Shown: positions 1 through 54,343 of the stretch, one piece after another
Layout of the letters: each line of letters begins with the position of its first letter
Position numbering within the stretch: the stretch's first letter is position 1
NCBI GenBank assembly: GCA_009692365.1
Contig: SHZJ01000022.1
Span: 1 to 54,343 of the forward strand
From: Gammaproteobacteria bacterium
GTDB taxonomy: Bacteria; Pseudomonadota; Gammaproteobacteria; Ga0077536
DNA length: 54,343 bases
Direction of reading: 5' to 3'
Translations under genes and position numbers: made by a program
The notes under the pieces: generated by a model
What the model was told of the DNA's origin: nothing
The model's input: the letters and a program-made list of their open reading frames with translations, nothing else
The model's database searches: none

Positions 1-236
1 ACAGCGGGCACCACAGCGGGGACACCCATCACCACCACAGCGGGGACACCCATCACCAGCACAGCGGGGACACCCACCAGCACCACAGCGGGGACACCCA
101 CCAGCACCACAGCGGGGACACCCACCAGCACAGCGAGGACACCCGCCACCAGCACCACCACAGCGGGGACACCCACCACCCGCACTCGCACAGCGGGGAC
201 ACCCACCACCAGCACAGGACACCCGCCAGCACAGCG
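1..236. repeat. 24-bp-period minisatellite, possibly the coding tail of a truncated gene
   Basis: About seven imperfect units built on agcggggacacccaccagc. Unit starts at 15, 39, 63, 87, 111, 132, 162 and 192 give spacings of 24, 24, 24, 24, 21, 30 and 30 bp, all multiples of three. All three plus-strand frames stay open through the array. One frame gives His-rich HSGDTHQH units and stops at 255-257; another gives Thr-rich TAGTPTST units and stops at 250-252; the third gives QRGHPPAP units and stops around 239. No start codon lies in the window, so if coding it is the C-terminus of a gene cut by the left edge. The frame cannot be chosen from sequence alone, and a non-coding minisatellite remains possible. 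Confidence 0.8.
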
Positions 237-257
237 CGTAAACGACACCTGAAGTAG

Positions 258-553
258 TGCCGAGCCTAACGAAGGACGCCCACCGCAGCGCGCGTACACA
301 ACGGCTAAATCCGTGCTGCGGCGCCCGCTGCTGGGGCGGAGATTCGGCGCAGACGCGCGGGTCGCCGGCCGCGCGTCGGCCCTGCGCGTGCACCGGGGCG
401 TGGCCTGCTGGCAGGTTGGCTGGGCTTACGCCATCGCCGGCCCCGGCGGGCGGGCCTAACGATCGCGCTGGGGTGAGCACCTGCGGTGCGCGCGCCCGGG
501 TTGACAGCTTAAACCGGCCCGCCTACCGTCCCCGGCTTACCCCCCTCAGGCAG
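258..553. other. Intergenic stretch with no recognised gene
   Basis: GC-rich sequence between the minisatellite and the small secreted protein. An upstream in-frame extension of the next gene can be read from 257, but it is Arg/Pro/Ala-rich, looks like noise and lies before a clear signal peptide. I see no convincing promoter, RNA gene or repeat here. Confidence 0.4.
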
Positions 554-805
554 ATGAGATTCAAGATGCGGCGCAAGTTTCCCTTTATTTTATGGTTGGC
601 GGTGCTGGCGGGCGGCCTGCCGCGCGCGGGTTTGACGGCGGACACCTACAGCGAAGTGGAAACCGAGCCGGGGGCGGCGGTGGCGCCTTTAACGGGCACC
701 CTGGAAGAACAGGAAGCGCAATTCAGCACCGAGATTCCTTTGCCCCCGCCCTTCGATCCGAACTATCGTCCCTCGCCGCCAGCGCTACCCAGCGCGCCGC
801 CCTGA
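554..805 (+). CDS. Small secreted proline-rich protein, unknown function
   Basis: An 83-residue product. Residues 1-29 look like a Sec signal peptide: a basic start (RFKMRRK), a hydrophobic core (FILWLAVLAGG) and a probable cleavage after GLTA. The mature part is short, acidic, and ends in a Pro-rich tail (PLPPPFDP, PPALPSAPP). The start at 554 was chosen because the signal peptide begins there; a second ATG at 566 is equally usable. The last 43 bp overlap, tail to tail, the 3' end of the CLC channel gene on the other strand. No family was recognised. The open frame could be fortuitous, but the signal peptide argues for a real gene. Confidence 0.45.
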   Translation: MRFKMRRKFPFILWLAVLAGGLPRAGLTADTYSEVETEPGAAVAPLTGTLEEQEAQFSTEIPLPPPFDPNYRPSPPALPSAPP

Positions 806-2142
806 CTGGCCAGCCCCTCGGCGACACGTGCCCGGTGCACTTGGAGTTGGCGCTCGCGCAGTTCTTCGTAGAGGGACTTGTCGCCCAGCCAAAACGGCAC
901 GAGGGCGGCGGGCAAGCACGCCAGCAATAGCGGTAGCGTGAGATTGCTGGCACCGGTCATCTCGATAATCAACACCACGCCCGTCAGCGGCGCGCGTACC
1001 GTGGCGCTAAAAAACGCCGCCATGCCCACCACCGCAAAAGCACTCACCGGCAGCTTTAGTCCGGGCCACAGCGTCATCCCTAGTTCGGCAAAAATAGCGC
1101 CCAGCAGCGCGCCCACCGCCAGCATGGGCGCGAACAAACCACCGGGCAGACCAACGGCGTAGCTAAAAGGACCGAACAAAAAACGGGTCAACAACAGCAG
1201 GCTGAGGGCGCCGAGGCCAAAAGCGTGATCCAGCACCAACTGGTTGATGGTCTCGCCGTTACCGCTGATAAACGGCAGCTGCCACATCACCAGCGCCAGC
1301 AGCAGTGAGCTGCCCAGCACGCGCCACACGGGCGGTACCGCGGTCATCTCCCGGAGCATGACGAGCACCAGACGGTTGTAGGCCAGTCCCACACCGCCGG
1401 CGAGGATGCCCAACACCGCATAAAGGGGGAGGAACTGCGGCCCCACGGACGGCACCACGATCTGAAACACCGGCGCCGAGCCCACCAGCAATTGCCCCAC
1501 CGCCACGGCCACGGCACAGGCCAAGGCGCTGGCGATAACCAGCCGGGCCGTCGCGGAACGGGTGAGTTCCTCCAGCGTGAACAACACGCCCCCTAACGGC
1601 GCACTAAACGCCACGGCCAAGCCAGCCCCGGCGCTTGCTGCCAGCAGATGGCGGGCGTCGCGCGCCGACAAGCGGCACGTGCGGCCGAGGTAGATGCCGA
1701 TGGTCGCGCCCATTTGCACCATCGGCCCTTCCCGTCCCAAGGCGTGACCGGACGCCAGCGCCAGTACGCCACCCAAGAACTTGACCGGCATTAGCCAGAA
1801 ATTGTGGGCGGGTTCTAACTCACCCAACCAGAGCGACTCGACGCGTGGGATACCGCTACCGGCCGCCTGCGGCGCCAAGCGCAGCACCCCCCATAAGGGG
1901 AGTGCGGTGAGCGTCATGGACAGCGCCCACACCCCGGCAAAGCCGGTCCATCCAGCCACGGCTTGCGCGCTGGTGTAGGCGGCGAGGATCCAGTGGGTGA
2001 CCTGCCCCACGGCGAGGCGGAACGCCCCGCCCGTCAGCCCGATCGCGGCGCTGGCTAGCACCACGACCAAGGCCAACGGCAGCAGGCTGGCTAAACCCTC
2101 TGGATCCGGCGGCGGCGCGGGGCCTGGCTTGGGTGGCGTCAC
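763..2142 (-). CDS. clcA: CLC-family chloride channel / Cl-/H+ antiporter
   Basis: A 459-residue polytopic membrane protein of the voltage-gated chloride channel (CLC) family. The ion-pathway signatures are all present: GSGIP (95-99, with the selectivity Ser), GREGP (136-140, with the gating Glu138), GGLFAP near residue 332, and the EE pair at 191-192 where exchangers carry the internal proton glutamate. Near the C-terminus KSLYEEL supplies the conserved pore Tyr. The internal Glu suggests a Cl-/H+ exchanger rather than a passive channel. Fluoride-specific CLC proteins lack the GSGIP serine, so this copy is unlikely to be a CLC-F. There is no cytoplasmic CBS domain. It is transcribed after the F420/LLM run but separated from it by 248 bp containing a strong hairpin, so it is probably its own unit. 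Confidence 0.93.
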   Translation of the reverse strand: MTPPKPGPAPPPDPEGLASLLPLALVVVLASAAIGLTGGAFRLAVGQVTHWILAAYTSAQAVAGWTGFAGVWALSMTLTALPLWGVLRLAPQAAGSGIPRVESLWLGELEPAHNFWLMPVKFLGGVLALASGHALGREGPMVQMGATIGIYLGRTCRLSARDARHLLAASAGAGLAVAFSAPLGGVLFTLEELTRSATARLVIASALACAVAVAVGQLLVGSAPVFQIVVPSVGPQFLPLYAVLGILAGGVGLAYNRLVLVMLREMTAVPPVWRVLGSSLLLALVMWQLPFISGNGETINQLVLDHAFGLGALSLLLLTRFLFGPFSYAVGLPGGLFAPMLAVGALLGAIFAELGMTLWPGLKLPVSAFAVVGMAAFFSATVRAPLTGVVLIIEMTGASNLTLPLLLACLPAALVPFWLGDKSLYEELRERQLQVHRARVAEGLASQGGALGSAGGEGR

Positions 2143-2246
2143 AAGTTTCTCCCTGGGGACGGCGGGACCCGGGTTGCTCGGCCTACCCCGACGGTGACGG
2201 CTACGTGCGGCTCCCGGTCAGCGCCCGTCGGGACTCATAAACTGTC

Positions 2247-2283
2247 GCGAGCCTAGGCTACTCGGCCCGGTCCCTAGGCTCGC
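2247..2283 (-). terminator. Perfect 11-bp inverted repeat, candidate terminator
   Basis: Arms GCGAGCCTAGG (2247-2257) and CCTAGGCTCGC (2273-2283) are perfectly complementary around a 15-nt loop. It sits between the end of the LLM gene at 2391 and the start of the CLC gene at 2142, both on the minus strand. There is no long T tract after it, so it may be a weak or Rho-assisted terminator, or an operator for the CLC gene. Confidence 0.45.
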
Positions 2284-2390
2284 AGGGTACCACCGGCAGC
2301 CGGCGGTGCATTGCCCAAGGCACCCTTGCGTGGCGGGGTCGGGCTCCGGCCGCTAAAACGCCCCCTCACGCCCCGGCTAGCCTGCCCGCT

Positions 2391-3407
2391 TTAACGAAAA
2401 GCCGGGATTACCTCAGAGGCCATCAATTCCAGATGTTCGTCCGCCCAGGCAGGATGCAAACCAGCCGGCACCGCCCAGGTGTACCAGCGCGTGGTGCCGG
2501 TCTGCGCCACATAGTCTTTAATCATTTCGATGGCCTGCGCGGGCTCTACGATGAAGCAACCTTTTTCCTCTAGCGCGGCGCGGTTGGCTTCTACCGGTTG
2601 GATAAAACCCATGCCGGCATCTTTGAACCATTTGGCGTAGCAGTTTTGCTGGTAGGCCAAATGGTCTTTGGCTTCTTGCCAGCGTTTAGTGGGGTCTTTG
2701 GCGACCTGCAGCCACATATATCCGCCCGCAATTTCGTGCTGGTTGGGATCTTTGCCCTGATTTTTCACTTCGTCCCAAAACAGTTTCGCAAAGGGACTGA
2801 TGGGGCCCGTGGCGATATAGCCATAGCCCACCCGCGCGGCGCGGCGCACCGCCACGTTGCTAAAGCCGGCGATCCACAGCTTGGGTTCTTTTTGCACCGG
2901 GCCGGGGTACAGCGCGATGTCGTGGTAGGTGTAATGCTTGCCATGGAAGCTGAAGCGCTCGCCGGCGAACAGGCGTTTGATGATTTCGAGACCTTCTTCC
3001 ATGCGCTGGGCGCGTTCTTTGGGGTCGACATTAAAACCAATGAATTCTTCTACTTTGTAGCCGATGCCCAGGCCCAGTTCTAAACGGCCGTTCGAAATGA
3101 CGTCCAGCGTGGCCGCATCTTCCGCCACCCGCACCGGATCGTGGAGCGGCAACAGCAGCACGCTGGTGCCGATGCGAATACGCTGGGTCAGCGCGGCGAT
3201 CGCGCACCCGATGGCGAGCATCGAAGGCGAGTAACTGTCATCGCAGAAATGATGTTCGGACAACCACACATCGTCGAAACCCAGTTCTTCGGCGCGCACG
3301 ATTTGGGCTAACGTGGCGCGATAAATCTCCACGTTGCTGCGCGGCCATTGGGGGGGATTACGGAAGTCGTACCAAAGGCCAAAACTAAGCGGGCGGGTGG
3401 TATTCAT
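2391..3407 (-). CDS. LLM-class (luciferase-like) flavin/F420-dependent oxidoreductase
   Basis: A 338-residue single-domain TIM-barrel protein of the bacterial luciferase-like family. Visible family features are AEELGFDDVWLSEHHF (about 37-52), the strand IRIGTSVLLLPLHDPVRVAEDAATLD, and the SNGRLELGLGIGY motif that shapes the flavin or deazaflavin pocket. Members use FMNH2 or coenzyme F420 for monooxygenation or hydride transfer. F420 is plausible here because the gene ends a run that begins with the F420 biosynthesis genes. It is the last gene of that run, 99 bp after a DUF1329 gene. The start is supported by AGGA about 9 nt upstream. Substrate unknown. Confidence 0.88.
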   Translation of the reverse strand: MNTTRPLSFGLWYDFRNPPQWPRSNVEIYRATLAQIVRAEELGFDDVWLSEHHFCDDSYSPSMLAIGCAIAALTQRIRIGTSVLLLPLHDPVRVAEDAATLDVISNGRLELGLGIGYKVEEFIGFNVDPKERAQRMEEGLEIIKRLFAGERFSFHGKHYTYHDIALYPGPVQKEPKLWIAGFSNVAVRRAARVGYGYIATGPISPFAKLFWDEVKNQGKDPNQHEIAGGYMWLQVAKDPTKRWQEAKDHLAYQQNCYAKWFKDAGMGFIQPVEANRAALEEKGCFIVEPAQAIEMIKDYVAQTGTTRWYTWAVPAGLHPAWADEHLELMASEVIPAFR

Positions 3408-3506
3408 AGCGCGTGTCCTGTCGCGAAAATGACGCTCGCGGCGCGCGCCGCGCGGCGGTCGGGTAGTGGTGGGTGCGCGCCGCGCAAACCCGGATAGCGC
3501 GGCAAA

Positions 3507-4832
3507 TCAGCGCCCTTCCGTCAACGAGGACACATCAAATCGGCGCTTGATTTGCTGTTTGTTCATCGAGGGGTTGGTGGTCGGTTTATCGGCCCTGGAA
3601 ACGGTGGACGTATTGGCCAGCGAGTCGATAGCAAAGGTGGCGGACCAGCGCGGCACGGAAGTCTCCATGGCGGTTGCGGGGGTCGCGTTGTCGGGTGTCG
3701 GCCGGTAGTAGATCACGCCAAACATGCGCCAGAGTTCGTCCTGCCGGTTGAAGGCGAGTGCCACGGACGAGCCCATGGTTTCCTTATCGAAAAAGAAGAT
3801 TTTTCGGGAATAAGGATGACCCGACCATTTGGGCCGGCCCTCCACCACATAGCAGCGACGCACCTGCCAACGGTCTAGCGGCACGCGGCTCTGCGGCCCG
3901 GTGAACGTGGGCAGCGGAGCGACGCTGTCGACCACCCCCATGACGTCTTTTTCCCCCAGCAATTTCCAGTCGAAATCCAACACCCGGCCGGAGAAGCCTT
4001 CAAAGTCGTCCATCGTCATATCGGTGCCCATATAGGCGTCGGCGCGCTCCTGCGCCGAGAGCCTGCGCACGCGGCGCTGCGAGGGTAAATAAGAGTTGAC
4101 CTGGTCTTCCTCGGTGGCGTCCAGCGGCCGCTCCACCACGAACTTGGTGCCCTTCACATCGAAGGGTTCCAGAAATTCCACATAGTCTTTGTACAGCCGG
4201 CTGGTGGCGTCGTCGGCATCTGCCCGATAGCTATTGCTCCCCAACCATGCCAGATGGTTGAGGTACACGCGCTGGTAGTTCTGCACCACGAAACGCTCAA
4301 TGTGACCGCCCCCCAGCATCCCCTCGTGCAGCGTACCGCGGCCGCCAGCGACTACGGGCTTGATGTAATTCATGGTGAGTTCGTCGTTACGCCAGCCAAA
4401 GTACTGCCAGCGATAGATCCGGTTCCACGCGAGCATCAGCCCGGCCTGTGCCGGTGTTGCCGCCGCAACTTGCTCGGCCGAAAAGGGCCGGCCGGCCGTG
4501 AAGTTCTGCAGTGTACCGTCGGCCGCGATGCTGGCCGTGCCGGCAAACTGTTGGGTCGCCGCGAGATAGCTTTCGTGGGGGGGGATAGGGCCGGTCGCCT
4601 GGATTTCCATCTTTACGTCAGGGTATTGGTATTCCTGCGCGTAACCAGGCGGCAGCAGGCTGGCGATGAGTGCGGCGTCCTGGGCACCCAAGGTGCGCCC
4701 GGCGTCCGGCAGGACGGCCGGGCTAGGGGCGGCAATCCACGCCAGTACATCCTCAAAAGTAGTGGCCGCAGCCGGGCTCATGAGCGCCGCCAGCACGCCG
4801 GCCAGCGCAATGCGCTTGGTGATAAGGTTCAT
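3507..4832 (-). CDS. DUF1329 exported protein (LolA-like fold family), copy 1
   Basis: A 441-residue protein with an N-terminal signal peptide (KRIALAGVLAALMSPAAA) and the features of DUF1329: AWNRIYRWQYFGWRN, FVVERPLDATEEDQVNSYLPSQRRVRR, DDFEGFSGRVLDFDWKLLG, and a late DRWQVRRCYVVEG region followed by RKIFFFDKETM and DELWRMFGV. DUF1329 proteins are periplasmic or outer-membrane-associated. They often accompany RND-type exporters or hydrophobic-compound catabolism, with no defined biochemical activity. It follows a close paralogue by 46 bp on the same strand, and both end in LTEGR. Being embedded in an F420/LLM gene run suggests a role in handling the hydrophobic substrate of those enzymes; that is inference. 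Confidence 0.88.
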   Translation of the reverse strand: MNLITKRIALAGVLAALMSPAAATTFEDVLAWIAAPSPAVLPDAGRTLGAQDAALIASLLPPGYAQEYQYPDVKMEIQATGPIPPHESYLAATQQFAGTASIAADGTLQNFTAGRPFSAEQVAAATPAQAGLMLAWNRIYRWQYFGWRNDELTMNYIKPVVAGGRGTLHEGMLGGGHIERFVVQNYQRVYLNHLAWLGSNSYRADADDATSRLYKDYVEFLEPFDVKGTKFVVERPLDATEEDQVNSYLPSQRRVRRLSAQERADAYMGTDMTMDDFEGFSGRVLDFDWKLLGEKDVMGVVDSVAPLPTFTGPQSRVPLDRWQVRRCYVVEGRPKWSGHPYSRKIFFFDKETMGSSVALAFNRQDELWRMFGVIYYRPTPDNATPATAMETSVPRWSATFAIDSLANTSTVSRADKPTTNPSMNKQQIKRRFDVSSLTEGR

Positions 4833-4878
4833 AGAGTTCCCACCTTGTTGACTGGCACGGCCAGCGTAGCACGCATGC

Positions 4879-6213
4879 TCAGCGGCCTTCTGTCAGGCGC
4901 GAGAGGCTAAAAGTCCGTTCAATTTCCCGGTCGCTCATCGTGGGAAATTCGCTGGGGGTCGTGGCCCGGGCAATCGTGGTGCTGTTATTACCCAAATCCA
5001 GCGACACGCTGCCCCGCCAGCCGCCCAGCGAGGTTTCGAGCGCCCGCGCCGGCGTGCTCGCGTCCGGGATAGGCCGCTGATAGTGAGTCATCAGCACCCG
5101 CCAAAGTTGGTCCTTACGGTCGATTATCAGCGCCACGGCGGGCGCCCAGGTTTGCTCATCGATGAGCAAGTACTTGGTGGCCATGGGGTGGCCTTTCCAA
5201 TGCGGGGTGAGTTCCACCACGAAACAATTGCGAACCTGCCAGCGGTCGATCGCGATGTTGCTGTGCGGCCCGCCGAAGCGCAGGGTTTTTTCCTGCGAGT
5301 TAGACACATGCAACACCTGCTTTTGGCCGCGATAGGTCCACTGGTAATCCATCACCCGGCCAGAAAAACCTTCGAAGTCGTCCAGCGTGTAATTGGAACC
5401 CATGAAGTTGTCGGCGCGCTCCTTGGCCGAGACCCGGCGCACCCGTCGCTGCGAGGGCAGATAGGTGTTCACCTGGTCTTCCTCGTTGGCGTCCAGCGCC
5501 CGCTCGACCACAAAAGTAGTCCCCGCCACATCGAAGGGCTCGAGAAAAGAAATGTAATCTTTGAAGTAGCGGTGCTGACTGTCGCTGGCGTTCACCCGGT
5601 AATCGTGGGTCGGCAGCATCGCGAGGTGGCTGAGATAAACCCGATGAAAGAATTGCACCAGCGCGCGCTCGGCGGTGCCACCGCCTTCCATCCCACCCGC
5701 CCGTTGACCGGGTTTGTCGCCGGCGGTGGGTTGGACATTCACCATATCCAGCGCCTTCACGCGGTAGCCGTAGTACTGCCAGCGGTAGACGTGATTCCAG
5801 GCCGCCATCAGGCCCGCGTCCGTCGGGGACACGTCGTCGAATTGCGCCGTATCGAAGGGCTGGCCGGCCGTGTAATTGGCCACCCCACCCGCCGGCAGTA
5901 AAGTCGTTTTGCCGGCGTTGGCGGCGGTGGCCGCCTGAAAGATCGGCGGCGGCGGGTAGTCGCCGCTCGCCTCGATCGTGAAGATTGTTTCGGGGTAATT
6001 GGCGTCGTCCAAATAGCCGGGGGCCAACAAAGCACGCAGGCTCGCCACATCGGCCTGCCGCAGCACGCTGCCAGCCGCGGGCAACTGGGCCGGCGTAGAC
6101 GCCAGCCAAGCCTCCACCGCCGCTCTGTTGGGCGGCTCGGCGGTGGCGATACTGGGTAGCCAAAGCACGGCCAAAACACCCGCCACCGATGTCACTCTAC
6201 GCAGACTCAGCAT
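4879..6213 (-). CDS. DUF1329 exported protein (LolA-like fold family), copy 2
   Basis: A 444-residue paralogue of the next gene in the run, sharing the block order AWNHVYRWQYYGYR, FVVERALDANEEDQVNTYLPSQRRVRR, DDFEGFSGRVMDYQW and RWQVRNCFVVE. Residues 1-28 form a signal peptide (VTSVAGVLAVLWLPSIATA). I chose the ATG at 6213 over a GTG at 6222 because GGAG lies 8 nt before it. The paralogues conserve the middle of the protein strongly but diverge at the N-terminal third, so they may bind different ligands or form a heterodimer. The 79-bp spacing from the upstream LLM gene fits co-transcription. Function unproven. Confidence 0.88.
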   Translation of the reverse strand: MLSLRRVTSVAGVLAVLWLPSIATAEPPNRAAVEAWLASTPAQLPAAGSVLRQADVASLRALLAPGYLDDANYPETIFTIEASGDYPPPPIFQAATAANAGKTTLLPAGGVANYTAGQPFDTAQFDDVSPTDAGLMAAWNHVYRWQYYGYRVKALDMVNVQPTAGDKPGQRAGGMEGGGTAERALVQFFHRVYLSHLAMLPTHDYRVNASDSQHRYFKDYISFLEPFDVAGTTFVVERALDANEEDQVNTYLPSQRRVRRVSAKERADNFMGSNYTLDDFEGFSGRVMDYQWTYRGQKQVLHVSNSQEKTLRFGGPHSNIAIDRWQVRNCFVVELTPHWKGHPMATKYLLIDEQTWAPAVALIIDRKDQLWRVLMTHYQRPIPDASTPARALETSLGGWRGSVSLDLGNNSTTIARATTPSEFPTMSDREIERTFSLSRLTEGR

Positions 6214-6292
6214 GCCCGGCACTCCGTCATGATGGTTTCTAGGTGGCCACGGGCGCTCGGTACGCCCGTGGCCCGCACGGGTCAGACCGGAC

Positions 6293-7390
6293 TCACGCGG
6301 CCTTGTCGCGCAGCGCTAAATTAACCCTGGGCATGACTTCTTGCGCCATCAGGCGCATCGAGTTTTTCATCCGCGCTTTGTTCTGCCAGTCGTGGGCGGC
6401 GTACAGCAAGGTGCCAAAGTGACCAACCTCCTCGCGCAGTTCTAGCAGTTTGCGGGCCACGGTTTCGGGGCTGCCGTGAATAACGCAGGAGTCCCGCAGA
6501 CCCTGCGGTTCCAGCAGCGCCGGATCATCGTCCGGCTGCGCCACGAACGGCGCCCGGTAGTGGGAACGGTCAAAAATTTGAAACAGGTAATCGTAGTAGT
6601 AGTCGTAGGCGCCTGCGGCGGTCCGCACAAAACGCTCGGCGGCGGCGTCGGTGTCGTCCACATACACGCTGCGCGCCACCCGCCAGTTATCCGGGTTCGG
6701 TATCAAGCCGGCCGCCTGCGCCGCCCGGGCGTAGGTTGGCCAATGGGTTTTGAGGGACCAGGTGGCGATGAAATTGGCGGACACCGGTAGATAACCCCGC
6801 GAGCCGGCGAACTCCAGCGAACTGGAATTCGGGCTCATCGCAGAAATGGCGACGGGCGGATGCGGTTGCTGCAGTGGCTTGGGGACGTAACCGAGTTTGA
6901 TGTCGTGGTGGGTCCAGTTTTTCATCTCGACGGTCCAGTACTTGCCATAAATCTGGTAGGGCGGTTCGGTCCGCCACATGGTCAGCATCTGGTCGAGGGC
7001 TTCTTTCATCATCTCCATGCGGTCTTTGTCGATCGTGCCAAAGAGTTCGAAGTCCGACAGCAAGCCGCCCGGCCCAACGCCCATGATGAAACGGCCGTTG
7101 GAGAGGTGGTCGAACATCGCCGCTTGGCCGGCGGTCACCGCTGGATGGTACTGCGGTAGGTTCATCACCCCCGTGGCCAGCTTGATTTGCTTGGTGCGGG
7201 CGATGAGGTTGGCGTGGAAAATCAGCGGCGAGGTGATTTGTTCCACCTTGGAGGAGTAGTGCTCCCCGACCCAAGCCTCGCTATAGCCCAATTCGTCGGC
7301 GTAGATCACCGCTTCGGTGTCTTCTTCCAAGGTCTGGTGATAATCACGATCGACGTGATGTAGCGGCATCATGAAATAACCAAGCTGCAT
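6293..7390 (-). CDS. LLM-class flavin/F420-dependent oxidoreductase
   Basis: A 365-residue luciferase-like oxidoreductase, longer than the copy at 2391 and only distantly similar to it. Recognisable blocks are YADELGYSEAWVGEHYS, the strand IKLATGVMNLPQYHPAVTAGQAAMFD, SNGRFIMGVGPGG, and a C-terminal segment (SPETVARKLLELREEVGHFGTLLY) typical of the flavin monooxygenase-like subgroup. It probably uses FMNH2 or F420H2. An ACGGAG ribosome site precedes the ATG. It lies between a CaiB CoA-transferase and the DUF1329 pair. It does not show enough to be called an F420-dependent glucose-6-phosphate dehydrogenase. Confidence 0.87.
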   Translation of the reverse strand: MQLGYFMMPLHHVDRDYHQTLEEDTEAVIYADELGYSEAWVGEHYSSKVEQITSPLIFHANLIARTKQIKLATGVMNLPQYHPAVTAGQAAMFDHLSNGRFIMGVGPGGLLSDFELFGTIDKDRMEMMKEALDQMLTMWRTEPPYQIYGKYWTVEMKNWTHHDIKLGYVPKPLQQPHPPVAISAMSPNSSSLEFAGSRGYLPVSANFIATWSLKTHWPTYARAAQAAGLIPNPDNWRVARSVYVDDTDAAAERFVRTAAGAYDYYYDYLFQIFDRSHYRAPFVAQPDDDPALLEPQGLRDSCVIHGSPETVARKLLELREEVGHFGTLLYAAHDWQNKARMKNSMRLMAQEVMPRVNLALRDKAA

Positions 7391-7471
7391 GGCGAGTCTC
7401 CGTAAAAAAGAAAATGGCGAGAATACGCCTAAGGCTAAGAGCCGCCGGCGAGAACTTCAAGGTTTCTACCC

Positions 7472-7488
7472 GGCGGCTAGGCGCCGCC
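7472..7488. other. Intercistronic GC hairpin
   Basis: GGCGGC (7472-7477) and GCCGCC (7483-7488) form a short stem in the 167-bp gap between the CoA-transferase and the LLM gene. It could tune the mRNA level of the downstream half of the run. There is no T tract, so I do not call a terminator. Confidence 0.3.
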
Positions 7489-7557
7489 TACCCCCGAGCG
7501 CAAAAAGCCGCCGATCCTCCCCCTCAAGTGAAGGATAAAAGAGTAGGCGCGCCCCGC

Positions 7558-8769
7558 TTAGGTATTGGGATTGGTGTGCAGCACCCCGGTGGCCCGCAGC
7601 GCCTCGATGCGCGCGGCGTCGTAGCCCAGCACCTGGCTCAACACCGCGTCGTTATGCTGCCCCACGAACGCCGCTTCCAAGGGGATGTTGTTGGGGAAAG
7701 CCGAAAAGCGCAGCGGCATCCCCGGCACGCTAAATTCACCGAGTTTGGCATCGTGGACTTGCCGCACCGTGCCGCGCTCGATCATATGCGGATGATTAAC
7801 CACCTCGGCGACGCTCAGCACCGGCGCGCAGGGCACGCGATGTTCTTGCAGCAACGCCAGCACCGCCTCATCACTGGGGAGCGTGTCCACCCAGGCTTGG
7901 ATGATCGCCACCACCGCCGGCACCTGCGTGCAGCGCTTCTGATTGCTGTTATAGCGCTCGTCGCTCACCAGGTCTGGCCGGCCCATAGCCGCGCACAGGC
8001 TCGCCCATTGGTGGTCTAGCGCAATGATGCAAATGTGGTGGTCTTTGGCCTTGAACAGCCCCAGCGGGCACACCGCAAAGTGATGATGTCCGGTGCGTTG
8101 GGGCGAGGTGCCGGTCAGGCTGTACATCGCCACGTTGAGTTCGTGGCAGTGAAAATAGGAGTCCAGCAGCGAGATATCCAGATATTGCCCCTCACCGCTG
8201 CGCTCACGATGGAGCAAGGCAAAGCCGATGGCGCAGGCCGCGTGCACGCCGGTATTGACATCCCCCAAGCCCAGCATGGGCAGGCTGGGCGCGCCATCCG
8301 GATCGCCAATCATGCCGGTAACGCCGGCATAAGCCTGGGCGATGTAATCAAAGCCCGGCAGGTCGGCCAGTGGCCCCTGCTGGCCCAAGGCCGAAATAGA
8401 GCACATCACCGCGCGCGGGTTGAGCGCGTGCACCTGCTCCCAGCCGATGGCTAAACGGGCCGCGACCCCCGGTGAGAAATTCTCGACCACCACATCCACC
8501 TGCTTGATGAGGTCGTGGATGATGGCCTGGCCGGCGGCCGTTTTGAGGTCCACGCAAATACTTTTTTTGCCCCGATTTTGCTGCACGTAGTACGAAGTAC
8601 GGCCGTCGATTTTCACCGGCAGCACGCGCGACATATCCCCGCCGGGCGGCAGCTCTACCTTGATAATATCTGCGCCCATCTCAGCCATTAGGCGGGTGGC
8701 GGTGGGGCCGGCCAGTGCATGGGTGAAATCCAGCACTTGATAACCATCGAGGATGTGTTTAGGGGGCAT
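7558..8769 (-). CDS. CaiB/BaiF family (class III) CoA-transferase
   Basis: A 403-residue class III CoA-transferase, the usual length for the family. It carries the N-terminal LDFTHALAGPTATRLMAEMGADIIKVE block, NRGKKSICVDLKT, and the GLGDVNTG segment containing the catalytic Asp that forms the acyl-aspartyl anhydride. These enzymes move CoA between carboxylic acids, activating a substrate without ATP. It lies 42 bp after fbiC on the same strand, which puts a CoA-activation step inside the F420 operon. A second CaiB gene sits in the divergent operon at 15737. Acyl specificity cannot be read from sequence. Confidence 0.9.
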   Translation of the reverse strand: MPPKHILDGYQVLDFTHALAGPTATRLMAEMGADIIKVELPPGGDMSRVLPVKIDGRTSYYVQQNRGKKSICVDLKTAAGQAIIHDLIKQVDVVVENFSPGVAARLAIGWEQVHALNPRAVMCSISALGQQGPLADLPGFDYIAQAYAGVTGMIGDPDGAPSLPMLGLGDVNTGVHAACAIGFALLHRERSGEGQYLDISLLDSYFHCHELNVAMYSLTGTSPQRTGHHHFAVCPLGLFKAKDHHICIIALDHQWASLCAAMGRPDLVSDERYNSNQKRCTQVPAVVAIIQAWVDTLPSDEAVLALLQEHRVPCAPVLSVAEVVNHPHMIERGTVRQVHDAKLGEFSVPGMPLRFSAFPNNIPLEAAFVGQHNDAVLSQVLGYDAARIEALRATGVLHTNPNT

Positions 8770-8811
8770 AAGGCGACACTCTGTTGCGGCGATCCGGCTT
8801 CTTGGGGGGCT

Positions 8812-11259
8812 TCAGCCCACTTGGGAGCGGAGCAATTCGCGGCGCTCAGCGCGTTCGTACTTCAGCGCCGGGGTATTGATGATGTCTGTCAACTCGGGCG
8901 CAGCGAGGGCGGTCGCGATGCGTTCTGCGCTCACCTCCCCATAGGCGGTGCCGCGCTGCCGGGGCACGCGGCCCGCCGCCGCGACCATCGCCAGCATTTC
9001 TTCGGGGCTGGTTTCCTGCCCATGCGCCGCCCCCGCGGCGCGGGTGATACTTTCGTTCATCAGCGTGCCGCCCAGATCGTTCACCCCCGCGGCCAAACAC
9101 GCCACCACCCCCAGATGCCCCATCTTGACCCACGAGGCCTGGATGTTGGTAATCACCGGATTCAGCGCCAGTCGCGCGACCGCGTGCATCAGGATGGCCT
9201 CACGGAAAGTCGGCCCCTGCCGGGCGCGACCCTTGAGGTAGAGCGGTGCTTCCATGTGCACGAAAGGCAGCGGGACAAACTCGGTGAAACCACCGGTTTC
9301 TGCCTGCAGGTCGCGCACGCGCAGCAAATGCCGCGCCCAGTTTTCGTAGCGGTCCACATGGCCGTACATGATGGTGGCGGTGGTGCGAAAACCCACCGCA
9401 TGCGCGGTGCGCATGACTTCTAGCCATTGCGCGGTGTTGATTTTATCCGGACACAGCACGCGTCTCACCTCGTCGTCGAGGACTTCGGCCGCGGTGCCCG
9501 GCAGGGTGCCCAAGCCGGCGGCTTTGAGCCGGGTGAGAAATTCGTGGAGCGGCACCCCGAGGGTGGCCGCACCTTGCCAGACTTCCAACGGCGAGAAGGC
9601 ATGCACGTGGATGTCCGGCTCGGCGGCTTTGACGGTCGCCACGATGTCGAGATAGGTCTGCCCGGTGTACTGCGGATGGATCCCGCCCTGCATGCACACT
9701 TCGGTGGCGCCCCGTGCCCACGCCTCGTGCACCCGACGGCTAATTTCCTCGGGGTCTAAGTCGTAGGGCTTACCGCGCAGATTCTCCGACAGCTTGCCTT
9801 TGGAGAAGGCGCAGAACTGACATTTGAAATAGCACACGTTGGTGTAGTTGATATTGCGGTTCACGACATAGCTCACCGCCTCGCCGACCGTGGCGCGCCG
9901 CAGCGCGTCCGCGGTCTGACACACGTGGCTGAAGTCGCCGCCGCGGGCCGCAAACAGCCGCGTGATATCGGCCTCGAGCAGGCGCTCGCCGGCGCTGGCG
10001 CGGGCGCAAATTTCGCTCACCGCGGGCGACACCCGCGGGGGTGGCCGGCCGATCAGCGCCAGTTCATCGGGATCGGGAACGGCCGCAACCCCCGGGCACC
10101 AAGCGTTGCTGCGCGGCAGGCCCGCCCCGTCGATGGCTTGCAACACCGGCGTGCGAAAACGCGCGTCCAGCCACTGCTCGCCCGCGTGCGCGTAGGCGGG
10201 GTAGACCGTGAGGCGCTCGTGGAGAAACTTACCCGCGGCGGCTGTGGCCTGGGCCAAGTCGGTGAGATGCGGCCACGGCGCTTCGGGATTGACGAAATCG
10301 GGGGTCAGCGGCGACACCCCACCCCAGTCGTTAATGCCCGCCGCCACCAGCTGCGGCAGCACCCCGGGACTCAAATTAGGCGGGGCCTGCACGCTCATCT
10401 GGGGGCCAAAGATCAGGCGCGTGACCGCGAGCGTCCAGAGCATTTCGTTGAGGTCGGGCTCCGGGGCATGAGCCATCCGCGTGTCGGGCTTGGCCCGAAA
10501 ATTCTGAATGATGATTTCTTGGATATGCCCGTATTGGGCGTGGAGGCTGCGGATGGCCACCAAGGACTCCACCCGCTCCAGACGGGTTTCGCCAATCCCT
10601 ATGAGGACGCCGGTGGTGAAAGGCACTTTGGCCCGCCCCGCCGCCGCCAGCGTGGCCAGACGCACCGCGGGGACTTTGTCCGGCGAGCCGTGGTGCGGTT
10701 GGCCTTTTTCGGTGAGTCGCGCCGCGGCCGACTCCAGCATGATGCCCATGCTGGCCGCCACCGCACGCAGCGTCGTGAGTTCTGCCGGGCTGAGCGTACC
10801 GGGGTTCAAATGCGGCAGGAGGCCGGTGTGCGTGAACACCGCTTCGGCGCACGCCGCGAGGTAGTCCAGGGTCGTGGCGTAGCCCATTTTGAGCAAGGCG
10901 TCGCGGGCCGTTTTATAGCGCGCCTCGGGGCGTTCACCCAGCGTGAACAAGGCCTCTTTGCAACCCATTTCCGCCCCCGCGCGCGCCACTGCCAGCACTT
11001 GCTCCAGCGTCATGTAAGGCGCGCCGATGCGCTTGGGCGCTTTGGCGAACGTGCAGTAATGGCACACATCGCGGCACAGGTGGGTGAGCGGAATAAAGAC
11101 TTTTTTCGAGTAGGTCACCACATTGCCGAAGCCTTGGTCACGCGAGGCGCCCGCCGCCAACAGTAAGCTGGGCAGGTCGCTGGCCGTGGCCAGCGCGAGC
11201 GCCTCGGCGTCGCTTAAGGCGAGGCCGGCACCGGCACGGGCAATAAGGGCTTGAATCAT
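8812..11259 (-). CDS. fbiC: FO synthase, fused CofG-CofH (7,8-didemethyl-8-hydroxy-5-deazariboflavin synthase)
   Basis: An 815-residue fusion of two radical-SAM halves that makes the deazaflavin chromophore FO from tyrosine and the riboflavin precursor 5-amino-6-ribitylamino-uracil. The CofG half has its [4Fe-4S] motif CRDVCHYC near residues 62-69. The CofH half has CYFKCQFC after NRNINYTNV near residue 480, followed by EVCMQGGIHP. Both cluster sites are intact. The fused form is typical of actinobacteria; archaea and cyanobacteria use separate CofG and CofH. I prefer the ATG at 11259 (AGGA upstream) to a GTG at 11301, which would overlap cofC. It is the fourth gene of cofE-cofD-cofC-fbiC. 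Confidence 0.96.
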   Translation of the reverse strand: MIQALIARAGAGLALSDAEALALATASDLPSLLLAAGASRDQGFGNVVTYSKKVFIPLTHLCRDVCHYCTFAKAPKRIGAPYMTLEQVLAVARAGAEMGCKEALFTLGERPEARYKTARDALLKMGYATTLDYLAACAEAVFTHTGLLPHLNPGTLSPAELTTLRAVAASMGIMLESAAARLTEKGQPHHGSPDKVPAVRLATLAAAGRAKVPFTTGVLIGIGETRLERVESLVAIRSLHAQYGHIQEIIIQNFRAKPDTRMAHAPEPDLNEMLWTLAVTRLIFGPQMSVQAPPNLSPGVLPQLVAAGINDWGGVSPLTPDFVNPEAPWPHLTDLAQATAAAGKFLHERLTVYPAYAHAGEQWLDARFRTPVLQAIDGAGLPRSNAWCPGVAAVPDPDELALIGRPPPRVSPAVSEICARASAGERLLEADITRLFAARGGDFSHVCQTADALRRATVGEAVSYVVNRNINYTNVCYFKCQFCAFSKGKLSENLRGKPYDLDPEEISRRVHEAWARGATEVCMQGGIHPQYTGQTYLDIVATVKAAEPDIHVHAFSPLEVWQGAATLGVPLHEFLTRLKAAGLGTLPGTAAEVLDDEVRRVLCPDKINTAQWLEVMRTAHAVGFRTTATIMYGHVDRYENWARHLLRVRDLQAETGGFTEFVPLPFVHMEAPLYLKGRARQGPTFREAILMHAVARLALNPVITNIQASWVKMGHLGVVACLAAGVNDLGGTLMNESITRAAGAAHGQETSPEEMLAMVAAAGRVPRQRGTAYGEVSAERIATALAAPELTDIINTPALKYERAERRELLRSQVG

Positions 11260-11288
11260 GCTGGGTAATTTCCTGGCGCGCGCTTGAA

Positions 11289-11972
11289 TTAAAGGTTCCA
11301 CTGCCCGCCCGCGCTGACGATTGGTCGTGGCGCGAGACGAGACAGCACATCATGTTCTAACAGCAGCGCAATGGTCGCGATGGGTAAGTCGTAGGCCAAC
11401 AAGCGGCGCAGGTCGTCGGGCGTGTCGACATCCAAGGCCAAGCCCGGCGCCCGCACCACCTGTACCCGCGCACCCGCAGCGATCGCGGCCGCCCGGTGGG
11501 CTTCAAAGCTGCGCCGACCAAAACGGAAGTTCAGCAGGTCGGGGGGGGACACGGCAATCGCGTTGGTGCCGTAGCCCGCCTCGTCCGATACCAGCGTCAC
11601 CGCCGGGGCCCAACCGTGGCGCGCGACCACTTGGTCAATCTCCGCACTGCGCGCCAAGGGGACGTCGGTGGGCAGCATCAGGAGGGAGTTCACGTTTTGT
11701 TCGCACAAATAGCGTGCGCCCTGCAACACCGCTTTGGACAGGCCGGGCTCGACTTCGGGCAGCACGACCACGCCGAAACCCGCAGCGATAGGCGCCACGG
11801 CTTTCTCACGGGTTACCACCAGCACCCCACTGATGCGGGCACAGCCCGCCAGCGTGGCGAGGAGATCGGTGAACATGGCACGCGCCAGCAAGGCCCGCTC
11901 GCCCTCGCTTAAAATGGCCCCCAGACGCCGCTTAGCGAGCGCAAAGGGTTTGACCGGCACTACCACCCACAT
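11289..11972 (-). CDS. cofC: 2-phospho-L-lactate guanylyltransferase-type enzyme (CofC/FbiD)
   Basis: A 227-residue nucleotidyltransferase-fold protein. It condenses GTP with a phosphorylated three-carbon acid (2-phospholactate, phosphoenolpyruvate or 3-phosphoglycerate, depending on species) to give the donor used by CofD. Evidence is the N-terminal VVPVKPFALAKRRLG nucleotide-binding motif, LLMLPTDVPL with the metal-binding Asp, and the late LALDVDTPDDLRRLL. Starting at 11972 is supported by a perfect AAGGAGG 10 nt upstream; the longer frame from 12041 would run into cofD. Which three-carbon acid is used cannot be judged from these motifs. Confidence 0.93.
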   Translation of the reverse strand: MWVVVPVKPFALAKRRLGAILSEGERALLARAMFTDLLATLAGCARISGVLVVTREKAVAPIAAGFGVVVLPEVEPGLSKAVLQGARYLCEQNVNSLLMLPTDVPLARSAEIDQVVARHGWAPAVTLVSDEAGYGTNAIAVSPPDLLNFRFGRRSFEAHRAAAIAAGARVQVVRAPGLALDVDTPDDLRRLLAYDLPIATIALLLEHDVLSRLAPRPIVSAGGQWNL

Positions 11973-11982
11973 TGTCTTGGCG

Positions 11983-11989
11983 CCTCCTT
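11983..11989 (-). promoter_or_regulatory. Strong Shine-Dalgarno fixing the cofC start
   Basis: AAGGAGG on the minus strand lies 10 nt before the ATG at 11972. It decides between this start and a longer frame beginning at 12041 inside cofD. Confidence 0.7.
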
Positions 11990-12015
11990 GGCGGTGTGTT
12001 GCTGGCGCTGCGCCG

Positions 12016-12981
12016 TTATTTTGCTGCGCTGCGCAGATCATCGGCGAACTGGCAAATGACGCCTGCGAGGTGAATTTTGTCGGCCAACGTTAGCATGACG
12101 CTAGGGGTCGCGATAGCCGCGCAACCCGATTCCCGGAGGGGGCCAAGCAGGGCTTGATCTTGCTCGTCGACGACGTAGCCGGTGAGCAAATCCCCGTAGT
12201 GTTGCGCCACCGCGAGCGCGCTGGCCGGCACCTCGAGTTCTGCCATCATTTTGGCCGTCGGCCCCTTGATGGCCAGGCCCGCCACGATGGGCGACACAGC
12301 AACAATTGGGACGCCGCTGGCGCGCAGCGCCGTCCGCACGCCCGGGATCGCCAGAATGGGATCGATACTGACATAGGGATTCGACGGGCACAGAAAAATC
12401 CCGGCGAGCGCTGGATCTGCGAGCCAATCCAGCAGCTGCGGCAGTGGCCGCGCTGCCGCAGCGTCGCGAAATTCAAAGCCCGTAACCGCCGGGGCGCAGC
12501 GGTCGCGCACAAAATAATGTTGGAACGCTAACGGCCCCTCGACGGTGTGAACGATCGTGGGCACTGCCTCCTCACACATGGGCCACACCGCGTGTTGGGT
12601 GCCCAACGCGGCATTCAGCTGTTGGGTGATGCGGCTCAAGCGTTCCCCCGCCCGCAGGCGCTCGCTGCGCAAAACATGCACGGCCAGATCCCGATCGCCC
12701 AAATTAAACCAGCTCTCGCCACCCAGCGCGCGCAGTGTTTCGATAAAGCGCCAGCTTTCGGCGCGCCGGCCCCAGCCCAGCTCTACGTTGGCTTCTCCCG
12801 CCAGCGCGTACATCAGGGTGTCGAGATCCGGACTTATGTGCAGCCCTAGATGGGTGAAGTCGTCGCCCGTGTTGACCAAAAACGCGAGCTGCGAGGGCGG
12901 TAGAATTTGCGCTAAGCCGACCCCGAGTTTGGCCCCGCCCACCCCGCCGGTCAGCGCCAGATAGGTGGGCGGGGCGCTCAT
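12016..12981 (-). CDS. cofD: 2-phospho-L-lactate transferase-type enzyme (CofD/FbiA)
   Basis: A 321-residue protein that transfers the phospho-acid moiety from the GDP- or GPP-linked donor to FO, giving F420-0 or dehydro-F420-0. Family marks are the start LALTGGVGGAKLGVGLAQIL, the FO-binding region VNTGDDFTHLGLHISPDLDT, GDRDLAVHVLR, and CPSNPYVSIDPILAIPG. Length matches characterised CofD proteins. Its ATG overlaps the cofE stop by 4 bp, so translation is likely coupled. cofC follows after 43 bp. Confidence 0.96.
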   Translation of the reverse strand: MSAPPTYLALTGGVGGAKLGVGLAQILPPSQLAFLVNTGDDFTHLGLHISPDLDTLMYALAGEANVELGWGRRAESWRFIETLRALGGESWFNLGDRDLAVHVLRSERLRAGERLSRITQQLNAALGTQHAVWPMCEEAVPTIVHTVEGPLAFQHYFVRDRCAPAVTGFEFRDAAAARPLPQLLDWLADPALAGIFLCPSNPYVSIDPILAIPGVRTALRASGVPIVAVSPIVAGLAIKGPTAKMMAELEVPASALAVAQHYGDLLTGYVVDEQDQALLGPLRESGCAAIATPSVMLTLADKIHLAGVICQFADDLRSAAK

Positions 12982-13748
12982 CGAAACATGTCCTCGGCCA
13001 GCGGGCGGATGAGGTCGAGCGCGGTTTGAGTGGCGTCCTCGGGCGCGAGTCCCTGGATGAGTACCGCCGGCGTGCGCTGGATACTCTCCCCCATGAGCAA
13101 GCAGGCGGTCGCGGCGAGGGAATCTGCCCGGTTGATCACGGTGACCTTGAGCTCGCGGCCGTAGAGGTCGTGGGTGCCGCGCAGGTCGTCCAGCACCGTG
13201 ATCCCCGCGCAGCCTATCGCCCCCCCGATGGTGCCCAGCCGCCAGGCGCGGTTCATGCTGTCGGCGATGATGACGCCCACCGCAACCCCGGTGCGGGCGA
13301 GGATGGCCGCGCGCAGCTGCGCCGCCGAGCGGTCCGGGTCAACGGGTAGCAAAAGCGCACATTCGCCGGCACCGTGATCGACGTTGGATTGATCGATGCC
13401 CGCGTGGGCGCCCACGTTGCCCAAGCGATGCCGCACGATGAGCACGCCCGGACGGGTGCGCAGGATTTCGGTGGACTCATCCAGAATCAGCTGCACCAGT
13501 CGCGGGTCTTTGTCGGTCTCCCGGGCCAGCTCCATCGCGCGCGGCGAGGCGGTCACGGTGTCCAGACGCACGAGCCGCCCTTCGGCCTTGGAGACGATTT
13601 TTTGCGCGACCACGAGGACATCCCCAGCGCCCAACACCAGCGGCGCACGGGCCAGCGCCGCAAGCAGGATGTCGGCCAAATCGTGCCCCGACTCAATCAT
13701 GGGGATATCCGGCAGCACCTGGAAACGCAGTCGTGAGGACGCTGACAT
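12978..13748 (-). CDS. cofE: F420-0:gamma-glutamyl ligase (CofE)
   Basis: A 256-residue ligase that adds L-glutamates in gamma linkage to F420-0 using GTP, completing coenzyme F420. It shows VVAQKIVSKAEGR, HAGIDQSNVD and GVIIADSMNRAWRLGTIGGAIG, all conserved in CofE and in the N-terminal half of mycobacterial FbiB. It is a stand-alone ligase: the C-terminal FMN reductase domain of FbiB, which reduces dehydro-F420-0 in mycobacteria, is missing. The ATG at 13748 (AGGAG about 11 nt upstream) was preferred to an extension from 13862, which has no family similarity. It is the first gene of the minus-strand run. Confidence 0.95.
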   Translation of the reverse strand: MSASSRLRFQVLPDIPMIESGHDLADILLAALARAPLVLGAGDVLVVAQKIVSKAEGRLVRLDTVTASPRAMELARETDKDPRLVQLILDESTEILRTRPGVLIVRHRLGNVGAHAGIDQSNVDHGAGECALLLPVDPDRSAAQLRAAILARTGVAVGVIIADSMNRAWRLGTIGGAIGCAGITVLDDLRGTHDLYGRELKVTVINRADSLAATACLLMGESIQRTPAVLIQGLAPEDATQTALDLIRPLAEDMFR

Positions 13749-14019
13749 GGAGAGGATCGCTCCTGGCGCGAGGCTGGGCGTCGCGGGGTTAATGAGGGGC
13801 TGGGGCGGGGTGTGCGATATTCCCCGCCAAGGGATTTCTGAAGTACCATCCGCGCGGTTCACCCGGCGGCCCGTTGCTAAATTATTCTACCCCTTCGGCG
13901 CGTGAACAATAGCCGCGGCGCGGCGCCCCCACCCCACCCCATTAGGGGCAAGTCCTTGCCACGCGCGCGCCGGCCAGCGCGCTAAAAAAAGCCCGCCGCG
14001 GCGTTACGGAGACCCCCAC
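13749..14019. promoter_or_regulatory. Divergent promoter region, F420 operon versus acyl-CoA operon
   Basis: This 271-bp non-coding gap separates the 5' ends of cofE (minus) and the first acyl-CoA dehydrogenase (plus), so promoters for both operons must lie here or just beyond. It contains an AT-rich patch (ctaaattattctac, 13877-13890) suitable for a -10 element and a palindromic GCGCGC-cggcca-GCGCGC just before a run of A. I could not assign exact -35/-10 pairs. Confidence 0.5.
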
Positions 14020-15696
14020 ATGAACGCACCACTGCCGTCGTCCCCGCTGGGCACCGCACTCGGCCTGCAGGCGCAGCTACAAAGGCTCACCGACTACGCT
14101 TGGTCAACCCTGCGCGCCCAACTGGACGCCCGCGGGCCCTGGACCGAGGTCATCGACGAGGCCCAGGTCGTGTGCTATGAGCTGGCTTTTATCAGCGCCG
14201 AAGTGCACGCCATGGGCGCGCTGCTGCGTTACGCCGAACGTTGCGGTGAGGCGGCCGATTTACCGCTAGAAACCCAGCTGGCGCTCAGTTTTGCCGCTGA
14301 TGTCGGCGTCAAGGTGCGCCTGCGTTTCGAGCGCGTGCGCGACGACTTAGACCTCCCCGCCGAGATGCTGCTGGGCGTCTTCGAGTCCCCGACGCTGCGC
14401 GCCTTCAGCCGCGCGTGGCTCGCCCCGGCCGCGCTGGCCCAACTGGGCGCAGGCGTGCTCGCCGCCGGCCAGTGCGGCCGCTCGATGCTGCCGGAAGACA
14501 AACAAATCATCGCCGCCAGCTGCGCCCGGGTGACCAACGAGGTCGTGGCACCGCACGCCGAGCGGATCCACCGCGAGGACCTCACCATCCCGGACGAAAT
14601 TTTAAATGCCTTGAGCGATTTGGGTTGTTTCGCGCTCTCGATACCCGAGCGTTTCGGCGGCACGGCCCCCGCGAGCGGGCCCGACAATCTGGCGCTGGTG
14701 GTCGTCACTGAAGAACTGTCACGCGGCTCGCTCGCAGCGGCCGGTAGCCCGCTCACGCGGCCGGAAATCGTGGCGCGCGCGCTGTTAGCGGGCGGCGACG
14801 AGGCACAGAACGCCCGCTGGCTGCCGGGTATCGCCCGCGGCGAGCCGCTGTGCGCGATTGCGGTCACCGAGCCCGACTGCGGTTCAGACGTGGCCGCCGT
14901 GCGCCTGCGCGCCAGCCGTGTGCCCGGCGGTTTTGTGCTCAACGGCGCCAAAACCTGGTGCACCTTTGCCGGACGGGCCGCGTTGCTGCTGGTGTTGGCC
15001 CGCACCAACCCCGATCCAGCGGCCGGGCACCGTGGTCTGTCGCTGTTTTTGCTCGAGAAAACTACCACTGACGAGCATGCATTTGAGTTCCAGCAAGCCA
15101 CGGGCGGGGTGCTCTCCGGGCGGGCCATCCCCACGCTCGGCTACCGCGGCATGCACTCCTATACGTTGTTTTTCGACAATGTCTTTGTGCCCGCAGAAAA
15201 CCTGGTGGGTGGGGCCGACGCCGAAGGTCGCGGCTTTTATCTGACCATGGCGGGGTTTGCGGGCGGGCGTCTCCAAACCGCGGCCCGGGCCTGCGGCCTG
15301 ATGCGCGCCGCCTTCGATGCCGCCGCCCGTTACGCCCAAGACCGCAAAGTATTTGGCAAACCGCTAGCCGACTATCAGCTCACGCTGGCAAAATTCGCCC
15401 TCCTCGGCGCCGCCCTGCGCGCCTGCCAGGAAATGACCTACGAAGTAGCCGGCCTGATGGATGCCGGGCAGGGGCAGATGCAGGCCAGTCTGGTGAAGCT
15501 CTACGCCTGCCGGGCCGCCGAGCACCTGACCCGAGAAGCCCTGCAAATCCATGGTGGCATGGGTTATTCCGAAGAAACCTGCGTCAGTCGGTATTTTGTG
15601 GATGCCCGGGTGCTGTCGATTTTTGAAGGCGCGGAAGAAACCCTGGCGCTGAAAGTGGTGGCGCGCGAGCTACTGACCAATGCCCAGCCCCGCTAG
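14020..15696 (+). CDS. Acyl-CoA dehydrogenase with N-terminal extension (methylsuccinyl-CoA dehydrogenase-like architecture)
   Basis: A 558-residue flavoprotein. Residues about 190-550 are a full acyl-CoA dehydrogenase: CAIAVTEPDCGSDVAAVRLRA (FAD/substrate loop), GRLQTAARACGLMRAA, LQIHGGMGYSEE, and RVLSIFEGAEETLALKVVARELL, in which FEGAEE carries the usual C-terminal catalytic-Glu position. The first 150 residues are an extra helical domain (YELAFISAEVHAMGALLRYAE) not found in ordinary 380-residue enzymes but resembling the extension of (2S)-methylsuccinyl-CoA dehydrogenase. True Mcd function is uncertain, because ethylmalonyl-CoA pathway partners (Ecm, Ccr) are not in the window. ACGGAG precedes the start. 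It leads the plus-strand acyl-CoA operon. Confidence 0.88.
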   Translation: MNAPLPSSPLGTALGLQAQLQRLTDYAWSTLRAQLDARGPWTEVIDEAQVVCYELAFISAEVHAMGALLRYAERCGEAADLPLETQLALSFAADVGVKVRLRFERVRDDLDLPAEMLLGVFESPTLRAFSRAWLAPAALAQLGAGVLAAGQCGRSMLPEDKQIIAASCARVTNEVVAPHAERIHREDLTIPDEILNALSDLGCFALSIPERFGGTAPASGPDNLALVVVTEELSRGSLAAAGSPLTRPEIVARALLAGGDEAQNARWLPGIARGEPLCAIAVTEPDCGSDVAAVRLRASRVPGGFVLNGAKTWCTFAGRAALLLVLARTNPDPAAGHRGLSLFLLEKTTTDEHAFEFQQATGGVLSGRAIPTLGYRGMHSYTLFFDNVFVPAENLVGGADAEGRGFYLTMAGFAGGRLQTAARACGLMRAAFDAAARYAQDRKVFGKPLADYQLTLAKFALLGAALRACQEMTYEVAGLMDAGQGQMQASLVKLYACRAAEHLTREALQIHGGMGYSEETCVSRYFVDARVLSIFEGAEETLALKVVARELLTNAQPR

Positions 15697-15736
15697 GCGC
15701 GCGGCCGCGCCCCACCGCTGAGAACGGAGTCCAGCC

Positions 15737-16957
15737 ATGCAGAATATTTTGAACGGGCTACGCATCGTAGAGGCCTCGGCGTTCATCGCCGCCCCCTTGT
15801 GCGGCATGACCTTGGCGCAACTGGGTGCCGACGTCATTCGTTTCGACCCCATCGGCGGCGGCATCGATTACCGCCGCTGGCCGGTCACGACGGACAACCG
15901 GAGCATTTACTGGGCGGAACTCAATAAAGGCAAGCGCTCGCTGGCGCTGGACCTCAAACATCCGCAGGCCCGCGAACTCGTCACCCGCCTCATCGCCCTC
16001 CCCGGCCCCAACGGCGGCATCCTCTCCACCAACCTGCCGGCCAAAGGCTGGCTGGCCTACGAAACCCTCTGTCAGCAGCGCGCCGACCTCATTGAGCTTG
16101 CGATCGTGGGCGACCGCCACGGCGGTAGCGCGGTGGACTACACGGTGAACGCCAAAGTGGGTTTCCCGGCGCTGACCGGGCCGCCGGACGACCAGCGGCC
16201 GGTCAATCACGTGCTGCCGGCGTGGGACATCGCGGCCGCCCTGCTCGCCGCCACCAGCCTGCTGGCGGCCCTGCGTTTTCGCGACCAAACCGGCCAGGGC
16301 CAACGCATCGACATGGCGCTGGCGGATGTGGCGCTCGCCATGGTGGGGCATCTGGGTTATGTGGGCGAACGCAAAATCAACGGCACCCAGCGCAGCCGCG
16401 GCGGCAATTACCTCTACGGTGCCTTTGGGCGCGATTTTCTAACCCACGAGGGCGAGCGGGTCATGGTGATGGCCATCTCCCCCAAAATGTGGAGCGGGCT
16501 GCTGGCGGCCACCGGCCTGGCCCCCGACATGGCGGCGTTGGGCGCACAATTGGGCTTAGACCTCGACTTGGAAGGCGCTCGTTACACCGCCCGGCAGGAG
16601 ATTGCCGCACTGCTGGAGGGCTGGATCGCGCGGCACCCGCTGGCGGCGGTGGCCACCGCCTTCGATGCCCACGGCGTGTGCTGGGGTAAATATCAGGCCA
16701 TGGCAGATTTAATCGACCACGATCCCGATTGCTCGCCGGCCAACCCCATCTATCATTGGGTAGAACAGCCAGACATCGGGACCTACCCGGTGGCGGGACA
16801 AGCCATGCACTTTAGCGCCGTGGCGCGCGCACCGGCCCGCCGTGCGCCGCGCTTGGGCGAGCACACCGATGAGATTCTCGCTGACCTGCTGGGCCTCGAC
16901 AGCGCCGAGATAGGCCGCCTCCACGACGCTGGCATCGTGGCCGGGGTCTGCCGTTAA
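15737..16957 (+). CDS. CaiB/BaiF family (class III) CoA-transferase
   Basis: A 406-residue class III CoA-transferase. It has the opening LNGLRIVEASAFIAAPLCGMTLAQLGADVIRFD, the NKGKRSLALDLKHP block and an AWDIAAALLAATSLLAALRFR helix near the active site. The usual catalytic Asp region (G-D) appears as PAWDIAAA, with the Asp kept. It probably loads CoA onto an organic acid ahead of the dehydrogenases of this operon. AACGGAG upstream supports the start. It is clearly distinct from the paralogue at 7558. Substrate unknown. Confidence 0.88.
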   Translation: MQNILNGLRIVEASAFIAAPLCGMTLAQLGADVIRFDPIGGGIDYRRWPVTTDNRSIYWAELNKGKRSLALDLKHPQARELVTRLIALPGPNGGILSTNLPAKGWLAYETLCQQRADLIELAIVGDRHGGSAVDYTVNAKVGFPALTGPPDDQRPVNHVLPAWDIAAALLAATSLLAALRFRDQTGQGQRIDMALADVALAMVGHLGYVGERKINGTQRSRGGNYLYGAFGRDFLTHEGERVMVMAISPKMWSGLLAATGLAPDMAALGAQLGLDLDLEGARYTARQEIAALLEGWIARHPLAAVATAFDAHGVCWGKYQAMADLIDHDPDCSPANPIYHWVEQPDIGTYPVAGQAMHFSAVARAPARRAPRLGEHTDEILADLLGLDSAEIGRLHDAGIVAGVCR

Positions 16958-16978
16958 ATTTGGGCTAAGGGTAAAACC

Positions 16979-18058
16979 ATGAGCAATGCACGACACGATA
17001 AATTTTCCGGCACCAAAGCCGTCGAGGCCGAATTGCAGCTAGACGTTGCGCGGCTTGAGCGCTACCTGCGCACGGCAATCGCCGGCTTCGAAGGCCCGCT
17101 CGAAATTCGCCGCTTCAAGGGCGGACAGTCCAACCCCACCTACCAACTCCTCACGCCCCAGCGCAACTACGTCCTGCGCCGCAAGCCCCCCGGCCCCCTG
17201 CTGCCCTCGGCCCACGCCGTCGACCGGGAATACGAGGTCATTCAGGCGCTCTGGAGCGCCGGCTACCCGGTGCCACGCCCCTACGCGCTGTGTCACGACG
17301 AGGGCATCATCGGCACGATGTTCTACGCGATGGAAATGGTCGAGGGCCGGGTGCTGTGGGATACCACGCTGCCCGACTCGACGCCCCCCGAGCGGGCCGA
17401 GATTTTCGACGCCATGCTCAGCGCGTTGGCGCGGCTGCAAACCATCGACTATCGCGCCATCGGGCTGACCGATTTTGGCAAACCCAGCGATTATTTCGCG
17501 CGCCAGATCAACCGCTGGACGAAAAATTACGTGGCCTCCGAGACCGACAAAATTCCCCTGATGGACCGCCTGAACTCCTGGCTGCCCGCCAACGTACCGG
17601 TGGAGGATTCGGTCAGCATCGTGCATGGCGACTACCGCATGGACAATATGATTTTTCACCCCACCGAATCCCGGGTCGTCGCCGTATTGGACTGGGAGCT
17701 CTCCACCATTGGCCATCCGTTTGGGGATTTCGCCTATCACTTGCTGCCTTGGTTGCTGCCCCAGATGGGCGAGCGGCTGAGCAGCCTGGGAGGGCTGGAC
17801 CTGCCAGCGCTGGGGATCCCCACGGAGGCGGCGTATATCGCGCGTTATTGCCAATTGACCGGGCGCCGGGAAATTCAGGGGCTGGACTACTATCGGGCTT
17901 ACACCCTGTGGCGGGTGGCGGCAATTTATCAGGGCATTATCAAGCGGGTACAAGAAGGCACGGCCGCCAGCGAGCACGCCCAGACCACTACGGAGTTGGT
18001 CAGCGAAATCGCTGAATTGGCGTGGCAGTTCGCGCGCCGCGCCGGCGCGCCGGCGTAA
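16979..18058 (+). CDS. APH-fold phosphotransferase family protein (ACAD10/11 N-domain-like)
   Basis: A 359-residue kinase-fold protein of the aminoglycoside phosphotransferase (PF01636) family. It has the catalytic loop VHGDYRMDNMIF and the metal-binding DWELSTIGHPFGD. The N-terminal RRFKGGQSNPTYQLL and YVLRRKPPGPLLPSAHAV blocks are typical of the subgroup fused to, or adjacent to, acyl-CoA dehydrogenases such as human ACAD10/11. In that subgroup a hydroxy-acyl-CoA is phosphorylated so that the hydroxyl can be eliminated. Lying immediately before two acyl-CoA dehydrogenases, it probably handles hydroxylated acyl-CoA intermediates rather than antibiotics. Confidence 0.88.
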   Translation: MSNARHDKFSGTKAVEAELQLDVARLERYLRTAIAGFEGPLEIRRFKGGQSNPTYQLLTPQRNYVLRRKPPGPLLPSAHAVDREYEVIQALWSAGYPVPRPYALCHDEGIIGTMFYAMEMVEGRVLWDTTLPDSTPPERAEIFDAMLSALARLQTIDYRAIGLTDFGKPSDYFARQINRWTKNYVASETDKIPLMDRLNSWLPANVPVEDSVSIVHGDYRMDNMIFHPTESRVVAVLDWELSTIGHPFGDFAYHLLPWLLPQMGERLSSLGGLDLPALGIPTEAAYIARYCQLTGRREIQGLDYYRAYTLWRVAAIYQGIIKRVQEGTAASEHAQTTTELVSEIAELAWQFARRAGAPA

Positions 18059-18080
18059 GTATTTAACGGAGCAGCGGCCT

Positions 18081-19244
18081 ATGTTGAACCTCGAGAGTTT
18101 GCGCTTCCCCCGGTATGAACTGCCGGCCTCACTGGACGCGCTACGCCAAGAAGTGCGGGCGTTTCTGGACACCGCCCTCACCCGCTATTCGCCGCTGGTG
18201 CGCAGCAATACTTGGGATGGCTTCGACCCGGACTTCAGCCGCGAGTTGGGCGCGCGTGGCTGGTTAGGCATGAGCCTCCCCAAAACCTACGGCGGCCACG
18301 GACGCTCGGCGTTAGAGCGCTACGTCATTGTGGAAGAAACCCTGGCGGCCGGGGCGCCGGTGGGCTTTCACTGGATCGCCGACCGCCAAAGTGGGCCGGT
18401 CGTGGCGCGCTACGGCACCCAGGCACAGAAAGAAAAAATCATCCCCGGCATTGCCGCCGGCGAAATCTGTTTTTGCATCGGCATGAGCGAGCCCAACTCC
18501 GGCTCAGACCTCGCCTCGGTGCGCACGCGCGCAGACCGCGTGGCCGACGGTTGGCTGGTCAACGGCACTAAAATCTGGACCACCAACGCCCATCGCGCGG
18601 ATTACATGATCGCGCTGTTGCGCACCGATAGCAGCGCCGACAGCAAGCATCGCGGCCTGTCGCAATTTCTCATCGACCTCAAAGCCACGCCCGGCATCAC
18701 CGCCCGTCCCATCAAAGATTTAGCCGGCCGCGGTCATTTCAACGAGGTGTCTTTCCAAGACGCCCGGTTGCCCGCCGACGCCCTGCTGGGCCAAGAAGGC
18801 GAGGGCTGGAAACAGGTGATCGCAGAACTCGCCTTCGAGCGCAGCGGGCCGGAACGCTACCTCTCGTGCTTTGTCCTGCTGAGCCGGCTGGTGGATGCGC
18901 TGGGGCCGCAGGCCAGCCCCGCGGCACTGGCCAAGGTGGGGGCGGAAGTAGCCTGGGCGGTGACCCTGCGCAATATGTCGCTCTCGGTCGCGGGCATGCT
19001 CAACGAAGGCCGCGATCCGGGCTTGCAGGCCTCGGTCGTGAAGGATTTAGGCTGCCAGTTTGAGCAACGCCTGCCCGGTCTGGCGCAAGAACTCGTGGGA
19101 CTGGAACCCATGCTCGCCGACAACGGCAATGATTATCAGCAGGTCTTGGGCAATCTAATGCTGTTGGCGCCCTCTTTTTCGCTGCGCGGCGGCACGCTGG
19201 AAATTTTGCGCGGCATCATCGCGCGTGGCTTGGGGGTCCGATGA
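18081..19244 (+). CDS. Acyl-CoA dehydrogenase (large partner of a pair)
   Basis: A 387-residue acyl-CoA dehydrogenase: ICFCIGMSEPNSGSDLASVRTRA (FAD loop), WLVNGTKIWTTNAHRADYM, the FNEVSFQDARLPADALLG middle region, and a C-terminal SLRGGTLEILRGIIARGLG. The usual Glu of the YEGT/FEGT motif is absent at that place (LRGGT), as in FadE-type enzymes that use another base or a heteromeric partner. The stop overlaps the next gene by 4 bp (ATGA), consistent with co-production of a heteromeric enzyme like the alpha2beta2 sterol side-chain dehydrogenases. Substrate not determined. Confidence 0.9.
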   Translation: MLNLESLRFPRYELPASLDALRQEVRAFLDTALTRYSPLVRSNTWDGFDPDFSRELGARGWLGMSLPKTYGGHGRSALERYVIVEETLAAGAPVGFHWIADRQSGPVVARYGTQAQKEKIIPGIAAGEICFCIGMSEPNSGSDLASVRTRADRVADGWLVNGTKIWTTNAHRADYMIALLRTDSSADSKHRGLSQFLIDLKATPGITARPIKDLAGRGHFNEVSFQDARLPADALLGQEGEGWKQVIAELAFERSGPERYLSCFVLLSRLVDALGPQASPAALAKVGAEVAWAVTLRNMSLSVAGMLNEGRDPGLQASVVKDLGCQFEQRLPGLAQELVGLEPMLADNGNDYQQVLGNLMLLAPSFSLRGGTLEILRGIIARGLGVR

Positions 19245-20284
19245 ACGAACTACAGAACATTTTGGAAGAAAGCGTCAGTCGGCTGTTCGCCGAACGCGTC
19301 GACCGGGCGTTTCTCGCCCGCTGCGAAGACGGCGAATGGCCCGCCGAGCTGTGGTCATTGGCGAGCGAACAGGGGCTGACCCACGTGTTGGCGAGCGAGG
19401 CGGCCGGTGGCATGAACGCGGGTTGGGCCGAAGCGTTTATCGTCGTGCGCGCCTGCGGCCGCTACGCCGTGCCACTGCCGGTGCCTGAGCAACTGCTGGC
19501 CCTGTGGCTGGTCGAGCGCGCCGGCATCAGCGCACCCAGCGGGCTGATTGCCCTGCTGCCGACGGTCGTGGACGCCGCTGCCACCGGCCACTACACGCTG
19601 GACGTGCCGCGGGTGCCGTGGGGCCGCGCCGCCCAGTTTTTTGTGGGCGTAACCAGCGACCAGCAAATCGCGCTCTTTGATACCCAACACGCCAGCGTTA
19701 CCCCGGCGCAGAATCTGGCCCGCGAGCCGCGCGACACCGTGCATCTGCACGCGGCGAGCCCCGTGGCGCTGGGCGCTTGCGCGGTAAACCCGCACGCAAT
19801 CCGTTGGCTCGGGGCGCTGCTGCGCGCCGGCCAAATTGCGGGCGCGGCGGCGGCGTGTTTGGAACTGAGCGTCAAATACACCTCCGATCGCGTGCAGTTC
19901 GGTCGCCCACTGTCCCAGTTTCAGGCAATTCAAAACCACTTGGCGGAAATCGCGGGCGCGATGGCCTCGGTGGACACCATGGCCCGCGCCGCCTTCCTCG
20001 CCCTGGACGCCCGCGGCTTGGCCAGTCTGGGCGACGACTCGGCCAGTTTCGAGATTGCCGCCGCCAAGTGTCGCGCCAGCGACGCCGTGGAGTTGCTCAC
20101 GCGCCTCTCCCACCAAGTGCACGGCGCCATCGGCTTCACCTACGAATACGACCTGCAGTTCCTGACGCGCCGCCTGTGGTCGTGGCGCGCGGAGTTCGGC
20201 ACCAGCGGCGAATGGGGCGAACACCTAGGCCGTGCTGCCACCGCCATCGGCGGGGATGGCCTGTGGGCGCAGGTCACCCGTTAA
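19241..20284 (+). CDS. Acyl-CoA dehydrogenase-like protein (small partner of a pair)
   Basis: A 347-residue divergent acyl-CoA dehydrogenase. The N-terminal half is weakly conserved; the C-terminal half keeps CLELSVKYTSDRVQFGRPLSQFQAIQNHLAEIAG and LLTRLSHQVHGAIGFTYEYDLQFLTRRLWSW, as in FadE27/FadE34-type subunits. The length and 4-bp overlap with the preceding dehydrogenase suggest an obligate heteromer. The SEPNSGSD-like FAD loop of its partner is not evident, so it may contribute only part of the cofactor site. Confidence 0.87.
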   Translation: MNELQNILEESVSRLFAERVDRAFLARCEDGEWPAELWSLASEQGLTHVLASEAAGGMNAGWAEAFIVVRACGRYAVPLPVPEQLLALWLVERAGISAPSGLIALLPTVVDAAATGHYTLDVPRVPWGRAAQFFVGVTSDQQIALFDTQHASVTPAQNLAREPRDTVHLHAASPVALGACAVNPHAIRWLGALLRAGQIAGAAAACLELSVKYTSDRVQFGRPLSQFQAIQNHLAEIAGAMASVDTMARAAFLALDARGLASLGDDSASFEIAAAKCRASDAVELLTRLSHQVHGAIGFTYEYDLQFLTRRLWSWRAEFGTSGEWGEHLGRAATAIGGDGLWAQVTR

Positions 20285-20321
20285 ACACATCCCTTCCGCA
20301 ATCCAATAAAGAGTAAGCAGC

Positions 20322-21128
20322 ATGCGCGACTCCGACCTTCTTTTGTTCGAAAAACGTGGCCACGTCGGCTACCTCACGCTCAACCGTCCGGACAAGCGCA
20401 ACCCGCTAGGCTTGTCCGGCGACGGCGAAGCGTTCGCGGCGGCCGCCCGCAAAATTAACGGCGATTTCGACTTGCGCTGCGTGATCATGACCGGCGCCGG
20501 CTCGGCGTTTTCGGCCGGCGGCGACCTCAAAGCCATGCGCGACCGCAGCGGGGATTTTGGCGTCGACAATCTGCGGCTACGCGACCACTACCGCGAATCC
20601 ATCCACGGCATCATCAAAGCCATGTGGCACATCGAAGTGCCGATGATCGGCGCCATTAACGGCCCGGCCATTGGGCTGGGTGGCGATGTGGCCTCGCTGT
20701 GCGATATTCGCCTGTCCGCCGCGAGCGCCAAATTTGGCGCCACGTTCCTCAAAATTGGCCTGATCCCGGGTGACGGTGGCGCGTGGTTATTGCCGCGCAT
20801 CGTGGGCTGGTCGCGCGCCGCGCAGCTGTATTTCACCGGGGATGTCATCGACGCCGTCACCGCACGAGACTGGGGCTTGGTCTCGGAGGTCTATCCCGAC
20901 GACCAACTCATGGCCGCAGCCGAGAAACTGGCCGCCCGCATTTGCCAGCAGCCCCCGCAGGCCCTGCGCATGACCAAGCGGCTGATGCGCGATGGCCAGA
21001 CCGCGAGCTTCGATACCATCATGGAAATGTCGGCCGCCATGCAGGTGCTGGTGCAGCGCACCGACGACCACATGGAAGCGGTGAATGCGTTCTTTGAGAA
21101 GCGCACGCCGGAATTCAAAGGCCAGTAG
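20322..21128 (+). CDS. Enoyl-CoA hydratase/isomerase (crotonase) family protein
   Basis: A 268-residue crotonase. The oxyanion-hole segments are GAGSAFSAGGDLKAMRD and PAIGLGGDVASLCDIRLSAASAKFGATFLKIGLIPGDGG. Both catalytic glutamates of classical enoyl-CoA hydratase appear replaced: the first aligns with Asp in GGDVA, and the second position is hydrophobic (FLKIG). The later PGDGG Asp suggests isomerase or another crotonase chemistry, so hydration should not be assumed. It closes the plus-strand acyl-CoA operon, 37 bp after the dehydrogenase pair. Confidence 0.9.
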   Translation: MRDSDLLLFEKRGHVGYLTLNRPDKRNPLGLSGDGEAFAAAARKINGDFDLRCVIMTGAGSAFSAGGDLKAMRDRSGDFGVDNLRLRDHYRESIHGIIKAMWHIEVPMIGAINGPAIGLGGDVASLCDIRLSAASAKFGATFLKIGLIPGDGGAWLLPRIVGWSRAAQLYFTGDVIDAVTARDWGLVSEVYPDDQLMAAAEKLAARICQQPPQALRMTKRLMRDGQTASFDTIMEMSAAMQVLVQRTDDHMEAVNAFFEKRTPEFKGQ

Positions 21129-21201
21129 GCGACGGGCGCGGTGTAGACCGCCCCCCCGGTTCGGCTCAACCGCGCAGCCGTGCACGCCACCCGCGGCGTG
21201 C

Positions 21202-23133
21202 TTATGCCCCGGGCAGGGCGTCCTTCAAGAGCCGCGCCACGATAAGCTCGGCGGCGAGTTCCGCGCTCATGGCCGCCGTGTCGATTCTGATTTCCGGGGC
21301 GCTGGGCGCTTCATAGGGTGAATCGATGCCCGTGAAATTCTTCAGCTGCCCGGCACGCGCTTTGCGATAAAGCCCCTTCACGTCGCGACGCTCGGCTTCG
21401 GCGAGTGAAGTATCCACGTAGACCTCCAGGAACTCGCCCGCGTCTAACATGCCGCGCACCAAATCACGCTCGGCGCGAAATGGCGAAATAAACGCGGTGA
21501 GGACGATCAGCCCCGCGTCGGTCATCAGCTTGGCCACCTCGCCCACCCGCCGAATATTCTCGACCCGGTCGGCCTCGGTAAAACCCAAATCCTTGTTCAG
21601 CCCGTGGCGCACGTTATCGCCGTCCAGCAAAAACGTGTGTTTGCCCAGCGCAAAAAGCTTCTTTTCCACCAAGTTCGCGATGGTCGATTTACCGGCCCCC
21701 GACAGCCCCGTGAACCACAGCACCCGCGCCCGCTGGTGCTTGTGCTCGGCGTGCGCGGTGCGCGTCACATCGATGGCCTGCCAGTGCACGTTCTGGCTGC
21801 GGCGCAGGGCGAAGTGCAGCATGCCGGCGGCCACCGTCGCGTTATTGTATTTATCGATCAGGATAAAACCACCCAACTCCTGCTGGCTCGCGTAGGGCTC
21901 AAAGACAATGGGTTTGTCGGTGGTGAGGGTCACCACGCCGATCGCGTTAAGCTCTAGCGTTCTGGTCGCCAGGTGTTCTAGGGTGTTCACGTTGATCTGA
22001 TATTTGGGCTGCTGCACCTGCGCAGACGCCCACTGCGTGCCCAGTTTCAGCCAGTACGCACGGCCGGCCAGCAGCGCGTCGTCGCTCAGCCACACCAGGG
22101 TCGCTTCAAACTGGTCCGCCACCTGCGGCGGACTAGCGGCCGCCGCCAGCACGTCGCCCCGCGAGCAGTCCACTTCGTCTTGCAGGGTGAGGGTGATGGA
22201 TTGACCGGCCACGGCGAGGTCTAAATCGCCGTCCATGGTGACAATGCGCGCCACGCTGGAGGTTTTGCCCGAGGGCAGCACGCGCACCGCATCGCCGGGC
22301 CGCACCTGACCGCTGGCGATCAAACCCGCAAACCCGCGAAAATCCAAATTGGGCCGGTTGACCCACTGCACCGACAGCCGGAAGGGCTCGGTTTGCGCAC
22401 CCGTGAGGTCTAAGGCTACCGTCTCCAAGTGGGTTAACAACGGCAGCCCCGTGTACCACGGCGTGTGCGCTGAAGCGGTGGTGATGTTGTCGCCCAAAAA
22501 GCCCGACAGCGGGATGGCGGTGAATGAGGCGATGCCGATGGCAGCGGCAAAGCTGCGGTAGTCGGCAACGATGGCGTCGAAGCGCGCTTGGTCGTAGCCC
22601 ACGAGGTCCATTTTGTTGACCGCCAGTACCACGTTACGGATCCCGATGAGCTTGACCAAATAGCTGTGCCGGCGGGTCTGGGTCAGTACGCCTTTACGGG
22701 CGTCGATGAGGATGACGGCCAAATCTGCGGTCGACGCGCCGGTGACCATATTGCGCGTGTACTGCTCGTGACCGGGCGTATCGGCCACGATAAATTTGCG
22801 CTGGTCGGTGGCGAAATAGCGGTAGGCCACATCGATGGTGATCCCCTGCTCGCGCTCGGCCGCGAGTCCGTCGACCAAAAGGGCGAAATCGATCTGCTGG
22901 CCCTGCGTCCCCAGCCGTTTGGAATCGGCCTCGAGGGCGGCGAGCTGGTCCTCAAAAATCATTTTGGAGTCGTAGAGCAGCCGCCCGATGAGGGTCGACT
23001 TGCCGTCATCCACCGAGCCGCAGGTGATGAAGCGCAGTAAGGACTTGTGCTGATGTTGGGCGAGATAGGCGTCGATGTTCTCGGCGATGAGGGCATCGGC
23101 CTGATAGGAAGGCTGGCGAGTGTGGTCGGTCAT
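21202..23133 (-). CDS. cysNC: Bifunctional sulfate adenylyltransferase subunit 1 / adenylylsulfate kinase
   Basis: A 643-residue fusion. The N-terminal GTPase (CysN) has GSVDDGKST (P-loop), [17 protein letters not shown] and NKMDLVG, and drives ATP sulfurylase by GTP hydrolysis. The C-terminal 190 residues are APS kinase (CysC), with [12 protein letters not shown] and [11 protein letters not shown]. Together they turn sulfate into APS and then PAPS. The partner subunit CysD lies 30 bp upstream in the same operon. All motifs look intact. It is convergent with the crotonase gene at 20322. Confidence 0.96.
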
Positions 23134-23163
23134 GGCGTGTGTTCTGGCGCGCGTGGGCTGCGC

Positions 23164-24063
23164 TCAGAAATAACCCTCCTGCTTCTTTTTCTCCATGCTG
23201 GCGCTTTGGTCGTGGTCGATCGCCCGCCCCTGCCGCTCGGAGGTCGTGGTCAGCAGCATCTCTTGAATCACCTCAGAGAGCGTCTGCGCGTGGCTTTCGA
23301 TGGCCCCAGTGAGCGGGTAGCAACCCAAGGTGCGGAAACGGATGGAGCGCGCCACCGGTGTTTCACCCGGCGCCAGCCGAAAACGCTCGTCGTCCACCAT
23401 CAGCAATAAACCGTCGCGCCTGACGGTGGGCCGTGGGGCCGCAAAATACAGCGGCACGATGGGGATGTTTTCGAGCTGGATGTACTGCCAGATATCCAGT
23501 TCCGTCCAGTTGGAAATGGGGAACACCCGGATGCTCTCGCCCTGCGCTTTTTTAGCGTTATACAGACGCCAGAGTTCGGGACGCTGCTGTTTCGGATCCC
23601 AGCGATGGTTGGCCGACCGGAAGGAGAAAATGCGCTCTTTAGCGCGGCTTTTCTCCTCGTCGCGCCGCGCACCGCCAAACGCGGCGTCAAAGCCGTACTT
23701 GTCCAGGGCCTGTTTGAGGCCCTCGGTTTTCCACAGGTCGGTGTGCAAGGAGCCGTGGTCAAAGGGGTTGATGCCGCGCGCGATGGCGTCGGGGTTTTGG
23801 TACACCAAGAGTTCCATGCCGGCCACCCGCGCCATGTGGTCGCGCAGTTCGTACATCGCCCGAAACTTCCACGTCGTGTCGACGTGCAATAGGGGAAAAG
23901 GCGGTGGCGCGGGGAAAAAGGCTTTGCGCGCCAGTTGCAGCATGACGGCCGAATCCTTGCCGACGGAATACAACATCACCGGGCGCTCGGCCTCGCCGAC
24001 CACCTCGCGCAGAATGTGAATACTTTCGGCTTCTAGCCGTTGGAGGTGGGTTAGGACACGCAT
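23164..24063 (-). CDS. cysD: Sulfate adenylyltransferase subunit 2
   Basis: A 299-residue PP-loop ATP pyrophosphatase that adenylylates sulfate together with CysN. It carries [17 protein letters not shown] (PP-loop), [41 protein letters not shown] and [15 protein letters not shown], all hallmarks of CysD. It is the first gene of the cysD-cysNC operon; the 204 bp upstream have no gene and must hold the promoter. No other cysteine genes are in the window, so PAPS could serve assimilation or sulfation. Confidence 0.97.
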
Positions 24064-24267
24064 AGAAAATTGGCTGTCGGGGCAAACGCGCTGCGTTAAG
24101 CGACTGGGAACGGACTTCGACTATAGCGGTTTGCGGCGCCGGTTGACACCCAAGCGCGCCCGCCCGCGTGGTCTTTCAGCCCGCCCACCCAGACTTGTTG
24201 AACCGATGGCTCGCGCGCCGTTGCCCGCGCGGTGCCGCCGGCTCATAGCGCCCCCACGCCCTGCGCG

Positions 24268-25455
24268 TCAGGTGTTGATGAGGGTCTGCGTGCGCTGCCC
24301 CGGATCGGCGAGCACCCGCTGTCGATAAGGCGTGGTGTCAATTTCTGCCAGCCGCAATTCGCCCGCGAGTACCGCCCCTTTCCAAGCCTGCTGGGCCGGC
24401 TCGCGGTCGTGGAATTCCGGCATGACCTCTTTCGCGAACAGCGTAAGGCTGTCGCAGATGGCCGCGTGCGTGGTCTTACCAGCCTGATTGAGCAAAATGA
24501 TTTGATCGATATGACTGGCTTCAAATTCGCGCAGCCGCGCGCGCAGTGTTGCCGGGGAGCCGATCAGCGAAGTGCCGCTATTTTGCCCCTCGCCGCTGGC
24601 CCGCCAGCGACCATATTCATCCCACAGCGACAGCGTGCCCGGCACAATGGGGCCGTTCTTACCGTAAAACGCTAAACAGAACTGAAAAAACGTCCAGCCA
24701 TCGGCCAAGCGCTCGGCTTCTTCGTCGGTGGGCGCGCACATAAAGCCCGCGACAATGGCGATATTCGGGTTGGTTTGGTAGTCGGTGAGTTTGTCGAGTT
24801 CGCGCGTGAAAGCGTTGTAATAGGCGTGGACCCAAGCGCGCGCGCTGTCGGCGTTTAAAAATTGGAACGCCAGCGACCCCATGCCGCGCCGCCCGGCCAT
24901 GCGGATGGTTTCCAGTTGCGAGCAGGCCACCCACAGCGGCGGGTGCGGCCGTTGCAGCGGTTTGGGCACCACGTTGCGCAGCGGGAACTTGAAATGCGGG
25001 CCGTCGTACTCCCAGCCTTCGCGCCAGAACATCGGCAGCAGGCAGCGCACGGCGTCTTCCCATACCGCGCGCTTCTCGCGATAGCGCCGCTCAAAAGGAT
25101 GCAGTTCGGTCGCGCTGGCGCCCTCGCCGAGCCCCAACTCCACGCGCCCGTTGCTCAGCAAATCGAGGGTAGATACCCGTTCGGCCACCCGCGCCGGGTG
25201 GTTGGTGGTGAGTTGCACGATGCCGTGGCCTAGGCGAATACGCCGGGTGCGTTGGCTGGCGGCGGCCAAAAAGACTTCCGGGGCAGAGGAATGTGAATAC
25301 TCTTCCAGAAAGTGATGCTCGACTTCCCACGCGTAGTCGTAGCCCAGAGCGTCGGCCAATTCGATTTGCGCGAGCGACTCGTGCAACAGGCGATGCTCGC
25401 TGTCGGCCGTCCACGGCCGCGGTAGCTGGTGCTCGTAGAACAGGCCAAATTTCAT
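24268..25455 (-). CDS. LLM-class flavin/F420-dependent oxidoreductase
   Basis: A 395-residue luciferase-like oxidoreductase, the third in the window. Features are ADALGYDYAWEVEHHF, IRLGHGIVQLTTNHPARVAERVSTLDLLSNGRVELGLGEG, and VPKPLQRPHPPLWVACS. The blocks resemble the luciferase-like monooxygenase subgroup with a long C-terminal tail. A GGGAGC site precedes the ATG. It follows a frameshifted SDR gene by 25 bp on the same strand, suggesting a two-gene unit that oxidises or reduces a shared substrate. FMN versus F420 use cannot be settled by eye. Confidence 0.88.
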   Translation of the reverse strand: MKFGLFYEHQLPRPWTADSEHRLLHESLAQIELADALGYDYAWEVEHHFLEEYSHSSAPEVFLAAASQRTRRIRLGHGIVQLTTNHPARVAERVSTLDLLSNGRVELGLGEGASATELHPFERRYREKRAVWEDAVRCLLPMFWREGWEYDGPHFKFPLRNVVPKPLQRPHPPLWVACSQLETIRMAGRRGMGSLAFQFLNADSARAWVHAYYNAFTRELDKLTDYQTNPNIAIVAGFMCAPTDEEAERLADGWTFFQFCLAFYGKNGPIVPGTLSLWDEYGRWRASGEGQNSGTSLIGSPATLRARLREFEASHIDQIILLNQAGKTTHAAICDSLTLFAKEVMPEFHDREPAQQAWKGAVLAGELRLAEIDTTPYRQRVLADPGQRTQTLINT

Positions 25456-25480
25456 GGTGTGCTCCCGCCTCTGGGCTGAA

Positions 25481-26244
25481 CTAGGCGGCCGACATGCCGC
25501 CGTCGATGGGGAAAGTCGCCCCGGTGCTGTAACTGCTTTCAGCGCGCGCTAGAAGCAACACCAGGCGCGCTACTTCGGCGGGCTGCCCGTAACGGCGCAG
25601 CGGCACGCTGGCCGCCAGCTTGGCCTGCACACGCTCGGCACGGCCCGGTGCGAACTGCTCTTCCAAGGCGGTAATCATGCGGGTGGCGATGGGTGAGGGG
25701 TTGATCGCGTTGACCCGGATATTGAGCGGCGCACATGCCAGTGCGGCCGTTTTCATCAGCCCCACTACTGCGTGCTTGGCCGCGATGTACGCCGACATTT
25801 TCGCCATACCGCGTAAGCCGCCCAGCGAGGACCTCAGCACAATGCTGCCCCCACCACCGTGCGCCATCGCCGGGATGACCTGTCGCCGGCCCAAGCACAC
25901 GCCCCGCACGTTGACCGCCATGACGCGCTCGAACATTTCGAGCCAATACTGGGGAATACTCTGCACCGCGCCCTCGCTGCCGGCGTTGGCGAAAAAATAT
26001 CGCTCCGACCGAAGCGCGCGAGGGTGGCCTCGACGTCGCGCACGGTGTCGGCCGCAGCACTGACATCGGCCCTCACACCGGCCACCTGCGCCGTGTCCAG
26101 CGCCGCGACTGCCGCCGCCAGCGCGGCCGCCTGCGTATCCACCAGCATCACCCGGGCGCCCTCCGCGAGGCACAATTGAGCGGTCGCCAGACCAATGCCC
26201 GCCGCGCCGCCGGTGATCAGGGCCACCTTATTGGCCAGTCGCAT
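25481..26244 (-). pseudogene. SDR-family oxidoreductase with a one-base frameshift
   Basis: A short-chain dehydrogenase/reductase split over two frames. The first frame (from 26244) gives ALITGGAAGIGLATAQLC (NAD(P) site) through ARFGRSDIF. The second frame continues with FANAGSEG, SLGGLRGMAKMSAYIAAKHAVVG (catalytic Tyr-x-x-x-Lys) and ends FPIDGGMSAA at 25481. The break is in a run of six T (minus strand; 25992-25997). One more T would restore DIFFANAG, the counterpart of the family's DILVNNAG. All other motifs are intact, so this is either a very recent mutation or a homopolymer sequencing error. Confidence 0.85.
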
Positions 26245-26386
26245 AAGTCCTCCGTGCGCGATTGAATCGCGCCCCTAGTGTACTCGCGCCACCAGCCGCC
26301 GGCGTCGCGGCCCTGCCCGTTGAGCACGCCACTGTCCGGGGCTAACATTGGTCCTCGATACCAATATCATGTTAAGGAGCAGGTGC

Positions 26387-26815
26387 ATGAGCGACGTTCA
26401 TCAAGGCCAATGTTTCTGCGGCGCGGTCCAACTGGAAGTGACCGGTGCGCCCGCCGCCATGGGTTACTGCCACTGCGAGTCCTGCCGCCATTGGTCGGCC
26501 GGCCCGGTCAACGCTTTCTCCTTGTGGCCGCCGGGCGCTGTCACCGTCACCCAAGGGGCGGACGCCATCGGCACCTACAACAAAACGCCCGGTAGCTCGC
26601 GCAAGTGGTGTACCCAGTGCGGCGGTCATCTCATGACCGACCACCCCGGGATGGGTCTGGTGGACGTGTATGCGGCCATCCTCCCCACGCTGGCATTTGC
26701 ACCCGGCCTGCACGTGTTCTACGGTGAAACCTGCCTGCGCATCCACGATGGCCTGCCGAAGCAGCAGGACGTGCCGGCGGAAATGGGCGGCTCGGGCACT
26801 TTGCTGCCGGAATAA
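26387..26815 (+). CDS. GFA-domain (glutathione-dependent formaldehyde-activating-like) zinc protein
   Basis: A 142-residue protein of the GFA/CENP-V, Mss4-like fold. Zinc-binding cysteines are seen in GQCFCGAVQLEV, GYCHCESCRHWSAGP and RKWCTQCGGHLMTDHPG, the standard order of the family. Most members are uncharacterised; a few bind glutathione adducts or act as carbon-sulfur lyases. The ATG at 26387 was chosen because AAGGAG lies 7 nt upstream, rather than an in-frame start at 26348. It is transcribed divergently from the SDR gene with 142 bp between. Confidence 0.88.
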   Translation: MSDVHQGQCFCGAVQLEVTGAPAAMGYCHCESCRHWSAGPVNAFSLWPPGAVTVTQGADAIGTYNKTPGSSRKWCTQCGGHLMTDHPGMGLVDVYAAILPTLAFAPGLHVFYGETCLRIHDGLPKQQDVPAEMGGSGTLLPE

Positions 26816-27191
26816 ACCGACACGGTCCGCGCGGCTGCCCCCCGCCACCCCGTGCAGCCCGGCTAGGGGGCAGTCCCGCGCCGCCGCCCAAGCCGGCGCG
26901 GCGCCGCCGTAAGCGCCGTAAGCTTGCTTGGCGAACCGCAGCGTACACGCCAGCGACCACCCACCGGCTCCTCACCCAGCACCGGCCTGCGGCGAGCCGC
27001 CGCTGCTGCCCGGCGGTGCCGCAGCGGTGCACCCAGCACAGCGCTCGGCCGGCGAGCGGCGCGCACCCCTCGCACGAGGCCCATTTGGCCAGCCGGAACC
27101 GCACCGCCAACCAGCCGCAGCAGGCGACCCGCGGGGGCTGCCAGGCCGCCGCGCGCGCCCGGCCTTGGCGCGGCTGCCACCGGTGCGCCCT
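26816..27191. other. 376-bp GC-rich stretch with no recognised gene
   Basis: Very GC-rich sequence between the GFA gene and the acetyltransferase. Several overlapping open frames exist on both strands, but all are Ala/Arg/Pro/Gly-rich and look like GC artefacts. One (26928 onward, plus) simply extends the acetyltransferase upstream with unrelated residues. No promoter, hairpin or RNA gene stood out. Confidence 0.4.
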
Positions 27192-27665
27192 ATGGCGCTA
27201 GAACGCCCGCTCATCCGGCGACCCGAGGCCGCTCAGCTGGCGCCAATTTGCGCGCTGCTGGCGCAAAGCCAGCTGGGGTTTGCCGACCTCTCCCTCGCGC
27301 ACTTGCAATACTTTCGGCTCATCAGCGACGCCCAGCGGGTGCTCGCCGTGGGCGGCCTAGCCCCGCTCGGCCGCATCGCTGTGCTGCGTTCGCTCGCGGT
27401 GGCGGCCGACCAGCAGGGCCAAGGTTTGGCCACCCGCCTCGTGCAGGCCTTGGAAACCGAGGCCCGGCGGCTGGGCCTGCAGGCGCTATATTTGCTGAGC
27501 GCCCGGGCCGCGCCGTTTTTTGCGCGCCAGGGATTTAGCATCATCGCACCGGGCGACCTGCCCGCCGCGATCAGCGGCAGCCGCGAGTTGGCGGGCGGCG
27601 AACAGCACGGCCTGACGATGGTCAAAATCTTGCGCGCCACCGCCCACGGCCCGCCCGCGGGATAA
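27192..27665 (+). CDS. GNAT N-acetyltransferase, ArsN2-like
   Basis: A 157-residue acetyltransferase. It has the acetyl-CoA loop LRSLAVAADQQGQGLATRLVQALE (motif A, Q-x-x-G-x-A type), and LQALYLLSARAAPFFARQGFSIIAPGDLPAAI as in ArsN2 proteins of arsenic-resistance clusters. No ars genes are nearby, so an arsenic role is not supported by context. ATG at 27192 is preferred; a GTG three codons earlier is possible. A T-tailed hairpin follows the stop. Confidence 0.8.
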   Translation: MALERPLIRRPEAAQLAPICALLAQSQLGFADLSLAHLQYFRLISDAQRVLAVGGLAPLGRIAVLRSLAVAADQQGQGLATRLVQALETEARRLGLQALYLLSARAAPFFARQGFSIIAPGDLPAAISGSRELAGGEQHGLTMVKILRATAHGPPAG

Positions 27666-27691
27666 GTTGCACGGCCGCGCCAGCCCCGCGC

Positions 27692-27770
27692 CCGGCGGCG
27701 CAAAATTTACCCGCGCCGGCGCGCACCCCAAGCGTGGCCCAAACCAGCGCGCCGGCGGCGCAAAATTTAC
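27692..27770. repeat. 19-bp direct repeat spaced exactly 60 bp
   Basis: ccggcggcgcaaaatttac occurs at 27692-27710 and again at 27752-27770, with weaker similarity on each side. It looks like a short imperfect tandem duplication. The second copy forms the stop-codon end of the acyl-CoA ligase gene. Confidence 0.65.
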
Positions 27771-27787
27771 ACCAGCCGGCTTTTTTT
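27751..27787 (+). terminator. Candidate intrinsic terminator after the acetyltransferase
   Basis: GCCGGC at 27751-27756 can pair with GCCGGC at 27775-27780 and is followed at once by seven T (27781-27787). The stem is short and the loop long, and it overlaps the 3' end of the opposing ligase gene. Confidence 0.4.
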
Positions 27788-29317
27788 ATGCGCCCAATAG
27801 CGCTCGCGCAAGAGGCGCTTATACAGCTTGCCCGTGGGTAGTCGCGGCAGTGCAGCCTCGAAATCGATCGAGCGTGGGCATTTCAGGTGCGCGAGGTGCA
27901 GGCGACAAAATGCTATCAACTCCTGCGCCACGGCCGGGTTGCCCACGATGTTCGGCTCGAGTTGGATCACCGCCTTGACCTCTTCTCCCAAGTCGTCGTT
28001 CGGGACGCCAAAAACCGCCGCATCGGCGACCTTGGGGTGGGTGATGAGCAAGTTTTCGCATTCCTGCGGATAGATATTCACGCCCCCCGAAATAATCAGG
28101 TAGGTCTTGCGGTCGGTCAGATACAAATAGCCCTCTGCGTCTACATAACCGACGTCGTGCACCGTGCTCAGGGCACCGTCTGGGGAACGCGCCTCGGCGG
28201 TTTTTTCGGGGTCGTTGAAGTACTCGAAAGGCGCCGCACTCTTAAACCAAATGGTGCCCGCAGTGCCCGTGGGGCAGGGCGTGAGGTCATCGTCGAGAAT
28301 GTGTAATTCCCCTAGCCGGACCCGACCCACCGTGCCGGGATGGGCCAGCCACTGCGCGGTATCACAGGCGGTGAAACCGAGTCCCTCGGTAGCGCCGTAA
28401 TACTCGTGGATGATCGGCCCCCACCACTGGATCATGGCGTGCTTGACCTGCTCCGGGCAGGGGGCCGCGGCATGGACGGCAGCTTCTAGCGAGCTCACAT
28501 CGCAGCGCTCGCGCACGGCGGGCGGCAGTTTCAATAAGCGACTGAACATCGTGGGCACCAACTGGCTGTGGGTCACCCGGTAGCGCTCGACCAGGCTTAA
28601 ATATTCTGCCGCGTCGAAACGTTCCATGATGATGCAGGTGCTGCCTTTGCGGAGCGCCAAATTGACCGCGGCTTGCGGTGCCGAGTGGTACAACGGTGCG
28701 GGGGACAGATACACCATGCCCGCGCGGTACTGCCATAAATCGCTCAGAAACTGCATATAGGGCGAAATTTCTGCCGGCTGTAGGCCGGATAGAGGTTTGA
28801 GTATCCCCTTCGGACGGCCGGTCGTGCCGGAGGAATACAACATCGATCGGCCCAGACTTTCGTCTGCGATCGGCGTGCCGGGATAGGCCGACACGCCACG
28901 CTCGTAATCGACCAACGAGCCCTCATCGTCACCGCCGCCCACGCACAGGTGCAAGCGCACCTGCGGGCATTGCCGCAGCGCCTCCAGCACGACGTCGCGC
29001 CCTGCCCGCGAGCTCACCAGCACCTGCGCTTGGCTGTCGTTGAGAATAAAAGCCAACTCCGCGGCGTTCAAATAGGCATTGATACAGGTGTAGTACAGCC
29101 CCGCCCGTTCGCCCGCCGCGCACGCCACCAGATAGTGGGCGTTGTTTTCCATGAAAATGGCGTAGTGCGCGCCGGCCGACAGACCCCTGTCGCGCAGCAG
29201 GTGGGCCAGCTGATTCGCCCGCGTTTCAAATTCTCCGTAGGTCACGATCTCACCGCTGCTAGCCATGATGAAACAGGGCTGGTCGGCGTGTTCAATTGTC
29301 ATTGCTCGGACGTACAC
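27767..29317 (-). CDS. AMP-dependent acyl-CoA synthetase/ligase
   Basis: A 516-residue ANL-superfamily ligase that forms an acyl-adenylate and then the acyl-CoA. Motifs are SMLYSSGTTGRPKGILKP (P-loop), IHEYYGATEG (A5), DVGYVDAEGYLYLTDRKTYLIISGGVNIYPQECENLL (A7-A8), and PRLPTGKLYKR with the catalytic Lys. The GTG at 29317 has AAGGA 8 nt upstream and is preferred over the ATG at 29302; the longer frame from 29617 is not conserved. The hydrophobic N-terminal domain suggests a fatty or aromatic acid substrate. Confidence 0.92.
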   Translation of the reverse strand: MYVRAMTIEHADQPCFIMASSGEIVTYGEFETRANQLAHLLRDRGLSAGAHYAIFMENNAHYLVACAAGERAGLYYTCINAYLNAAELAFILNDSQAQVLVSSRAGRDVVLEALRQCPQVRLHLCVGGGDDEGSLVDYERGVSAYPGTPIADESLGRSMLYSSGTTGRPKGILKPLSGLQPAEISPYMQFLSDLWQYRAGMVYLSPAPLYHSAPQAAVNLALRKGSTCIIMERFDAAEYLSLVERYRVTHSQLVPTMFSRLLKLPPAVRERCDVSSLEAAVHAAAPCPEQVKHAMIQWWGPIIHEYYGATEGLGFTACDTAQWLAHPGTVGRVRLGELHILDDDLTPCPTGTAGTIWFKSAAPFEYFNDPEKTAEARSPDGALSTVHDVGYVDAEGYLYLTDRKTYLIISGGVNIYPQECENLLITHPKVADAAVFGVPNDDLGEEVKAVIQLEPNIVGNPAVAQELIAFCRLHLAHLKCPRSIDFEAALPRLPTGKLYKRLLRERYWAHKKSRLV

Positions 29318-29537
29318 TAGAAAATTCCTTATCGTTGAGGGCAAGATCGGCTGTGGCTGGTGCCCCCAGCATTGCATCGACGCGCGGGCGCCGGGCATTA
29401 CAATTCGCGCCCTTGGCGTGACCCTGACCGCGACCCCGCCGGCTGGGCGGCGGACTGGCCTGAAACTGTAGGCCCCGCGCCGGGCGCGAGATGCACCGCC
29501 GCCGAGGAGTTTAGCAACGCTGCGCCGGGAGGCCAGA

Positions 29538-29933
29538 ATGAACGACATCATCCTAACGCCAAGCAACGCGACCGCGCCGCACGGGCCGGACTTGCGGCAT
29601 GCGCACCTGCGCCGCATTTGCCTGCTCGACTATAGTTTGCACATCGGCGGCCTGCTGCTCTCGGCCGGCGTCTTGTCGGTGGTGGCGCTGTTTCTCAACT
29701 ACCTGAAACGGGGCGAGGCGCGCGACACGATCTTTGAAAGCCACATGAACTGGATGATCGCAACCTTCTGGTGGACGATTTTCTGGGTGGTCCTTTTGTT
29801 CATTCCAACCCTGGTGGTCGCGGCGTTCACCCTGGGCTTGCTGGCGTGGCTTTTCGTCTTGCCCGCGCTGTGGTTTTTCTACCGGATGGTGCGGGGCCTG
29901 CTGCGCCTGCTCGACGACCTACCCGCGCCCTGA
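29538..29933 (+). CDS. DUF4870-like integral membrane protein
   Basis: A 131-residue protein with about three hydrophobic helices: LHIGGLLLSAGVLSVVALFLNYL (about 35-57), ATFWWTIFWVVLLFIPTLVVAAF, and LGLLAWLFVLPALWFFYRMV. The loop KRGEARDTIFESHMNWMIATFWW, rich in charge and Trp, is characteristic of DUF4870-type proteins, which have no known activity. It is divergent from the acyl-CoA ligase with 220 bp between, which contains no other gene. Confidence 0.75.
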   Translation: MNDIILTPSNATAPHGPDLRHAHLRRICLLDYSLHIGGLLLSAGVLSVVALFLNYLKRGEARDTIFESHMNWMIATFWWTIFWVVLLFIPTLVVAAFTLGLLAWLFVLPALWFFYRMVRGLLRLLDDLPAP

Positions 29934-29938
29934 ACGCA

Positions 29939-29963
29939 GTTGGGTGGCCGGCGGGCGCCCAAC
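29939..29963 (+). terminator. Inverted repeat after the DUF4870-like gene
   Basis: GTTGGG (29939-29944) pairs with CCCAAC (29958-29963), with an inner GCC/GGC stem, directly after the stop codon. There is no T tract, so termination is only a guess. Confidence 0.3.
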
Positions 29964-30062
29964 GCTGACTGGACCCGCGAGCCGCCCGCGGAACGCCGCG
30001 AGCCGCAGCCCCGGGGCTCAGCGGTGGCCATAGACCAAGACTAATCATCCCGCGAGAAATTT

Positions 30063-30774
30063 ATGTCTAAGGTGTTTAATGCCGCCGAGAGTGCCGAACT
30101 ACGCCGTGCGCTGTTGAATTTGGCCAGCCTGATGCTGCTCGCGGTGTTGGTCACCGGCATCTGCGGGCTATTCGCCGTGTGGTCGTTGAGTGGTTTGCCT
30201 GTCCGCACTGCCAACACCTTGAACCAAGTCACGGGCACGCTCGACCATGCCCGCTTGGCCCATGCCCATTTCAAGACGCAGGTGCAGGAATGGAAAAACA
30301 TTCTCCTGCGCGGTGACTTGCCGGCCGACCGGGCGCGTTACCAAATGGCCTTTGCCAACGAAAAGCAAGCAACCCTCGCGCTGCTGCAAGCCCTGCCCGC
30401 GAGAATCGCGCAGCTCGACGTGGCCTTCAGCAGCGTCGACCAAGGCCAATTTCCGAGCCTCTTTAACGCACATCGAGTCGCTCAACGAGGCTTATGCTAG
30501 GGCACTCGCCGTCGCGACTGCCGACGGCGCCTGGCACCCGCTAGCCGCCGACCAACGGGTGCGCGGTGCCGACGGGCAGCTCAGCCAAGGGATGGAGGCG
30601 ATCCCCCAGCAGCTCACCGACGCCGCCACCCGGTTCCTGCAGCTTGCGCAAGCGCGTGAGCGGCCGCGCTTCGACCCGCTCTCGCGGGTGGTCTGGGGGG
30701 GCATGTTGCTCGCGCTCGGCGTGGTCACCCTCACGCTGTGGCGGATCCTGAAACATCCCGCCATCGCGCGATGA
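30063..30774 (+). pseudogene. Two-TM, four-helix-bundle sensor-like protein with a one-base frameshift
   Basis: The first frame gives an N-terminal membrane helix (LLNLASLMLLAVLVTGICGLFAVW), then an extracytoplasmic helical region like chemoreceptor ligand domains (TLNQVTGTLDHARLAHAHFKTQVQEWKN), ending at 30500. The second frame continues in register with THIESLNEAYARALAV and ends with a second membrane helix (VWGGMLLALGVVTLTLWRIL) at 30774. Removing one T from 30462-30464 joins them as QFPSLLTHIESLNEAYARAL. Even repaired it lacks HAMP and signalling domains. Its stop overlaps the start of the Na/Pi cotransporter gene, suggesting the two were an operon. Confidence 0.75.
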
Positions 30775-32375
30775 ACAGCACTGGCGTGGGGCTGGGCGTT
30801 TGGGCCGGCTTGGGCTTGTTCTTCGTGGGCCTGAGAATGCTGACAGCGCACCTGCGGCAACTGGGGGGCGGCAATTTGCAGACCCTGTTGGCCAGTTGGT
30901 TGGGACGCCCCCTCGCCCCGCAGTTGGTGGGGCTAACTTTTGGTGCGTTGACCCAGTCGACCAGCGCCGTCACGTTGATGACCTCAGGCCTCGTCCTCGC
31001 CGGGGCGCTCGTGCGAGAACGCGCGCTGCCGATGCTGGCGTGGGCCAATGTTGGCACCTCGGCACTGGTACGGTTAACGACCATCAACAGCCAGGCGCTG
31101 GTGCTGGGGCTGCTGGGCGCGACCGGGCTGGACTTTTTCTTGGGCTTTGAGCAATCCGAAAAATATCGGCATGCGCTCATGACGCTATGGGGTCTGGGCT
31201 TGTTGTTGTTCGGCTTGACGCTGCTCAAGCACAGCGTGGCGGCACTCGGTCCCGAGCCATGGATGCGTGCATTCGTCGAGTTTAGCGGCGCAGGAGTCGC
31301 AATCGCGTTGCTGGCGGGTTTCGTGATGGCCGTGGCGATGCAGTCTTCTTCCATCGTCACCGTGCTGGCCCTGCCGCTAGTGGTGGAAAGGCTGCTCGGT
31401 CTCGACCAAGCCCTGCTGCTGATTTATGGCGCCAGCGTCGGCTCAGGCTGCGCGGTGTTCTTGCTGGCGTCGGGGATGGAGGGCGTTTCGCGCCAGCTAT
31501 CCCTGTGCCTAGCGGCCTTGCGCGCCATCACGGCGCTGGCGTTGCTGGGGGCGTTTTTCTTTGAAAAAACGACCGGCGTCCCCCTCGTGCTGGCGCTGCG
31601 GGAGGCGCTGTCCCGAGCACCTGCGACGCAATGTGCAATGGCTTATTTGTTGGTCCAACTGCTGCTTGTGCTGACCAGCCAGATCTGCGCCGGCTGGCTC
31701 CTGGGGTACGCGAGACGCAGCGCGCCGCCGAGTGCGCTAGAGCGGCTCATGAAACCTCATTTTATCTTTGACGACGCTGCCGCCGACCCGCCCACGGCGT
31801 TGGCGCTGGTGGTCCTCGAGCAGCAGCGCTTGGTGAAGTTGCTGCCCGATTTTCTTGAGGATCTCCTGCCTCCCGACGAGCGCTCGCCCACCGCGATACC
31901 CATTGCCTTGCGCGCAGCGGCCAGTATCGCTATCGCGACGGAAATGGACTACTTTTTGCGCGCCACGCTGCAACAAAACCCCGGCCTTACCGACGCCGAG
32001 GAATTCTTCGTGGCGCGCGCCCAGCTCGACACGCTGCGGCCGCTGCAGAGCGCCTTACAGCAGTTTGTCGCTGAGCTACTGCTGGTGCCCAGCGCTGAAA
32101 GACCCGTTTTCACGGGCCATCTCGTCGCCGGCCTGCATGCAATTCTGATGGTCGCGGCTGACACCGCGGCGGGCGAGCCCGACGCGGCCCAGACGCTGCA
32201 TCTGCTCACCCACGAGCGCAGTGCGCTGCTGGAGCGGGTCCGCCACGACCTCTTGGACAACGTGACCAACGTCGCGGGGCGCGAATCCGCCTTGTCTGCG
32301 ACCCTCACTTTCGAACGGATCAGCTGGCTGCTGCGACGCCTAATGCCCGCTGCTAGCGCCAGCGCCGTCCCGTAA
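30771..32375 (+). CDS. Na+/Pi cotransporter family protein with C-terminal PhoU-like region
   Basis: A 534-residue protein. The N-terminal 330 residues have two inverted repeats of the Na/Pi cotransporter (NptA/PF02690) type, with TQSTSAVTLMTSGLVLAG in the first and MQSSSIVTVLALPLVVERLLGL in the second; the QS(S/T)S motif binds Na+ and phosphate. The C-terminal 200 residues are helical and PhoU-like. The ATG at 30771 overlaps the preceding frameshifted gene (ATGA). The 3' end overlaps a CrcB gene on the other strand by 23 bp. Confidence 0.92.
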   Translation: MNSTGVGLGVWAGLGLFFVGLRMLTAHLRQLGGGNLQTLLASWLGRPLAPQLVGLTFGALTQSTSAVTLMTSGLVLAGALVRERALPMLAWANVGTSALVRLTTINSQALVLGLLGATGLDFFLGFEQSEKYRHALMTLWGLGLLLFGLTLLKHSVAALGPEPWMRAFVEFSGAGVAIALLAGFVMAVAMQSSSIVTVLALPLVVERLLGLDQALLLIYGASVGSGCAVFLLASGMEGVSRQLSLCLAALRAITALALLGAFFFEKTTGVPLVLALREALSRAPATQCAMAYLLVQLLLVLTSQICAGWLLGYARRSAPPSALERLMKPHFIFDDAAADPPTALALVVLEQQRLVKLLPDFLEDLLPPDERSPTAIPIALRAAASIAIATEMDYFLRATLQQNPGLTDAEEFFVARAQLDTLRPLQSALQQFVAELLLVPSAERPVFTGHLVAGLHAILMVAADTAAGEPDAAQTLHLLTHERSALLERVRHDLLDNVTNVAGRESALSATLTFERISWLLRRLMPAASASAVP

Positions 32376-32778
32376 AAAAGCCGGCCGCCAGCGCGACCAA
32401 ACCGCCCAGCAAACTCGCACCCAGCACGCTCGCCGCCAGGCCTATCTGACCTTGTGCCAAGGCTAGGCTGGTCACCAGCATCCAAGTACTGAAGGTGGTG
32501 AGCGAACCACAAAACCCCACGCCGGCCCATAAGTACAGGCGTGGGCGAGCGGGTTTGGGGGGCAGGCCCGCGCCGATTAACAGACCCAGACCCAAGCAAC
32601 CCAGTAAATTGGCCACCAGATCCGCGCGGAGGGTGGCCGCCCAGACGGCCGAGGTCGGCGCGCCGACCAGCCCCGGCGTCAGCCCCTCCAAATACCAGCG
32701 CAACAGCGCACCGGGGATCGCCCCTGCGGCCACCAGAGCCAGTTCCGTCAGCTCAAGCTTGAGGGCCGTGGGCTTCAA
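32353..32778 (-). CDS. crcB: CrcB/Fluc fluoride channel, second copy
   Basis: A 141-residue four-helix membrane protein of the Fluc fluoride-channel family. It shows GAIPGALLRWYLEG, LVANLLGCLGLGLLIG (with the conserved Asn) and GFCGSLTTFSTWMLV, the fluoride-coordinating TTFS region with its central Na+ site. These channels work as antiparallel dimers and expel fluoride. The start overlaps the stop of the other CrcB by 4 bp. Linked pairs are usually heterodimer-forming halves. Confidence 0.93.
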   Translation of the reverse strand: MKPTALKLELTELALVAAGAIPGALLRWYLEGLTPGLVGAPTSAVWAATLRADLVANLLGCLGLGLLIGAGLPPKPARPRLYLWAGVGFCGSLTTFSTWMLVTSLALAQGQIGLAASVLGASLLGGLVALAAGFFTGRRWR

Positions 32779-33170
32779 GGCAAGTCACTCACGGCCAATC
32801 CGGCGGCGACCGCCAACAAGCCCAACAGCACGCTGGCCCCGCACAGCAGGGCCGCTTCACGCGGTGCCTCGGCCTGCAACAGCAGGAAAATTTCCGCCAT
32901 AAAAATGGAGAACGTACTCAAGCTGCCCAAAAAACCGCTGCCCAGTAGCAACAAGATTTGCGCCGCACCCGGACCGCAGCCGGGCGCCAGCCCCGCCAGT
33001 AAGCCCAACGCAAAGCTGGCCCCGACATTCACCCCCAAGGTGCTCCAGTGTTTCGCAGGCAGCATGGGTTCGAAATAGTTCACGAGTCGAAAACGCAGCC
33101 AAGCGCCCGGCACGGCCCCTAGGGCCACTAACAGGACGCTCTTAAGCACGCGGTTCCACCCACCCGCCAA
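32775..33170 (-). CDS. crcB: CrcB/Fluc fluoride channel, first copy
   Basis: A 131-residue Fluc-family protein with GAVPGAWLRFRLVN, the strongly conserved GVNVGASFALGLLAG and GSGFLGSLSTFSIFMAEI. It is similar in length but clearly diverged from its overlapping neighbour, as expected for two non-identical protomers of fixed opposite topology. It begins 9 bp after the repeat-protein gene on the same strand. I looked upstream for the crcB-motif fluoride riboswitch and did not see it. Confidence 0.92.
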   Translation of the reverse strand: MAGGWNRVLKSVLLVALGAVPGAWLRFRLVNYFEPMLPAKHWSTLGVNVGASFALGLLAGLAPGCGPGAAQILLLLGSGFLGSLSTFSIFMAEIFLLLQAEAPREAALLCGASVLLGLLAVAAGLAVSDLP

Positions 33171-33179
33171 GATTTTCGC

Positions 33180-33491
33180 TCACGGATCCCTCGCGCCGGC
33201 GGGTCCGGCTGCTGGCGGGCTGGTCTGCGCTGGGCCGTCCCAAACTTCCTCGTGCTCCGGCATCAGCGCACGACTAGCCCCGGGGCCGTCCCAAACTTCC
33301 TCGTGCTCCGGCATCAGCGCACGACTAGCCCCGGGGCCGTCCCAAACTTCCTCGTGCTCTGGCATCAGCGCAGGACTAGCCCCGGGGCCGTCCCAAACTT
33401 CCTCGTGCTCTGGGGTGAGCGCGGCGCCCTGCGCGACCCCGTTGGCCGCGAGCACCAGCAGAACCAGTGTAAGCCGCGATTTTTTCGTCAT
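33180..33491 (-). CDS. Secreted protein of four 17-residue repeats
   Basis: A 103-residue product. Residues 1-24 are a Sec signal peptide (MTKKSRLTLVLLVLAANGVAQGAA). The mature protein is almost entirely four copies of PEHEEVWDGPGASRALM, the last copy degenerating into a Pro/Ala tail. Each unit is acidic and has one His, one Trp and several Glu. No family was recognised. The repeats are nearly identical in DNA as well, so the array expanded recently or is kept homogeneous. It is the first gene of a three-gene unit with the CrcB pair, 9 bp apart. Confidence 0.7.
   Translation of the reverse strand: MTKKSRLTLVLLVLAANGVAQGAALTPEHEEVWDGPGASPALMPEHEEVWDGPGASRALMPEHEEVWDGPGASRALMPEHEEVWDGPAQTSPPAAGPAGARDP
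33232..33427. repeat. 51-bp tandem repeat, about four copies, inside the secreted protein gene
   Basis: Units begin at 33232, 33283, 33334 and 33385 with gggccgtcccaaacttcc. The first two are identical across 51 bp; the third differs at a couple of bases and the fourth is partial. The period of 51 keeps the reading frame of the 17-residue protein repeat. Confidence 0.9.
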
Positions 33492-33717
33492 TTTAGGGGA
33501 GGCTTTGGGGAACTGGAGCGTTATCCTAACCGGTGCTAAGGCGCGGTGTCGCGCCGCGCGCTTCAGGTCGGCCCAGCGCGCGGCGTGCGGGTGATGCGGG
33601 GTGACTAGCCAAGCGGATCAGGGAGCGTTATAAAATCACCCGGGGTCTGCGCGGCCCCCCGCACCGGAGGTGCCGAGAAAAAATCATCCGCAACCCTAAT
33701 CACACCGGAGGAAGCTC
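33492..33717. promoter_or_regulatory. Divergent promoter region, repeat protein/CrcB versus aromatic operon
   Basis: A 226-bp gap between 5' ends of the minus-strand repeat-protein gene and the plus-strand ring-cleavage operon. It contains a hairpin GGCGCG-gtgt-CGCGCC (33540-33555) and an AT-rich TATAAAAT at 33629-33636, a good -10 candidate for the plus-strand operon. No clear -35 was found. GGAGGA precedes the GTG at 33718. Confidence 0.45.
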
Positions 33718-34605
33718 GTGGCGAATTCGATACACGTAGATTTATTGGGGACCGAAACCCACTTTATCGATACCGGGAAATATCGGACCCGGTGTATTTC
33801 GGCCCCGGGTGCGGGCGAACACCTTTTCATGCTGCACGGCGGCGGCGGGCACGCCGAAACCTATTCGCGCAATCTCCTCACGCTGGGGCAGGTCTGCCAA
33901 CCGCACGCCATCGATTTTATCTGGCACGGCATGTCCTCGCGCCCGCCTTATTCCGACCACGGACCGACGACCCGCACGCACTGGTTAAGTCAATTCACCG
34001 ACCAGCTATTGAATCTGATGGACCATTTGGGCATCGAAAAAGCGGCCGTAGAGGGCGAATCGTTGGGTGGCTGGATCGCCTTCGACATGGCGATTAATCA
34101 TCCGGACCGCACCTCCAGAGTCATCCTCAACACGGCCTGGGGCATGACGCTCGACCCCAGCAAAGTCCATGAAGGGGCTAGCGATCTAAAGGCCTTGCTC
34201 GACACCTCGATGAACGCGCTGCTCAATCCCACCCGCGAATTATTGCGCAAGCGCCTCGATTGGCTGATGCCGCTGGGCGGGGTGACCGAGGAACTAGTGG
34301 ATTTGCGGCTGGCGCTGTGGTCGATTCCTGAAACCCGTCGCGCGCTGGTGGAATATTACGAGCGCCTGTTCGCCCCGAACATCACGCAGTTTTATTTCAC
34401 CGAGGCGCAAATCGCCACCATCCGCACGCCCGCCTTGGTGTTATGGACCGACCGCAACCCCATCCACGGCACCGACGCCGCCCACCGGCTGATCGAACTC
34501 ATGCCACACGCCCAACTGCACATCATGGCCGGTTGCGCCCACTGGCCGCAGTGGGAGCGTCCGGTGGAACACGATACCGCGGTGGGGAATTTCATGCGGT
34601 CTTGA
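33718..34605 (+). CDS. Alpha/beta hydrolase, meta-cleavage product hydrolase-like
   Basis: A 295-residue alpha/beta hydrolase. The oxyanion segment is LHGGGGHAETY; the nucleophile elbow is GESLGG (Ser115); the acid is in LWTDRNPIHG; the catalytic His is in GCAHWPQWE. The fold and context match carbon-carbon bond hydrolases (BphD/CarC type) that cleave ring-opened dienoates made by extradiol dioxygenases. It starts with GTG behind GGAGGAAG. It is the first gene of the Rieske/extradiol operon. Confidence 0.87.
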   Translation: MANSIHVDLLGTETHFIDTGKYRTRCISAPGAGEHLFMLHGGGGHAETYSRNLLTLGQVCQPHAIDFIWHGMSSRPPYSDHGPTTRTHWLSQFTDQLLNLMDHLGIEKAAVEGESLGGWIAFDMAINHPDRTSRVILNTAWGMTLDPSKVHEGASDLKALLDTSMNALLNPTRELLRKRLDWLMPLGGVTEELVDLRLALWSIPETRRALVEYYERLFAPNITQFYFTEAQIATIRTPALVLWTDRNPIHGTDAAHRLIELMPHAQLHIMAGCAHWPQWERPVEHDTAVGNFMRS

Positions 34606-34637
34606 TCCGCTACACTGTTTTACCTCGGAGAAACCCT

Positions 34638-35981
34638 ATGAACACCAGCCCGCCCGTGCGCCGCCAACCGGGTAGCCCGCGCTTAAATACGGTGAGCGCA
34701 GAGCGCACCAACGACGCCTCGACGCAAAGCCAATACCAGCCTTACAAGGAGGCCGCGTGGGGGTTCATCAATCACTGGTATCCGGCCTTGTTCAGCGAGG
34801 AAATCCCCGAAGGGCACGTCGAGGGGATCCAGATCTGCGGGGTGCAAATCGTGCTGCGTCGGGTGCACGGCAAAGTGCTGGCGCTGAAAGACCAGTGCGT
34901 GCATCGGGGCGTGCGCCTGTCGGCGAAGCCCCTGTGCTTCAACGATAAAACGATCACCTGCTGGTACCACGGTTTCACCTACGATCTGGCCAGTGGCGCT
35001 CTGACAACGATTGTTGGCAATCCGGACGACCCACTCATCGGCACCACCGGGCTGACCACCTACCCGGTAGAGGAAATCGCCGGGATGGTGTTTGTGTTCG
35101 TGCGCGAAGACCAATACCCGGACGCCGACGTGCCGCCGCTGGCGCACGACCTGCCGGTGCGTTTCCCCACCAGCAGCGAGCGCTTTCCGCATCCGCTGTG
35201 GCCGGCGGCGCCCAGTCTGCTGGATCCCGCAGCGGTGGGTCTGGGGATCCACCGCACGGGCGAATCCAACTGGCGCATCGCCTGCGAGAATGGTTTCGAT
35301 AACGCGCATATTCTGGTCCATCAGGACAACACTATCGTGCAGGCCCTGAACTGGGTGCTGCCGCTAGGGATCCGGCCGGTCAGCGATGACTGCATTACGC
35401 TGATCGAGGACGAGGACGGGCCCAAAGGGCTGATGCAGTGGCTGTTTTCCGACCGCTGGGAAGCGATTTTGGAAAACAAAGAGCTGGATGTGAAAGTGGA
35501 AGGCCTCAACGGCCGGTTCTACCGTACCTCCTGCGTGCTGCCGGGGGTGCTGATGGTGGAAAACTGGCCCGAGGAACACATCGTCCAATATGAATGGTAT
35601 GTGCCGATCACCGACGACACCTACGAGTACTGGGAAGTGCTGGTGAAAGTCTGCCCGACCCCGGCGGCGCGGGAGAAGTTTAGCTATCGCTTCGAGCGCG
35701 TCTACAAGCCCCTGTGCCTGCACGGCTTCAACGATTGTGATCTGTATGCGCGCGAAGCGATGCAGGAGTTTTATGCCGATGGCACCGGCTGGGATAACGA
35801 ACAACTGGTCGCCACCGACGTCTCTGCCATTACCTGGCGCAAAGTGGCCTCGCGCTACAACCGCGGCATCGCCAAACCCGGCAAGGGTGTGGAAGGGGCG
35901 ACCAAAACCTCCAGCATTCGCCTGCGACGCGTCGCGCAGGGCCGCAAACCCGGTTATTTCGTCGAAAAAATTAAGGATTGA
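34638..35981 (+). CDS. Rieske non-haem iron oxygenase, CarAa-like terminal component
   Basis: A 447-residue terminal oxygenase. The Rieske [2Fe-2S] ligands are C87-x-H89 (QCVHRG) and C108-x-x-H111 (CWYHGF). The mononuclear iron site is ENGFDNAHILVH (bridging Asp221, His224, His228) with an Asp near 368 in DCDLYAREAM. From INHWYPALFSEEI to the C-terminus the block order and spacing follow CarAa, the oxygenase of carbazole 1,9a-dioxygenase, which attacks an angular position beside the ring nitrogen. Similar enzymes can also hydroxylate or demethylate, so the exact reaction is open. The ATG at 34638 excludes an unconserved extension. Confidence 0.93.
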   Translation: MNTSPPVRRQPGSPRLNTVSAERTNDASTQSQYQPYKEAAWGFINHWYPALFSEEIPEGHVEGIQICGVQIVLRRVHGKVLALKDQCVHRGVRLSAKPLCFNDKTITCWYHGFTYDLASGALTTIVGNPDDPLIGTTGLTTYPVEEIAGMVFVFVREDQYPDADVPPLAHDLPVRFPTSSERFPHPLWPAAPSLLDPAAVGLGIHRTGESNWRIACENGFDNAHILVHQDNTIVQALNWVLPLGIRPVSDDCITLIEDEDGPKGLMQWLFSDRWEAILENKELDVKVEGLNGRFYRTSCVLPGVLMVENWPEEHIVQYEWYVPITDDTYEYWEVLVKVCPTPAAREKFSYRFERVYKPLCLHGFNDCDLYAREAMQEFYADGTGWDNEQLVATDVSAITWRKVASRYNRGIAKPGKGVEGATKTSSIRLRRVAQGRKPGYFVEKIKD

Positions 35982-35990
35982 TGACCACCC

Positions 35991-37019
35991 ATGAGCCTCG
36001 CTAACGGCCATCGCGTGACCTTACGTTTTCGCGATGGCGTGGAGCAGGTCGTGCGGGTCGGCGCCGGCCAGACCATTCTGGAGGCGGGCCTTGCGCAGCA
36101 GGCGCCGCTGCTCTCGCAGTGCCGCAGCGGTAGCTGCGCCACCTGCAGCGCGCTCTTGCGCAGCGGCACGGCGGCGATGCGCGCTGGCCAGCCCTCGGTG
36201 CTGTTGCGGCACGAGGCCGACGCGGGCCAGCGCCTGTTGTGTCTCACCGAAGCGCAGGGCGAGTGCAGCTTTGATCTCGCCTACGACAGCCGCGCGGGGA
36301 GCCGGCGCACCCAGACCGCGCGCGCCTTCGTGGATGCGGTGGCGCACATCGCCCCCGACGCCGTGCGGCTAACGCTAGAGCTGGCCGAGGGCGATTGGTT
36401 GGATTTCCTGCCCGGTCAATTTGTGCAGCTAGCGGTGCCGGGTAGCGGGGAACAGCGGCGCTATTCCATCGCCAGCACGCGGGCGCAGCTGCCGCGCATC
36501 GAATTGCTCATTCGTCTGCTACCGGGCGGGGCGATGTCCGATTATCTGCGGCAGCGCGCGGCCCCGGACGACGTCATCACGCTGACCGGGCCTTATGGCG
36601 GTTTTTTCCTGCGCGAAGGCGTCCGCGCACCGCATATTCTGGTCGCCGGCGGCACCGGGCTGGCGCCGCTGCTGGCGATGCTCGATACGCTGCGCACGCA
36701 ACCCGGACGCCGCGCACCGCTGCTCTTGAGCTTTGGCTGCGCCAGTGAGGAAACGCTGTTTTATCGTGAGGAATTGGCGCTCCGGCGCCACTGGATGCCG
36801 CAGCTGGATCTGCGAGTGTCCATCGAGCGGGGCGTGGCGGCAGCAGATTTGCGCATCGGCAACCCGGTGGCGGCCATCGGCGCGGCCGATGTCCAAGACC
36901 CCGCCACCGTGGCCTATCTGTGCGGCCCGCCCGGTTTGATAGAAGCCGGCCACGACCACCTCGTCGCCTTGGGGGTGGCCGCGCAGCATATTTACGCCGA
37001 GCAATTCGTACCAAGCTAA
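35991..37019 (+). CDS. Oxygenase reductase: plant-type [2Fe-2S] ferredoxin + FAD/NAD(P) domains
   Basis: A 342-residue reductase. The N-terminal ferredoxin has CRSGSCATC and a fourth Cys in LLCLTE. A ferredoxin-NADP reductase module follows: RRYSIAST (FAD), GGTGLAPLLAM (NAD(P)) and YLCGPPGLIEA near the C-terminus. It passes electrons from NAD(P)H to the adjacent Rieske oxygenase, 9 bp upstream. No separate Rieske-type ferredoxin gene is in the operon, so this looks like a two-component system in which the reductase's own cluster feeds the oxygenase. Confidence 0.93.
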   Translation: MSLANGHRVTLRFRDGVEQVVRVGAGQTILEAGLAQQAPLLSQCRSGSCATCSALLRSGTAAMRAGQPSVLLRHEADAGQRLLCLTEAQGECSFDLAYDSRAGSRRTQTARAFVDAVAHIAPDAVRLTLELAEGDWLDFLPGQFVQLAVPGSGEQRRYSIASTRAQLPRIELLIRLLPGGAMSDYLRQRAAPDDVITLTGPYGGFFLREGVRAPHILVAGGTGLAPLLAMLDTLRTQPGRRAPLLLSFGCASEETLFYREELALRRHWMPQLDLRVSIERGVAAADLRIGNPVAAIGAADVQDPATVAYLCGPPGLIEAGHDHLVALGVAAQHIYAEQFVPS

Positions 37020-37037
37020 CCACCGGGAGTCACTTGC

Positions 37038-37913
37038 ATGGGAATCAGCAGTTTGGGCTACGTCGCCCTCAACGTCAGCGATCTGGCTGCGTGGCTGGAT
37101 TTAACGACCAGCGTATTTGGTCTGGAGGTGCGCCGCCGCGCGGACGGCCCGGCGGTGGATTTGCGCATGGATGCCTACCATCATCGCTTGAGTCTGTACC
37201 CGGCACCCACCGATTCGCTGGCCGTCGTGGGTTGGGAAGTCGCCTCGCTGGGCGAGCTCGAGGTGCTGCACGCAGCGCTCCAAGCCCACGGTATTGTCCT
37301 GACGCGCGGTTCCCCCGAGCGCTGCCACGAACGCCGCGTCAAGGCGCTGTACAGCTTTGTCGAGCCCCACATCGGCATCCCCACGGAAATCTATTACGGC
37401 CCGCTCATTTCCAATACACCTTTCACGCCTAGCCGCGGCATTAGTGGCTATAACACGGCCAACGGTCTGGGCATGGGTCACCTCGTGTTCTGGGTCCGGG
37501 ACCTGCAGGCGACCCTCGATTTCTATCTCAAGGTGCTGGGTTTCAGCATTTCGGACTACATCGCCTGGGACGACAACGATGCGATATTCCTGCACTGCAA
37601 TCCGCGCCATCATTCGCTCGCCATCATGGCCGAGCGCCCCGGGCGGCCGGCCGGCGTGCTCAATCACATCATGTTGGAAGCCCAATCACGCGACGATGTT
37701 GGCTACGGCTACGACATCGTGCGCGACAAGGGGATCCCGGTGATGATCGAACCGGGCAAGCACAGTAACGACCACATGCAGAGTTTTTATCTGCGTACGC
37801 CCTCGGGTTTCTGGATGGAGTACGGCTACGGCGCGTTGCTGGTGGGCCCAGATTGGGAAATCAAAAATTACGACCGGCCCATGTTGTGGGGACACCGCAT
37901 GGTTGGGCCGTGA
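37038..37913 (+). CDS. Type I extradiol ring-cleavage dioxygenase (BphC/VOC family)
   Basis: A 291-residue two-domain vicinal-oxygen-chelate dioxygenase. The Fe(II) ligands are His148 (GMGHLVFWV), His210 (LNHIMLEA) and Glu261 (FWMEYG), nearly identical in spacing to His146/His210/Glu260 of BphC. The signature KHSNDHMQSFYLRTPSGFWMEYG also holds the catalytic Tyr and His positions. It should open a catechol-type ring next to the diol, producing the substrate for the hydrolase at 33718. The N-terminal domain is the non-catalytic copy. It follows the reductase by 18 bp. Confidence 0.94.
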   Translation: MGISSLGYVALNVSDLAAWLDLTTSVFGLEVRRRADGPAVDLRMDAYHHRLSLYPAPTDSLAVVGWEVASLGELEVLHAALQAHGIVLTRGSPERCHERRVKALYSFVEPHIGIPTEIYYGPLISNTPFTPSRGISGYNTANGLGMGHLVFWVRDLQATLDFYLKVLGFSISDYIAWDDNDAIFLHCNPRHHSLAIMAERPGRPAGVLNHIMLEAQSRDDVGYGYDIVRDKGIPVMIEPGKHSNDHMQSFYLRTPSGFWMEYGYGALLVGPDWEIKNYDRPMLWGHRMVGP

Positions 37914-39241
37914 CCGCCCTGCATGCCCTGTCACTGGTGGAGGCTGCCGCGAGCATCGCGGCGGGCCACTGTCGCGCCGAAGAACTGGTGAGCGCCTGCC
38001 TGGCGCGCATTTCGGCGCGCGACCCGGCGGTGCACGGGTGGGCCTACCTTGACCCCGCACGGGCGCTGCGCGAGGCGCGGGCGCGCGATGCAAGCACCAG
38101 CGCGCGCGGGCCGCTGCATGGGGTGCCTTGCGGGGTGAAAGACATTATCGACGTCGCGGGCATGCCCACCACCCACGGTAGTGCCGCCTTCGCCCAGCAC
38201 TACCCCACCACGACGGCCGAGTGCGTAGAGCGCCTGCAGCGCGCGGGCGCCATTGTGCTGGGCAAAACCATCACCACTGAATTTGCGACCTATCACCCCG
38301 GTCCCACCCGCAACCCGCGCGACCCGCGGCATACGCCCGGGGGTTCTTCTAGTGGCTCTGCCGCCACCGTCGCCGACGCGCAAGTGCCGCTGGCGCTGGG
38401 CACCCAAACCGCAGGCTCGATTATTCGCCCCGCGAGTTTTTGCGGCGTGCTGGGTTTTAAGCCCAGTTTCGGTCGCTATCCGCTGCGCGGCGTGCTGCCC
38501 ACCGCGACGAGTCTGGATACTTTGGGCTTTTTTGCCCGCACGCTCGCCGACGTCGTCCTGGTCGACGCCGTGCTCGCCGCCACGCCGACCGCCACTCCGA
38601 CCGCCGCCCCCCACCCGGGGCCGCTCACGGTGGGACTTTGTCGCAGCCCCGCCTGGTCGCAGGCGAGCGCGGCGATGCGCGCGGCGTGGCAGGATTTTGG
38701 GGCCGGGCTGGCGGCGCGCGGCCTACGGGTCGTCGAGCGCGAACTGCCCGCCCTCTTCGCCGACTTGCTCGACGCCCAGCAGGTCTTGCATCGCCACGAA
38801 GCCTGGCGGGCGCTGGGCGAGATCCGCCGCCTGCACACGGCAGTCGTCAGCCAGGCTTTTGCCGACTTCATCGACAGCGGCGCACGTGAGACCCCTGCGA
38901 GGTATGCGGCCGCGCTGGCACTGCAAGCGCAGTGCCGCGCCGAACTGCGCGCCGTGTTTGCGGGGGTGACGGTACTGCTGACGCCCGCTGCACCCGACGT
39001 CGCCCCGGCTGGCTTGGCCGCGACCGGCGACCCGATCTTCAGCCGCCTGTGGACCGCGCTCGGCACTCCCTGCCTGGGTTTCCCGGGCGCGTGGAGCGCG
39101 CCGGGACTCCCCTTGGGGCTGCAGCTCATCGGACCCTTACACGGCGACCAAGATTTTCTCGCCGCGGCCCGCCACGTGCTCGCGCTCACCGCACCCACCC
39201 CCTTACCTGCGGAGGATAGACCCCATGGAACCCACGCTTAG
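37910..39241 (+). CDS. Amidase signature family hydrolase
   Basis: A 443-residue amidase of the Ser-Ser-Lys family. It shows GVPCGVKDIIDVAGMPTTHGS (catalytic Lys), PGGSSSGSAATVADAQVPLALGTQTAGSIIRPASFCGVLGFKP (cis-Ser and nucleophilic Ser), all intact. It hydrolyses a carboxamide, sometimes an ester. I start at the GTG at 37910, which overlaps the extradiol gene's stop (GTGA), in preference to an upstream frame inside that gene. In this operon it suggests that the aromatic substrate, or a cleavage product, contains an amide. Confidence 0.92.
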   Translation: MTALHALSLVEAAASIAAGHCRAEELVSACLARISARDPAVHGWAYLDPARALREARARDASTSARGPLHGVPCGVKDIIDVAGMPTTHGSAAFAQHYPTTTAECVERLQRAGAIVLGKTITTEFATYHPGPTRNPRDPRHTPGGSSSGSAATVADAQVPLALGTQTAGSIIRPASFCGVLGFKPSFGRYPLRGVLPTATSLDTLGFFARTLADVVLVDAVLAATPTATPTAAPHPGPLTVGLCRSPAWSQASAAMRAAWQDFGAGLAARGLRVVERELPALFADLLDAQQVLHRHEAWRALGEIRRLHTAVVSQAFADFIDSGARETPARYAAALALQAQCRAELRAVFAGVTVLLTPAAPDVAPAGLAATGDPIFSRLWTALGTPCLGFPGAWSAPGLPLGLQLIGPLHGDQDFLAAARHVLALTAPTPLPAEDRPHGTHA

Positions 39242-40550
39242 CGCCCCCTTCAGCGCCGCACAACAACGGGCCTATGCGGCCGCCTGCGCCTGCCTCGATG
39301 TCGAGCGCCTGAAACAATTGTTGTTCGCCATCACCGACATCCACAGCCCGACCGGTGCCACGCGGGACGTGTGCGAGTATTTGGTGGGGCACATGCGGAC
39401 GATCGGGCTGAAACCCACCTACGACGCGATGACCGACATCTCGGGCAACCTCTTGGGCGAGAAGCGCGGTTCGGGTGGCGGCGCCACCCTGTTGCTCTAC
39501 GCCCCTATCGACACCCATCTGGAGGGCGATGCCAGCGATTTCCCGTGGGCCGGTCCACACCAGTTCGTCGATATGCGCCCGCAGGCCACCCAAGTGGGCG
39601 ACTGGATTTATGGCCTGGGTTCGTCCAATCCCAAAGCCATGGCGGCGTCACTGCTAGAAGTCGCGCGCGCGTTGATCGAATCCGGCGCGGCGCTGCTGGG
39701 GGATTTGAATGTCGGTTTTGCGGACGGTGGCATGCCGGTCACGATCCCCGCCCGCGGCAATGCGGGGATGTCGCACGGCGTGCACCATTTGTTGAATCGC
39801 GGCATGGCACCGGATTTCGCCATCATCATGAAACCCTGGAATTGGGTGTATCACGAGGAGCCCGGCATGGGCTGGTTCAAGATTATGGTACAGGGCACTC
39901 TGGGCTATGCCGGCGTGCCGCGTGGGCTGCCCGCCTTCCGGAGCGCCGTGGTGCCGGCGGCCACGGTGATTTTGGAATTGGAGCAGTGGTTGCTCGAGTA
40001 CGCCGTGCGCAACACCTCGGGGGTTATCTGCCCGCACGGCTGGATTGCCGGCGTGCGCTCGGGCTGGCCGGAACGCCCCGCGTTTCCGTCGGCGTTGACC
40101 GAGATTTTTTTCGACGTGCGGATCAATCCGCGCACCACCCCGGCGAATGTCAAAGCCCAATTCGCGGGGTTTATGGCCGAACTCGCCGCCCGTCATCCCG
40201 ACTTCGAGCTGGATTGGGAAATGTACGGTTCGGTACCCGGCGGCACCACCGACCCCAGCAACTGGATAATCCAGTCAGCGCGCCGAGGTTGGGAACACAT
40301 CGAGGAACGCGCTTACCCCGAGCCCGACCTGCTGGGGGGGCAAACCGATGGGGCCGCGTTGCGGCGGATGGGCGTACCGACCGCGCGCATCGGCTGGCCG
40401 TGGCCGGCGGAGGGGTCGCCCGAACCCATCGGCGAGGGCTTGGGCGGGATGGGTGCGACCTATGTGCCCGATTTGATGCCCTGCCTGCACAAAATACTGT
40501 ATGCCGCCATCGACACCCTGATGCGCCCGCGCGGGGAGTTAGGCTTATAG
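39225..40550 (+). CDS. M20-fold (ArgE/DapE-like) protein with degenerate metal site
   Basis: A 441-residue protein with the layout of M20 peptidases/deacylases, including the inserted dimerisation domain (about 215-330) and a GGQTDGAALRRMGVPTARIG block typical of the family's C-terminal Asp/Gly motif. Most canonical metal ligands are changed. HxD becomes PID (94-96), keeping only the catalytic-position Asp96; the GxxDMKG Asp becomes Asn135 (GSSNPKA); the EE pair reads ADGG near 166; the GEPT Glu is replaced near 202. It may have lost hydrolysis, use another ion, or do new chemistry. It overlaps the amidase end by 17 bp and closes the operon. Confidence 0.82.
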   Translation: MEPTLSAPFSAAQQRAYAAACACLDVERLKQLLFAITDIHSPTGATRDVCEYLVGHMRTIGLKPTYDAMTDISGNLLGEKRGSGGGATLLLYAPIDTHLEGDASDFPWAGPHQFVDMRPQATQVGDWIYGLGSSNPKAMAASLLEVARALIESGAALLGDLNVGFADGGMPVTIPARGNAGMSHGVHHLLNRGMAPDFAIIMKPWNWVYHEEPGMGWFKIMVQGTLGYAGVPRGLPAFRSAVVPAATVILELEQWLLEYAVRNTSGVICPHGWIAGVRSGWPERPAFPSALTEIFFDVRINPRTTPANVKAQFAGFMAELAARHPDFELDWEMYGSVPGGTTDPSNWIIQSARRGWEHIEERAYPEPDLLGGQTDGAALRRMGVPTARIGWPWPAEGSPEPIGEGLGGMGATYVPDLMPCLHKILYAAIDTLMRPRGELGL

Positions 40551-40620
40551 ACTGCGGGCGCGCAGCGGCGGCTGGCCCGGCCGGCCGGCCCCACTGCCCG
40601 AGCTTGAGTCACCGTGGCGC

Positions 40621-41046
40621 TTACTCGGGCGCCGTGGGCTCGCTCATCTGCTTGGTCATGGCCAAGCAGTTTTTGTGGTCGTGACGGCGATAGACCACGC
40701 TGTCCATCATCCCGCGCACCAGATAAATCCCCAAACCACCCACCGGGCGCTCCTCCAGCGGGACGGTGAGGTCTGGGGGCTCTTTGGCGAGCGGGTCGAA
40801 CGCCGAGCCGTCGTCGATGATCGTGAGGGTCACCATCCCCGCGACGTAGTTTAGCGATACCTCAACGGTGATACCCGCCGCGCTTTGGGGCACCGAGTAC
40901 GACGCGACGTTGAGAAAAATTTCTTCGAGGGCGAGTTCAAACGCATACGCGTGCGCCGCCGGCAGTTCGTGGATGGCCCAAAATTCCTGCATAAAACAGG
41001 TCAATGACTCAATTTTGTCCGCTTCGGCGGCCACGATTTTCTGCAT
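40621..41046 (-). CDS. Anti-sigma-factor-type ATP-binding protein (HATPase_c, RsbW-like)
   Basis: A 141-residue GHKL-fold ATP-binding protein. It has the N-box FELALEEIFLNVASYS, the G1 box IIDDGSAFDP, and GGLGIYLVRGMMD (G2). Small proteins of this type phosphorylate anti-anti-sigma factors or sequester sigma factors. No STAS-domain or sigma-factor gene is adjacent, so its target is elsewhere. It is convergent with the M20-like gene and divergent from the MoxR gene. Confidence 0.88.
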   Translation of the reverse strand: MQKIVAAEADKIESLTCFMQEFWAIHELPAAHAYAFELALEEIFLNVASYSVPQSAAGITVEVSLNYVAGMVTLTIIDDGSAFDPLAKEPPDLTVPLEERPVGGLGIYLVRGMMDSVVYRRHDHKNCLAMTKQMSEPTAPE

Positions 41047-41269
41047 CTTTAAAGCTCAAGACTTAAGGATAAATCTCACCCGCGCCGAGCGTGCACGCGG
41101 TGCTCAATAGCGGCCCAGCGCAACCCACGCCCGGAACACTAACCCCTCGACGGTAGGCCGGGCTAGTGGGAGCGTGGGCCCGCTGCCAAAGCCGCGTTCC
41201 GCCGCCTCGCCGCTGGGCGCGCACGCTCGTAAACTAGCCCCTACCGTAGCGGCGCAACAAAGGAACCCC

Positions 41270-42172
41270 ATGGAACCTAGCTCTTCTCCCTTTAGCAGCA
41301 TCCCCGAGGTGCAAGCCCTGTTTGCCAGCGACCATTACATCGCCGACCGGCCACTCGCGCTCACCCTGAAACTCGCGGTCGACCTGCAAAAGCCGGTCCT
41401 GCTGGAGGGCGAAGCGGGGGTTGGAAAAACCGAAGTCGCCAAAGTGCTGGCCCGCGCGCTAGACACCCCGCTCATTCGCCTGCAGTGCTACGAAGGGCTC
41501 GATGCGAGCACCGCGCTCTACGAATGGAACTATGCCCGGCAAATTCTCCACATCCGGATGGCGGAGCAGAATCCCGCGGCTCGTGCCAACTTGGAACAGA
41601 CTATTTTTGACGACCGATTCTTGCTCAATCGCCCGGTGTTAGCGGCGATTCGGCATCCCGGCCCGCGCCCGGCCGTGCTCCTGATCGACGAAATTGACCG
41701 TGCGGATGAAGAATTCGAGGCTTTTCTGCTGGAGGTCCTTTCTGACTATCAGGTGAGCGTGCCGGAAATTGGGACCTTTAAAGCCACGCTCCCGCCCTAT
41801 GTCATTCTCACCTCCAACCGCACGCGGGAGCTCAACGACGCCCTGAAGCGGCGCTGTTTATATCTTTGGGTGGATTACCCCAGCGTGCAGAAGGAACGGG
41901 AGATCATCGCCCAGCGGGTCCCGGCGTTAGACCCGTCGCTGCGCGCGGCGATCGCCCGCACCATGCAGGCGCTGCGGGCAATCGATTTCTACAAACGCCC
42001 CGGTATCGCCGAGTCCCTGGACTGGAGTCGTGCGTTGTTGGGCCTGGGGGTGCAGACCCTGAGCGCCGAGGTGCTGCTGGAAACCGCCGGCGTGGTGCTG
42101 AAATATCACGACGACATTGAGCGGCTGCGCGCCCTGGACGTGGCGGCGCTCATTACCGGGCCGGGGGCTTAA
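41270..42172 (+). CDS. MoxR-family AAA+ ATPase
   Basis: A 300-residue AAA+ ATPase. Walker A is GEAGVGKTE, Walker B is VLLIDEIDRAD, and the sensor region is VILTSNRTRELNDALKRRCLYLW. MoxR ATPases act as chaperones that insert metals or assemble enzyme complexes, nearly always with a VWA-domain partner such as the next gene. The ATG at 41270 has AAGGAAC just upstream; the frame from 41174 lacks similarity. Closest by architecture to CoxD, but no CO-dehydrogenase genes are present. Confidence 0.92.
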   Translation: MEPSSSPFSSIPEVQALFASDHYIADRPLALTLKLAVDLQKPVLLEGEAGVGKTEVAKVLARALDTPLIRLQCYEGLDASTALYEWNYARQILHIRMAEQNPAARANLEQTIFDDRFLLNRPVLAAIRHPGPRPAVLLIDEIDRADEEFEAFLLEVLSDYQVSVPEIGTFKATLPPYVILTSNRTRELNDALKRRCLYLWVDYPSVQKEREIIAQRVPALDPSLRAAIARTMQALRAIDFYKRPGIAESLDWSRALLGLGVQTLSAEVLLETAGVVLKYHDDIERLRALDVAALITGPGA

Positions 42173-42176
42173 GGCC

Positions 42177-43292
42177 TTGCACGATGTCCCCTCCTCACCC
42201 GGGGAGCAAATCACCGCACGCACCCTCGAGTTTTGCCGCGAGTTGCGGGCCGGCGGCCTGGCCATCACACCGGCCCGGGTGATCGATGCGCTGCGCGCGC
42301 TGCCCCATGTCGATTGCACGCTACCCGAAGACTTCCGCCTAGCGCTGCGGCTCAATCTCGCTAGCAGCCACGCCGACGAAATAATCTTCAACCGCGTTTT
42401 TAATCGGTATTTTCTCGGCCAAGACGATGGGCACAGCCCGTCGAGCGGGATCCGGGGCGAGTCCGCGCGGGGCCAGCTCGGCCACCAGCCTAAAGCCTTG
42501 GATCAAGCGGTGGCAACCGCGCCGGAACACGCCAGCACCCAAGCGCACGCGCGGGCGGTCGATCTGACAAACCGCTGGGATCCGGCGGCCCCACCGCTGG
42601 CGCAAATCATTCGCGAGTTGGCCCGGCGGCTGGCCACGCGCCCCAGCCGACGCTATCAAAGCGGGCGTCACGGCGACCGGGTCGATTTGCGCCGCTCGCT
42701 GCGGCGCAGCGCGCGCTACGGTTTGGAACTGCTGGGGCTGGCCTACGCCAAACCCAAACGGCGGCGCACGCGGTTGGTCATGCTGTGCGATGTCTCGGGC
42801 TCGATGGATGCCTTCAACCCGTTTTTGCTGCAGCTCTTGTTTGGGCTTGCACAGGCACTTCGCAATTCCCGCACGTTCGTGTTTAGTACCCAGATCTCGG
42901 ACATCACGGCGGCTTTACGCCGGCGCTCGAGCGCCGACGCCCTGCGCGAAATTGCCAATACCGTGCGTCACTGGTCGGGTGGCACCGACATCGGCGCGGC
43001 CTTGGCGCAACTCAACCGGCAGGTGCTGCGCACCGGTTCGGCCAGTGCCACCGTTGCCGTCATCATCAGTGACGGCTACGACAATGGTCCTATCGAACGC
43101 ATCGACCACGAGATGGCCGCGCTGGGTCGACGCGTGGCGAAAGTGGTGTGGATTAATCCCATGTATGGGGCGAGCACTTTTCAGGTCCGGGCCGCGGGGC
43201 TGCGGGCCGCGCTGCCGCACGTGGACCATTTCCTACCGGCCTTCGACGCCCGTGCCCTCAAAGTGCTGGTGCGTGAACTGGCGCGGGTGTAG
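42177..43292 (+). CDS. VWA-domain protein (CoxE-like), partner of the MoxR ATPase
   Basis: A 371-residue protein with a C-terminal von Willebrand A domain: the MIDAS motif CDVSGSMDAF, TDIGAALAQL and IISDGYDN. The N-terminal half is Arg-rich and helical, as in CoxE. It is the expected partner of the preceding AAA+ ATPase. The start is uncertain: no ATG or GTG is in frame near the beginning, and the best candidates are TTG at 42177 (just past the MoxR stop) and TTG at 42117 inside the MoxR gene. Translational coupling would fit either. Confidence 0.87.
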   Translation: MHDVPSSPGEQITARTLEFCRELRAGGLAITPARVIDALRALPHVDCTLPEDFRLALRLNLASSHADEIIFNRVFNRYFLGQDDGHSPSSGIRGESARGQLGHQPKALDQAVATAPEHASTQAHARAVDLTNRWDPAAPPLAQIIRELARRLATRPSRRYQSGRHGDRVDLRRSLRRSARYGLELLGLAYAKPKRRRTRLVMLCDVSGSMDAFNPFLLQLLFGLAQALRNSRTFVFSTQISDITAALRRRSSADALREIANTVRHWSGGTDIGAALAQLNRQVLRTGSASATVAVIISDGYDNGPIERIDHEMAALGRRVAKVVWINPMYGASTFQVRAAGLRAALPHVDHFLPAFDARALKVLVRELARV

Positions 43293-43724
43293 CGCCCGCC
43301 GGTGCCAACGTGCCGGGCGCGCCGACAGCCCAGACCCGCTAAGCTTCGGCGTGGCCCAGCCGGTAGCCTAGAAACGGTGCGCCTTACTGGCCGGGCGCCG
43401 GCAAACAGTGCGCAGCTTAAGTTTTAGCGCCCCGGCCGCGGCGTAGACATTGGGTCTGCGGGGGGTCTTCTGGCACTATTACTGCTAATAACAGGCGCGG
43501 GAGGCATCGCGATGCGCAGGTTACGCGACGAGCTCGGGTGTTGCGTCAGGGCGACGCAGTGTTTTAGACTTGTGCAGAGCATCATATAGCTCAGGTTATT
43601 TATGATACATCTAAGATAAATTATTGTATTTATGAAAAAATATTCCGGATGAATAGTATCGAGGCTAGCGTCCTTTAAACTTCTCTACCACCACCGACCA
43701 CATAAATCAGCTGGGAGACTCCAA
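43293..43724 (+). promoter_or_regulatory. Regulatory region of the TorF porin, with AT-rich patch and palindromes
   Basis: A 432-bp gap without a gene. From about 43560 to 43690 it becomes strongly AT-rich, unlike its surroundings. Inverted repeats include TATTA-ctgc-TAATA (43477-43490), the palindrome GCATCGCGATGC (43504-43515), TGCGTC-agggc-GACGCA (43542-43558) and ATACA/TGTAT (43605-43629). Such a cluster suggests several regulator-binding sites ahead of the porin gene. No single sigma-70 promoter can be fixed. Confidence 0.5.
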
Positions 43725-44570
43725 ATGATGAAACGTTCGCTAATCGCCGCCGCCGTGCTCCTCGGTAGCCTAGGGACCCACCCCGTGTTGGCCCAGGAGG
43801 CCGTGGCCGTCGTGCCCGCGGTCGCGGCCGTCGCCGCACCGGTCGAGGAGACGGGCATGTTTGCCCAAAAAAACTTTTCCAGCTCGATTTATTTGACCAC
43901 CAACTACATATTCCGGGGCATCTCCAACTCCAACGGCCCGGCCATCCAAGGCAGTCTGGATTACACCTATGACGGTTTTTTTGTCGGGGTTTGGGCTTCT
44001 AACACCGAGTTCTCCGATTCCAATCTCGAAATCGATTACTACGGCGGCTATCGCTTTAGCTATATGACTTTCGACTTCACCCTCCAAGGCCTGTACTACA
44101 GCTTCCCCGGCGAGAATCCCAATAGCACCGACGGCTTCGACCTCTTCAACGGCGCCGAGTCCAACTACGGCGAGTTCAACCTGGGCATCGCGCATACCTT
44201 CGGCGTTGAGTTTGCCCCCTCGGTCGCCTTCAATTACTACTACACGCCGGACAACTTCGGTGAGGATGGCCCGGCCAATACCGTGCAACTCAACCTGGGT
44301 GCCACCTTGCCGGAAGGCTTTGGTCTGTACAGCACCGTGGGCTATAGCACCACTGAGGGCGACAAATCCTCAGGCTTTCTGAACGGGTACAGCTATGTGT
44401 ACTACAGCGGTGGCCTGACCTATGTGATCAAGGGCTTTAAATTGGATGTCGGTTACGTCGGCAACGACCAAAGCGCCTCCCTGCTCGATTTCTATGCGCC
44501 TAGCGCGCCGCCCAATTTCAGCAAGTTGGTAGACGGCTCGTTCGTGTTCACGGTCTCCCGCACTTTCTAG
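43725..44570 (+). CDS. TorF-family putative porin (TIGR02001)
   Basis: A 281-residue outer-membrane beta-barrel. Residues 1-24 are a signal peptide (RSLIAAAVLLGSLGTHPVLAQE). The mature chain has alternating aromatic strands beginning with SSIYLTTNYIFRGISNSNGPAIQGSLDY, typical of the family, then EIDYYGGYRF and YSTVGYSTTEGD, and ends with the terminal Phe (FVFTVSRTF) recognised by the BAM machinery. Tyr and Ser/Asn content is much higher than in the neighbours. It follows an AT-rich regulatory region and ends in a large hairpin, so it is probably monocistronic. Substrate unknown. Confidence 0.9.
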   Translation: MMKRSLIAAAVLLGSLGTHPVLAQEAVAVVPAVAAVAAPVEETGMFAQKNFSSSIYLTTNYIFRGISNSNGPAIQGSLDYTYDGFFVGVWASNTEFSDSNLEIDYYGGYRFSYMTFDFTLQGLYYSFPGENPNSTDGFDLFNGAESNYGEFNLGIAHTFGVEFAPSVAFNYYYTPDNFGEDGPANTVQLNLGATLPEGFGLYSTVGYSTTEGDKSSGFLNGYSYVYYSGGLTYVIKGFKLDVGYVGNDQSASLLDFYAPSAPPNFSKLVDGSFVFTVSRTF

Positions 44571-44575
44571 CCCCA

Positions 44576-44619
44576 CCGTCTGCTGCCCCACGCACCCCCT
44601 GCGTTGGGCCAGCAGACGG
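44576..44619 (+). terminator. Long stem-loop after the porin gene
   Basis: CCGTCTGCTG (44576-44585) pairs perfectly with CAGCAGACGG (44610-44619). Inner ACGCA (44590-44594) pairs with TGCGT (44600-44604), with a few more C-G pairs between. It begins 6 bp after the stop codon. There is no T run, but the stem is very stable, so it probably terminates or protects the porin mRNA. Confidence 0.65.
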
Positions 44620-44749
44620 CGTCCCCGTGGCGGGCACGCCAAGCCTTGTTGCCAGCGCTGACGCGCTGATTTAGGCTCTTTACACAGTGACGCTGGCACT
44701 CGGCCAGCGCCCCACGCCACCGCTGCCGCAACCCTTGGGATAAGTCACC

Positions 44750-45124
44750 ATGACGCTATTCAACGTGCAGAATTTTCAGACTGCGCTCAATCAGGACGGC
44801 GAATTTAAAATCGCCGGCCGCTTTCTCGACGGCGCGCTCCGCCTCCAGTTCGACGAACAAGCCCTGCTCCTGAAATTTCGCGACGGGCGCCTAACCGACA
44901 TAGTGACCCCGGCGCTGTTCGACAGCGCCAACATCAGCATCACTGGCCCGCTCAGCAGCTGGCAGGAATTTTTGCAACCCATCCCGAAACCCTTCTTCCA
45001 CGATATGTTTGCCGCCATCGTGCGCAAGCAATTTCAGTGGAGCGGCGACTCGGAAACTTTCTTCGCCTACTACGGCGCTTTTCGCCGCCTGTTTCAAATC
45101 ATGCGCGACCACGCCATTCACTGA
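44750..45124 (+). CDS. Small protein, SCP2-like, unknown function
   Basis: A 124-residue protein with no signal peptide. The first 75 residues (GEFKIAGRFLDGALRLQFDEQALLLKFRDGRLTDI) resemble the sheet region of sterol-carrier-protein-2-like lipid-binding domains. The tail is helical (FFAYYGAFRRLFQIMRDH). It lies 10 bp before a hydrolase gene on the same strand and is probably co-transcribed. If lipid binding is right, it could present a hydrophobic ester to that hydrolase. Identification is tentative. Confidence 0.6.
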   Translation: MTLFNVQNFQTALNQDGEFKIAGRFLDGALRLQFDEQALLLKFRDGRLTDIVTPALFDSANISITGPLSSWQEFLQPIPKPFFHDMFAAIVRKQFQWSGDSETFFAYYGAFRRLFQIMRDHAIH

Positions 45125-45134
45125 GGAGCAGCCC

Positions 45135-45977
45135 ATGGCCAAACACGACGAGACGGTGGGTCGCTATGTGTACCTAACGGTCAACGACATCGAATACCGC
45201 GTTTATTACGAATCCTGCGGCACCGGCATTCCGCTCATTTGCCAACACACCGCCGGCGCGCACGGCTTTCAGTGGCGGCACCTGATGGAAGATCCCGCTA
45301 TCACCAGCCGCTTCCGCGTGATCGCCTGGGATCTGCCTTTCCACGGGAAGTCCCTGCCGCCCATCGGGGATCGGCATTGGGAGAAACCCTACAACCTCAC
45401 GCGGGATTTTTTTCTGCAGTTCATTCTGGGTTTTACGGCCGCGCTAGAGCTAGACCAGCCGGTCTTCATGGGCTGTTCGATGGGCGGCCAGGTAGCGGTG
45501 GACTTAGCTGCCCATCACCCGGAGAGTTTTCGGGCGGTCATCGGGGTTGAAGCATCGCTGTCCAGCCCGGGCTATTTTCTGGACCAGTTCTATCATCCCC
45601 GGATCAGCAACGAAGCCAAACCCGCCACCATGTTCGGCCTGTGCGCACCCTCCAGCCCCGAGGCCAACGTACGAGAAACCGTTTTTGGCTACAGCCAGGG
45701 CGCGCCCATGGTCTTTAAGGGCGACCTTTATTACTACTCCGTGGAATACAACGCCCAAGCCTACGTGGACGCCATCGACACCCGCAAATGTCCGCTCTAC
45801 CTGTTGACCGGCGAGTACGACTTCGCCACCGGGCCAGACGACACCCGCGCGCTGGCAGACCGCGTGAAGGGGGCAAAATTCACCGTCATGAAAGATAACG
45901 GCCATTTCCCGATGAGCGAGAACCCGCGAAAATTTCGCGAGTACCTGCTGCCCATCCTGCAAGAAATCGCGGGCTGA
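45135..45977 (+). CDS. Alpha/beta hydrolase
   Basis: A 280-residue alpha/beta hydrolase. CQHTAGAHGFQW is the oxyanion region, GCSMGGQ the nucleophile elbow (Ser about 112), TGEYDFATGPDD the acid and DNGHFPMSE the catalytic His. Active-site geometry is complete, but the class (esterase, ring-opening hydrolase or haloalkane-like) is not clear. GAGGAG precedes the ATG. It is paired with the SCP2-like gene and differs considerably from the hydrolase at 33718. Confidence 0.88.
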   Translation: MAKHDETVGRYVYLTVNDIEYRVYYESCGTGIPLICQHTAGAHGFQWRHLMEDPAITSRFRVIAWDLPFHGKSLPPIGDRHWEKPYNLTRDFFLQFILGFTAALELDQPVFMGCSMGGQVAVDLAAHHPESFRAVIGVEASLSSPGYFLDQFYHPRISNEAKPATMFGLCAPSSPEANVRETVFGYSQGAPMVFKGDLYYYSVEYNAQAYVDAIDTRKCPLYLLTGEYDFATGPDDTRALADRVKGAKFTVMKDNGHFPMSENPRKFREYLLPILQEIAG

Positions 45978-46077
45978 GGCGTGGCGGACCGGCACGCGCC
46001 TGGCGGCGCGCTGTCGGTGAGGCCGCGCTGGGCCAGCCCCACCCGGGCTGCCCCGCCGCCGAGGCAGGGTGCGTGGG

Positions 46078-47085
46078 TTAGTCGTTCACCAGCACCAGCT
46101 TGCCCATCTGCTCGCAGGCTTGGAGCCGCCGCAAGGCCTCGGCCGCGTCCTCTAGCTTAAAGATTTGGTCCACCACGGGCTCAATTCGATGCCGATTGAT
46201 AAAGGCCAGCATCGCCGCAAACTCCGCCGGCGTACCCATGGTGGAACCTTGCAGCCGGATCTGCCTGAAAAATAGTTTAGCCATCTCCAGACCGTCAGGC
46301 GGATTACCCAACGTGGCCCCAAAGAATACATAGCGGCCACCGTTGTTCAGGGCGTTGAGCGTGGTGTTGACCACGGCCCCACCGGCGCTGTCGATCACCA
46401 CATCAAAGCCGCCGCAGAGTTCCCGCAGTGCTTTGCCCCAAGCAGGATGACTGTAATTCACCCCACCGCGCGCACCGAGCGCCGTGGCCTGGGCTAGTTT
46501 CTCCTCACTGCTGCTGGTGACATAAACCTCAGCGCCCCAATATTTAGCCCACAGCAGCGCAAAGGTGGCAACGCCGCCGCCGATGCCGGTCACCAACACT
46601 TTGTGCCCGCGCTGGACCTCGCCGTGGGTCACCAGCGCCCGCCAGGCGGTCAGACCTGCCAGCGGAAATGCCGCCGCCTGCACCCACGATAAATGCGCCG
46701 GCTTGTCCGCTACATCCCCGGCCGGCACACAAATAAATTCGGCCAGCGTGCCCTGATCGGGCATCCCCAAAACACGAAAATTAGCCCCGCCGCAGCGCGG
46801 ATCATCGCCCCACTCGCGCGCCGGATAAATCACCACTTCCCGCCCCAGCAAGGCGCTGTCCACACCGGCGCCTACCGCATCGATAACCCCCGCACCATCC
46901 GAGCCACTCACCACCGGGAATTTGATCCGCGGGTAGGCTCCCAGCGTGATCCACACATCGCGGCGATTCAGCGCGCAGGCCTTGAGCGCCACCCGCACTT
47001 CACCGGCTTGCGGCACAGGTGTCGCGATTTCCTCGAGGACAACTTTCTCTGGGCCACCCAATTCGTGCAGAACCACGGCCTTCAT
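46078..47085 (-). CDS. Zinc-type alcohol dehydrogenase / quinone oxidoreductase family (MDR)
   Basis: A 335-residue medium-chain dehydrogenase. It has the GroES-like N-terminal domain (KACALNRRDVWITLGAYP, GSDGAGVIDAVGAGV) and the Rossmann NAD(P) motif VLVTGIGGGVATFALLWAKYWGAEVYVTSSS. The catalytic zinc Cys of true alcohol dehydrogenases is not clearly present (KACALNRRD), so it may be a zinc-free reductase. GAGGGGAAG precedes the ATG at 47085; the frame from 47175 overlaps the crotonase and is not conserved. Last gene of the tetR-icmF run. Confidence 0.9.
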   Translation of the reverse strand: MKAVVLHELGGPEKVVLEEIATPVPQAGEVRVALKACALNRRDVWITLGAYPRIKFPVVSGSDGAGVIDAVGAGVDSALLGREVVIYPAREWGDDPRCGGANFRVLGMPDQGTLAEFICVPAGDVADKPAHLSWVQAAAFPLAGLTAWRALVTHGEVQRGHKVLVTGIGGGVATFALLWAKYWGAEVYVTSSSEEKLAQATALGARGGVNYSHPAWGKALRELCGGFDVVIDSAGGAVVNTTLNALNNGGRYVFFGATLGNPPDGLEMAKLFFRQIRLQGSTMGTPAEFAAMLAFINRHRIEPVVDQIFKLEDAAEALRRLQACEQMGKLVLVND

Positions 47086-47086
47086 T

Positions 47087-47875
47087 TCACTTCCCCTCAA
47101 AGAGCGGTTTACGTTTTTCCGTGAAAGCCTTGAAGCCTTCGCGCGTATCGTTGGAGTACGCGGCAAGACCGGCAATGGCGCGCGTCTCCATCTCCATCTG
47201 GGTTTCCAAAGAATTGGAAAAAGTATCCGCGAGCAGTCGTTTGGCTTCGCCGTAGGCCGCCGTCGGGCCAGCCGCCAGCTGTTGGGCCAGCGCGTTAGCG
47301 CGCGCCATCAAGGCGTCGTCCGGGAGAACTTCTGTCACCAGACCGTGGCTCTTGGCTTCTTCCGCGGTGTACACGGGATTGAGCAGGATCATTTCCTTCG
47401 CCTTCGCGATGCCGACTAAACGGGGTAGAAAAAATGTGCTGCTACCGTCGGGTGACACCCCGATCTTGGTGTAGGCCATGGTGAATTTGGCCGAGGCTGC
47501 GGCCAGAATAATATCGCCGGCGAGCGCCATGCTTAACCCAGCACCGGCCGCCGTGCCGTTAATCGCGGTGATCAACGGTGCATTCATGCGGGCAAGGCGG
47601 GAGATGGCGGAGTGCAAAAAGGCCGTCATATTGCGCATGAGTTCGCTCACCCCGGCGCCCGCCGCAGCAAACGACAGCACGTCGCCGCCAGCGCAGAACA
47701 TTTTGCCCTGCGCGGTGAGGATCACCGCCCGTACATCCGCGCTGTCGCAACGTGAGGCTACCGCCAGCAGATCTTGGGACATCGTCAGGTTGAGCGCGTT
47801 GGCGGCGTCGGGACGATTGAGCGTAATGGTGGCGATGTGGTCTTTGAGCTCGAAGCTCATGGTGGAGAGATTCAT
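47087..47875 (-). CDS. Enoyl-CoA hydratase/isomerase (PaaG-like crotonase)
   Basis: A 262-residue crotonase. Oxyanion-hole blocks are GKMFCAGGDVLSFAAAG and TAAGAGLSMALAGDIILAAASAKFTMAYTKIGVSPDGSST. The PDGSST with its Asp is characteristic of the PaaG isomerase subgroup rather than hydratases with two glutamates. It probably shifts a double bond or isomerises an acyl-CoA made in the IcmF pathway. ATG at 47875 has GAGG 9 nt upstream. It ends one base before the alcohol dehydrogenase gene starts. Confidence 0.9.
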   Translation of the reverse strand: MNLSTMSFELKDHIATITLNRPDAANALNLTMSQDLLAVASRCDSADVRAVILTAQGKMFCAGGDVLSFAAAGAGVSELMRNMTAFLHSAISRLARMNAPLITAINGTAAGAGLSMALAGDIILAAASAKFTMAYTKIGVSPDGSSTFFLPRLVGIAKAKEMILLNPVYTAEEAKSHGLVTEVLPDDALMARANALAQQLAAGPTAAYGEAKRLLADTFSNSLETQMEMETRAIAGLAAYSNDTREGFKAFTEKRKPLFEGK

Positions 47876-47897
47876 GTGGTTTTGCCTCGGTTGGGAA

Positions 47898-48080
47898 TTA
47901 TTTTCGCTCGGCGGTACCTTGCGCTTGACGCGCCGGCAGTTCCCGCATGATGCGTAATCGTTCACTGGGCGAGTAGCGGACCCAGTTGCCGATTTCCTGC
48001 AGCGTCCGGCCGCAGCCACGGCACACGGCCAGTGCGGTATCGATTTCACACACCTGCACACACGGTGTTTGGATGCTCAT
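47898..48080 (-). CDS. DUF1289 protein
   Basis: A 60-residue protein with the DUF1289 pattern PCVQVCEIDTALAVCRGCGRTLQEIGNW and SPSERLRIMRELP. Four cysteines in C-x3-C...C-x2-C spacing suggest a metal site. Function unknown; such proteins are common beside metabolic genes in proteobacteria. Its start overlaps the preceding gene's stop by 4 bp, so it belongs to the same operon. Confidence 0.88.
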   Translation of the reverse strand: MSIQTPCVQVCEIDTALAVCRGCGRTLQEIGNWVRYSPSERLRIMRELPARQAQGTAERK

Positions 48081-48898
48081 GCACCCACCCGCGCGGTAAT
48101 CATAGCAGGGGGTTCGCGGGTGAACTGCTGCAAATACGCCAGCCCCTCTAGCGCCCGGGCGCCGTACCAGGAAGTCATCTCACCGTTGATCAGGGCCACC
48201 GGCACGCCCGGCAAGGCCGCGCGGATCTCGCCGAGATGGCGCGCGCGAAACGGATAGGGCTCGCTACTCAACAACACCCGGTCCACTTGTCCTGCGAAAT
48301 CCTCGAGCTTGAGCGACGGATAGCGGGTCGCGCTTTCGCGGGGTAGCGTGTGCCAATCAAACAGCGCCAGGGTGCGCGAGATGTAGGTATCGCGTGCCAC
48401 GCTCATCCAAGGGTCACGCCAAATAAGATAAAGCACCCGTTGCGTTGGCCCGGAGCGTTGTGCGCAGACCGACCGATAGCGTTCCTCAAACGCCGCGGCC
48501 AGCGCGTTGGCCTGTGCGTCACGACCAAAAATGCCGCCCAGCAGCCGCATCAGCGGCGGGTTATCCGTGGGCCCTAGGGGGTGGGTAACCACCACGTGCG
48601 GCACGAATTCACGCAGTGCGAGTGCAGTCTCGCGCCGATTCTCATCGATGTTCACCACGACGTGGCTAGGCGCGAGCGCCCGAATGGCCGGCAGGTCGAC
48701 GTCTTTGGTGCCGCCCACTTTGGGAATTTTGCGTAGCGCCGCACGCGGGTGGACACAAAACCCCGTGCGCCCCACCAGTTGTGAGGTCAGGTCTAGCGCG
48801 CACAGCAGTTCGGTGATGCTAGGCACCAGACACACGATGCGCGCGTCAGCGGCGGCCAGCACATGGCGCGTGCCTTCCGCGTCGAGGTAGTGAGTCAT
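48077..48898 (-). CDS. Periplasmic-binding-protein fold, BtuF-like helical-backbone metal receptor, no signal peptide
   Basis: A 273-residue protein of the BtuF/FepB-type substrate-binding family. Blocks include RIVCLVPSITELLCALDLTSQLVGRTGFCVHP, LAPSHVVVNIDENRR and LMRLLGGIFGRDAQANALAAAFEERY. These normally bind cobalamin or haem outside the cell. No signal peptide is visible from the ATG at 48898, and the frame from 48940 does not add one. It lies 10 bp after the B12-dependent mutase gene, so it may be a cytoplasmic cobalamin-binding protein. That role is inference. Confidence 0.82.
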   Translation of the reverse strand: MTHYLDAEGTRHVLAAADARIVCLVPSITELLCALDLTSQLVGRTGFCVHPRAALRKIPKVGGTKDVDLPAIRALAPSHVVVNIDENRRETALALREFVPHVVVTHPLGPTDNPPLMRLLGGIFGRDAQANALAAAFEERYRSVCAQRSGPTQRVLYLIWRDPWMSVARDTYISRTLALFDWHTLPRESATRYPSLKLEDFAGQVDRVLLSSEPYPFRARHLGEIRAALPGVPVALINGEMTSWYGARALEGLAYLQQFTREPPAMITARVGA

Positions 48899-48908
48899 CT
48901 GCCGCGGC

Positions 48909-51900
48909 CTACATATTGCGCCGATACTCGCCGCCCACATCGTACAGCGCCCCCGAAATCTGTCCCAAAGAGGCTACTTTCACTGCTTCCATCAGTTCGG
49001 CAAACACATTACCGCGCTGCCTTGCGATGTCTTGCAGCCGCGCGAGTTGGGCGGGACGCTCCTGCGCACGAACCTCCTGATAAGCCCGCACCGAGGCAAT
49101 TTGCGCCAACTTCTCGGCTTGCGTGGAGCGCATGAGCTGGATGGTCGTGATTTGGTCTTCTTGCCCGGCTTTCGGTAAAAAAGTGTTCACGCCGATGAGC
49201 GGCAGGCTGCCGTCGTGCTTCATGTGCTCGTAGTACAGGCTTTCGTCTTGAATCTTGCCGCGCTGATACATGGTGTCCATCGCACCCAGCACACCACCAC
49301 GCTCGGAAATTCGCTCGAATTCCACATACACCGATTCTTCCACTAGGTCAGTGAGTTCATTGATGATGAACGAACCCTGCCAAGGGTTCTCGCAGAAATT
49401 TAGCCCTAGCTCGCGGTTGATAATGAGCTGGATGGCCACCGCCCGCCGCACCGATTCTTCGGTGGGGGTGGTGATGGCCTCGTCATACGCGTTGGTGTGC
49501 AGGCTGTTGGTGTTGTCAAAAATGGCATACAGCGCTTGCAGCGTCGTGCGGATGTCGTTGAAGCTGATTTCCTGCGCGTGGAGGCTGCGGCCGGAAGTTT
49601 GGATGTGGTATTTCATCATCTGGCTGCGCGCGCTCGCACCGTAGCGTTCGCGCATGGCGCGGGCCCAAATCCGCCGCGCCACCCGCCCAATCACCGAGTA
49701 CTCGGGGTCCATGCCGTTGCTAAAGAAGAAGCTCAGATTGGGCGCGAAGTCGTCGATCTTCATGCCGCGTGCTAAGTAGTACTCCACGATGGTGAAACCG
49801 TTGGACAGCGTGAACGCCAGCTGCGAGATGGGGTTCGCCCCGGCTTCCGCAATGTGATAACCACTGATCGAGACGCTGTAGAAATTCCGCACGTTTTGCT
49901 CGACAAAATACTCTTGCACGTCGCCCATCATTTTCAGGCCAAATTCGGTGGAGAAAATGCAGGTGTTCTGCGCCTGGTCTTCTTTCAGAATGTCGGCTTG
50001 GACGGTGCCGCGCACGGTGGAAAGCGTGGTTTTCTTGATGCGGGCATAGGTCTCAGGGTCCAGAATTTGATCGCCGGTGATCCCTAACAGGCCTAAACCC
50101 AGACCGTTGCTGGCTTCCGGCAGTTCGCCTTGATACTGCGGTCGGGGCTGGCCACGGGCCTTAAACCAGGCGTCGATGCGGCTTTCTGCCGCCGCCCACT
50201 GGTTGGTCTCACGCAGGTGTTTTTCGACCTGCTGGTCGATGGCCGCGTTCATAAAAAAAGCCAGCAGCAGCGGCGCTGGGCCGTTGATGGTCATCGACAC
50301 GGACGTCGAGGGGGCGCACAAATCAAAGCCCGAATAGAGCTTTTTGGCATCGTCCAGGGTGGCGATCGACACCCCGGAATTTCCCACCTTGCCGAAGATA
50401 TCCGGCCGTTCATGTGGGTCCTCGCCGTAGAGCGTCACGGAGTCGAAGGCCGTGGACAGGCGCTGCGCTGGCTGCCCGGCCGAGACATAGTGGAAGCGCC
50501 GATTGGTCCGCTCAGGCGTGCCCTCACCGGCAAACATGCGGATGGGATCCTCCCCCGTGCGGCGATACGGATACACGCCGCCGGTGTAGGGATAACCACC
50601 CGGCAGGTTTTCTTTCATCAAGAAACGCAGGCGGTCGCCCCAACCGTCAAAGCGCGGGGGGGCAATTTTTGGCACCCGATTGTGGCTGAGGGTTGCTCGA
50701 TAATTATCGCCCTCCACATTTTTGTCGCGAACTTGGTAGACATATTTCTCGCTCGTGATGCTCGCCAAACGGGCCGGCCAATCGCGCAGCAGTTGCAGCC
50801 CCTCACCGCCCAGGGTGGTCAAGGCTGCGTTGTAGCGGCGACGCAAAAGCCCGAAGGTGTCGTCCCCTAACAAGGCCTCCGGCGCGGGATCGCAGGGCGC
50901 GGGCAGCGCCGTGTCGCCTAGCGCCTCCAGCGCATGCCAGCAGTGTTGAGCCAGATTCGCCGCGGCCGCCGCGCGCTCCACAAACCGGTTAATACCCCGC
51001 CCCTGTTCCGCGATTTCAGCGAGGTAGCGGGTGCGATTACCGGGGATCAAGATGGTGGCGCGCGGCTCTTTCAGGCTGACATCCAGAGCGGGCGTCCATT
51101 TAGCCTGGTCCGCCCCCATCTTGGTCGCCAGCGCCTGACACAGCTTGGTGAACATCCAGGTGAGCCCCGGATCGTTGAACTGGCTGGCGATCGTGGGAAA
51201 AACCGGGATCTCCTCATCCGGCGTCATAAACGCCACATGGTTACGCTTCCACTGTTTGCGGATATCGCGCAGCGCGTCTTCTGCGCCCCGCTTGTCAAAT
51301 TTATTGAGCACGGTGATGGCGGCGAAATCGAGCATGTCGATTTTTTCCAACTGGCTGGCCGCACCGTATTCGCTGGTCATCACATAGACCGGCAGGTCGA
51401 CCAAATCGACGATTTCAGAATCGCTCTGGCCGATGCCTGCGGTTTCGACCATCACCAAGTCGTAGGCCAGCGATTTGAGAAATGCCACGGCGTCGCCCAG
51501 CATGGCGCTGGTAGACAAATGTTGGCGGCGCGTCGCCATCGAGCGCATGAACAGGCGCTCGTGACGCAGGCTATTCATGCGGATCCGGTCGCCCAGCAGC
51601 GCGCCACCCGTGCGGCGGCGCGTGGGATCCACGGCCAGGACAGCCACCCGCATGGCGGGAAAATATTGCATGAAGCGCGAGAGTATTTCGTCGGTCACCG
51701 AACTCTTGCCGGCCCCACCGGTGCCGGTGATACCGATGACCGGGACCTTACCGCCGGCAATTTTCCATGCGCGGCGCAGCTTCTCCAGTTGGGCTTGACT
51801 CACAATGCCGTCTTCCAGCGCGGAGAGCATCCGCGCCACCGACAGGTCGTTGTTGGGGTCGACGCCGACGGGTACCGCTGAGCCGCGGCGCTGGCGGGTC

Positions 51901-52352
51901 ACCCGGGCGATGAGGTCGTCGATCATGCCCTGCAGACCCATTTTCATGCCGTCGTTGGGATGATAGATCCGCTCTACGCCGTAGGCCTGTAAGTCGGCGA
52001 TTTCCTCGGGCGTGATCGTTCCACCGCCGCCACCGAACACGCGCACATGGCCAGCACCTGCCGCCTCGAGCAGGTCGATCATATATTTGAAGTACTCGTT
52101 GTGGCCGCCCTGATAGGAGCTGATTGCAATGGCGTCGGCGTCTTCTTGCACCGCGGCCCGCACGACGTCGGAGACGCTGCGGTTGTGGCCTAAATGCACG
52201 ACCTCGGTACCGGCGCCTTGGATGAGCCGCCGCATGACGTTGATGGCGGCGTCGTGACCATCAAACAGCGAGGCCGCCGTCACGAACCGCAGGGGTCCGG
52301 TTTGGGTCGCCGTTTGGGGGGTATTCGAGAGGTCTTCGGCGCGCGTGTTCAT
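48909..52352 (-). CDS. icmF: Fused isobutyryl-CoA mutase with G-protein chaperone (IcmF)
   Basis: A 1147-residue B12-dependent mutase. It has an N-terminal cobalamin-binding domain with the base-off motif [15 protein letters not shown] (Asp-x-His). A MeaB-like GTPase follows, with GTGGAGKSS near residue 224 and VLNKFDKRG. The large C-terminal domain is the substrate TIM barrel ([12 protein letters not shown], then [20 protein letters not shown] and [22 protein letters not shown]). IcmF interconverts isobutyryl- and n-butyryl-CoA, or longer branched acyl-CoAs, by radical carbon-skeleton rearrangement. The start overlaps the tetR stop by 4 bp. Confidence 0.95.
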   Translation of the reverse strand: [1147 protein letters not shown]

Positions 52353-53005
52353 CGTGCATCTCCTGCGGTGGACCGGGGTTCTAGCGCCCGGGTCATTTGC
52401 TGTTTCAGACCTTCGTGGAGGTCACGGATGTGATCGAGTGCGTCGGGGCGCACCAGCCACTGGTAAACAATGCCAATAATGGCCGCGCAGAATTGCTGAG
52501 CGACCGCGGTCACCGGGACCTCGACGCTCACACTCCCTTGCGCGATGCCACTGCGTATCCAGGCTTCAATGTCGCGCTGGCGCCGCTCGTGCACATGGGC
52601 GATGGTCTGCTTAAGCGCGGCGTCTGGCCCGATGGAATCAAACCACAAACTGTAGAAGGCACGGATGCGATCCGCGCCGTCGCGCACAAAGTAATAGTGG
52701 GCGTCGGTCGCCGCGCAGATGGCGCCCAAACCAACTTGGGTGCGCACCGCCGCGCCCAGCGACGCCAGCCATTCTTCACCCACCGCGCGCACGATAAAGG
52801 CAAACAAGGCCGCCTTGTTGCCGAAGCGCGCGCTGGCCAGACCCCGGCTGTAGCCCGCTAGTTCGCCGACTTCTTTGAGGGTCGTACCCATGGCGCCACG
52901 CACGACGATGAGTTGCACCGCGGCGTCGAGCATGCGGGCGTCGGAAAGCGCCGTGCGTTGGGCTTGGGTGCGCCGTAGGGGCAAGACTTTGTGCGCGATA
53001 TTCAC
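52349..53005 (-). CDS. TetR/AcrR-family transcriptional regulator of the icmF operon
   Basis: A 218-residue regulator. The helix-turn-helix region is RMLDAAVQLIVVRGAMGTTLKEVGELAGYSRGLASARFGNKAALFAFIV, followed by a helical ligand-binding domain. I start at the GTG at 53005; an open frame continues to 53044 but its first codon (TTG) lies inside the palindrome at 53031-53049. The gene overlaps icmF by 4 bp (ATGA), so both are one transcript, and the palindrome upstream suggests autoregulation. Likely ligand is a CoA ester; that is inference. Confidence 0.9.
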   Translation of the reverse strand: MNIAHKVLPLRRTQAQRTALSDARMLDAAVQLIVVRGAMGTTLKEVGELAGYSRGLASARFGNKAALFAFIVRAVGEEWLASLGAAVRTQVGLGAICAATDAHYYFVRDGADRIRAFYSLWFDSIGPDAALKQTIAHVHERRQRDIEAWIRSGIAQGSVSVEVPVTAVAQQFCAAIIGIVYQWLVRPDALDHIRDLHEGLKQQMTRALEPRSTAGDAR

Positions 53006-53011
53006 GCCCCG

Positions 53012-53041
53012 ATTATGCCGGGCGTAGTTATTTGCTTGCAA
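53012..53041 (-). promoter_or_regulatory. Candidate sigma-70 promoter of tetR-icmF
   Basis: On the minus strand TTGCAA (53036-53041) and CATAAT (53012-53017) are separated by 18 bp. Transcription would begin about 7 nt after the -10, which falls on the GTG at 53005, implying a leaderless mRNA. Confidence 0.5.
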
Positions 53042-53049
53042 CAAGCAAA
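53031..53049. promoter_or_regulatory. Perfect palindrome TTTGCTTG-CAA-CAAGCAAA, candidate TetR operator
   Basis: Two 8-bp arms with a 3-bp spacer, perfectly inverted, placed 26 bp before the tetR start and overlapping its putative -35 element. Size and symmetry fit a TetR-family operator. Confidence 0.75.
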
Positions 53050-53072
53050 CGAATTAGACCGCGCATCCCGCC

Positions 53073-53693
53073 CTACTCCAGACCGCTCTGAGGCGCGCTT
53101 GTGAGCGCGTTTGAGGGCTCCCTTGCGGGCTCATCTGCGAGCTCGATAGGTCGAGCCTCGGCGGGCTGGGTTAAGACCGCGTCAAACCGAGCGGGCGCAC
53201 GCTCGCTGGCGGGGCTCGCCGCATCCTGCGCGAGGCGCAGCGACAGCGAAGCGCCCAGCACTTTGTCGTTCATTTGGCGCAGCCTGCCGGCCATGAGTCG
53301 GCCGATATTGACCAGCACTTTCACCAGCATATTAGGCTGCAGACTCAGACTCTCGCGGTGGAAACGCAGCAAGATGGCGGGGCTATCCGCCACCACCGAA
53401 GCCGAGCGCGCGCGCGCATCCAGCAACGCCAGTTCACCAAAGGTGTCGCCCGGTTCGAGGGTGGCGAGGGTCTCTTCCAGGCCGGCTTGGGTTTTTATCA
53501 CCCGCAGACTTCCCACCACGACGATGTAGGCATCCTCGCCATGCCGGCCTTGGTGAATGATCACCTCGCCCGCCGCCACATTCGTGCGGCGCGCGATCCG
53601 AATGAAGTCAGCCACCTCCTGCTCGGTGAAGCCCTCGAACAGCTTGACCAGGTTGAGGGTCTTACGCAGTACTTGATTGCTCGCCAAGGGCAT
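53073..53693 (-). CDS. Cyclic nucleotide-binding domain protein without HTH
   Basis: A 206-residue protein. Residues 15-125 form a CAP/cNMP-binding domain: LVKLFEGFTEQEVADFIRIARR, EVIIHQGRHGEDAYIVVVGSLRVIK, and the phosphate-binding cassette FGELALLDARARSASVVA. The C-terminal 60 residues are Pro/Ala-rich with no helix-turn-helix, so it is not a CRP-type transcription factor; it could be a stand-alone sensor or scaffold. It ends 24 bp before the tetR palindrome. Confidence 0.88.
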   Translation of the reverse strand: MPLASNQVLRKTLNLVKLFEGFTEQEVADFIRIARRTNVAAGEVIIHQGRHGEDAYIVVVGSLRVIKTQAGLEETLATLEPGDTFGELALLDARARSASVVADSPAILLRFHRESLSLQPNMLVKVLVNIGRLMAGRLRQMNDKVLGASLSLRLAQDAASPASERAPARFDAVLTQPAEARPIELADEPAREPSNALTSAPQSGLE

Positions 53694-53796
53694 CGCGTTG
53701 GAGTCTCATGTCGTCGGGTAACCATCACCTAGCGGCCAGCTTCGCTGACGGGTTAAGGCCGGCCTCAGCAGCAGCGGCACCCAAATGACGCCGACC

Positions 53797-54342
53797 CTAC
53801 GCGGGCTCTTCACCGGCGAGGGACACCCCGGTCGCCACGAGAAAGCGTGACACCATATTGTAGGCCGCAATCACCCCAATCAATTCCACCAATTCCCGCT
53901 CGCTGCCCACCCACGCCAACGCGTCCTGTAGGACGGCAGGCGGCACCGCCACCTCGCGGGTCATGGCGAGCGTCAGGGCGAGCACGCTGCGTTCGGCCGG
54001 TGTGAGGTCCGGTGCGGCCACCGCGTCCGCATCGCACTGGAGAATGGCCAGGGTTTGCGCGCGGCCGCCGGCGGCCAAATATTCCGGCGCGTGCTGGGTT
54101 AATTCGTACGCGGCGTCGTTGAGGACGGCGATATAGCAGATGGCCAGTTCGCGCCACTCGCCTTTGAGCGCAAGCCCGGTGCGGACCGCGCGCAGGAAAC
54201 TGTTCCAACCGGTGGCGAAGGGCGGGCTGTGCAGGAGCATCCGGTCGAGATTCAACAGGCGACCACCGCGCCGCTGGCGGATCGCCGCGACCAGCGTCGC
54301 GCTGGCGGGCGGTATTTCGCACAGGTACGGAATATGGGGCAT
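53797..54342 (-). CDS. Carboxymuconolactone decarboxylase-like (AhpD-fold) protein
   Basis: A 181-residue helical protein of the carboxymuconolactone decarboxylase-like family. Blocks include GGRLLNLDRMLLHSPPFATGWNSFL, WRELAICYIAVLNDAAYELTQHAPEYL and ELVELIGVIAAYNMVSRFLVATG. The AhpD-type Cys-x-x-Cys pair is not present, so it is not a peroxidase reductase; decarboxylase-like or unknown activity is more likely. The ATG lies one base from the window edge; length and fold look complete. Confidence 0.85.
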   Translation of the reverse strand: MPHIPYLCEIPPASATLVAAIRQRRGGRLLNLDRMLLHSPPFATGWNSFLRAVRTGLALKGEWRELAICYIAVLNDAAYELTQHAPEYLAAGGRAQTLAILQCDADAVAAPDLTPAERSVLALTLAMTREVAVPPAVLQDALAWVGSERELVELIGVIAAYNMVSRFLVATGVSLAGEEPA

Positions 54343-54343
54343 G

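Follow-up and report, generated by a model that had tools for sequence, protein, structure and literature searches.

Known systems for quinoline and related ring degradation

Quinolines are common N-heterocyclic pollutants. Among described systems, the closest to the locus presented here is the 2-oxo-1,2-dihydroquinoline 8-monooxygenase OxoO/OxoR of Pseudomonas putida 86, which acts in the 8-hydroxycoumarin pathway of quinoline degradation and whose gene cluster is reportedly the subject of Carl et al. 2004. Loss of the nitrogen on the way to 8-hydroxycoumarin or 2,3-dihydroxyphenylpropionate has been described chemically, and we found no tested gene for this step in the open-licence literature searched. 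The accessible part of PMC11945285 credits a dioxygenase, 'hdo', with cleavage of the pyridine ring and release of nitrogen from 2,8-dihydroxyquinoline, and gives neither sequence nor assay for it. Further points of comparison are carbazole 1,9a-dioxygenase (CarAa) and the car operons, the mhp-type pathway for 3-(2,3-dihydroxyphenyl)propionate and 5-nitroanthranilate aminohydrolase (5NAA-A; PDB 5k8m-5k8p).

A compact six-gene ring-opening cluster, probably one operon

The window (the whole 54,343-nucleotide stretch analysed, from a Gammaproteobacteria bacterium) contains six plus-strand genes at 33718-40550, as established from the open reading frame listing and domain profiles:

33718..34605, plus strand: alpha/beta hydrolase, predicted to act on meta-cleavage products as a C-C hydrolase (PF00561, 63 bits)
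34638..35981, plus strand: Rieske oxygenase of the OxoO type, predicted 2-oxoquinoline 8-monooxygenase (PDB 1z01 match, tree)
35991..37019, plus strand: ferredoxin-FAD-NAD reductase, OxoR-type partner (Fer2, FAD_binding_6 and NAD_binding_1)
37038..37913, plus strand: type I (VOC fold) extradiol dioxygenase (BphC-D1/glyoxalase fold, PDB BphC 1han)
37910..39241, plus strand: amidase-signature hydrolase, predicted lactam opener (PF01425, 267 bits)
39225..40550, plus strand: candidate aromatic aminohydrolase (deaminase) of the M20 fold, in which the M20 metal-site motifs are replaced

The genes start with GTG (33718), ATG (34638, 35991 and 37038), GTG (37910) and ATG (39225). Re-reading these starts gave successive gaps of 32, 9, 18, -4 and -17 bp, which confirms the range of -17 to 32 bp first given, and the stop codon of the dioxygenase overlaps the start of the amidase as GTGA. 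The six co-directional genes are likely to form one operon. Scans for promoters and terminators performed no better than chance and were set aside: they returned 1 and 5 sites, where shuffled sequences gave 1.5 and 6.0. The gene-neighbourhood search that had been proposed recovered the same genes in the same order in 12 of 80 related loci, which argues that the arrangement did not arise by chance. Gene presence across loci was read from tblastn tables; genus sampling was built around genomes that bear OxoO, and the species are related, so these counts are not independent, and genes split over contigs may reflect assembly breaks only. All six family matches agree with the names first given to them. 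The initial reading of a single aromatic ring-opening cluster is supported.

The oxygenase belongs with OxoO

The oxygenase combines a Rieske domain with the Aromatic_hydrox domain (PF11723) and matches PDB 1z01 with 789 bits (E 1e-236). Its nearest characterized relative is OxoO, at 72.5% identity, compared with 41% for CarAa, and in a midpoint-rooted tree it groups with OxoO (support 99/96) and apart from CarAa. The earlier description of a CarAa-like enzyme is thus correct at the level of the PF11723 superfamily but not for the closest relative, and the proposed phylogeny of the Rieske protein against CarAa placed it on the OxoO side; we therefore rejected membership of the CarAa group. Residues C89/H91/C110/H113 (Rieske), H226, H230 and D370 are intact in 84/84 oxygenases and D368 in 78/84, numbered from 34632, two codons 5' of the ATG at 34638; which Asp binds iron is our assumption. 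Here and below, catalytic residues were located by motif look-up, the counts include the window copy, and the choice of residues is the one we take to hold for each family. As OxoO is a known 8-monooxygenase, the dihydroxylation first envisaged is not the expected reaction; the oxygenase is instead predicted from its relatives to hydroxylate C8 of 2-oxoquinoline. The oxygenase step belongs to a described route, the 8-hydroxycoumarin route of quinoline degradation, contrary to the initial view that no described pathway applied.

The likeness to the OxoO/OxoR system extends to the type of reductase. The window reductase is MmoC/BenC-like, although below the cut-off, and its gene was found in 73 of the 80 loci. 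The two Pseudomonas loci nearest to OxoO in the tree (L062 and L073; support 94/80) also have an amidase and an M20-like gene near the oxygenase. Unlike the OxoO/OxoR system, the window shows a compact six-gene order that includes a C-C hydrolase of its own as well as a BphC-type dioxygenase, and its operon is without a Mo-hydroxylase gene.

Ring cleavage and the predicted lactam opener

The best PDB matches of the alpha/beta hydrolase are HsaD/BphD-type hydrolases (about 80 bits). Its Ser115/Asp245/His275 triad is intact in 18/18 copies, and homologues 68-93% identical occur in 17 of the 80 loci. The dioxygenase matches BphC (1han) with 192 bits and retains H148/H210/E261 together with H192/H242/D245/Y251 in 45/45 copies. 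The earlier assignment of a BphC-type enzyme, rather than CarB, is upheld. It falls short of the BphC equivalog cut-off of TIGR03213 (280.7 against 366.45), so we regard it as a type I extradiol dioxygenase and not as biphenyl-2,3-diol 1,2-dioxygenase itself; its predicted substrate is 2,3-dihydroxycinnamate or a relative. The mhp-type pathway resembles the expected lower pathway, whereas the window has a VOC-fold enzyme in place of a LigB-type one. A LigB-type gene is present in 12 of the 80 OxoO loci, and the one representative tested passes as a 3-carboxyethylcatechol 2,3-dioxygenase (MhpB-type). Since 8 of these 12 loci carry a VOC dioxygenase too, and 32 of the 80 carry neither type, the argument from ring cleavage is a partial one.

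The amidase (267 bits to PF01425 with the frame read from 37853) is closest in the PDB to malonamidase E2 (223 bits), has its catalytic Lys and Ser intact in 14/14 copies and is predicted to open the lactam. Neither amidase type (50% identity) was found in 15 of the 80 loci, in part because of cut contigs. For the amidase and M20 part of the operon, and for the variant with BphC-type ring cleavage, we found no tested assignment in the searchable literature.

An M20-fold protein with replaced metal-site motifs

The M20-like protein scores 19.9 bits against PF01546, below the gathering cut-off of 24.6. A canonical M20 protein of the same genome aligns weakly with it (8 bits over residues 124-316) and places the motifs ADMK, DEE and GEP on SNPK, DGG and MKP, and in the alignment with 5NAA-A H-x-D falls on P-I-D. 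P94, N135, G168, G169 and K203 are present in 67/67 copies. With the di-metal ligands, listed as we take them to be and aligned at all but the last His position, and the general-base Glu replaced, and the score under the cut-off, we rejected a function as M20 metallopeptidase; the description of a degenerate M20 protein stands.

The nearest relative of this protein, in sequence as well as in the fold predicted for the whole chain, is 5NAA-A, at about 23% identity. Both have Asn-x-Lys in place of the classical M20 Asp-x-Lys. They differ in that the His of H-x-D and Arg289 of 5NAA-A align with Pro94 and Ala286 (A in 63/67 copies), and in the predicted substrate, here a non-nitro aryl amine. Arg284, two residues before Ala286, is present in 66/67 copies. 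Structure 5k8p of 5NAA-A, which has the intermediate bound, carries a mutation at Arg289. Given the missing metal-site motifs and the change from Arg289 to Ala286, the mechanism of 5NAA-A is not simply transferable; moreover, the nitro-activated substitution of 5NAA-A is chemically easier than the one proposed here. Kinship with a hydrolytic aromatic deaminase leads us to propose the M20-like protein for removal of the aryl amine, and the ring nitrogen is thus likely to be removed by this protein.

A proposed route from 2-oxoquinoline

We consider it reasonably probable, from gene content and homology, that the operon degrades 2-oxoquinoline (2-quinolinone) or a close relative, with the M20-like protein as the deaminase; an N-containing lactam had indeed been suggested as the likely substrate. 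OxoO and the reductase would hydroxylate C8 to give 8-hydroxy-2-oxoquinoline, the lactam of which would be hydrolysed by the amidase to (Z)-2-amino-3-hydroxycinnamate. The M20-like protein would then exchange the aryl amine for a hydroxyl, releasing ammonium and yielding (Z)-2,3-dihydroxycinnamate, from which 8-hydroxycoumarin could form by ring closure. The BphC-type enzyme would cleave the catechol ring, and the alpha/beta hydrolase, by splitting what results, would form 2-hydroxypentadienoate and a C4 diacid. The former would be finished by a catechol meta pathway, which is present on contig 39 of the same genome, with its hydratase just under the cut-off (397.4 against 408.8).

A PF20256 search of the same genome revealed three Mo-hydroxylases and no clear quinoline 2-oxidoreductase, none being convincingly QorL. 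One is nearest to the CO-dehydrogenase type (475 bits against 437 to QorL), another to 4-hydroxybenzoyl-CoA reductase, and the third is a fragment with an in-frame stop that scores about equally with QorL (229) and CO-dehydrogenase (227 bits). The operon may therefore be fed by some other source of 2-quinolinone, or act on a substituted 2-quinolinone.

Alternative readings

The second of these options, a different or substituted bicyclic lactam in place of quinoline-derived 2-quinolinone, appears unlikely. Examples would be a 2-quinolinone with an alkyl or carboxy group, or the 2,8-dihydroxyquinoline that arises from 8-hydroxyquinoline. Consistent with this option are the missing clear 2-oxidoreductase and the lack of a PF20256 match at E 1e-40 in 4 of 20 OxoO-bearing genomes searched, PF20256 being too generic to settle the presence of that enzyme. 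In the tree, moreover, the window oxygenase falls among 23 starred rows of one kind, its own, and genome L091 possesses amidase, M20-like and dioxygenase genes but no OxoO match at E 1e-60. Against it, the oxygenase has an identity of 72.5% to an enzyme known for 2-oxoquinoline, and several of the genomes are MAGs. The initial reading, in which a CarAa-type angular dioxygenase serves an undescribed pathway for a carbazole-like compound or an acylated aromatic amine, we hold to be very improbable. PF11723 and 41% identity are shared with CarAa, and BphC-type cleavage with a C-C hydrolase would also suit biaryl pathways; but identity and tree place the oxygenase with OxoO, and the car operons differ in ring-cleavage enzyme and electron carriers. 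In the three CarAa-bearing stretches examined, the oxygenase is followed by a small and a larger meta-cleavage gene, and further by genes for a hydrolase and a small 2Fe-2S protein; the meta-cleavage annotations are AmmeMemoRadiSam B (two) and 'subunit of meta cleavage enzyme' (one). Small and large meta-cleavage subunits and a separate ferredoxin are absent from the six genes of the window, and in the CarAa stretches, for which the gene table is incomplete, no amidase or M20 gene is annotated.

Within the preferred 2-oxoquinoline route the labour may be divided otherwise, and this we judge unlikely: the M20-like protein would act on the lactam or on the lactone of 8-hydroxycoumarin, and release of nitrogen would be spontaneous or would fall to the amidase, to a later enzyme or to an oxygenolytic one. 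In its favour, amide bonds are what ordinary M20 proteins hydrolyse, and malonamidase E2, the nearest solved relative of the amidase, is itself an amide hydrolase. Among 66 loci, the same-strand neighbour of the M20-like gene within 400 bp is OxoR in 49 cases, an amidase of one of the two main types in 33 and a racemase-like gene in 20. A dioxygenase is moreover proposed for nitrogen release in the accessible part of PMC11945285. Against this division of labour, the hydrolytic-site motifs are replaced in all 67 copies of the M20-like protein, its nearest relative by sequence and fold is a deaminase, and lactam opening is more simply assigned to the amidase-signature enzyme, which is intact.

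Distribution and wider relevance

The M20-like gene accompanies an OxoO-type oxygenase in nearly all genomes examined. Three genomes have it without OxoO; two of these are cases of cut contigs, one ending inside an OxoO-like gene, and only L091 is a real exception. At least 120 clusters of homologues are 68-93% identical to the window copy among the matches listed, with names such as M20 metallopeptidase, acetylornithine deacetylase or hypothetical protein. It is tempting to speculate, though the odds are slightly against it, that aromatic deaminases lacking the M20 metal site make up a widespread family, with the M20-like protein as its founding member. The 8-hydroxycoumarin route would thereby have a dedicated enzyme for nitrogen release, shared by bacteria of the Pseudomonas, Burkholderia, Thauera and sphingomonad types irrespective of how they cleave the ring. 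A well-known hydrolase fold would then have re-made its catalytic site for aryl C-N cleavage, a prospect of interest for enzyme evolution and biocatalysis, and the names of many supposed peptidases would be corrected. Because amidase and M20-like protein form a conserved pair beside the oxygenase, a test of the nitrogen-release step would need two proteins and a single substrate.

Two further candidates were considered. A CoxD/CoxE-like pair at 41174-43292, a possible Mo-enzyme helper of the operon, was matched only in the near-identical L077 and is treated as unlinked. An Asp/Glu-racemase-family gene is found in 36 of the 80 loci, with two homologues in the genome of the window. A role as maleate isomerase, with maleate as the C4 product, was dropped: no NCBIfam model fits at E 1e-10, and the best PDB relatives of the gene product are hydantoin and allantoin racemases.

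Organisation of the operon

All six plus-strand genes described in the initial annotation were found as intact open reading frames, and the computed gaps of 32, 9, 18, -4 and -17 bp agree with its range of -17 to 32 bp. With starts corrected, Pfam and NCBIfam gave the assignments listed below, the start of the amidase and the stop of the dioxygenase overlapping as GTGA.

Genes of the operon by corrected start, strand and family
GTG 33718, plus, alpha/beta hydrolase
ATG 34638, plus, Rieske and PF11723 oxygenase
ATG 35991, plus, Fer2-FAD-NAD reductase
ATG 37038, plus, extradiol dioxygenase of glyoxalase fold, BphC_D1
GTG 37910, plus, amidase
ATG 39225, plus, M20-like protein, under gathering score

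About 100 bases past the last gene lies a hairpin of nine pairs with five T after it (40648-40669) that could be a terminator, such sites being no commoner than in shuffles. Upstream are two adjacent minus-strand CrcB genes (fluoride-channel family; 32353-33170, 4-base overlap) and a small minus-strand ORF (33180-33491), which encodes a repeated 17-residue unit after an apparent signal peptide and contains a 51-bp tandem repeat (33232-33410, 3.5 copies, 98% match). Downstream, a MoxR-type AAA ATPase and a CoxE-type VWA protein (41174-43292) form a CoxD/CoxE-like pair; a match next to the operon was seen in L077 alone, a near-identical locus.

The oxygenase and its pathway

OxoO, the 2-oxo-1,2-dihydroquinoline 8-monooxygenase of Pseudomonas putida 86, belongs to the 8-hydroxycoumarin branch of quinoline degradation. 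The window's oxygenase shares 72.5% identity with OxoO in global alignment versus 41.3-41.4% with three CarAa proteins, the third of which (Acinetobacter) is called CarAa from similarity. Its best solved relative is 1z01, the same 8-monooxygenase, at 789 bits, CarAa entries reaching at most 292.3 bits. The initial annotation had likened the oxygenase to CarAa; in a midpoint-rooted maximum-likelihood tree of 92 rows, a branch of 99/96 separates CarAa from the side that holds the window's protein, OxoO and those of every one of the 80 related loci, the tree program flagging long rows and the long join of the two sides as unsure. A Rieske protein in stretch L099 (G431; 3667-4827), 51% identical to the window's, sits on a long branch between the OxoO and CarAa groups. 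Second OxoO-type copies occur within single loci (L018, L030) and within one Sphingobium strain (L010 and L013). Two MAG records titled Klebsiella pneumoniae (L077, L008) carry the window's own gene set, with oxygenases 94% and 82% identical, and appear mislabelled.

The pathway, thought at first to be undescribed, is already known, as is its oxygenase step. The accessible text of PMC9029321 proposes a route from 2-hydroxyquinoline via 2,8-dihydroxyquinoline to 8-hydroxycoumarin and NH4+, then to 2,3-dihydroxyphenylpropionate, and that of PMC5519977 describes reduction of 8-hydroxycoumarin by XenA of P. putida 86 during quinoline degradation. For the amidase and M20-like genes, no tested assignment was found in the accessible text of open-licence literature. 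The M20-like protein is a candidate for a new enzyme family inside a variant of a known pathway.

Gene neighbourhoods

Neighbourhoods were counted over the best 80 of 191 relatives found when the GTDB species were searched, each represented by a single genome, and the gene counts are lower bounds, many contigs being cut. A reductase is present in 73 loci, an M20-like gene near the oxygenase in 66 and an amidase in 65 (18 of the window's type, 47 of a second). A VOC dioxygenase of the window's type (at least 45% identity) occurs in 20 loci, or 44 at a threshold of at least 30%; a hydrolase of the window's type in 17; and a LigB-type dioxygenase in 12, eight of which also hold a VOC dioxygenase. 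Neither dioxygenase lies within the stretch in 32 of 80. The complete six-gene set, for which the initial annotation had proposed a neighbourhood search, recurs in 12 of the 80 loci, each time in the window's order.

A gene of the Asp/Glu-hydantoin racemase family lies near OxoO in 36 of 80 loci; the window's own genome (stretches L105 and L106) has two homologues (~60% identity) away from the operon. Many loci hold a further amidase, whose representative (L066, 16946-18394) exceeds the NCBI threshold for indoleacetamide hydrolase (602 vs 532 bits).

Fourteen loci have no nearby M20-like gene; whole-genome searches for 13 of them (L004 left out) found it in 12, at 65-79% identity, one match being a 117-residue piece cut at a contig end, so that 78 of 80 have the gene nearby or elsewhere. 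It was not found in the whole genome of L011. Of 249 genomes sampled from one genus, five have the M20-like protein, and the same five are the only ones with an OxoO-type oxygenase; the two genes lie on different contigs in two of them and ~60 kb apart in one. In a second genus sample, of 149, the M20-like protein occurs in nine, an oxygenase of at least 70% identity in seven and both in six; any oxygenase match at E 1e-60 occurs in 11, and two of the three M20-like-only genomes have cut contigs. Both samples were built around genomes in which OxoO was already known, and their species are related, so the co-occurrence counts are not independent trials. Among 72,556 plasmid records, matches of at least 60% to either protein fall in one record, which holds both, and across 369 genomes spread over the class the M20-like protein was found in the window's own genome only.

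Proposed division of labour

Formation of a catechol would require the lactam of 8-hydroxy-2-oxoquinoline to be opened and the aryl nitrogen to be lost first. Since the operon encodes one intact amidase and one relative of a hydrolytic aryl deaminase, the amidase is proposed to open the lactam and the M20-like protein to carry out the deamination. The resulting (Z)-2,3-dihydroxycinnamate would be expected to lactonise to 8-hydroxycoumarin, which could explain why the latter is the reported compound.

Three main rivals must be weighed against this assignment. The roles of the amidase and the M20-like protein may be reversed, or the M20-like protein may act on 8-hydroxycoumarin instead. Alternatively, nitrogen may be released oxygenolytically, as the accessible text of PMC11945285 states for its 'hdo' gene.

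There is one real exception to the association with OxoO: at locus L091 (9794-17273), genes for a TonB receptor, a dioxygenase, an amidase and an M20-like protein occur without OxoO, which suggests that the last three form a module downstream of hydroxylation. A styrene-monooxygenase-A-type domain gene adjoins it, and L091 belongs to the genus of L018's genome.

Ring cleavage

One LigB representative (L028) scores above the NCBI cut-off for 3-carboxyethylcatechol 2,3-dioxygenase and one hydratase (L041) above that for 2-oxopent-4-enoate hydratase, which, judged by these representatives only, points to 2,3-dihydroxyphenyl C3 acids as probable ring-cleavage substrates. The alpha/beta hydrolase is predicted to free a C4 acid from the cleavage product. 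A separate contig of the window's own genome encodes catechol 2,3-dioxygenase, 2-hydroxymuconic semialdehyde dehydrogenase, 4-hydroxy-2-oxovalerate aldolase and acetaldehyde dehydrogenase, together with a hydratase scoring just under its cut-off.
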